In this document: positions 1-31,953 of the stretch, one piece after another
Layout: every line of letters begins with the position of its first letter
Numbering within the stretch: the stretch's first letter is position 1
IMG/VR virus record: IMGVR_UViG_3300032132_000758
Coordinates: 1-31,953 of that record
Length of the DNA stretch: 31,953 nucleotides
DNA from: a virus
Strand: one strand, 5' to 3'
Notes under the pieces: model-generated
Seen by the model: the letters and a program-made list of their open reading frames with translations, nothing else
What the model was told of the DNA's origin: nothing
Databases searched by the model: none
Position numbers and translations under genes: made by a program

Positions 1-522
1 ATGTCCGAAGGTGGCGAAATGTCAAATTGGTACCTGGCGAGAAAACACGTCCGAGCGGCGCGGCAGTTCGTGACGAATATCGCCGACGCTCTGCGATCGG
101 GGCACGAAGCTTCCGGCCGGGAACAACTCAAAGTGATTTGCGAATCGGCGCAGCGCGCCAGCAACGAGTGCTCCACGGCACTAGAACACCTAGATCGAGA
201 GAGCCAAGTACCAACCGACACCGAATGGGTTCGTAGGCAACTACTCGAATCAGTTCCCGTTCGCGCACTGCGTACATCGATCGCACACCCTTTCGGCTCA
301 AGCGTCGCGCGCGAATCATCATGCGACGTCGAAATCGAACAGCCTGTTGTCAGCATCAGTTTAGAAACAGATGACTTGCCCCTTTCGGTCGATGGCCTGT
401 GGTCGAGGGACGAAGTGGACGTCGCACTCGGGTTTGAGTTGCAGCGCGTCGACCGCCTCCCGCCGACGCCGCACCGCCCGGTTGGCGTTCAACAAGCTGT
501 CTATGCTGTCACAATTCAATAG
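1..522 (+). CDS. hypothetical protein, 173 aa
   Basis: I do not recognise this protein. It reads as a soluble, mixed-charge protein with a helical N-terminal half (residues about 10-70, rich in Ala, Arg and Glu) and a more beta-like, Val/Asp-rich C-terminal half. Codon use is GC-rich at third positions, which supports real coding, and no other frame is as convincing. The first ATG is base 1, so nothing upstream can be judged. A second in-frame ATG at base 19 has a good ribosome binding site just before it (AAGGTGG), so the protein may start there and be 167 aa. It lies upstream of the CsrA-like, holin-like and peptidase-like genes on the same strand. Confidence 0.55.
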   Translation: MSEGGEMSNWYLARKHVRAARQFVTNIADALRSGHEASGREQLKVICESAQRASNECSTALEHLDRESQVPTDTEWVRRQLLESVPVRALRTSIAHPFGSSVARESSCDVEIEQPVVSISLETDDLPLSVDGLWSRDEVDVALGFELQRVDRLPPTPHRPVGVQQAVYAVTIQ

Positions 523-570
523 TCGTTTCGTGCCGCTTCGAGCGGCTGCGACTTCGCGATACGTTCACGC

Positions 571-705
571 ATGAACGTCGGACCAGATTTCGCCGACGAA
601 GTCTTGAAGCATTTCAAGCACGAACCGACCGCTCCAGCACGTGTTAAGCGACACTCAGTCTCTGAACGTCATCGAATGTTCGGATCACCCTTCATCCCGA
701 GGTAA
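571..705 (+). CDS. small hypothetical protein, 44 aa
   Basis: A short ORF reading MNVGPDFADEVLKHFKHEP at its start and ending FIPR. It fills the gap between the first gene and the CsrA-like gene, and its stop codon falls 7 bases before the TTG at 713 that I prefer as the CsrA-like start. The ribosome binding site for that TTG (CGAGG) lies inside the last codons of this ORF, which suggests translational coupling. It has no clear ribosome binding site of its own, and no family is recognised. It may be a leader peptide or a chance ORF. Confidence 0.35.
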   Translation: MNVGPDFADEVLKHFKHEPTAPARVKRHSVSERHRMFGSPFIPR

Positions 706-712
706 ACATTTC

Positions 713-913
713 TTGGCTGGACTCACGCTGAAGTGCCGGGCAGGTGACACGTTTCAAATCGGCGATGCAACCGTGCTCGTCGTCAAGACGGGCCGCAAAA
801 CAACCGTCAACGTCGTTGCTCCATCGGATGTGAAAATCACGTACTCCGCAGCTCGACATGAAATAGATGCTCAATCAGAAAACGTTGTTCGGCATTCGGG
901 GAAACAACTGTGA
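713..913 (+). CDS. CsrA-like protein (carbon storage regulator fold), 66 aa
   Basis: The protein follows the CsrA/RsmA pattern of five short beta strands: an LTLKCRAGDTFQIGD segment matches the CsrA N-terminus (L-x-L-T-R-x-x-G-E-x-I-x-I-G-D), and VNVVAPSDVKI matches the V-x-I-G-I-x-A-P-x-D-V-x-V core. CsrA proteins are dimers that bind GGA motifs in mRNA leaders and control translation or stability. Here the two usual RNA-contact arginines (Arg6 and the Arg of HREEI) look replaced, by Cys and by a Tyr-Ser-Ala stretch, so canonical RNA binding is doubtful. I chose TTG 713 because it follows CGAGG by about 10 bases and places the CsrA match at the N-terminus. GTG 641 would add 24 residues. The end overlaps the next gene by 4 bases. 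Confidence 0.5.
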   Translation: MAGLTLKCRAGDTFQIGDATVLVVKTGRKTTVNVVAPSDVKITYSAARHEIDAQSENVVRHSGKQL

Positions 914-1206
914 ACTACGAGACATGGGTGTCTGAATTCGGCTTTCCCGTCGGAGTGATCCTGTTCGGCGCCTATTGCAGCACGCGCGTGGCTCGATTCT
1001 TCGCACCGATCATCAGACGCGTCACAGAAAACCACTGTGACCTGATCGAGACGCTCAAAGAGCAGTCGATCCAACAAACGGACATTCTGAAGTCGCAGAG
1101 TCTCGTCATGGAGCAGAATAGTCAGGTGCTCCTGCAAATCAGCCGAACCATTCACCGCGACGCCGACCGTGATGACGATGACGCGCCGGAATCGTTGGAA
1201 GTTTGA
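910..1206 (+). CDS. holin-like membrane protein with coiled coil, 98 aa
   Basis: One hydrophobic segment near residues 8-24 (GFPVGVILFGAYC) is followed by a basic stretch (RRV), a helical Gln/Glu/Leu-rich coiled-coil segment (residues about 40-80) and an acidic tail (DDDDAPES). This size and order fit small single-membrane-span phage lysis proteins, in which a membrane anchor and charged tail help release the endolysin. Starting with GTG, it overlaps the end of the CsrA-like gene by 4 bases, and a papain-fold protein gene follows, so a lysis cassette is a reasonable inference. No family-specific motif is visible, and it could instead be a membrane-tethered regulator. Confidence 0.45.
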   Translation: MNYETWVSEFGFPVGVILFGAYCSTRVARFFAPIIRRVTENHCDLIETLKEQSIQQTDILKSQSLVMEQNSQVLLQISRTIHRDADRDDDDAPESLEV

Positions 1207-1228
1207 ATCACATACGGAGAGCCCCAAG

Positions 1229-2179
1229 ATGCAAGACCGCGAGCAGGTTTTTGAAACGCCACTAGGATGGTTGCATGACAGGGAGGATCGCCGGCACCTG
1301 GAGCATACGCAGTCGCCGCTCCGCATCACGGGCCGCGTTCGCGCGCCGGAATCGGTCGATCCGCGAAAGTGGATGCGCGTGGAATCGGCGGACACATTGT
1401 CCACCGGTTGTGGTGACGCTTTGGCGCGATGCCTGGAGTTTTTGCAATGCCTGAAGTCCGGTGGTCACCCGGTCCGTCTCTCGTCGAGATTTGCCTACTT
1501 GGCCGCTCAGAAGATGGACGGTCTGCTCGGACGCGACTGCGGCGCAACAATCTGCGGTGCCGTCAAGGCTTCCAAGGTGTTTGGAATCTGCCGCCGGTCC
1601 AAATTCCGCCCAACCGTCGGTTACAGCGACGCGATGCCGATTTCCGCTTTCCGACGAGCCGCCGCGCATCGAGTTGTCTCGCATTCGTTGTTGTACAACT
1701 ATGCCGAGGTCGTGCGTATTCTGGCGAGCGGCGTTGGAGCGGCGCTCGTCGGCATCCCCTGGGCGGAGTCATTCGACGAGCACGACGGCACGATCGACTC
1801 GATCAGCGGACCCCAGCGCGGCTACCATTCATTGGCCGTCGTGGGTTTCGTCGCCGATCGGCGCGACGAACAAGGGCGCAAATACCTTATCGTGGCGAAC
1901 TCGCACGGCCGGTCGTGGGGGGAAGACGGGTTCGCAACCGTCGCACCCCGTTTATTCGACATTTGGGGTCGCGACGATCGCGCCATGATGGTCGGACTTT
2001 CCGATCTGGCGTCCTATCGCACTCGCGATGTCTCACCAATCAACGTTCGAGCTGCGCAGAGCCGACGTCCGGCTCATGCACCGGTGAACCACCGGCTCGA
2101 TAGCCGACAACGGCGGCGTTTCGAACGAGCCCTTCGCACTAAAAACGGTTCGGGCAGCCCGGCAGCCAGGGGGAAGTGA
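1229..2179 (+). CDS. papain-fold (C1-like) cysteine peptidase, possible lysin, 316 aa
   Basis: The second half carries the papain-family His and Asn regions: YHSLAVVGFV with the catalytic His, then KYLIVANSHGRSWGEDGF, which matches the NSWG-x-x-WG-x-x-G signature around the catalytic Asn. Upstream, an S-x-F-A-Y-x-A segment and DCGATICGAVKASKVFGIC match the usual middle of bacterial C1 peptidases. The active-site Cys region reads STGCGDALARCLEFL. If aligned on ALA with the common SCTGNALA form, the Cys is displaced by one residue, so activity is uncertain. The start at ATG 1229 has GGAGA 8 bases upstream. The gene follows a holin-like gene, so it may be a cell-wall or host-lysis peptidase, or a virion-maturation peptidase. 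The cysteine content is high. Confidence 0.6.
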   Translation: MQDREQVFETPLGWLHDREDRRHLEHTQSPLRITGRVRAPESVDPRKWMRVESADTLSTGCGDALARCLEFLQCLKSGGHPVRLSSRFAYLAAQKMDGLLGRDCGATICGAVKASKVFGICRRSKFRPTVGYSDAMPISAFRRAAAHRVVSHSLLYNYAEVVRILASGVGAALVGIPWAESFDEHDGTIDSISGPQRGYHSLAVVGFVADRRDEQGRKYLIVANSHGRSWGEDGFATVAPRLFDIWGRDDRAMMVGLSDLASYRTRDVSPINVRAAQSRRPAHAPVNHRLDSRQRRRFERALRTKNGSGSPAARGK

Positions 2180-2181
2180 CT

Positions 2182-2739
2182 ATGGAATTTCGTGATCGGA
2201 TACAGGAACTACGGCGGGTTCGGGCATCGGAGCTCAAACACCATCCGCACAATTGGCGGCGTCATCCGACGTTTCAAGGTGAAGCACTCAAAGGCATTCT
2301 CACCGAAGTCGGGTTCGCCGACGCGCTGTTGGCGCGTGAGCAAGACGACGGCGAGCTAGAGCTGATCGACGGGCATCTTCGGGCCGAGATAACCGGCGAT
2401 CAAATTGTGCCGGTGCTCATTCTCGATGTCGATGAGGCAGAATCCGCGAAGCTGTTAGCGACGCTCGACCCCTTGGCTTCGCTGGCCGAACCCGATGCCG
2501 CCGAGCTTGATCGGCTCCTCACACAGCTTCACATCACCAGTCAACCGCTGCTCGAAATGTTGTCGCAACTCGCGCCGACAGAACAGTCCATCGGAGACAA
2601 CGAAACAACCGATCCGGCACAACAGGCTCTTCGCGATTCGTATCACATTCTTGTCGAATGCGATGACGAACACCAACAAGCCGAGTTGCTCCAACGTTGG
2701 CAATCTGAGGGACTCACATGCCGCGCATTGATCGCTTGA
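2182..2739 (+). CDS. ParB-like N-terminal domain protein, 185 aa
   Basis: The N-terminal 100 residues show the ParB/Spo0J nuclease-like domain: a HPHNWRRHP box, ELIDGHLRAEI (the D-G-H-x-R nucleotide-binding motif) and VPVLILDVDEAESAKLLATLD, which is typical of phage and methylase-linked ParB domains. Such domains bind or hydrolyse CTP or ATP and load on DNA. There is no recognisable ParB helix-turn-helix after it, so this is a phage accessory form and not a chromosome partition protein. ATG 2182 is preferred over GTG 2176 because AGGGGG lies 8 bases before it. Its end overlaps the ABC ATPase/GNAT gene by 22 bases, and the two are probably translated and used together. Confidence 0.75.
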   Translation: MEFRDRIQELRRVRASELKHHPHNWRRHPTFQGEALKGILTEVGFADALLAREQDDGELELIDGHLRAEITGDQIVPVLILDVDEAESAKLLATLDPLASLAEPDAAELDRLLTQLHITSQPLLEMLSQLAPTEQSIGDNETTDPAQQALRDSYHILVECDDEHQQAELLQRWQSEGLTCRALIA

Positions 2740-3875
2740 AATCGGTAGCCGTCGTGCGAACACCGCGCGTGATGCAGCTCGAGGGGATGTTCGACCTGCC
2801 CGCCACGGAGCGAAGTTCTGTCCAGATCAACGCTCATCTTCCCTTGGAAGACCGGCCATGGAATATCGGCTTGATCGTCGGCCCGTCGGGTTGCGGAAAG
2901 ACGACCCTCGCCCGGGAGCTCTTCCCCGATGAATGCGATACGCGATTCGATTGGCCTACTGACAGGAGCCTGATCGACGCATTCCCGCCGTCGATGGCGA
3001 TCAAGGAGATCACCGGCTTGCTATCGAGCGTCGGCTTCTCGAGCCCGCCGAGCTGGCTCCGCCCGTTCGGCCGGTTGTCGAACGGCGAGCAATTTCGCGC
3101 AACGCTTGCCCGTGCTCTCGCCGAGCAGCCGGAACTAACCGTGGTCGACGAATTCACTTCGATCGTTGATCGCACCGTCGCCAAGATTGCCAGCGCCGCC
3201 GTCGCCCGCACCGTCCGGCATCGAAGCGAATCCTCGATGGCGCCGAAACGGTTCGTTGCGATATCATGTCATTACGACGTGCTCGATTGGCTCTGCCCCG
3301 ACTGGACGTACGAGCCTGCTTCGGAAGAATTTCAATGGAGGTGTGAAAGGCGACGCCCCGGCATCACTCTCGACATCGCCCGCGTGCATCGAAAGGCTTG
3401 GCAGCTATTCGGCAAGCATCACTATTTGAGTTCCGATATCAATTCGCTCGCGAAGTGTTTTGTGGCGTTCGTCGAGGGTCTCCCGGCTGCGTTTACGGCG
3501 GTCATGTCGTTCCCTCATCCCACGCATTCTGGTTGGAGAGAGCATCGGACCGTCTGCTTGCCAGATTACCAAGGTGTCGGCATCGGCAATCGGATCAGCG
3601 AACACGTTGCCTCACTCTTCAAAGCGACCAGTAAACCATACTACAGCACAACGTCGCATCCCGCCATGATCCGTCACCGAGCCCGCTCGCCGCTGTGGAA
3701 GATGACTCGCAAGCCGTCCATGGTCTCCAGCCGAAGGCACTCTGGGATCACAAAACGCGACTGTTGCAGTTCCTACGGCCGTATCACGGCCAGCTTCGAA
3801 TACGTGGGAGCCGCCGACCAGCACCCAAAGCTTGACGAGTTGATCGGCCCGTCACCGAAACGGTCACGTCTGTGA
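2718..3875 (+). CDS. ABC-type ATPase fused to GNAT acetyltransferase domain (COG2401-like), 385 aa
   Basis: Residues about 45-200 form an ABC ATPase: Walker A GPSGCGKTT (55-63), signature LSNGEQ (120-125), Walker B LTVVDEF (140-146) and an H-loop His in ISCHYDV (185). Residues about 225-365 form a GNAT-like domain with the acyl-CoA binding motif YQGVGIGNRI (about 284-293). The end (ITASFEYVG) resembles Mom-like and COG2401 proteins as I remember them. No membrane segment exists, so this is not a transporter. Phage GNAT relatives such as Mu Mom modify DNA bases, so a role in modifying or handling phage DNA at packaging is a reasonable inference. It starts inside the ParB-like gene with GAGGG upstream, and its stop overlaps the terminase small subunit start (GTGA). 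Confidence 0.75.
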   Translation: MPRIDRLKSVAVVRTPRVMQLEGMFDLPATERSSVQINAHLPLEDRPWNIGLIVGPSGCGKTTLARELFPDECDTRFDWPTDRSLIDAFPPSMAIKEITGLLSSVGFSSPPSWLRPFGRLSNGEQFRATLARALAEQPELTVVDEFTSIVDRTVAKIASAAVARTVRHRSESSMAPKRFVAISCHYDVLDWLCPDWTYEPASEEFQWRCERRRPGITLDIARVHRKAWQLFGKHHYLSSDINSLAKCFVAFVEGLPAAFTAVMSFPHPTHSGWREHRTVCLPDYQGVGIGNRISEHVASLFKATSKPYYSTTSHPAMIRHRARSPLWKMTRKPSMVSSRRHSGITKRDCCSSYGRITASFEYVGAADQHPKLDELIGPSPKRSRL

Positions 3876-4567
3876 ACGAGGGTGTATCGAACACATTTCT
3901 GATCGACCGCCGCCGCGAAAACGTGGCCCGTCTGTTGGCCAAAGGTGTGTCGCGTACGAAGATTGCCGAGCAGCTTCAGGTTTCCGTCACGACGGTTGCT
4001 CGCGACATCAAGTTTCTGCACGAGGGGTGGTTGCAAAACGCGCTCAGAGATTTCGATGCCGCCAGGGCAGAGGAAGTCGCCAAGCTGCTCAATCTCGAAG
4101 CCGAGGCTTGGCAAGCGTGGGAACGATCCTGCCGGGACGAAGAAACGACAAAGGTGATTACCGATGGCGAAAAGAAACGAGCCGAGCGGATCACGAAGCG
4201 TCAGTCCGGCGACATCAAGTTCCTGGAGAGCGTGGCCCGCTGTATCGAGCGGCGGTGTCGCATTCTTGGGCTGGAAGCGCCCATAGGTTTATCTAAGAGC
4301 GGCCATGCCCCAGGAGACCAGTCTTCCCCTGACGACGAGCGAGATCGCGCGCTTGAGATCGTGTGTGAACTCCGCGACCGAGTGCGAATTGCGTCAGCTC
4401 GTGGAAATATTCGAGACCGAACCCGCGAACCCACTGCTCAACAACGACGAACACGATTGCTTGACATGCTGGATTCAATCGAACAGCGGGCCGATGCTCT
4501 CGACGATTGCGCAATCGCTGAGCCGGATTCTGGCGACGAGCCGGACGAAAACGCTTCCGCTGGGTGA
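3872..4567 (+). CDS. terminase small subunit-like DNA-binding protein, 231 aa
   Basis: A helix-turn-helix is visible near residues 20-45 (LLAKGVSRTKIAEQLQVSV, then TTVARDIKFL), followed by long charged helices that include ERITKRQSGDIKFLESVARC. This is the usual order for terminase small subunits, which recognise the packaging site and recruit the large subunit. The position directly before the large subunit supports the call. The last 88 codons (from 4305) overlap the large-subunit frame, and there this frame has weaker third-position GC bias and a low-complexity Asp/Arg-rich sequence. The functional protein may therefore depend mainly on residues 1-145. It starts with GTG, overlapping the previous stop by 4 bases. 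Confidence 0.7.
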   Translation: MNEGVSNTFLIDRRRENVARLLAKGVSRTKIAEQLQVSVTTVARDIKFLHEGWLQNALRDFDAARAEEVAKLLNLEAEAWQAWERSCRDEETTKVITDGEKKRAERITKRQSGDIKFLESVARCIERRCRILGLEAPIGLSKSGHAPGDQSSPDDERDRALEIVCELRDRVRIASARGNIRDRTREPTAQQRRTRLLDMLDSIEQRADALDDCAIAEPDSGDEPDENASAG

Positions 4568-6041
4568 GTGGGCCCAGAAGTATCTCAAACACTATTTCAC
4601 GCATCCTGGGTCCTTGATGCACGAATGGCTGGTGGAAAGCCTCTGCCGGCTTCACACCGAACGTGGACAAAAGCTCGCCGTCATCGCCCCGCGCGGGAGC
4701 GCGAAAACGACCTGGATCAGCAAAACCTACCCCTTGTACTGCGCGGTCTACGAGTTGGAGCCCTATATCGTTCTAGCATCGAACACCACGGCGCAATCCG
4801 AACGGAATCTCGAGGCGATCCGGCGGGAACTCGAATCGAACGTGCTTTTGGCGCGCGACTTTCCCAACTCAACCGGGGCGGGACCGGTTTGGAACAACGC
4901 CGTGCTCGAAACGAGAAATGGAATTCGCCTCGAGTCCGTCGGACGCGAGACGTCGATTCGCGGACGCACGTTCGGGCCACACCGTCCGTCGTTAATCATC
5001 GTGGACGATCTCGAAAACGATCACTCCGCCCATTCCGACAAGCAGCGCGATCTCGCCGAACAATGGTTGATGCGAACCGCGATTCCCGCCGGAACCGACG
5101 AGACGAACGCCTTTGTGCTCGGAACGGCCCTGCATCACGACGATCTCCTGCACCGTCTTGAAAAGCGACCCGGTTGGCGCGTTCGCCGATTCAAGGCCAT
5201 CATCGACGAGCCGCCTCGTTCCGACTTATGGTCCCGGTGGAAGACGTTGCTCACCGACTCGGCGAACGAGAAGCGCGAACAAGACGCGCGCGCGTTTTAC
5301 CTCACGCATCAGACGGATATGGAGCAGGGAGCGAAACTGTTGTGGCCCGAGCGTGAGTCGCTCTATTTCCTTATGTCTCTGCGCGCCGAGATCGGTGAGT
5401 CGGCCTTTGAAACGGAGAAGCAGGGCAACCCGATCCAGAACGACGCTTACGAGTGGTCCCGCGAGTACTTCGGGCCGGACATCTGGTTCGACGAGTGGCC
5501 GCAGTTGGCAATTCGCGTGATGGCCCTCGATCCTTCGAAAGGGGCAAGCGAGACGAGCGACTATTCCGCATTCGTCATGCTGGGCCTGGGCAGCGACGGC
5601 TTAATGTACGTCGAAGCCGACTTGGCACGCCGCGACACCGTGCAGATCGCAGAAGACGCGCTGACGCTGGCGGCTCGCTTTGAGCCCGATGCGTTTCTCA
5701 TCGAAGCTAACCAATTTCAAAGTCTGTTGTACGACGAAATCCAACGATTGTCTGACGAACGAAGGCTGCTGCTTCCGCTGCGCACGGTTGTTAACACGGC
5801 GCACAAGAGAACGAGAATCCGATCGCTCGCGCCGCTCATTTGCAAGCACAAGTTTCGATTCAAAAGCGGCAGTTCGTCGGCGTCCCTGGTTGTCGACCAA
5901 CTCCGGCACTTTCCGCATGCCAAGCACGACGACGGCCCTGATGCACTCGATATGGCGGTGCGGATGCTAAGACTTCTTCAAAGCGGCACATCGGATGATG
6001 CCGAGCGTACGCCGATGATTCGCGAGATCGTTAAGCCGTGA
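4305..6041 (+). CDS. terminase large subunit, 578 aa
   Basis: This is the packaging motor. The N-terminal ATPase has Walker A APRGSAKTTW (128-137), an adenine/coupling region LASNTTAQS (157-165) and Walker B SLIIVDDLEND (229-239). The C-terminal RNase H-like nuclease has the three acidic positions expected: Asp409 in MALDPSKG, Glu467 in FLIEANQF and Asp546 in HDDGPDALDMA. The start is uncertain. ATG 4305 is the first possible one after an in-frame stop at 4284 and overlaps the small subunit by 263 bases. Typical large subunits have Walker A near residue 50-70, which would fit ATG 4494 (515 aa). Strong third-position GC in 4305-4567 argues that this frame is coding there. Confidence 0.93.
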   Translation: MPQETSLPLTTSEIARLRSCVNSATECELRQLVEIFETEPANPLLNNDEHDCLTCWIQSNSGPMLSTIAQSLSRILATSRTKTLPLGEWAQKYLKHYFTHPGSLMHEWLVESLCRLHTERGQKLAVIAPRGSAKTTWISKTYPLYCAVYELEPYIVLASNTTAQSERNLEAIRRELESNVLLARDFPNSTGAGPVWNNAVLETRNGIRLESVGRETSIRGRTFGPHRPSLIIVDDLENDHSAHSDKQRDLAEQWLMRTAIPAGTDETNAFVLGTALHHDDLLHRLEKRPGWRVRRFKAIIDEPPRSDLWSRWKTLLTDSANEKREQDARAFYLTHQTDMEQGAKLLWPERESLYFLMSLRAEIGESAFETEKQGNPIQNDAYEWSREYFGPDIWFDEWPQLAIRVMALDPSKGASETSDYSAFVMLGLGSDGLMYVEADLARRDTVQIAEDALTLAARFEPDAFLIEANQFQSLLYDEIQRLSDERRLLLPLRTVVNTAHKRTRIRSLAPLICKHKFRFKSGSSSASLVVDQLRHFPHAKHDDGPDALDMAVRMLRLLQSGTSDDAERTPMIREIVKP

Positions 6042-6087
6042 TGTCTGTGTCTTGTTTTGGAAAGCAACGAAAAACTCGATAACGCTG

Positions 6088-6117
6088 TTGACACCCGCAC
6101 GCGCTACTAGGCAGAAT
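6088..6117 (+). promoter_or_regulatory. candidate sigma-70-type promoter
   Basis: A perfect TTGACA at 6088-6093 is followed after 18 bases by CAGAAT (6112-6117), four of six matches to the -10 consensus. It lies in the gap between the terminase large subunit and the portal gene, about 37 bases before the hairpin at 6154-6224. Transcription from it would begin near 6124 and run into that hairpin. By sequence alone this is suggestive only. Confidence 0.3.
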
Positions 6118-6153
6118 CCCCCGCGTTACGAGACAAAAAGAACACTGCCAGGC

Positions 6154-6224
6154 AAGAGCCCGGCTCCGCGGTGAGAGGGAACATGAGTTTCCCGAAAACA
6201 ACCGCGGTGCCGGGTTCTTTTTTT
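6154..6224 (+). terminator. long hairpin plus T-tract, intrinsic terminator or structured RNA
   Basis: The arms 6154-6172 and 6201-6219 pair over about 18 positions with one internal mismatch (T6165/T6208) and one G-T pair. The stem is GC-rich (GCCCGG with CCGGGT, and CCGCGG within the inner part) and the loop of 28 bases contains a smaller GGGAA/TTCCC hairpin. Seven T's follow (6218-6224). This is a strong Rho-independent terminator by form, placed between terminase and portal where a late operon would normally read through. It may end the packaging transcript, attenuate the head genes, or be the 3' end of a small RNA started at 6124. Confidence 0.7.
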
Positions 6225-6260
6225 GAAACGTTGACCACTTTCGAATCGTGAATTGATTTG

Positions 6261-7826
6261 ATGCCCGAACTCGATCAACTCAAACAGACTCGCGACGCCG
6301 CCGTGCTGGCGCTGGAAACGGCTCGAGCCGAAGCGGAACTTAACGCACTCAAACAGACGAAAGACGGGCAACTGCTCGAAGCATGGGGCGATTTAGTCGA
6401 TCCCCTCGAATGGTTTCAAGACGACCCGGCCTTCGGGAGAGCGATCAACCCAGTCTCCCGCATCGACGACCGCTCGGGTGGCCGCACTCGACCGATCATC
6501 GAGAACGAACACAACTTGGCCGCCGTTCGTGGCACCGCCCGTTTGCTTGCTGATTCCGTTCCCGCGGCGATCGGCGTGATCAAGAATCTCACGAATTTCT
6601 GCATCGGAACGGGGTTTTCCTATAAGGCGATTTCGCGCGATCAAACGCCGACGGCGGGCGTTGAGGGCCTTGTCGCCGACGTGCAGCGCGTCGTTGAAGA
6701 GTTTCTGGAAGACAACGACTGGGTTGGTGACTTGGAGCGCGAGCTGTTTGTGCGCAGCCGCCGGGACGGCGAATTCTTCCTTGCACTTTATCCTCAATCG
6801 ACGGGTCGAACCGCGGCGCGGCTCATCGAGCCGGAGCAGGTGACCGAGCCGACCGATTCTCGGGCGCTGGAAGATTGGCTGGGCGTCGACACGCCCGCGT
6901 CGTGGACGTTCGGCATTCATACCGAAGCCGACGACGTTCAGCGTGTGCACGGATACCACGTTCGCTGGAACAATTCGGGCAGTGATTGGGATTATCTCAC
7001 GTCGCAGATGGTCGAACACGTCAAGCTCAATGTCGATCGCAATATCAAACGCGGCATCTCAGACTTTTATGCCGTGCGAAACCACCTCGAAGGCGTCGAA
7101 AAACTGTTGCGCAACACGCGCGAGGGGGCCGCCGTGCAAGCCGCCATCGCCTTCATCCGAGAGCATGTGCCCGGCTCGACGTCCGGACAAATTCAAAGCC
7201 TGTCAACAACCGCTGCCACCGCAAGCTACCAGCAGAAGACGAACCCCGGCACACGCACGCGATACATCAGCAAATACGAACCGGGCACGGTGTTGGACGT
7301 GTCTGGTGGAATGCAATACAAGCCGGGACCGCTCGGTTCGGCTCACGCCCCGAACTTCATTGCCATCGAACAGGCGGTGCTGCGAGCGATCGGCACGCGT
7401 TGGTGTATGCCGGAATACATGATTTCGGGCGACGCCTCGAACGCCAACTACTCCTCGACGATGGTCGCAGAAAGCCCGTTCGTCAAAGCCTGCCAGGCAG
7501 AGCAGCGATTCTACAAGAGCCGCTTCCGGCGGATCATCTGGAAGGCGATCCACAACGCCGCCGAGGTGGGACGCTTCGCTCGCTGGAACCTCGACTTCTC
7601 GGCACTACGTGAACTGGTCGACTTGCACGTCGAGGCGCCGTCGGTTGCCGTTCGCGATCAACTGTCCGAAGCGCAGACGAGCGAGATCGAATCCCGCAAT
7701 GGAATCCTATCGAAGCGGACTTGGTCCGCGTTATCGGGCCGCGACTACGACATCGAGCGAAAAAACCTCGATGCGGAAACCGCTCGAATGCGGAGCGACC
7801 AAGCCGATCGAGCGGAACACGCATAA
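6261..7826 (+). CDS. phage portal protein, 521 aa
   Basis: The portal forms the dodecameric DNA-entry ring at one head vertex and docks terminase. The sequence shows the portal order: an N-terminal helical region, the stem-wing segment (residues about 70-250, with a RDGEFF motif that is common in portals), and a C-terminal half with GTRWCMPEYMISGD followed by NANYSSTMVAES (residues about 380-410), typical of the lambda/SPP1-like clip and crown region. Its position, directly downstream of terminase and before the prohead protease, fits. ATG 6261 is preferred to the adjacent TTG 6258; no strong ribosome binding site is visible. The long hairpin at 6154-6224 lies just upstream and could affect its expression. 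Confidence 0.88.
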   Translation: MPELDQLKQTRDAAVLALETARAEAELNALKQTKDGQLLEAWGDLVDPLEWFQDDPAFGRAINPVSRIDDRSGGRTRPIIENEHNLAAVRGTARLLADSVPAAIGVIKNLTNFCIGTGFSYKAISRDQTPTAGVEGLVADVQRVVEEFLEDNDWVGDLERELFVRSRRDGEFFLALYPQSTGRTAARLIEPEQVTEPTDSRALEDWLGVDTPASWTFGIHTEADDVQRVHGYHVRWNNSGSDWDYLTSQMVEHVKLNVDRNIKRGISDFYAVRNHLEGVEKLLRNTREGAAVQAAIAFIREHVPGSTSGQIQSLSTTAATASYQQKTNPGTRTRYISKYEPGTVLDVSGGMQYKPGPLGSAHAPNFIAIEQAVLRAIGTRWCMPEYMISGDASNANYSSTMVAESPFVKACQAEQRFYKSRFRRIIWKAIHNAAEVGRFARWNLDFSALRELVDLHVEAPSVAVRDQLSEAQTSEIESRNGILSKRTWSALSGRDYDIERKNLDAETARMRSDQADRAEHA

Positions 7827-7887
7827 CGCGATGAGTGATTGGTCTAAAGTAGATCACAGTTTCCCAACATCGTCACGAAAGAACGAA

Positions 7888-8793
7888 ATGACAAACGAAT
7901 GCACCGATCAGCCGAGCACGCCGGTTCCGCTGCTTGAAATCTCGATGACTGAATCGCCGCAGGTCGACCGCGATGCCGGAATTATCCGGTCGGTCAAAGT
8001 GCTCGGACGCGAAAGCCGCAACGGTCGCACGTATAGCGACCAAGCACTCGAACAGGCTTCGCAGATTTACGAGAAATTGGGAGTCAACATCGATCATCCC
8101 GACCGGCTTCAGGCGGGCGTCACCAGGAAATTCGCCGACCGCTTCGGATATCTGCAAGGCGTGCACCGGCGGGACGACGGTGTGTACGGCGATCTGGTGT
8201 ATTTGAAAAAGCATGTTCTGGCTGAGCAGATCTGCGAAGCGGCAGAACGGATGCCGCTGCAATTCGGGCTGAGCCACAACGCCGAAGGCTATGTGACGAA
8301 CGACGGCGATAAGACGATTGTCGAAAACATCACCCGCGTCTTGAGCGTCGACATCGTGCAACAGCCGGCCACAAACCGCGGCCTATTCGAGTCGGCCGAC
8401 GCGGACGATACCGACGGCGCGCCAATCGTTGAGCATTCAAGGTTGGAAGCGGGTCAGAAATCGGCTTTTGTCGACCCTCGCCAATCTCCGTTGGCCGAAC
8501 ATGGATCAACGTCCGAGCCGGAATCGAAGACATTCGATGGACTACGCGCAAAGATCCGGGAGCTTGAAGGCGAGCGAGACGTGCGGCAACTGCTCGAAAC
8601 AATGGGCGTTGCCGCGCAACCCGCACGAATCAAAGCGCTGATGAAGCTTGAATCAGACGTCGAACGCACGGAACTCATCGCGACGTGGCCGACCCGAACA
8701 GCTGCAAAGCCGAGGAGCATCTCGCCCTTGTTCGAAACGACGCAGAACGTGTCTCCCGGTGACGCAGAAAGTTTCGCCCGGGCGATTCGTTGA
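7888..8793 (+). CDS. prohead protease, T4 gp21-like, with C-terminal scaffold-like region, 301 aa
   Basis: Residues about 25-170 match the T4 gp21-type prohead protease pattern: a LGRESRNGRTYSDQALE box (39-55), then NIDHPD with the likely catalytic His70, then MPLQFGLSHNAEG with the likely nucleophile Ser129. This protease cleaves scaffold and capsid N-termini inside the prohead. Residues about 185-290 are charged and helical (for example KIRELEGERDVRQLLETMG), as in a fused internal scaffold; no separate scaffold gene is seen. The start is ambiguous: ATG 7831 (320 aa, 5 bases after the portal stop) or ATG 7888 with a weak GAAAG site. I chose 7888 on that weak site. Confidence 0.8.
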   Translation: MTNECTDQPSTPVPLLEISMTESPQVDRDAGIIRSVKVLGRESRNGRTYSDQALEQASQIYEKLGVNIDHPDRLQAGVTRKFADRFGYLQGVHRRDDGVYGDLVYLKKHVLAEQICEAAERMPLQFGLSHNAEGYVTNDGDKTIVENITRVLSVDIVQQPATNRGLFESADADDTDGAPIVEHSRLEAGQKSAFVDPRQSPLAEHGSTSEPESKTFDGLRAKIRELEGERDVRQLLETMGVAAQPARIKALMKLESDVERTELIATWPTRTAAKPRSISPLFETTQNVSPGDAESFARAIR

Positions 8794-8941
8794 GGGCGTT
8801 TCATGACGAGTCGCACTGAGCTCATCCGAAACGACTCCGCGTTGTTGCCGCGCCGTTTTGAATCTGACAAACACGTCGCGCACGGTCAGGACGCGCCATT
8901 TTGGACGCGATATTTCACCCAGTTTCCTCAAGGAGTTGCAA

Positions 8942-9655
8942 ATGACCAAACTGATCGATCTACCCGATGCCCTCAAGCTTCGGCGTCAATTCGGTATCTT
9001 CGACGAATTCGACACGTACGTATCGACCGAGCGCTGGACAACGACGACCGACGCCGGCGGTACGGCATCGGTGAGCGGAGCCGGTGTAGGCGGAATTCTG
9101 GCCGTCGTCACGGACGCCGACGACAACGATGAAACGTATGTTGAAACGACGGCGGAACTCTTCAAATTCGCCGCCGACAAGCCTCTGTTGTTCGAGGCCC
9201 GCGTGCAGTTCGCCGAGGCGGCGACCGACGCGGCAAACATCCTTATCGGACTGATGGACGCTCCTGGTGCCGACAGCCTGGTTGATAACGGTAGCGGGCC
9301 GAAAGCCAGTTATTCGGGAGCCGTCCTCTTCAAGGTCGACAGCGGAACCGTCTGGCAAGCGGAAAGCTCGATCGGTAGTTCACAGACAACCACTCTGCTC
9401 GATGCGTCGGGAAGCCTCGACGGCAGTGCCAAAACGGCCGGCGGCGCAACATATCAGACGCTTCGCATCGAATTCCAACCCATCACGTCGACCGACGGCG
9501 AGGTTCGGTTCTTCATCGACGAAACACTTGTCGTGAAACATTCCCTGACGTTTACCAGCGCGACGGAGATGGCGATTGTGCTCGGCGCCAAAGCGGGAAG
9601 CGCGACCGCTGAAACGCTCAACATCGACTACGTCGGCTGCCACCAACTGCGTTAG
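8942..9655 (+). CDS. virion structural protein, predicted jelly-roll or decoration protein, 237 aa
   Basis: The protein is beta-rich and Thr/Ala/Gly-rich, with a segment from about residue 60 that looks like a concanavalin/laminin-G jelly roll (alternating strands such as LLFEARVQF, RIEFQPITSTDGEVRFFID, LVVKHSLTFTSATEMAIVLG). It lies directly before the major capsid gene, where phages often keep capsid decoration or head-stabilising proteins, so that role is inferred. Its start is secure: AAGGAG at 8929-8934 lies 7 bases before ATG 8942. The 148 bases before it contain no convincing gene. It could alternatively be a minor head protein with a carbohydrate-binding fold. Confidence 0.65.
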   Translation: MTKLIDLPDALKLRRQFGIFDEFDTYVSTERWTTTTDAGGTASVSGAGVGGILAVVTDADDNDETYVETTAELFKFAADKPLLFEARVQFAEAATDAANILIGLMDAPGADSLVDNGSGPKASYSGAVLFKVDSGTVWQAESSIGSSQTTTLLDASGSLDGSAKTAGGATYQTLRIEFQPITSTDGEVRFFIDETLVVKHSLTFTSATEMAIVLGAKAGSATAETLNIDYVGCHQLR

Positions 9656-9723
9656 ACGTCCCTCGGCGCCGAGATTGGTTCTCCTGTCTTTTTCGATCAC
9701 ATCCATTCTCTCAGGAAAGTTTG

Positions 9724-10851
9724 ATGCCAAATTATCGCGAATTGAAACGGCTCTACGAAACGATGGGTTCTGAGGGCGCGTGTCGCCATTTGCGCGAGGC
9801 GCTGCTCAAAAATCATCTCAACGGTGAAGAGTTTTCGGTCAGAGACCTGTTCGAAGCATTCGTTCCCAGCGGGCGCGAACTGGTTCGGATGTTCAACCCC
9901 GGCAAGTCAGGTGGCGTCAGCCTGCTCGAAGCGGGCGGTGCCGTCGACACCTCGGCATTTTCGAACATCACGGGGCAAATCGTCTACAGCAAAGTGCTCG
10001 ACGCGTTTAACGATCCCGGCTTCCTGCATCCCAATGCCATCGCCCCCGTCCCGACACAGTTCAATGGGGAAAAGATTCCGGGACTGGGACGAATCGGCGA
10101 CGAAGCCGAGTCGATCGGCGAGGGGCAGAAATACCCCACCGTGGGGATCAGCGAGGAATATGTTGAAACCCCGGAGACGACCAAGCGTGGTTTCATCGTG
10201 CCGGTGACCAAGGAAGCCATTTTCTTCGACCGGACGGGGCTGATTCTGCAGCGCGCCTCCGAGGTGGCTTTTTGGCTCGGGCAAAACAAGGAGAAACGCG
10301 TGCTCGACGTCGTGTTGGGAGCGACCAACACCTACAAGCGCAATGGCACCAGCATGAGCACGTACATCGCTTCGGGTGGTGACTACGCCAACCTGTTGGC
10401 TTCCAACACGCTGTCTGATTGGACCGACGTCGAAGCGGCCGAACTGTTGTTCGATGACATGACCGATCCCAACACGGGCGAACCGGTCTCGGTCACAGCA
10501 AACTCGCTCATCGTGCCGACGGCGCTCAAGCACACGGCGCGGCGGATTGTGCGTGCCACGGAAGTCCGCCACGGAACCGATCCGATCACGATCGCCGTGA
10601 ACACACTCGATGACTACCAGATTCTCACCAGCCCGCTTGTCAAGCAGCGCACGGGAAGTGATTCGACCTGGTTCATCGGCGACCCGAAACGCGCGTTTGT
10701 CTACATGGAAAACTGGCCGGTGACCGTTGTCTCGGCACCCGAGAACAGTGAAGCCGAGTTCACCCACGACATCGTCGCCCGCTACAAGGTGAGCGAGCGC
10801 GGCGCCCCCGCCGTTCTCGACCCCCGATACATGGTCAGGTGCACGGCGTGA
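9724..10851 (+). CDS. major capsid protein, 375 aa
   Basis: This is the main head protein. The segments GEKIPGLGRIGDEAESIGEGQKYPTVG are split across a flexible loop (residues about 115-145), followed by ETTKRGFIVPVTKEAIFFDRTG (about 155-176) and a long helix, and near the C-terminus FIGDPKRAFVYMENWPV. This pattern is typical of HK97-fold capsids encoded next to gp21-like proteases. An N-terminal helical stretch of about 60 residues could be the cleaved delta domain. Its position after protease and decoration genes agrees. AGGAAAG 6 bases before ATG 9724 favours that start over the TTG at 9721. Confidence 0.88.
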   Translation: MPNYRELKRLYETMGSEGACRHLREALLKNHLNGEEFSVRDLFEAFVPSGRELVRMFNPGKSGGVSLLEAGGAVDTSAFSNITGQIVYSKVLDAFNDPGFLHPNAIAPVPTQFNGEKIPGLGRIGDEAESIGEGQKYPTVGISEEYVETPETTKRGFIVPVTKEAIFFDRTGLILQRASEVAFWLGQNKEKRVLDVVLGATNTYKRNGTSMSTYIASGGDYANLLASNTLSDWTDVEAAELLFDDMTDPNTGEPVSVTANSLIVPTALKHTARRIVRATEVRHGTDPITIAVNTLDDYQILTSPLVKQRTGSDSTWFIGDPKRAFVYMENWPVTVVSAPENSEAEFTHDIVARYKVSERGAPAVLDPRYMVRCTA

Positions 10852-11034
10852 TTGTCTTTCAATCGACAAACTGTCTTGAGTGGACACCACGTTTTTGACG
10901 GACACAGTGCCTCGCTTCGCCGTGTCATCGAAAGACGTGCGCGAACGAGCCGGTTTGCGCTTTTCACAATCCGCTCCTTTCCGCACGCCGGACGACGGCG
11001 TTAGCGTCAAACGATCTGAACGGGAAATGAATTC

Positions 11035-11256
11035 ATGGCCACCGACCTTGAAAACCTGCAAACGCGACGCTCGGCGATCCTGACGGAATTGGCGGCGATC
11101 AATTCAACGCAACCCGGCGGCAAGCCGGACTCGACAACGACCGGCGTCGAACACGTCGCCTATAAAGATTCGCTCTACCGCGAATTGGGCGAGATCGACG
11201 CAAGGCTTGCCGCGATTCAGGGGCCGGTCGAAATCTCATCGGAGACGACCACATGA
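11035..11256 (+). CDS. small head or head-tail protein, 73 aa
   Basis: A short, mostly helical protein, with QTRRSAILTELAAI and KDSLYRELGEIDARLAAIQ forming two amphipathic helices joined by a Gly/Pro/Thr-rich loop. The size and position immediately after the major capsid gene fit small head-completion or connector accessory proteins, but I recognise no specific family. Its end overlaps the next gene by ATGA. The 183 bases between the capsid gene and this gene show no convincing feature. Confidence 0.6.
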   Translation: MATDLENLQTRRSAILTELAAINSTQPGGKPDSTTTGVEHVAYKDSLYRELGEIDARLAAIQGPVEISSETTT

Positions 11257-11588
11257 CGATCGACTACTCGGACGACTACCAGTACTGGGATAACTCCGAG
11301 GCGGTCACTGTCACGGTTCGGCGGGCCGGCAGTAACGAGGAAGTGTCCGTCAGCATCGCCGTTCGCGAAAGCGGCGACACGTCGAGCGAGTTTTTCAATG
11401 GCATTCGGTTACGTGGTGACGAGCTGCTGTGGCATGTTCCTGTGGCTTTGATGGATTCCAACGAAATCGAGCCGGGCGACGAAATCAAAGACGCCGGCAA
11501 CGTGAAGTACAACGTTCAGAGCGTCGTCAAAGCGGGCGTCGGCAATTCGGCAGTCGAGTTTCAATGTCTTTGTAAGAAGCAACGCTAA
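11253..11588 (+). CDS. head closure or head-tail joining protein candidate, 111 aa
   Basis: A small beta-rich protein with segments EAVTVTVRRAG, VSVSIAVRES and, near the end, GDEIKDAGNVKYNVQSVV leading to VEFQCLCKK. The last pattern (a G-D-x-I strand, then Y-x-V and a final strand) resembles small head-closure or stopper proteins, which seal the portal after packaging. The gene overlaps both neighbours (ATGA upstream, TAATG downstream), so it is translated with them. The assignment rests mainly on size, fold impression and position. Confidence 0.5.
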   Translation: MTIDYSDDYQYWDNSEAVTVTVRRAGSNEEVSVSIAVRESGDTSSEFFNGIRLRGDELLWHVPVALMDSNEIEPGDEIKDAGNVKYNVQSVVKAGVGNSAVEFQCLCKKQR

Positions 11589-12076
11589 TGGCGTGGAGAG
11601 AAGCGACAAACCCCAGCGGTATCGACGACATCATGGCCATCGTCGCGGCGTCTGGCGTTGCGATCTATCAAGACTCAACGACAGCCGAAGGCCTCGGCAA
11701 CATCAGGCGGCGTCCATTCGGTGCTCTGTTCATCTACGACGATCCCGGCTTCAACGTCGTTCTGGCCTTGAATGGAACCAACGAAAACCCGCCGGCGCAA
11801 CGCGGACACGTGGCGATGTGCGTCATGTCGGGCAACTGGATTCCAGCCGATTGCAACAAAATCGCACTCAGGAAAGCCATCGAATACTTCCATTCGGTCG
11901 GGCTTCGCAACTGGGAAGCGCCGACCTACGACAATTACAACCATCAGAAAATGGATGAATTCATCACGCTCACCGAGGGGAACATCAACGCCGGCGGCGA
12001 ATTCGCGGGCCGCTCAGTCAGCAGGGATCGAAAGGGCAACGACAAATTCGTGTTGCGGTTTGGTGATTCGAAATGA
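11588..12076 (+). CDS. hypothetical virion-region protein, 162 aa
   Basis: I do not recognise this family. The protein is mixed alpha/beta with an N-terminal helix (DDIMAIVAASGVAIYQ), a central segment GALFIYDDPGFNVVLALNG and a C-terminal basic end (SVSRDRKGNDKFVLRFG). It contains two Cys residues (GHVAMCVMSGNWIPADC) but no obvious catalytic motif. The start codon overlaps the previous stop (TAATG) and the end overlaps the next start (ATGA), so it belongs to the structural operon. A neck or head-tail connector role is possible but not shown. Confidence 0.55.
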   Translation: MAWREATNPSGIDDIMAIVAASGVAIYQDSTTAEGLGNIRRRPFGALFIYDDPGFNVVLALNGTNENPPAQRGHVAMCVMSGNWIPADCNKIALRKAIEYFHSVGLRNWEAPTYDNYNHQKMDEFITLTEGNINAGGEFAGRSVSRDRKGNDKFVLRFGDSK

Positions 12077-12627
12077 CGGCGAAATACACCGACGCAACTG
12101 CAAATGTGGGAACCGACTGGAGTGCTTACGACCCAACGTATATCGACGACGGGGTCCGCGATCCAACAACGCCCACGGGTGGAGCTTCAGAAGAATGTTA
12201 CGAATCGGATAAGTCCGGAAGAAATGTTTGGCAAAGATGGGACACCGGCAATCTAAGTGCAACACCCAGTAGCACTACAGACTACGTGCGGGTCTGGGCA
12301 TGGAATGTTGACCAAGACATTCAGGACATGAAGCTTTGGTGGGGCGGATCAGATCAAGGATCGTCAGATTCAAATGGGGTCGGAACAGGTCAGTGGATTT
12401 ACCACCAATGGAACATCAGTGAAGACATCTCTTCAGGTAAGACTGGGTTAGGGTTTTCCATCCAGGCCAATGCAACTCAAGGAAACGGAGACACCACAAA
12501 AATCTACGCCGCTTACATTCACGTCGAGTATTCGGCGACGCCCGGAGGCGGGGGGATCTTTATCCTGGGAATCATACCGCTGTTTCTCAACGACGGCGGC
12601 TGGCACAACCAAGGGGGCATGATTTAG
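12073..12627 (+). CDS. hypothetical beta-rich protein with hydrophobic tail, 184 aa
   Basis: Residues about 1-155 look like a beta sandwich rich in Trp, Ser and Asp (VWQRWDTGNL, DYVRVWAWNVDQDIQDMKLWW, IYAAYIHVEYSA). A Gly hinge (TPGGGG) then leads to a hydrophobic segment IFILGIIPLFL and a short polar end. The hydrophobic tail could anchor it in another virion component or a membrane. Codon use is visibly more A/T at third positions than in the neighbours, and the DNA is less GC-rich, hinting at a separate origin. It overlaps the gene upstream by ATGA, and the next ATG follows its stop directly. Confidence 0.55.
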   Translation: MTAKYTDATANVGTDWSAYDPTYIDDGVRDPTTPTGGASEECYESDKSGRNVWQRWDTGNLSATPSSTTDYVRVWAWNVDQDIQDMKLWWGGSDQGSSDSNGVGTGQWIYHQWNISEDISSGKTGLGFSIQANATQGNGDTTKIYAAYIHVEYSATPGGGGIFILGIIPLFLNDGGWHNQGGMI

Positions 12628-13410
12628 ATGAGTTGGGTTCTCGGTGGAGACACAAACCGCAGCGTTCTGGTGCGCGTCTACGACGACACCGCCGGCACGC
12701 CGGAAACGGGCGTCACGTCGTCGACAACGGGCGTCGCGGCCAAATACCTGCGCCAAGGTGGAACGAGTACCGCTATTTCGCTGAGTGATTTATCGGCGCT
12801 CAATGATGCCCACAGCGACGGCGGCTTGTTGCACTGGTCTGGCGGAGTTTATCGACTGGACATTCCCGACGCGGCAATCGCCGCCGGTGCCGACTGGGTA
12901 TGCGTCCTCCTTAGCGCCGACGACATGGAGGGACAGCCGTACTACATCGACATCGTCAGCGTAGACAATCAAGACGCCGTTCGTATGGGTATGACGTCTC
13001 TTCCAAACGCAGCCGCCGAAGCCGCAGGCGGACTGCTCACTCGCGGAACCGGGGCGGGGCAGATCAACCAAGACGCCAGCGGGCGGGTTGATGTGAGCAT
13101 TACGGCGCTCAACGGTGACGCATCCGCAGCGGCGGTTCTCGAACGGCTCATGGAATCGGGCGTGCTCGGTGCCGTCGACGATTCGGGTTTCTCACCGACG
13201 ACAACCCAGTTCGAAACTGATCTCACTGAAGCATCTGACGACCACTACAACAACCAGGTCATCAAGTTCGGCGACTCGGCGGCGAACCCCGGCTACACCG
13301 CAACGATTTCGGACTACGACGGTACGAACAAACGCATCACCGTCGGCTCAGCACTGCCGAACGCACCGGCAGACGGCTACGTGTTCGTAATCTTAGGGAG
13401 AATCGACTGA
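12628..13410 (+). CDS. virion appendage protein with BppU-like N-terminal domain, 260 aa
   Basis: The first 115 residues form a beta domain of the kind often seen in phage appendage and upper-baseplate proteins (SVLVRVYDDTAGTPETGV, GGLLHWSGGVYRLDIPDAAI, then DWVCVLLSADDMEG). A low-complexity Ala-rich linker follows, and the last 70 residues (FETDLTEASDDHYNNQVIKF, then TATISDYDGTNKRITV) match a small beta module that recurs in phage surface proteins. Together these suggest a head or tail surface adornment that may contact the host or other particles. It starts immediately after the stop of the previous gene. Confidence 0.6.
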   Translation: MSWVLGGDTNRSVLVRVYDDTAGTPETGVTSSTTGVAAKYLRQGGTSTAISLSDLSALNDAHSDGGLLHWSGGVYRLDIPDAAIAAGADWVCVLLSADDMEGQPYYIDIVSVDNQDAVRMGMTSLPNAAAEAAGGLLTRGTGAGQINQDASGRVDVSITALNGDASAAAVLERLMESGVLGAVDDSGFSPTTTQFETDLTEASDDHYNNQVIKFGDSAANPGYTATISDYDGTNKRITVGSALPNAPADGYVFVILGRID

Positions 13411-13889
13411 TGGCATCCGGCTGGTACACCAAAGGTCTCCGTGAGTGCATCGACGGCACGATCGATCTCGATACCGACACGCTCAAGCTAATGCTGGTCA
13501 ACGCCAGCTACGCGTTTGATGCTGACCACGAGGTGGTCGACAACGCTGCCGACGACGCGACCGACCCGAGCTTCAACGAAATCACAGCCACCAACTACAC
13601 GGCCGGTTGGGGCGGCGCGGGTCGTAAGACGCCGACGATCACGATGCAGGAAAACGACACCCAGAACCGGGTGGAAGCCGCCCTCGACGATCAAACCTGG
13701 TCCTCAATCGGTGGCGCGACCAACGACACGATTCACGGGGCGCTTCTCGTCAAAGAGGGTGGGTCGGACGACACCACGAGCCGGCTGATTGCCTTCTTCG
13801 ACATCACTGACAAGACGACCAACGGAACGGACTTTCTGCTCAATTTCGCTACGTTGGCGGCGGGCGGAAATATGCAAATAGCCGTTTGA
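13410..13889 (+). CDS. conserved phage structural protein, 159 aa
   Basis: The sequence opens MASGWYTKGLRECIDGTIDL and continues DTDTLKLMLVNASYAFDADH, a pattern I have seen in phage structural clusters annotated as virion or hypothetical protein. The rest is Thr/Asp/Gly-rich and beta-like (RLIAFFDITDKTTNGTDFLL). The start overlaps the previous stop (TGATG). It belongs to the run of beta-rich genes between head completion and tail completion. No enzymatic motif is visible. Confidence 0.6.
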   Translation: MASGWYTKGLRECIDGTIDLDTDTLKLMLVNASYAFDADHEVVDNAADDATDPSFNEITATNYTAGWGGAGRKTPTITMQENDTQNRVEAALDDQTWSSIGGATNDTIHGALLVKEGGSDDTTSRLIAFFDITDKTTNGTDFLLNFATLAAGGNMQIAV

Positions 13890-13914
13890 AAGAAGACAGA
13901 TAGGCGTATGACCC

Positions 13915-14547
13915 TTGCTCCAATTCTTCCTAGGGACGTCCTCGACGCTATCCGGCGTCGCTCTGGCCTCCGCAACCGCCATCGACCCAACTGGGTCGTT
14001 CAGTGGAACCGCTCAGGCCGACGCGGGAGTGGCTGTTGCCACCGCCATCGCCACAGACTCCGCAATCATCGAAACGGCGTCGGCGGGAGTTGCGACGGCA
14101 ACGGTCACCGCCATCGATCCGACGGGGACGCTCGTCGGTGGACTGACGGGGGCGAAGGTTGGACGGCTTACGGTCGAACCGACGCGACTTGGAGACTTGG
14201 AAACCGAACCAGCGCGACTCGGAACCCTTGAGGCCGAACCATTGGCAACACAGCTGCTCTACGAAAATGACAACAACATCGTCATCAAGAATTATCGAAC
14301 CGCGTCGGACGGAACGGCGGTCGAAGATGCTTCGATGACGTTCACGCTCTACGACATCGGCGGAGACGTCGTCAACGACGCCAGCGCCGTCAGCATGAGC
14401 CACGAAGGCGGCGGAACCTATCGCGGGCTGTTGCCGGAATCAGCCGGGCTGACAAACGGAACCAAATATCGCGTTGAAGTGGATGTCTCCAACTATAGCG
14501 ACAAGTGGGAAGGCGAGTTCACAGTGAAGAAGCGAGGGACGTCGTAG
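13915..14547 (+). CDS. virion protein with Ala/Thr repeats and C-terminal beta domain, 210 aa
   Basis: Residues 1-80 are an Ala/Thr/Val-rich low-complexity region containing two copies of a TAIDPTG motif (about residues 22 and 66). Residues about 85-100 hold short EP-R-LG repeats. The last 100 residues form a beta domain (NNIVIKNYRTASDGTAVEDA, then MTFTLYDIGGDVV and TKYRVEVDVSNYSDKWEGEF) of the kind found in tail appendages. The start is a TTG at 13915; an in-frame stop at 13909 excludes earlier starts. An ATG at 13908 opens another frame that I reject. An extended, repeat-bearing virion surface protein is the likely role. Confidence 0.6.
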   Translation: MLQFFLGTSSTLSGVALASATAIDPTGSFSGTAQADAGVAVATAIATDSAIIETASAGVATATVTAIDPTGTLVGGLTGAKVGRLTVEPTRLGDLETEPARLGTLEAEPLATQLLYENDNNIVIKNYRTASDGTAVEDASMTFTLYDIGGDVVNDASAVSMSHEGGGTYRGLLPESAGLTNGTKYRVEVDVSNYSDKWEGEFTVKKRGTS

Positions 14548-14590
14548 TGGCCCATGCCACTTGGTTTTGACAGTTGAGATTTCATTGTAC

Positions 14591-14616
14591 GCCAGAAAGA
14601 GCGGGCACTTTCTGGC
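14591..14616. repeat. perfect inverted repeat, 9 bp arms, 8 base loop
   Basis: GCCAGAAAG at 14591-14599 pairs perfectly with CTTTCTGGC at 14608-14616. It lies in the 118-base gap between two structural genes. No T-run follows, so it is a poor Rho-independent terminator. It could be an RNA-processing or stability hairpin, or a protein-binding site. A TTGACA at 14567-14572 lies just before it, but no matching -10 box is at the right distance. Confidence 0.55.
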
Positions 14617-14665
14617 TCGACTTCCGGTGACGCAACCCACATCTTCTGATGACGTGAGATACTAA

Positions 14666-15127
14666 GTGGCGGATTCATTCCACGGCCAGATTCTCGATGC
14701 AGCAGTCACGGCGCTACAGGCGTTGACGCTCACAGGGATCACTTCGACCAACATCGTGCAACTCACGGTGCCCGATGACAAGGACCGCTGGATCCCCGAT
14801 CTACCGGGAATCATTGTTGCGCCGTTCGGCACCGAAGCATTCGCACGCGGAACGAATAAGTCCGACGACATCGGCTACCCAGTGCTGATCGCAATTCTCG
14901 ATAGCGGAAACGAACAGAACACAACGAGCCTCGATGCCCGGCTGTTGTGGAGAGAAACCATTCTCGACCATTTCATTCACAACAGGCTCGGTGTCGCCGG
15001 CGTGTCGATCTACGACCAGACGATCGAACCGGCCAGTATCGTCGATCAAGCCGCCTGGTACCAAAAACAACTCTTCGTCTCGGCGCTCATCATGAGAGTC
15101 TGGGCTCGCAAACAAAGGCGGCCGTAG
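14666..15127 (+). CDS. tail terminator-like or minor tail protein, 153 aa
   Basis: A mixed alpha/beta protein. It opens with a helix (ILDAAVTALQAL), continues through strands (WIPDLPGIIVAPFGTEA, IGYPVLIAILDSGNEQN), a helix (LLWRETILDHFIHN) and a final strand (QLFVSALIMRVWARK). This order fits the tail terminator family (lambda gpU-like fold), which caps the tail tube and lets the head join. The position directly before a gpG-type virion morphogenesis gene supports that. It starts with GTG and its stop overlaps the next GTG. Confidence 0.6.
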   Translation: MADSFHGQILDAAVTALQALTLTGITSTNIVQLTVPDDKDRWIPDLPGIIVAPFGTEAFARGTNKSDDIGYPVLIAILDSGNEQNTTSLDARLLWRETILDHFIHNRLGVAGVSIYDQTIEPASIVDQAAWYQKQLFVSALIMRVWARKQRRP

Positions 15128-15648
15128 TGCCACAAGCAATCGAAGCCAAACAGTTCTCCGGTTTCATCGGGCGCGTGCTCGCTGAAACGACCGAGCCGAA
15201 CGCGCAGCCGGCCCTGAAAGAATGGGTCGACGCGTTTGCCGATGAGACGCGCGAAAACTACACGGCCGAACGGTCCCCCGGCGGACAGCCTTGGTCACGC
15301 TGGAGATTTCGTCCACTCGATGCCCCCGACGACCACCCGACGCTATTCATCAGCGGGGCACTTCAGGCCAGCGTGACGCAGCCAGGGTCGACGGGGAACA
15401 TCAACGAAGTCGGCTCCGATTCGGTGACGTACGGTACGAACATTCCGTACGCGGCCTCGCATCAATACGGCGCACAGTTACGAACGGAGCGCTCGCTCGT
15501 CGGTCGCGGTGGCCGAGGCTACATCCCGGCGGGCACATTGGTCAACATCCCCGCGCGTCCGTTCTTGGGCGTGACGGACAGCCAAGCGAATCAAGCGGCT
15601 TCCATGATCGCTCGACACATCGTTTCAGAAAGGATCGGCAAAGGATAA
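15127..15648 (+). CDS. phage virion morphogenesis protein (tail completion, Mu gpG-like), 173 aa
   Basis: The segments WVDAFADETRENYTAE, PWSRWRF, then a LFISGALQASV box, an AASHQYGAQLR box and the near-terminal IPARPFLGVTD are the usual landmarks of the tail-completion family found in Mu-like and many siphovirus clusters. The protein is thought to act at the head-tail junction. GTG 15127 is the likely start because it overlaps the stop of the previous gene; longer in-frame starts would run far into that gene. It is followed by a small gene and the tail tube. Confidence 0.75.
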   Translation: MPQAIEAKQFSGFIGRVLAETTEPNAQPALKEWVDAFADETRENYTAERSPGGQPWSRWRFRPLDAPDDHPTLFISGALQASVTQPGSTGNINEVGSDSVTYGTNIPYAASHQYGAQLRTERSLVGRGGRGYIPAGTLVNIPARPFLGVTDSQANQAASMIARHIVSERIGKG

Positions 15649-15651
15649 TCC

Positions 15652-15948
15652 ATGAACCATAAACAGTCGCTTACAAATGACTACCACGGCTGCTCGATCG
15701 AGAGCACCTATGACACGGTTGACGGCGAGGCCGTCCAAACGCATGCCGTCTCGGCCGGCTCGTCGTCGTTGGGGCCGTTCGACACCCTGGCCGAAGCCAT
15801 CCGCGCCGCTAAGTCGCACAAGCAGAATCCAGAGCCACGTTCACAATCACAGCCGCTATCGCAACCTCAATCACCAACAATGTCTCAAACACCCAACGAG
15901 CCGACCCATGTTCCGGCCAAAGGGAACGACAAGAAAAAGGAGAAGTAA
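15652..15948 (+). CDS. small hypothetical protein, 98 aa
   Basis: Residues 1-55 form a small folded-looking unit (DYHGCSIESTYDTVDGEAV, then GPFDTLAEAIRAAKSHK). The rest is low-complexity, rich in Gln, Ser and Pro, and ends in a Lys-rich tail (GNDKKKEK). I do not recognise a family. It sits 3 bases after the tail-completion gene and 3 bases before the tail tube gene, so it belongs to the tail operon. GGAGAAG near its end provides the ribosome binding site for the tail tube gene. Confidence 0.55.
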   Translation: MNHKQSLTNDYHGCSIESTYDTVDGEAVQTHAVSAGSSSLGPFDTLAEAIRAAKSHKQNPEPRSQSQPLSQPQSPTMSQTPNEPTHVPAKGNDKKKEK

Positions 15949-15951
15949 TCG

Positions 15952-16845
15952 ATGACCGACGCCAACATGGGCCATGCCGCTCAATTCGCCACCGACGCCG
16001 CCGGAACCGCCATCGGCTCGTTCACCGAGCCGTTCGAAATTCAATCCGAAAACATCCAGAAGCGGGGCACAATACTCGACACCAACGGCATCCGCGGCAC
16101 GCGGTCGCATGCCAGCGAGCGAACCCGCGAGGGAACCTACGAAGTCGGCGGCTCGATGACATTCAACCCCTCACCGGCTGACCTCGACATCTGGCTACCC
16201 CGCATCATGGGAGCCGCCGAAGTAACTGACGTATTTAACTTCGCCGAGACGTTGCCGGAGTTCGCCGTCGCCGTCGACCGCGTCGGCAAGCGATTCGTCT
16301 ACGACGACTGCAAAGTCAACAAGGCGACCTTCCGCAGCCGGGCCGGCGAGTTCGTCGAGCTGACGCTCGACATCATCGGCAAAACAGAATCGACCTCGGC
16401 CACCGCCTTCCCGTCGCTTTCGCTCGGTGTGACCGACGCCGATGACCCTTACGTGCATCACGACGGCGTCGTCACGCTCGTCTCGACCGCTCGCCCCGTG
16501 ATGGATTGGGAGATCGAGATCGACAACGCGCTCTCGGCTCGATTCACGAACAGCCAAACGGCGACCTCGATCACGCCCACCGACCGGATCGTCACGGCTC
16601 GTTTCACCAATCCCTACACGGCCGATGAACTCGACCTGTACGAACAGGCGGTCGCCGGATCGGCGGGCACGATCGTGATCACGAACGGCTCCGTCTCGAC
16701 GACGTTCACGTTCGGCGTGCTGCAGTTCCCCGACCTTTCACCGGTCGTCGCCGGCAAGCAGGAAATCCCGCTCACATTGGAAGGCATCGCGCGTATGACC
16801 GGTTCGACCGAGCCGCTGGTTATCACAAACGACGCCGCCGCGTAA
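15952..16845 (+). CDS. major tail tube protein, 297 aa
   Basis: A beta-rich protein with the layout of the phage tail tube family 2: an N-terminal strand segment TEPFEIQSENIQKRGTILD, then GTYEVGGSMTFNPSPADLD with IWLPRIMGA, a KATFRSRAGEFVELTLDIIG region and, in the C-terminal half, PVMDWEIEIDNALSARFTN. Tail tube proteins stack as hexamers to make the DNA channel. Size and position (after tail completion, before chaperones and tape measure) agree. No sheath gene is adjacent, which suggests a non-contractile tail. GGAGAAG precedes the ATG by 7 bases. A strong hairpin follows the gene. Confidence 0.8.
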   Translation: MTDANMGHAAQFATDAAGTAIGSFTEPFEIQSENIQKRGTILDTNGIRGTRSHASERTREGTYEVGGSMTFNPSPADLDIWLPRIMGAAEVTDVFNFAETLPEFAVAVDRVGKRFVYDDCKVNKATFRSRAGEFVELTLDIIGKTESTSATAFPSLSLGVTDADDPYVHHDGVVTLVSTARPVMDWEIEIDNALSARFTNSQTATSITPTDRIVTARFTNPYTADELDLYEQAVAGSAGTIVITNGSVSTTFTFGVLQFPDLSPVVAGKQEIPLTLEGIARMTGSTEPLVITNDAAA

Positions 16846-16858
16846 GCACCTTTCTCTG

Positions 16859-16888
16859 CGGGGCGCTCGTATCACAGCGAGCGTCCCG
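16859..16888 (+). terminator. hairpin after tail tube gene, possible terminator or stabiliser
   Basis: An 11 bp stem (16859-16869 with 16878-16888, one G-T pair at 16863/16884) around an 8 base loop is followed by GTTTCCC, not a long T-run. It lies 14 bases after the tail tube stop. It could weaken transcription into the chaperone and tape measure genes, or protect the 3' end of abundant tail tube mRNA. Confidence 0.5.
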
Positions 16889-17034
16889 TTTCCCGGTGAT
16901 TCGTCGATCGATGCCCCGTCGGCCAGCACGGACCAAATGAAACCTTAACACGATGTTCCTATCCACCTGCCGCTCCGTCGACCGGCGAACCGCAAGTGAC
17001 ACCCTAACAAAGAAACCCCAGGAGAATACGACCC

Positions 17035-17463
17035 ATGCAGAACTACATCGGCGACGGATACGAACAGGATGCCTACATTGCCGAGCTGAAAGGCATTCAC
17101 AGCGAAGTACGGTTTACGTTTCGGCCGTTGCGTTACGATCAGCACCTGCGTCTGCTCGACGGCTTTGGCGGCTTAAAGCCCGAGCAGCGGGCCAAACGAA
17201 TCTTCCAGACGATCGCCAAGAAACTCATCAAGTGGGACGTCATCGATTCGAAGGGCCACGTCTGCGCGATCAACGCCGAGACGCTCTCTCGGCTCAGGCC
17301 CAAACTGGCCGACCCGCTGTTCAACATCATCGCCGGCATCGACGGCAGCGACGACGATCCGGAGAAGATCGAGGACACGCCCGAATCGATGGACGATCTT
17401 GACGCAATCCTCGACGGCAAGCCGAACCTGGAGGCGGACGAAAAAAACTCAGAAGCGGCGTAA
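17035..17463 (+). CDS. tail assembly chaperone, upstream ORF (G-like), 142 aa
   Basis: This is the first half of the two-ORF chaperone pair found between tail tube and tape measure genes in siphoviruses. The chaperones coat the tape measure during tail assembly. The protein is helical with an acidic tail (GSDDDPEKIEDTPESMDD, then LDAILDGKPNLEADEKNSEAA). The start is well supported by AGGAGA 9 bases before ATG 17035. Near its end the codons GAA AAA AAC carry the heptamer A AAA AAC, so some ribosomes should shift by -1 into the next ORF and make a fusion of about 269 aa. Confidence 0.75.
   Translation: MQNYIGDGYEQDAYIAELKGIHSEVRFTFRPLRYDQHLRLLDGFGGLKPEQRAKRIFQTIAKKLIKWDVIDSKGHVCAINAETLSRLRPKLADPLFNIIAGIDGSDDDPEKIEDTPESMDDLDAILDGKPNLEADEKNSEAA
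17442..17448 (+). promoter_or_regulatory. -1 ribosomal frameshift slippery site A AAA AAC
   Basis: The heptamer lies in phase with the upstream chaperone frame (GAA AAA AAC at 17440-17448), which is the canonical X XXY YYZ arrangement. After a -1 shift the next frame stays open (AAA CTC AGA AGC GGC GTA ATG) and enters the downstream ORF at 17463. A stop at 17461-17463 ends the unshifted product 5 codons later. This is the classic phage G/GT layout. No stimulatory hairpin was worked out. Confidence 0.75.
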
Positions 17464-17843
17464 TGGTGATCCTGGAACATCCCCAGGTCGCCTATCGCGA
17501 CTGCGCCGTATGTCAGCAATATATGTTCGATGAGAAGACCGGCCACATGGAAGTGCGGCGGGGCAAGCCGTCGAAGCGGCCGGCGAATTCGCTGCCGCCC
17601 TGTCGTTCAAAAGGAGTCGGCTGTCCGAAAGGAACACCGGAACAACCTAAGACTCTTAGTAACAAGAACCGGAGCGCCTATCAGCACTACTTGGAGTGCA
17701 AGGCAGTCGGTTCGTTTCCCGACGACGCGATTGTGAGGAGAAACGCGATGATCATTCGAGACGCGGAGGACGAATCGGCGCGGATTCGCGAGTTGCAGTT
17801 TCAGCAGTCAACTATCTCGGCTGCTACTGTCAGGAGGAAATGA
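17463..17843 (+). CDS. tail assembly chaperone, downstream ORF (T-like) with zinc-binding Cys pairs, 126 aa as read from ATG
   Basis: This half is probably made mainly as a -1 frameshift extension of the upstream ORF. No ribosome binding site precedes ATG 17463, although the TAATG overlap would also allow reinitiation. The sequence has a likely zinc site, CAVC near residue 14 and CRSKGVGC near residue 47, then a helical end (RDAEDESARIRELQFQQ). The C-terminal 31 codons are partly duplicated downstream (near 18078 and 18447). Its 3' end overlaps the end of a minus-strand membrane gene by 36 bases. Confidence 0.7.
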   Translation: MVILEHPQVAYRDCAVCQQYMFDEKTGHMEVRRGKPSKRPANSLPPCRSKGVGCPKGTPEQPKTLSNKNRSAYQHYLECKAVGSFPDDAIVRRNAMIIRDAEDESARIRELQFQQSTISAATVRRK

Positions 17844-18011
17844 GGTGAAGTCAGGCGACTCGATCGGTTTCGTTTCCACTCGTTTGTTGGATTCCAGTTC
17901 GTCGATTCGCTTCTTCAGAAACCAAAGTGCATACAGCACCGCGGCAATTAGACCATACCACGCTCCAGTCCCGAGTCCCTCTATGAAGTCGACGAAAACA
18001 TTTGCAACCAT
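17808..18011 (-). CDS. small membrane protein, type A copy 1, 67 aa
   Basis: A minus-strand gene with a perfect AGGAGG 8 bases before its ATG, which makes it convincing despite lying antisense to the late operon. It has a short N-terminal segment, one hydrophobic span (residues about 16-32, ending YALWF), then a basic-acidic helix KKRIDELESNK and a polar tail ending PPDSSSRDS. The stretch GLxAxxLYALWxxKKRIDExESNK is shared with the gene at 19346-19564, so the two are paralogs. The function is unknown; holin-like, membrane regulatory or superinfection-exclusion roles are possible. Its end runs opposite the chaperone 3' end. Confidence 0.7.
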   Translation of the reverse strand: MVANVFVDFIEGLGTGAWYGLIAAVLYALWFLKKRIDELESNKRVETKPIESPDFTSFPPDSSSRDS

Positions 18012-18077
18012 GACTTTCGCCTCCTAACCCGACTTACGGTCATTCACGAAATCGATTAAAGGCGCGATCGCAGCCCG

Positions 18078-18170
18078 ATGACGATTCGAAACGCGGAGGA
18101 CGAAGCGAAGCGTTTTCATGAAATGCGGTCTCACCAATCACTTGTCTTGACGATTATCCTCCGGCGGCGG
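18078..18170 (+). repeat. degraded copy of the chaperone gene 3' end
   Basis: Translating from ATG 18078 gives MTIRNAEDEAKRFHEM and then a basic end, which matches MIIRDAEDESARIREL at the end of the downstream chaperone gene (from 17748). The DNA match is clearest over the first 30 bases (ATTCGARACGCGGAGGACGA). No ribosome binding site supports independent expression, so I treat it as a relic of duplication, not a gene. Confidence 0.6.
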
Positions 18171-18269
18171 CGAGGAGTCATTGTTTTTAAAGAGTGTGCC
18201 GACACCCCAGTACATGAGCGTAGCAACGGTCCCGATTATCGCGCCAATAACAAGAGCCTGCATGTCCAT
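18138..18269 (-). CDS. small membrane protein, type B copy 1, 43 aa
   Basis: A short minus-strand gene with AGGGGA 7 bases before ATG 18269. The protein is a single hydrophobic span (QALVIGAIIGTVATLMYW) followed by GVGTLFKNND and a proline-rich polar tail (SSPPPEDNRQDK). It is 29 of 43 residues identical, by hand count, to the gene at 18456-18587. Conservation in protein with many synonymous differences argues that it is real. The function is unknown; a single-span peptide of this size could be a holin, a membrane toxin-like peptide or a regulator of membrane enzymes. Confidence 0.65.
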   Translation of the reverse strand: MDMQALVIGAIIGTVATLMYWGVGTLFKNNDSSPPPEDNRQDK

Positions 18270-18351
18270 ATTCGTTCCCCTGGTCTGAACCACGACAAGT
18301 CAAAACAGTGGTCAATACCGCAAACGCAACCCGATTTCGAACGGTTCACGC

Positions 18352-18387
18352 ATGATCTCACCAGCTGGCACAGCCGCCGCCCAAACG
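18352..18387 (+). pseudogene. tape measure start fragment (first 12 codons)
   Basis: The sequence encodes MISPAGTAAAQ, nearly identical to the start of the truncated tape measure copy at 18633 and the real gene at 19651 (MISPTGTAGAQ), including the CACGC leader. After about 12 codons it diverges into an unrelated Arg-rich reading frame. It is a broken start from an earlier round of insertion. Confidence 0.6.
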
Positions 18388-18446
18388 GTCGCAGGAAAAG
18401 GAGATGTCGTTCGGCGGCCCCGTTCGCGGTATCGGACGCATCGTAG

Positions 18447-18480
18447 TTTCAGCAGTCAATCTTCTCGGCGGCTAGGGTCC
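18447..18480 (+). repeat. remnant of the chaperone gene 3' end
   Basis: TTTCAGCAGTCAA at 18447-18459 is identical to 17799-17811 in the chaperone gene, and the following bases (TCTCGGC then GCTA) also match with a few changes. It marks a third copy of the same junction. The stop codon of the minus-strand gene at 18456-18587 lies in it at the same place as in the first copy. Confidence 0.6.
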
Positions 18481-18587
18481 GGCGGCGGCGAGTTGTCGTT
18501 GTTCTTGGTAAGCGTGCCGACGCCCCAGTACATGAGCGTAGCAACGATCCCGATTATCGCACCAGTGGCTAGGGCAATCCAATACAT
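18456..18587 (-). CDS. small membrane protein, type B copy 2, 43 aa
   Basis: The second type B gene, with GGGGGAA 7 bases before ATG 18587. The protein has a hydrophobic span (YWIALATGAIIGIVATLMYW), then GVGTLTKNND and the polar tail NSPPPDPSRRED. The membrane span and the KNND-x-SPPP linker are conserved with copy 1, while the first few residues and the last few differ. The leaders of the two genes also share TTGAC-N-TGT-N-GTG-N-TTC upstream of the ribosome binding site. The function is unknown. Confidence 0.65.
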   Translation of the reverse strand: MYWIALATGAIIGIVATLMYWGVGTLTKNNDNSPPPDPSRRED

Positions 18588-18632
18588 GTTCTTTCCCCCA
18601 GCAGAATCACAACACGTCAACAAGGCTCACGC

Positions 18633-19271
18633 ATGATATCGCCAGCCGGCACAGCAGCCGCCCAACAAGACGTTATCATCCGACTTCAGCTCGTTGGAGA
18701 CAAGTCAAATGTTTCCGTAGCCGACGATTTGTCGAAAACCGTCGACGTCATTGGTCAGAAGGCGGCTGAGGCGTCAAAACAACTGGGAAAAGTTCTGCAA
18801 GGGAACGTCGACGACTTAGGTCGTTCGATCGCCAGGCTGTCTTCGGCGGACGCGAAACGCAGCCAAGCTGCGAAGTCGGTTTCAACGTCGATCGGTGAAT
18901 CGCTACGTCGTCAGGAGGACGCACTCGAGTCCGTCGGCGCGAAGGCCGCCGATACGTCTCGTCAGATGGCAGACGGATCTGAAAAGGCGGGCGAAGCCGC
19001 CAAAAAACAGGCCGCTCAGCTCGAGAACCTGGGCAAAGAGCAATTCAAGGCTAAGAAAGCCTCAGTCACGGCCACCAAGGCGGCGCTACAGGGCGCGCTC
19101 GACGTCACCGAAGGTTTGGCCGTTGTGGGAATCGCCAGTGAGGAAAGTCTAGACAAGTTCAAGAAAGGCTTCGCAAAGGTTCAAGCGGGATTCCAGGTCT
19201 TTAAAGGTGGCTTGGACATCGTCTTAGAAGGCGTGACGGCCTACGGAGAATTGTCGCGCTTCATCAAGACC
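18633..19271 (+). pseudogene. truncated duplicate of the tape measure gene (first 213 codons)
   Basis: The first 213 codons encode a protein 176/213 identical (hand count, about 83%) to the start of the full tape measure protein at 19651. Homology stops at the IKT of LSRFIKT, after which the frame continues in unrelated sequence to a stop at 19550. Residues 21-67 are identical in the two copies while other parts differ, as expected after recombination between related phages. The open frame could still make a 305 aa protein, but it lacks nearly all of the tape measure. It would be an N-terminal decoy at most. Confidence 0.75.
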
Positions 19272-19345
19272 TGCCGTAAACGGCTCGGCGAGAACGGAAC
19301 ACAATTCTCAACGCCCAAAACGTCACGGGGAACGTCGCCTCTGGC

Positions 19346-19564
19346 TCACTCGCCATCATCTCGACCATGTTGGCCGCGAGGCGGTCGTCGAGGCGTGACT
19401 TCGGCACGCGCGGCATCATCCGTGGGCTCGATCGGATTGGATTCTGGCGACTTGTTGGATTCCACCTCGTCGATTCGCTTCTTTGCGTACCAGAGTGCAT
19501 ACAACAAACCGGCTACCAACCCAACCGCCACGCTAATAACGGTATCTTGATTGAAGAGTCCCAT
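19346..19564 (-). CDS. small membrane protein, type A copy 2, 72 aa
   Basis: The minus-strand paralog of the gene at 17808-18011. It starts at ATG 19564 with AAAGGA about 10 bases upstream; longer in-frame starts lack support. The protein has an N-terminal MGLFNQDT segment, a hydrophobic span (VISVAVGLVAGLLYALWY), then AKKRIDEVESNK and a polar, basic tail ending GQHGRDDGE. The shared LYALW and KKRIDE-x-ESNK motifs show common descent, while the tails differ. The function is unknown. It lies between the truncated and the full tape measure genes, facing away from the latter. Confidence 0.7.
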   Translation of the reverse strand: MGLFNQDTVISVAVGLVAGLLYALWYAKKRIDEVESNKSPESNPIEPTDDAARAEVTPRRPPRGQHGRDDGE

Positions 19565-19584
19565 CACAGTCGATCCTTTGCAAA

Positions 19585-19616
19585 TTGGGCACGGCGGCAG
19601 CCAACGATGTTGAGCA
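19585..19616 (+). repeat. remnant of tape measure start upstream of the real gene
   Basis: Read in frame, this stretch gives GTAAANDVEQ, which resembles GTAAAQQDVI at the start of the truncated copy. The frame is open into the real tape measure gene, so a TTG at 19585 would extend the protein by 22 residues. I treat it as a relic because the conserved MISP start lies downstream at 19651. Confidence 0.4.
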
Positions 19617-19634
19617 GTACAAACATTATTGTAC
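19617..19634. promoter_or_regulatory. inverted repeat GTACAA-N6-TTGTAC between divergent genes
   Basis: Two perfect 6-base arms (19617-19622 and 19629-19634) lie between the minus-strand membrane gene at 19346-19564 and the tape measure start at 19651. The area is AT-rich compared with its surroundings. Its position in a divergent gap would suit an operator for the minus-strand gene. I found no convincing -35 and -10 pair around it. Confidence 0.35.
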
Positions 19635-19650
19635 ATATGGCAGACGACAC

Positions 19651-22600
19651 ATGATATCACCAACCGGCACAGCAGGCGCCCAAAAAGACGTCATCATCCG
19701 ACTTCGCCTCGTTGGAGACAAGTCAAATGTTTCCGTCGCAGACGATTTGTCGAAAACCGTTGACGTCATCGGACAAAAAGCGGCTGAGGCGTCAAAACAA
19801 CTGGGAAAAGTTCTGCAAGGGAACGTCGACGACTTAGGACGTTCGATTGCGAAGTTGTCCTCGGAGGACGTGAAACGTAGCCAGGCTGTGAATTCCGTAT
19901 CGACTTCGATTGGCCAGTCCTTGCGTCGCCAAGAGGACGCGCTTGAGTCGGTGGGCAAGAAGGCGACCGAAACGTCTCGTGAGATGGCGGAGGGCTCGGA
20001 GAAAGCAGGAACTGCTGCTGAGAAACAGGCGGCGACATTCAAGAAGCTAGGCGAAGAACAATTCAACGCGATGAAGGCCTCAGTCACGGCGGGTAAAGGA
20101 GCGCTTCAAGGCGTGCTCGACGTGACCGAAGGTCTGTCCGTCCTAGGCATCACGAGCGAGGAAAGTCTAGAGAAGTTCAACAAGGGCTTCGCGCAGGTAC
20201 AAGCGGGGTTCAAGGTCTTTAAGGGCGGCCTAGACATCGTCGTCGAGGGGGTGACGGCGTACAGAGAGTTATCCCGAGTTATCAAGACGGCGGCGATTGC
20301 CAATGAACTTCTCGCGGCGAGCCAAACGAAGGTGGCCGTGACAAGCGTCGCAGCATCTGCGGCGCAGGGAGCTGCGGGAGCCGGTGTCGTTGCGGGTGGC
20401 GTAAGATCTACCACATCCACGGTGACCAACACGGCCCTCGGACTAGGGACATTTGAAGGAATAAGACGACTCACGAAGCACGTATTCGGGCGCGGCACGA
20501 CGGCTGCCGCGAGCAAAGTCGGATTCGGGCAAATTCTCAAGCATCTTGCAACGCGGGGATCGATCGCAGGAGGCGGCTTGATCGCCGGTGGTGTGACCAA
20601 GGTGGGGCGAACTGCCCTTGACCCGCGCTTACTGGGCGGAATCGCACTTGCGGAAACCGTACAGGGATTTCGCCGAATGTCCGAAGGAGGTGAATTCTTT
20701 TCAACGCAGGAAGGGACTCTCAAGAATCCGTCCGAACGCGGCAGGACATTCGCCGCGATGCCCCTCTCAACCGAATCGCCGTTAGCGGCCGCAAGTTTCT
20801 TCGCAAACCTCACAAACCTCAAGAACGTATCCCGCTCCGGTGCGACGTTCTTGGGCTCTCCGTTTGGTTTCGGCGAACCCGGCGACGCACTCACCGACTC
20901 CATCGAAAAACAACGCGCCGGCCGGCAACTCGGCGCGGGAGAACGTACGCGGGCTTTTCGTGACCGGTTTCATCTCGACACCGCCAACCGCAATCGCAGC
21001 CTTTCATTCCAAGAAAACATGATCGACCTGCGATCGCCGTTGGCAACGACCGATGACGAGCGAAGGCAATTTGGAGACACCCGCTCTCTCGAAAAGCGAA
21101 GGCTGCAAATTGGCGAGCTGGCGGTTGCCGAGTCGAAGCTGCTCGAAGTGCGCAAGGAAATCCACTCAATAGATGCATCACAGTTCACGGGAGAGGAGCG
21201 TCGAGAGCGCGAGCTGATAGCCCTGGAAGGCATCCACTCCGTACACCAACGCATCGCCGACATCGACCGCGAACGCGCCGAGACGGCCCGCCAAATCGCC
21301 GGAGAGATGGCCTCACAGGTCGACGCACAGCGCAAGCAAGTTGAGTTGGCACAAAAAGCGGTCGAGGCGGAGAAAGAACGCTTCACCGGCGCCAAGGCTC
21401 GGTTCGGCGCGCTGGGCGAAGCCGATCAGGCCGCGATCGGACGCATCGCCGAAAAGGTGTCGCTCGGTCAGCAGATCTCCGTTGCCGAAGCCAAATTCCT
21501 TAAGCAGTCGGGGTTCGGCTCAAAGATTGCCGACAAGAGGCTTGCGCAGGAGGTTGACGCGCGCGACCTGGCCGCCCTGGAAACACTCGGCGAGAAGAAA
21601 GGCGTGACCGATGCGCAGACCACGCTCGCCGACGAGCAGGCCAAGCTGACCGACGCACAGTCGAAAGCGGCGGATTCTGTTACTGAGATGAACAAGGCAA
21701 CGGAGGTCGCTGCCGAGTCGCTGAGAACGCTCAGTAAGGCCGCCGGTGTCATTGCCACAATTCAAAGCGATAAGCAGGCCGACGCGTCGACGACCGGCCC
21801 GGGCTACTCACGTGGCGGTGTGGTTCCCGGCGTCGGACGCGGTGACAGGGTTCCCGCGCGACTGGAACCGGGCGAAGTTGTTCTGCGCAACAAAGCCGTC
21901 GATCAACTCGGCCGCGCGAAAGCCATCGACGCGAACAAGAACCCGCAGCGGTATGAACTCACCACCGTTCAGGGTTTCGCAGATGGCGGCGAGATCCCGG
22001 GCATGCGTTCGCCAAACCAGGTGCTTGCCGAAATTCTCGCTGATCGCAAGAACCGAGATCGCCACGAAGTGCGATGGACAAACACCAACCGCGCCGTCGC
22101 CCTCTGGGAACGACGGCGGGACGACAGAACAAGGATTATCGAGACGAATCGTGTTAAACGTGACGCACTGGCCGCCAGCCGCGAAAAGGCGAGACAGACG
22201 GGCAAGGAACGCAACGCCGGCCGCGCGGCGGAACTTGCATCCAAGAGGCAGAGTCGCCAAAGGGCATTCACGTTCGACCGGTTCCGTAAGCTGGGCATCG
22301 ACCCCGAACAGGCAATGGCGGCCGAGCGCAGCCGGGCCGAAGAAGAGGCACTTGACCGTACGGCCTTTCGTAAAAACACCCTAGGCAACGTGGCGGCCGG
22401 TCAGCCTATTGTCGCAGAGGACAAGTTTTCTCTGATGATGGACAAAGCGGTTGACATTGCGCGCACTCGCAAAATTTCCGAGAGAGACATTCGTACCGGA
22501 CGGAGTGACGCACAGGCGGCATTTTCCCAAGGTGGTACTCCTGAACGGTCTGCTCGAGCCGGCTTCCCTCAGTTGCTGCCGCCCACGCATCCGAACGACC

Positions 22601-23214
22601 CGTCCGACTTTGGATCGCGCATCGGCATTGCCGCCTCGCGAAATGTTAACAGCCAACTAGACGTGGCGGCTCGCAACGCGCCAGCGGAATCAAACCAGCA
22701 TCCCGTTGAACCCGCCGGAACCAAGGCCGCCCTAGCTGAGAAGGATATGACGGGGAAGGGTTTTGCCGTTCCCCAACAGGCATCGTCGGCGCCACCCGAG
22801 CCGGCCTTGCCGCAGAAGGTGGCTGCGACACGCCGGTCGGAACCGAAGGACTTCTTCGATTACGACCCGGTCGCGGCTCGGGAGCGGGTTGACCGAAACT
22901 TTCCACATTTGGCGCGAGCGCGCCAGGCGGCCGCTCAAGCGTCGCCGGGTTTCGCGTCATCATCGGCACCGGCCGCTGGGTCAATACAGCCGAGCGGGGC
23001 AGCGCAGCAGCACGCGGGCATCAAGCAGAACGAGCCTGCGGCGCTCGGTCGAGTTGACGCAACGGTCAGCAATGCTCAGGACGGAATCGACGAAGGGTTT
23101 GACGCGTTGATCGAGAAAATCGACGAGCGGTTCGAGAGGATCGAACGCAAATTGTTTGAGAAGGCCGACGATCAAGAGCGGCAGATGACGGAATTGGCAC
23201 TGAACCAACAGTGA
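19651..23214 (+). CDS. tail tape measure protein, 1187 aa
   Basis: The tape measure fixes tail length and is usually the longest tail gene. The N-terminal 210 residues are helical; a Gly/Ala-rich, weakly hydrophobic region follows (residues about 230-330), then long charged coiled coils (about 440-720). Near residue 721 the phrase RGGVVPGVGRGDRVPARLEP occurs, followed by FADGG near 776, a signature of many tape measure proteins. The C-terminal 300 residues are variable and proline/alanine-rich, ending in a coiled coil. ATG 19651 is chosen because the MISP start is shared with two partial copies upstream. The ribosome binding site is weak. Confidence 0.85.
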   Translation: MISPTGTAGAQKDVIIRLRLVGDKSNVSVADDLSKTVDVIGQKAAEASKQLGKVLQGNVDDLGRSIAKLSSEDVKRSQAVNSVSTSIGQSLRRQEDALESVGKKATETSREMAEGSEKAGTAAEKQAATFKKLGEEQFNAMKASVTAGKGALQGVLDVTEGLSVLGITSEESLEKFNKGFAQVQAGFKVFKGGLDIVVEGVTAYRELSRVIKTAAIANELLAASQTKVAVTSVAASAAQGAAGAGVVAGGVRSTTSTVTNTALGLGTFEGIRRLTKHVFGRGTTAAASKVGFGQILKHLATRGSIAGGGLIAGGVTKVGRTALDPRLLGGIALAETVQGFRRMSEGGEFFSTQEGTLKNPSERGRTFAAMPLSTESPLAAASFFANLTNLKNVSRSGATFLGSPFGFGEPGDALTDSIEKQRAGRQLGAGERTRAFRDRFHLDTANRNRSLSFQENMIDLRSPLATTDDERRQFGDTRSLEKRRLQIGELAVAESKLLEVRKEIHSIDASQFTGEERRERELIALEGIHSVHQRIADIDRERAETARQIAGEMASQVDAQRKQVELAQKAVEAEKERFTGAKARFGALGEADQAAIGRIAEKVSLGQQISVAEAKFLKQSGFGSKIADKRLAQEVDARDLAALETLGEKKGVTDAQTTLADEQAKLTDAQSKAADSVTEMNKATEVAAESLRTLSKAAGVIATIQSDKQADASTTGPGYSRGGVVPGVGRGDRVPARLEPGEVVLRNKAVDQLGRAKAIDANKNPQRYELTTVQGFADGGEIPGMRSPNQVLAEILADRKNRDRHEVRWTNTNRAVALWERRRDDRTRIIETNRVKRDALAASREKARQTGKERNAGRAAELASKRQSRQRAFTFDRFRKLGIDPEQAMAAERSRAEEEALDRTAFRKNTLGNVAAGQPIVAEDKFSLMMDKAVDIARTRKISERDIRTGRSDAQAAFSQGGTPERSARAGFPQLLPPTHPNDPSDFGSRIGIAASRNVNSQLDVAARNAPAESNQHPVEPAGTKAALAEKDMTGKGFAVPQQASSAPPEPALPQKVAATRRSEPKDFFDYDPVAARERVDRNFPHLARARQAAAQASPGFASSSAPAAGSIQPSGAAQQHAGIKQNEPAALGRVDATVSNAQDGIDEGFDALIEKIDERFERIERKLFEKADDQERQMTELALNQQ

Positions 23215-23218
23215 GCCT

Positions 23219-23935
23219 ATGAAACTCAAATACGGAACGTATTCGCACGCCACGAACGAAGTGACGCTCAGCACGTCGCGGCAGACGCTCTATAGCGATC
23301 TCGACGTCGCCTGGGCCGCGCGGCACGTGGTGAATATCTCGGGATGGATGCACGCCGACACGGCCGGCGAGATGGTAGGCAACCTTGCGGCACTGGAAGC
23401 GGCTTACAAAGATGGCGGCAACGATCTCACGCTGCTGAACGACGACGGCTCGATCGCCCTGAAGTGGCCCAACAGTACGGCACTTGGTAGCACGCGGATC
23501 ACACAGCCGCCCAGCTATCCCAACGACTTAAACGGCGTGTTTGCGACGGTCTGGCCGTATCAGATCACATTCGAAGCCGACTACCGCGTTCAGCCGGGCG
23601 ACATTCTGCTTCAGTGGAACGAAGACTTGCAGTTTGTCGGCACGGGCGGGCCGAAGTTCGTGCACATGCCGGTGCTCGCCGGACCGTGGCCCAAGCAACA
23701 GGTGACGTCAAACAGCACGTACCGTGTCGTGCAGAGCGGGTCGGCGACGAAGCTCGATAGCTATCCGCTGCCGGCGAGTCCGATGTGGCCGGCATCGGAA
23801 AAACTCGACATGCGGCGAACGAGAAAGCTCGCCCCCCGCTACAGAAACGGTGAGCCGTATGAGTACCGCATTTCGTGGAGTTTCACATTCGAAGGCAACG
23901 CCGCCTACACGGGCGCGCCAACGAGTTTGCCATAA
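23219..23935 (+). CDS. distal tail-like protein, 238 aa
   Basis: It starts 4 bases after the tape measure stop, the usual place of the distal tail (Dit) or hub-adaptor gene. The protein is beta-rich with many aromatic residues (HVVNISGWMHADTAG, VWPYQITFEADYRV, EYRISWSFTFEGNA), and its LEAAYKDGGNDLTLLNDDGS segment followed by a TRITQPPSYP strand resembles N-terminal Dit domains. It would connect the tail tube to the fibre or hub complex. No enzymatic motif is visible. Confidence 0.6.
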   Translation: MKLKYGTYSHATNEVTLSTSRQTLYSDLDVAWAARHVVNISGWMHADTAGEMVGNLAALEAAYKDGGNDLTLLNDDGSIALKWPNSTALGSTRITQPPSYPNDLNGVFATVWPYQITFEADYRVQPGDILLQWNEDLQFVGTGGPKFVHMPVLAGPWPKQQVTSNSTYRVVQSGSATKLDSYPLPASPMWPASEKLDMRRTRKLAPRYRNGEPYEYRISWSFTFEGNAAYTGAPTSLP

Positions 23936-24052
23936 GGCCCACGAGCCGTAATGACCTTTCGAAATGGCCGGCCGCGCGGTCCGGCTGGTCCATTCGCCTG
24001 GTGAAAATCGTTTACACAATTACACGCATTTTGTTGAGTCGAGGAACGCGAC

Positions 24053-25300
24053 ATGTCAACCAGACGCTGGAAGGGGACGGCGCTAGCCGTCAAGCAAGAG
24101 ACCGAACTCACGCCGGCGAACGTCGAGATCGGCGATATTTTCACAGTCACGATCAACAACAACGCCGTCAGCTTCACCGCGACCGCCGCAACGGTGACCA
24201 ACGTGACCGCCGGCCTTGCCGACGCGATGAACGATTCGACGCTGCCGGAGTTCCAAGAACTGGCGGCTGTCGACCAGACAACAAAGATCCTTGTGCAAGC
24301 GGGCACGGCGGGTGTTCCGTTTATGCTGACCGCTTCAGCCACGAACGGAGGCGCGGCTGACACGCAGACACTCACGGCCAACACGACACAAGCGGCCACC
24401 GGTCCCTGGCACTTCGACAACGCGGCCAACTGGTCGGGTGGCACGGTTCCCGTCGGCAGCGACGACGTTTACTTCGACACGGGCGACGTGCCCTGTTTGT
24501 ACGGGCTATCCCAATCGGCCATCACGCTCACCAGCTTGAACATCTTGAGCGGCTACAAGGGAAAAATCGGTCTCAAGGAAGAGAACGACAGCGGCTACTT
24601 CGAGTACCGCGATACGTATCTGGCGATCAGCGCTACGACGGTGAACATCGGCGGTGGACTGGGCAACGGCTCGCAGCGGATCAAGCTCGACACGGGCAGC
24701 AATCAGACGGCGCTCAACGTCCAAAACTCCGGGCAGGGTGAGATCAACGGTGTGCCGGCCCTGCTCTGGAAGGGCACCCACGCTTCAAACGAAGTGAACG
24801 TCAATAAAGGGCAGGTCGGCGGCGCTTTCTTCGCGAGCGAATCGGCAACAATCGTCACGCTGAGGATTGGCTTCAAACACAACGTACTCGGCGACTCGGT
24901 CGTCAAGCTCGGCGCAGGTTGCACGCTGACGACGATCAACAAGACGGGCGGCGACCTGGAGGTCAACAGTGGATTCACCACGTTGACGCAGAACGACGGC
25001 ACGACGGTCATCAACGCCGGCGCGGCAACAACGCTCAACGTGCGCGGCGGCCAGTGCGTGCCCAACGGCACCGGAACAATCACGACGGCCAACGTCTCCG
25101 GCGACGGGCATCTGGACTTCTCGCAGGACATGCGCGCCAAGACGGTCACCAACCCGATTAACCGCTACGGCAACGACAGCAGCATCAGCGATCCGTTCCA
25201 AGTCGTGTCGAGCATGGTGATCGATTTAGAAGAATCGAAAGACCTAACAAGGCTCGACATCGGCACGCACATTAAGGTGACGCGCGGAGCACCCAGCTAA
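24053..25300 (+). CDS. tail protein with predicted beta-helix, 415 aa
   Basis: Residues about 1-115 form an Ala/Thr-rich beta domain (GDIFTVTINNNAVSFTATAA). A GPWHFDNAANWSGGTVPVGS box (about residues 123-142) introduces a repetitive series of short strands, with regular Asn, Gly and Thr turns (LTLTTINKTGGDLEVNSG-like spacing), as in parallel beta-helix autotransporter or tail spike proteins. It may be a receptor-binding or polysaccharide-binding tail component. GAGGA 7 bases before ATG 24053 supports the start. The stop overlaps the start of the hub-like gene. Confidence 0.55.
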   Translation: MSTRRWKGTALAVKQETELTPANVEIGDIFTVTINNNAVSFTATAATVTNVTAGLADAMNDSTLPEFQELAAVDQTTKILVQAGTAGVPFMLTASATNGGAADTQTLTANTTQAATGPWHFDNAANWSGGTVPVGSDDVYFDTGDVPCLYGLSQSAITLTSLNILSGYKGKIGLKEENDSGYFEYRDTYLAISATTVNIGGGLGNGSQRIKLDTGSNQTALNVQNSGQGEINGVPALLWKGTHASNEVNVNKGQVGGAFFASESATIVTLRIGFKHNVLGDSVVKLGAGCTLTTINKTGGDLEVNSGFTTLTQNDGTTVINAGAATTLNVRGGQCVPNGTGTITTANVSGDGHLDFSQDMRAKTVTNPINRYGNDSSISDPFQVVSSMVIDLEESKDLTRLDIGTHIKVTRGAPS

Positions 25301-27024
25301 TGGCCGACCCGCAGGGCCTATTCCTATTCTCGGGCATCGACCCAACGAAAATCCTCAGCGCGAGCTACACGCTCTCGCACGGGATCACACCCGGAGTCTG
25401 CACGATCCAGATGGCACCACAGCCCGTGTTGCCGGCGGCAATCGGCACGCTGGCGGTAAAGTTTGGCACGCTCACACAGCAATTCGTTGGTTGCAAGATC
25501 GACGCGGTGCGACTGCGGCACACGCCGGGCGGTTTGGTCTGGAGTATCAGGATCTTCGATCGTCGCTGGCGCTGGCGGTTCGGCGGTGTCGTCGGCCACT
25601 ACAACCTTCGAAACGACAGCGGAGAACTCCAGGAGGACACGAAGAAAACGCCGCAAGAATTGGCGCAACTGTTACTGAACCAGATGGGGGAAGTCGGTTA
25701 CAACGTTTCCGACCTGCCGAACGACACGAATTCCGAGGTGCACTGGAGTTGGACCAACCCGGCAACCGAATTGGCACAACTGGCCGAAAGCCTGGGCTGC
25801 CGCGTCGTGCTTCAACTCAACGGCACGGTCGCACTCAGACGAACGGGCGTCGGGCTAGCGTTGCCGGTGACGTCGGCCGCAATGAACGACAGTTTCGGCG
25901 TCGACGATTCCGAGAAGCCGTCTGCGATCTGGTGTGTGTGCGGCGAGGCCCGATTTCAAAAACGGTTCGAACTTGAGGCGGTGGGCAAAGACGTCGATGG
26001 AGAAATTAAGCTGCCCGACGACTTGAGCTATGCACCAGCCGACTGGAAAACCGTCCATCCCGAAACGTTCACCGAACTGGCGGAAGACGACGAGGCTCTC
26101 GCAGCGGCTCGCGAGTCGATGTACCGCTGGTATCGGATCAAGACGCCAGTTGACATTCCCACTATCGAGGGGCTGGTTGAGGCCGTCGAGATTACCGACG
26201 ACGACAAGTGGCGACTGATGCCACTGCTGAGTGAAAAGGTGGAAACGAAGCTCGATGAGACGACAAAAAAACAGGTTCCGAAGCCGGCCACCGTTCATGG
26301 CAAGCACACGGTCACTCAGGTCGAGAACCTGAAGCCGGACGACGACCCCGATCCGACCAAAGTCTCCGTTTTGTTCACAATCGACGCGGCTCGTGGAATT
26401 GTGAAGTTCCAGCGCCCGGTCTACTGGATGAAGGATGAGAAGTCCCATCCTGCCGAACTCTACCTGGAAACGAGTTGTCCCTTGCGGGACGTCGAGACAC
26501 GTGAGCCGCTACGGTACGCTGTGACACGCACCCTGAGCGCCACGAGCGGCACGCAGCCGCAGATCGTGCATCGTCCGGAGATCGTGGCGACGGCTCGCGT
26601 CGAGTACGACGACGATGGAACGGTCATCGGCGCGGTGAGCGGCGTGGTCGACAACATCGACACCGAAAATTTGAGCGATCAGGCCAACCATTACATCGAC
26701 GCGGCCACCCAAGAATACGCGGCGGACGTCAGCGGCGATCGTACGTACGCCGGCGCGTTGTGGATCAACCCTGATGGTGCGATTCAGCAAGTGACCTGGA
26801 TGGTCAACACCAGCGGCATGACGACCCGCGCGAGCCGTAACACCGAACACAACCCATTGGTTTCTGACTACAAGACGCGACGTCGCAACGAACAGGCCGA
26901 CGCTGACGCCGCTGGTGACCCGGGCGGGCCGATTCGGTCGTCGGGCTCGCCGGCTTGGCAAAAGAAAAACCTCGCCGCCGCGATCGCCTCGCTGGGAAAC
27001 ATGTCTGAGAAGACTTTGGAATGA
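25300..27024 (+). CDS. tail hub or baseplate protein, 574 aa
   Basis: A large protein in the place of the tail hub (gp27-like or tail-associated protein). The first 100 residues are beta-rich (SHGITPGVCTIQMAPQPV, LAVKFGTLTQQFVGCKI, then a RIFDRRWRWRFGG box). Residues about 115-210 contain KKTPQELAQLLLNQMGEVGY and ATELAQLAESLGCRVVLQLN, the pattern of a hub domain that binds the tail tip. A long charged middle and an acidic Ala/Gly-rich end follow. No lysozyme or peptidase motif is visible. It overlaps its neighbours at both ends. Confidence 0.6.
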   Translation: MADPQGLFLFSGIDPTKILSASYTLSHGITPGVCTIQMAPQPVLPAAIGTLAVKFGTLTQQFVGCKIDAVRLRHTPGGLVWSIRIFDRRWRWRFGGVVGHYNLRNDSGELQEDTKKTPQELAQLLLNQMGEVGYNVSDLPNDTNSEVHWSWTNPATELAQLAESLGCRVVLQLNGTVALRRTGVGLALPVTSAAMNDSFGVDDSEKPSAIWCVCGEARFQKRFELEAVGKDVDGEIKLPDDLSYAPADWKTVHPETFTELAEDDEALAAARESMYRWYRIKTPVDIPTIEGLVEAVEITDDDKWRLMPLLSEKVETKLDETTKKQVPKPATVHGKHTVTQVENLKPDDDPDPTKVSVLFTIDAARGIVKFQRPVYWMKDEKSHPAELYLETSCPLRDVETREPLRYAVTRTLSATSGTQPQIVHRPEIVATARVEYDDDGTVIGAVSGVVDNIDTENLSDQANHYIDAATQEYAADVSGDRTYAGALWINPDGAIQQVTWMVNTSGMTTRASRNTEHNPLVSDYKTRRRNEQADADAAGDPGGPIRSSGSPAWQKKNLAAAIASLGNMSEKTLE

Positions 27025-27632
27025 TTGAAACTCATCGTGAAAACATGCAGTTCCGAAACGACACCAGCGAGGACATTCCCGCGTACGCCGTGCTGCGCGC
27101 CACCGGTTACGAAGAATTCGGCGACCGAAACGTTCTCACGGTCGAGAAGCCGGATTCATACGGCAGCCAACACCTGCACTTTGTCAACGGCATGCTCAAG
27201 GTTCCCCCCGATGGCTACGGTGTCTGCTACAACCCGTCCGAGCCGTGGTGGGCGCTCTACGACGACGCGGACACGCCGGCATTCGGCGAGACCTGGGGAC
27301 CGGTCGACGGCTCATGGGAACTCAAAAAGCACGTCGGCGGTTTTCGCGTTGTCGGCGGCGCGATTGGTGGCATCGAATCTACGAGTCGCGTGCTAGTCGT
27401 TCGGGCTCCGATGCTCATATTCCGTGGCAAAATCACGGCCGACATCACTATCGGAACGACTGGGACCGTTACGGTCTGGCATATGGTTGATGGTGTGGAT
27501 GAAGAGACGGAGTATGAAATCGAGGACGTGTACAGTCCGTTTGGCACAGTGGAGACCGGGTCAGGAAATGAGAACTTTGTTGGTTGTCATTGGGTGAACG
27601 ACCAGTGGGAGATTTGGCAATCGGGGTGCTGA
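27021..27632 (+). CDS. tail-associated protein, 203 aa
   Basis: The sequence is beta-rich with aromatic residues. Its C-terminal module (TVTVWHMVDGVDEETEYEIE, then NENFVGCHWVNDQWEIWQSGC) matches a small domain I recall as common at the ends of phage tail proteins in planctomycete and proteobacterial clusters. The N-terminal part (RNDTSEDIPAYAVLRATGYE) also looks like that group. A fibre-attachment or adhesin accessory role is likely but not shown. The start overlaps the hub gene by 4 bases. Confidence 0.55.
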   Translation: MIETHRENMQFRNDTSEDIPAYAVLRATGYEEFGDRNVLTVEKPDSYGSQHLHFVNGMLKVPPDGYGVCYNPSEPWWALYDDADTPAFGETWGPVDGSWELKKHVGGFRVVGGAIGGIESTSRVLVVRAPMLIFRGKITADITIGTTGTVTVWHMVDGVDEETEYEIEDVYSPFGTVETGSGNENFVGCHWVNDQWEIWQSGC

Positions 27633-27635
27633 GAA

Positions 27636-28439
27636 ATGGGACTATCATGGCCGTGCTGCAGGCCGTTCGGCGGCAGGCTTTGCAATATGTGTACTGAGAT
27701 ATTCCTCGGCGTCAGTGACGAGGGAGTGGTACTACAGTCCGTACCATACGATATGCACGTCGACATCGATTGGACACTTCCCGGCGGACCCGATGAGCGT
27801 CGTCAATGGTGGATAATCATGCGTCCGGGTCAGTTTCCTATCCCCGACGACACGGAATTCCCCGATCACGTCTTTGAACCATCGTTGTTGACGCACGACG
27901 ACGTCTACACTCCGTCTCCTCCTCCGGCGCCCCACGGCACCGGCCATTGGCTCACGAATCGTGCTCTCGCCGACGGGGAGACGTGGGATCCCCTGAACGG
28001 AATGTGGTGTACGTGGTTTTGGAATAACCACGACGCCGTGACAAACGCCGGTCACTACGAATCAATGATGCTTCGGTTCTATCCGTTGACGAACGAAATC
28101 TATCTTCGCGTCTGGTCGACCGGCTTCAAACCGTTCGCTTGTCCGGGTTATCCCGGCCCACTATTCGACGGCGTGTGCCCCGAGACGATCCCGTGCAAAG
28201 CGACGAGCCTCAACGCCGAAGCGATCTACTACAAGGAACCTGACCCCGAACCGCCGCCGTTCTGGGCTCTTGAACACGATCTCTGCTTGCAAGAAAACAC
28301 GATTGGAACCGACGGGCTCAACTACCTGGGCGTCTGTGGATATCAGCCTTGGGGAGAAGAAAAACTTGGCTGGCCTGAACCGCCTGCGACGGTGACGATC
28401 ACGCCAATCCCGCAAGAAGGATCGTATCTATGGGACTGA
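27636..28439 (+). CDS. hypothetical tail-region protein, Cys- and Trp-rich, 267 aa
   Basis: I do not recognise this family. It has a Cys-rich opening (SWPCCRPFGGRLCNMC), several aromatic beta-like segments (RRQWWIIMRPGQFPIP, MWCTWFWNNHDAVTN, IYLRVWSTGFKPFACPGYPG) and more Cys residues later (GVCPETIPC, CLQEN, GVCGYQ), about 12 in all. That suggests disulfides or metal sites in a virion protein. It overlaps the next gene by 10 bases. Confidence 0.5.
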   Translation: MGLSWPCCRPFGGRLCNMCTEIFLGVSDEGVVLQSVPYDMHVDIDWTLPGGPDERRQWWIIMRPGQFPIPDDTEFPDHVFEPSLLTHDDVYTPSPPPAPHGTGHWLTNRALADGETWDPLNGMWCTWFWNNHDAVTNAGHYESMMLRFYPLTNEIYLRVWSTGFKPFACPGYPGPLFDGVCPETIPCKATSLNAEAIYYKEPDPEPPPFWALEHDLCLQENTIGTDGLNYLGVCGYQPWGEEKLGWPEPPATVTITPIPQEGSYLWD

Positions 28440-28771
28440 GGAATGCGTGCGAGTGTTGCGGCGGGACGTGCATCCTATGCGCGGGAACCGATTGCAATCC
28501 CGATGTCGCTTGTCCGAACATTCCACTCCCCCGATGCCCGACGTGCGGGAGAACTCTGAATTGGGAACGATGCCCCGTGTGTAACGTCGGTGGCAAGTGC
28601 TCGAAATGCGGCGAGCCGATGAGGCACAACCGCTGCCCGTCGTGCGATCCATGCGGCTTCGGGGACACCGTGGCCAAGTTTCTCTCCAAAGCAGGTGCCA
28701 GGAAAAAGGCTGGTTGCGGTTGTCAGAAGCGGCAGGAGTGGCTGAATAAGAAGTTCCCATACAGCCGTTGA
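28430..28771 (+). CDS. zinc-ribbon-rich small protein, 113 aa
   Basis: About 21 of 113 residues are Cys, arranged in CxxC pairs. The middle has a double zinc-ribbon layout, CPTCG followed by CPVC and CSKCG followed by CPSC (residues about 36-66), and the end is GCGCQKRQEWLNKKF. The N-terminal CECCGGTCILC is a further cluster. Such proteins bind zinc and often nucleic acid or protein partners. It is the last gene of the + strand operon before the convergent HD-GHKL gene. A regulator of late genes and a structural cap are both possible. Confidence 0.6.
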   Translation: MGLRNACECCGGTCILCAGTDCNPDVACPNIPLPRCPTCGRTLNWERCPVCNVGGKCSKCGEPMRHNRCPSCDPCGFGDTVAKFLSKAGARKKAGCGCQKRQEWLNKKFPYSR

Positions 28772-28827
28772 GAACGCCCGGCCCGCGCGGCGCCGAACCG
28801 CCGGCCAACCAAATTCCGCCGTCGTTC

Positions 28828-31800
28828 TCACTCGTTGACCCATTTCGATCCGCTGCGTTTCATCTCCTCCCAGGCCTCAATGTGGCGACGGAGTTCGGCG
28901 TGCTGCCGACCGTGCTCGATCAGGGCCCGCCGGGCGTCGGGATCGAACGGAATCGCTCTGGGGCCGAGGCACTCGTCCCAGACCTTCGCGATCGGCGACT
29001 CCGGCTCCGGGTGCGTAGGCTCTGTTACAAATTCTGCAACGTACAGCACGTGGTATTCATTCCCCGTCCATTGCCCGGATTCTTCCAACGTCTTTGAGGC
29101 GCGTTGTTCAATCTCTTCCATAAGGGTTTCGAGGCGGCTCGTCGAAGGTGACCTGCCTGACGTGAGTTCGTACCACGTCCGGCGTGTCTTGTTTCCCGCC
29201 CTGGAGAGGAGTTTCGCTGTCACTCCAGAGGTGTGATCCAGATCGAAATCGGAATCTGGTACTGAAACGATCACGCGGGATCCAACGACGTGATGGCCAA
29301 CTGCTCGTACGCCGAATTGACGAAGAGAATTCAGGTATGGTGCACCTAATCGGGCGAACGTCTGCGACTCAACATCCCAGCAAAGTGTTGGGTGGTCCGC
29401 CGGCGTCTCCGACAGCGGCCACGATGTAACGATACTACGGTTTTGACTAACGGAAATTGTCCCATACACATGACACGTTTCACATTGAAAAAGAGAATAG
29501 AGCCACGGGTCGATGGGAACGAATTCGCGACTCGATGAACACCAGCGAAGCTTACCGTCCAATAGGTGTTTCTCTTTGTCAATCGACGAATCAAGTTTCG
29601 ATACTTTGTCACGCAAGAGTGGGTGTTGGCAGTGATACGGGCCAGCGGGATCGGTGGAAGGCGGGCGATTCGGGCCGCATACGAGCGCGTGACCGATGAA
29701 CGAGAGCATGACATCTCGAACGAGTTCTTCAAGAAACGGCAGCCTCCGCCGCGCGAGTTCATAGCGCTGAATCCTGAGAGGCAGATTTGCTTCGCTGTCA
29801 ACAACGGAGATGATCGGCTCGCTCAATCTGGTACTCGCGGGCCAAGCGAAGTCTGCATCATACAGATATGAGTGTTCCGGACTTGCAACTCGTAGACCGT
29901 TGCAGACAATCCTTGGCGAAAAATTGTCAAAGCTCCAATAAACCGCGTCGAAGCCATCGGGATGAATCACCGACCACCCGGGTGGGCTCGTGGCCCGGGC
30001 GATCTGCACTCTGTATTCTTGCTCGATTTCGATAGTTTTCTTCGTCGTCGTAATACGTCTGGAAACGACCGGCCAGTCCCAGCAGAACCAGTCAGTCATC
30101 TTGAATACTCGCGCGTCATTCCACGCGTCCCAGGTAGCAACCTCCATATCTGAGTGAAGTTTGAAGGATGCGACCGTTGCGTCGGAGAGTTCAACCTCGA
30201 CAGTCGTGCCGATCGGCAGGTCGTCCCGTCTTTGGATTTCAATCAACTGACCGTCGGCGTCGGCTTCGACAAAGTACCCCGGCTCGTTTTCTCCGACGTG
30301 GCGTGTCGACACGCGGAATTTCGTGCCCAGCAGGAAAGTGGCGAAGACGCCGATGCCGAACCGGCCGGCTCGCAGCACGCGCGGTTTGCCCTCGTCGTCG
30401 GCAAACTCACTCGTCCAGTCCGCACTTTGCCGGAACGAAGCGCCGCCCCGCAGCAGATAGCCGCGAATCGTATCGCTTGTCATGCCGATCCCTCGGTCGG
30501 TCACGCGACAGAGCCACGCCCCGTCGTCTCGCTCGACAAAGTCAACTAAAACGTCGCATTCCTGTGCTGCGAGTTCGAGCGAGTCGACCGATGTGTCGCG
30601 GGCTTTGCACCAGGCCTGCAATTCGCGGACGGCGTCGACCGCATTTTGTATGAGCTCACGCACGCCCACTTCGGGATGCTCTCCGTAGAGAGGTTCGACG
30701 AGCAACGTCAGCAGGTTCGGGTCGGTCTCGAAGCCCGTCCGTTCGGGCACGTAAGGTAAGCGGTCTCGAAACGCTGGACTGTTCAGGTTGCAATAAACCC
30801 GGCGCGTCGCGAGCCCGATTTTGTCGAGACCGAGGTCGGTTCGCGCTCCGTAGGCTTCGTCCAGCACCGCGGTCGAATGATCCATCTCGTTCTGCACGCC
30901 GTCCAAGAGCTCACGAAGCTGTAGGTACAGTTTCAGCGGAATGTCCTGGGAAACGGTCACCATCTTTCCGCGTGGGTCGTCGGCCGGTGAAATGGTCTGC
31001 ACAGCTCGATGCTTGCTCCACTCCGCGAGAGAAACCGGGCTCTGCGGATTTCGAAGTTGCAAGAGCACGGCCGGTGCTCGCTGACGATCGATTTGAAGAT
31101 AATCGGCGACACGCAGCAGCGCCATCGGAAACAGCACCGCCGAGCCGAGGGGTCGCGGAGTCTGCGCGTAGAGCGGGCTCGAATCAAGATACGCCTTACA
31201 AACGCGCAGCGATGTTCCGTGGGACCGCGCGGCCAGCCCGATCAGGTCGGCAAGTTTTGCGAGTTCGTTATTCCCGGCGGCCAGCGCGGGAAACCCCTTG
31301 TCGCTCGAGTCGGCCGGAAGGCCCGGAAAGCCGTAAATTGCGATCTCGTGCGCCAGCCGCGCATGATGACGGCGAATGAATTCGCCGACGACCAAGCAGT
31401 GGTTGCGTTCCCACTCGCCCGGGTTATCGGGCAAATTCTGGAACTTCCAGCCGCGGTGCACCGAGTCCGGGCCGACGATGTTCGTCAAAACTCGATCGCT
31501 GAACCGACGTGCCTCGCGTACGTAATCCTCCCACAACTCCTTCCAAGGACGGTCGGCCGTATGTCCATTGTGGTTTTCGTCGAACCATTCGAGCCGTCTG
31601 AATCGCGTGTTCGGCGCAATCAATTCCAAAAAGCCGTCGGCACGAAGATGCATCGCGATGTCGTGCAACAGTGTCGCACCGACGATCACTGCCGCGTCGG
31701 CGTCGCAAAGGAGTTGGTCGGTCTTGGACGTCGGCGCGCTTTGATTCCATACGTCATCGGGTACGAGGGACACTTCGGCTTGCAAGACCCGATTGACGTG

Positions 31801-31953
31801 GTCGATACCATGATCGGTATAGTCCGGAAAGAACGGCAATTTGTTGTCATGTAAGATGTCGCCGACTCGTTCTGCAAGGGCGCGCAGCGGCGTTCTATAT
31901 GGGCTGTCTTCGAGTAGGCTCTTCAACTGCTTCGGGAATTCGACAGCGGTCAT
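28828..31953 (-). CDS. HD phosphohydrolase plus HSP90-like GHKL ATPase protein, 1041 aa
   Basis: Read from ATG 31953 on the minus strand. The N-terminal HD domain (residues about 20-300) shows DHGIDHVNRV (H48, H52), LLHDIAMHL (HD at 97-98), HHARLAH (196-202), a SHG (245-247), and RVADYLQID (281-289). A Bergerat-fold ATPase follows: the N-box VRELIQNAVDAVRE (E433, N437, D440), DRGIGM (486-491), and GRFGIGVFA (530-538). The order and E-N-D motifs match HSP90-type proteins. The last 450 residues are not recognised. HD domains of this kind cleave phosphate from nucleotides. HD-GHKL fusions are typical of predicted bacterial conflict proteins, so antiphage or phage-phage competition is a likely role. 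It converges on the late operon. Confidence 0.75.
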   Translation of the reverse strand: MTAVEFPKQLKSLLEDSPYRTPLRALAERVGDILHDNKLPFFPDYTDHGIDHVNRVLQAEVSLVPDDVWNQSAPTSKTDQLLCDADAAVIVGATLLHDIAMHLRADGFLELIAPNTRFRRLEWFDENHNGHTADRPWKELWEDYVREARRFSDRVLTNIVGPDSVHRGWKFQNLPDNPGEWERNHCLVVGEFIRRHHARLAHEIAIYGFPGLPADSSDKGFPALAAGNNELAKLADLIGLAARSHGTSLRVCKAYLDSSPLYAQTPRPLGSAVLFPMALLRVADYLQIDRQRAPAVLLQLRNPQSPVSLAEWSKHRAVQTISPADDPRGKMVTVSQDIPLKLYLQLRELLDGVQNEMDHSTAVLDEAYGARTDLGLDKIGLATRRVYCNLNSPAFRDRLPYVPERTGFETDPNLLTLLVEPLYGEHPEVGVRELIQNAVDAVRELQAWCKARDTSVDSLELAAQECDVLVDFVERDDGAWLCRVTDRGIGMTSDTIRGYLLRGGASFRQSADWTSEFADDEGKPRVLRAGRFGIGVFATFLLGTKFRVSTRHVGENEPGYFVEADADGQLIEIQRRDDLPIGTTVEVELSDATVASFKLHSDMEVATWDAWNDARVFKMTDWFCWDWPVVSRRITTTKKTIEIEQEYRVQIARATSPPGWSVIHPDGFDAVYWSFDNFSPRIVCNGLRVASPEHSYLYDADFAWPASTRLSEPIISVVDSEANLPLRIQRYELARRRLPFLEELVRDVMLSFIGHALVCGPNRPPSTDPAGPYHCQHPLLRDKVSKLDSSIDKEKHLLDGKLRWCSSSREFVPIDPWLYSLFQCETCHVYGTISVSQNRSIVTSWPLSETPADHPTLCWDVESQTFARLGAPYLNSLRQFGVRAVGHHVVGSRVIVSVPDSDFDLDHTSGVTAKLLSRAGNKTRRTWYELTSGRSPSTSRLETLMEEIEQRASKTLEESGQWTGNEYHVLYVAEFVTEPTHPEPESPIAKVWDECLGPRAIPFDPDARRALIEHGRQHAELRRHIEAWEEMKRSGSKWVNE

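Follow-up and report, generated by a model that had tools for sequence, protein, structure and literature searches.

Comparison of loci from viruses and bacteria identifies a short C-terminal module, VEC, rather than the ParB domain to which it is mostly joined, as the near-obligate partner of a family of ABC ATPase-GNAT fusion proteins (ABC-GNAT); the ParB domain is optional. The analysed DNA is a 31,953-base virus record (the window, whose coordinates are used throughout), in which a ParB-like gene ending in VEC overlaps the ABC-GNAT gene (Table 1). We consider it probable that the two genes form a phage DNA-modification (anti-restriction) operon.

Table 1. Features of the ParB-VEC/ABC-GNAT locus and its neighbours in the window
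Feature	Position	Strand	Remarks
ParB/Srx-fold protein with C-terminal VEC module	2182..2739	+	185 aa from ATG 2182
VEC module	2641..2736	+	YHILVECDDEHQQAELLQRWQSEGLTCRALIA; last 32 residues of the ParB-like protein
GAGGGA, ribosome-binding-site-like	2707..2712	+	inside the VEC Glu-Gly codons; 5 bases 5' of the ABC-GNAT ATG
ABC ATPase-GNAT fusion, phrog_11143 family	2718..3875	+	385 aa, ATG start
ABC ATPase domain	2718..3362	+	residues 1-215
GNAT domain	3363..3812	+	residues 216-365
Walker A	2880-2903	+	
ABC signature	3075-3092	+	
Walker B	3135-3155	+	
H-loop His	3270-3272	+	
QGVGIG, acyl-CoA pyrophosphate-loop motif	3570-3587	+	
HTH protein, terminase-small-subunit position	3872..4567	+	GTG start; neighbour, not a defining part
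Terminase large subunit	4305..6041	+	neighbour, not a defining part

The preliminary description of this DNA had reported overlaps of 22 bases between the ParB-like and ABC-GNAT genes and of 4 bases between ABC-GNAT and the gene in the terminase-small-subunit position, and both are found (end at 2739 against start at 2718, and end at 3875 against start at 3872). The mechanically called frame of the ParB-like gene begins at GTG 2176. Since AGGGGGAAG lies directly 5' of ATG 2182, the latter is the likelier start, and we prefer it as was done earlier. A plus-strand gene at 1169-2179, whose 336-aa product matches the papain family (Peptidase_C1), ends directly 5' of the ParB-like gene. No conservation of it was found 5' of other ABC-GNAT systems, and upstream genes were rejected as operon members because conservation was absent across loci. 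In a few loci other genes separate ParB-VEC from ABC-GNAT, and these had no Pfam match. At the other end of the window, a minus-strand gene (28828-31953) encodes a 1041-aa protein that runs to the window end, and in which an HD-domain-like motif, YTDHGIDHVNRV, and the GHKL/Hsp90-like ATPase motifs ELIQNAVDAV and GRFGIGVF could be read by eye. It gave no PADLOC match and is possibly an accessory or defence gene.

Walker A, LSNGEQ, Walker B and a GNAT QGVGIG motif had been noted earlier in a single 385-residue protein, and all are present. The ABC domain carries Walker A GPSGCGKT (residues 55-62), the signature LSNGEQ (120-125), Walker B with DE (144-145), the D-loop D151 and the H-loop H185, and the GNAT motif reads R277-x-V-x-x-P282-x-x-Q285-G-V-G288-I-G. 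In an alignment of 41 relatives, with identity down to 33%, the ABC motifs and the GNAT loop were invariant or nearly so. Modelling by AlphaFold2 with the family alignment gave a pLDDT of 90.1 and a pTM of 0.84, with no coiled coil in the ABC domain. VIA-align placed residues 1-216 of the model on ABC cassettes (MJ0796, Z 14.8, 180 residues) and residues 216-365 on GNATs (1y9k, Z 14.2, rmsd 3.0, 134 residues; 2bsw as second GNAT structure, Z 13.9). The Pfam GNAT match of the protein lay below the cut-off. Structure prediction, which had been proposed as a check on whether the C-terminal domain falls outside the GNAT fold, confirmed that fold. Motifs and predicted structure together establish ABC-GNAT as an intact, soluble ABC ATPase and a GNAT with a canonical acyl-CoA-binding loop, joined in one chain.

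The protein matched the profile of phrog_11143, a family listed in PHROGs as of unknown function, over its full length (E 3.3e-108, residues 15-367 on profile positions 12-353 of 357). Relatives were found in 55 phage records, 114 viral-contig stretches and 482 genome stretches. As judged from this whole-length match and the many relatives, the observation is far above chance. The phages concerned include those of Gordonia, Arthrobacter, Pseudoalteromonas, Pseudomonas, Oenococcus, Lactococcus, Streptococcus, Porphyromonas, Tenacibaculum, Aeromonas, Leptospira and Pasteurella, and in several phages of Gram-positive bacteria (P335, Javan141) the ABC and GNAT halves are separate genes. The nearest relatives occur in genomes of Gimesia and other Planctomycetaceae, and we therefore infer that a planctomycete is the likely host. 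GenBank labels of relatives include 'ABC iron siderophore transporter', and often the genes are unannotated; in Pseudoalteromonas phage SL25 (L201) the gene pair is present at 6468-8071 and is absent from the GenBank annotation. An ABC-only relative (records H52-H55 and H59-H85; about 27% identity over query residues 3-212), in which the GNAT half was not seen, is common on plasmids and phages of about 105 kb from Acinetobacter, Aeromonas and Rhizobium.

VEC is a C-terminal module of about 35 residues with a consensus of about YGVxVxCxDExxQxxLxxRLxxEGxxCRVL. When the C-terminal ~39 residues of the ParB-like protein served as query, a VEC gene was found upstream of ABC-GNAT in 77 of the 80 viral loci, the remaining three ending at a contig end. 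Of 80 genome loci, 77 likewise had VEC; the misses were two contig ends and Pan216, on whose chromosome (L114) interspersed 'LSPWERG'-type repeats stand upstream of ABC-GNAT, replacing the partner. In most loci VEC forms the C-terminal end of a ParB-like protein, which is 174-360 aa long. In one clade, of Mu-like phages, it is a stand-alone minigene of 41-66 aa that lacks a ParB domain and corresponds to phrog_28816, of unknown function in PHROGs. At one locus of a Gemmataceae genome (L130, 4263-6098), ParB, VEC, ABC and GNAT are fused in a single frame of 611 codons. The pairing of a ParB-like gene with ABC-GNAT, as proposed in the preliminary description, thus stands as a coupling of genes, but the ParB domain, absent in the minigene clade, is not the constant partner. 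The neighbourhood survey suggested there did reveal an upstream partner, whose invariant part is the short VEC that had been missed.

VEC was also searched on its own in 199 evenly drawn planctomycete genomes. It was present in 10 of them, and the same 10 genomes, no others, have a strong ABC-GNAT match (E <1e-60); every VEC found in this sample abuts an ABC-GNAT (Fisher p 5e-17 for co-occurrence, relatedness ignored). Four other sampled genomes hold only distant ABC-GNAT relatives, without VEC; distant ABC-GNAT proteins of 420-502 aa, also without VEC, were seen in planctomycete genomes (L237-L240). In 200 genomes of a second phylum, VEC was found in the seed genome only. Distant versions in P335, Javan141, Pmp13 and LE4 are a by-eye reading, and in Aeromonas phage PX29 VEC is seemingly absent. 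The Cys of the module is replaced by Val in the fused Gemmataceae protein and in Porphyromonas phage EM3; it is therefore not a catalytic residue, and a catalytic Cys module was rejected. A sequence search among solved structures returned no relatives of VEC, and the AlphaFold2 model of ParB-VEC contained the VEC helix, with the paired strands absent.

In the overlap between the two genes, the NTG start codon of ABC-GNAT is made of the TG of the Cys codon of 'CRAL' and the base before it, and hence such a start needs Cys or Trp at that position. Of 77 distinct loci having the Cys, 39 use this embedded start. The preceding Glu-Gly is spelled GAG-GGN in 27/29 cases with the embedded start as against 20/66 elsewhere (p 6e-9, relatedness ignored), a spelling that results in a GAGGG ribosome-binding-like sequence 5' of the ABC-GNAT start. 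From this we infer that VEC and ABC-GNAT are translationally coupled.

The term 'ParB-like' used earlier is borne out by the predicted model, in which a ParB/Srx fold occupies about residues 7-120 (Noc, Z 12.1, rmsd 2.0, 92 residues; sulfiredoxin, Z 8.8). Matches to solved structures span about residues 1-119, and the remainder is modelled by AlphaFold2 as helices, a linker and VEC. PF02195 matched 18 of 33 scanned members, the protein of the window not being among them. The nearest phage relatives of its ParB domain include some that carry a DNA methylase annotation (35% identity). No partition-system features were found at the locus: the ATPase coupled to the ParB-like protein is an ABC ATPase, not ParA, and a search of positions 1-4600 gave no cluster of parS-like repeats.

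Some relatives have further genes downstream, of two kinds, both of which are lacking from the window locus. A formyltransferase-fold gene, usually overlapping the end of ABC-GNAT, is present in 14 of the 19 rows of one clade (SH-aLRT 100; 19 of 106 rows of a tree that includes related sequences). In the Asn-His-Asp triad of the superfamily (E. coli PurN numbering), Tyr, Phe or another residue stands in place of the Asn, and His and Asp are kept. Since the first residue of the triad is replaced, the reaction of this enzyme may differ from that of the superfamily. In several loci of the window's own subfamily, a PanD-like gene (Asp_decarbox, E 2e-33) lies downstream, with the Gly-Ser of the self-cleavage site kept and five changes on the tree. 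Contig L002 (506-4706) carries tandem systems, namely VEC, ABC-GNAT and formyltransferase followed by ParB-VEC and ABC-GNAT; the second belongs to the subfamily of the window and lacks a formyltransferase.

A 3.2-kb left flank of tail genes is shared at 84.7% identity by Porphyromonas phages EM3 and 381OKJP, whose final 87 bases agree at 83%. In the interval that separates the two flanks, EM3 carries mini-VEC, ABC-GNAT and formyltransferase, and 381OKJP carries a single Mom gene (Pfam Mom, E 6e-56). The same slot holds Mom in WW2885 and Kyudai4 and is empty in HG1691old; four more Porphyromonas phages have an ABC-GNAT match near the genome end. This positional exchange, seen in one phage group only, is the strongest evidence for the putative link to DNA modification, although the slot may be a general one for accessory genes. 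Mom of phage Mu is an anti-restriction enzyme that forms N6-carbamoylmethyl-adenine. A kinship of the GNAT half with Mom, to which the preliminary description had pointed, does not extend beyond the GNAT superfamily. The window protein was unmatched by Pfam Mom (PF25680) at E up to 1, compared with 2.4e-75 for Mu Mom; BLASTP against Mom gave nothing; hhalign gave a probability of 0.1, in a test limited by the shallow Mom alignment. Direct kinship was therefore rejected, and the GNAT domain resembles Mom no more closely than it does other GNATs.

The DNA-modification reading is supported by a prior prediction, by the exchange of Mom and ABC-GNAT cassettes and by the company that ParB domains keep with Mom and methyltransferases, as in Microbacterium phage Appa, where the Mom gene is overlapped by a ParB_N protein. 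It further rests on the linkage of VEC and ABC-GNAT, the four-part gene fusion and the fold evidence. Against it stand the lack of any special closeness to Mom, the possibly general nature of the slot and the swap being confined to one group, as well as the fact that the usual targets of GNAT acylation are proteins or small molecules. ABC-GNAT might instead acylate a protein, with ParB-VEC picking the target; RNA polymerase or a restriction enzyme of the host, or the terminase or capsid protein of the phage itself, would be examples. Phage GNATs do modify host proteins, as shown by Rac of phiKMV-like phages (PMC7824862), and in the window the ABC-GNAT gene overlaps the one in the terminase-small-subunit position. 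We nevertheless regard a protein target as unlikely: Mom and ABC-GNAT exchange in one slot, the ParB-domain partner is found in the company of DNA methyltransferases and Mom as well, and ABC-GNAT lies beside many different terminases or distant from any.

Terminase proximity bears also on a DNA-organising or packaging factor, in which ParB and an SMC-head-like ABC ATPase would load onto the genome close to where packaging begins, the GNAT being secondary or regulatory. ParB and Noc are the best fold matches of the ParB-like protein. Among 137 loci, the gene for the large terminase subunit (TerL) begins no more than 1.5 kb downstream in 46 and no more than 3 kb downstream in 65, counts which are lower bounds as TerL families are diverse. 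Several ABC-GNAT systems, however, sit away from the terminase. A link of the operon to packaging is weakly supported, because proximity to the terminase, although common, is not a constant feature, and a packaging role was rejected on that count. Of the modification step tied to packaging that had been suggested at first, the modification is retained and the tie is not. With the minigene clade lacking a ParB domain, the ABC domain lacking a coiled coil, positions 1-4600 lacking a cluster of parS-like repeats, and the catalytic loop of the GNAT strictly kept, a DNA-organising factor seems very improbable. Least probable of all do we hold a toxin or superinfection-type defence, in which the GNAT would modify incoming DNA or host components and self-protection would play no part. 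In prophages the operon does behave like a mobile accessory cassette, and there were weak PADLOC matches; these are explained by generic ATPase motifs and were rejected as evidence of defence. No accompanying nuclease or antitoxin was seen, the upstream genes vary, and the operon occurs in isolated phages too, beyond bacterial chromosomes.

If DNA is indeed the target, the VEC subunit would dock on ABC-GNAT, probably at a fixed ratio owing to translational coupling, and the ParB domain, where present, would bring the complex to DNA. Two ABC domains may then dimerise with ATP, clamping or opening the DNA and exposing a base, to which the GNAT would pass an acyl or aminoacyl group; the acylated base would shield phage DNA from restriction. 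In some relatives, the formyltransferase-fold or PanD-like enzyme might further tailor the added group. Each of these steps is held to be less likely than DNA modification as such. More tentatively still, and with the odds against it, one may picture a modular hypermodification system, in which VEC couples ABC-GNAT to DNA with ParB as an option, and processing of the added group on the DNA, by a formyltransferase-fold enzyme or a PanD-like pyruvoyl decarboxylase, yields new phage nucleobases. Modified DNA would mean an undescribed anti-restriction chemistry, accessible in cultured phages, in a family of hundreds of prophage and phage loci from several bacterial phyla. The operon offers handles in the minigene adaptor, the two candidate tailoring enzymes and closely related phages with Mom, ABC-GNAT or nothing at one site.

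Among known systems, Mu Mom resembles ABC-GNAT as a GNAT-superfamily phage enzyme encoded by a late accessory gene at the genome end, mom lying at the right end of the Mu genome, and Mom fills the same slot as the operon in related Porphyromonas phages. The small upstream overlapping gene of mom, com, is paralleled in the mini-VEC clade. Com is a zinc-finger RNA-binding activator (PMC6483171), whereas the zinc-finger pattern is absent from VEC. Mu Mom has no ABC domain, in contrast to ABC-GNAT with its ABC domain and canonical acyl-CoA loop QGVGIG. Phage ParB/Srx proteins, including ParB-DNA methyltransferase fusions (phrog_498) and ParB proteins beside Mom, share the same kind of N-terminal domain; in phrog_498 a methyltransferase follows the ParB domain, and in the window protein VEC does.

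In 2013, a GNAT coupled with an ABC ATPase, as in Tenacibaculum phage pT24, was predicted to modify a DNA base by an uncharacterised acylation (Iyer, Zhang, Burroughs and Aravind, ref. 136 of PMC7824862, through which we cite it). That system is like ours in joining a phage ABC ATPase to a GNAT with predicted base acylation, and the pT24 protein is a relative of the window ABC-GNAT (37.1% identity over 88%, E 3e-59). The DNA-modification reading is thus supported and is not new in outline. The account in PMC7824862 mentions neither VEC, the ParB partner, the formyltransferase and PanD-like genes nor the Mom exchange, some of which the 2013 paper itself may cover; our literature search gave no other description of the ABC-GNAT/ParB pair, for which the same paper may report some context, and no mention of COG2401, the family named in the preliminary description. 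Foldseek matches of ABC-GNAT included TmcA (PDB 2zpa), a match from which we do not claim a common family. TmcA is the tRNA(Met) cytidine acetyltransferase, which uses ATP in acetylating a nucleobase. It differs in its RNA substrate and in having a helicase-type, not an ABC, ATPase. As an ATPase domain joined to a nucleobase-acetylating GNAT, it is the best characterised parallel for how ABC-GNAT may work.
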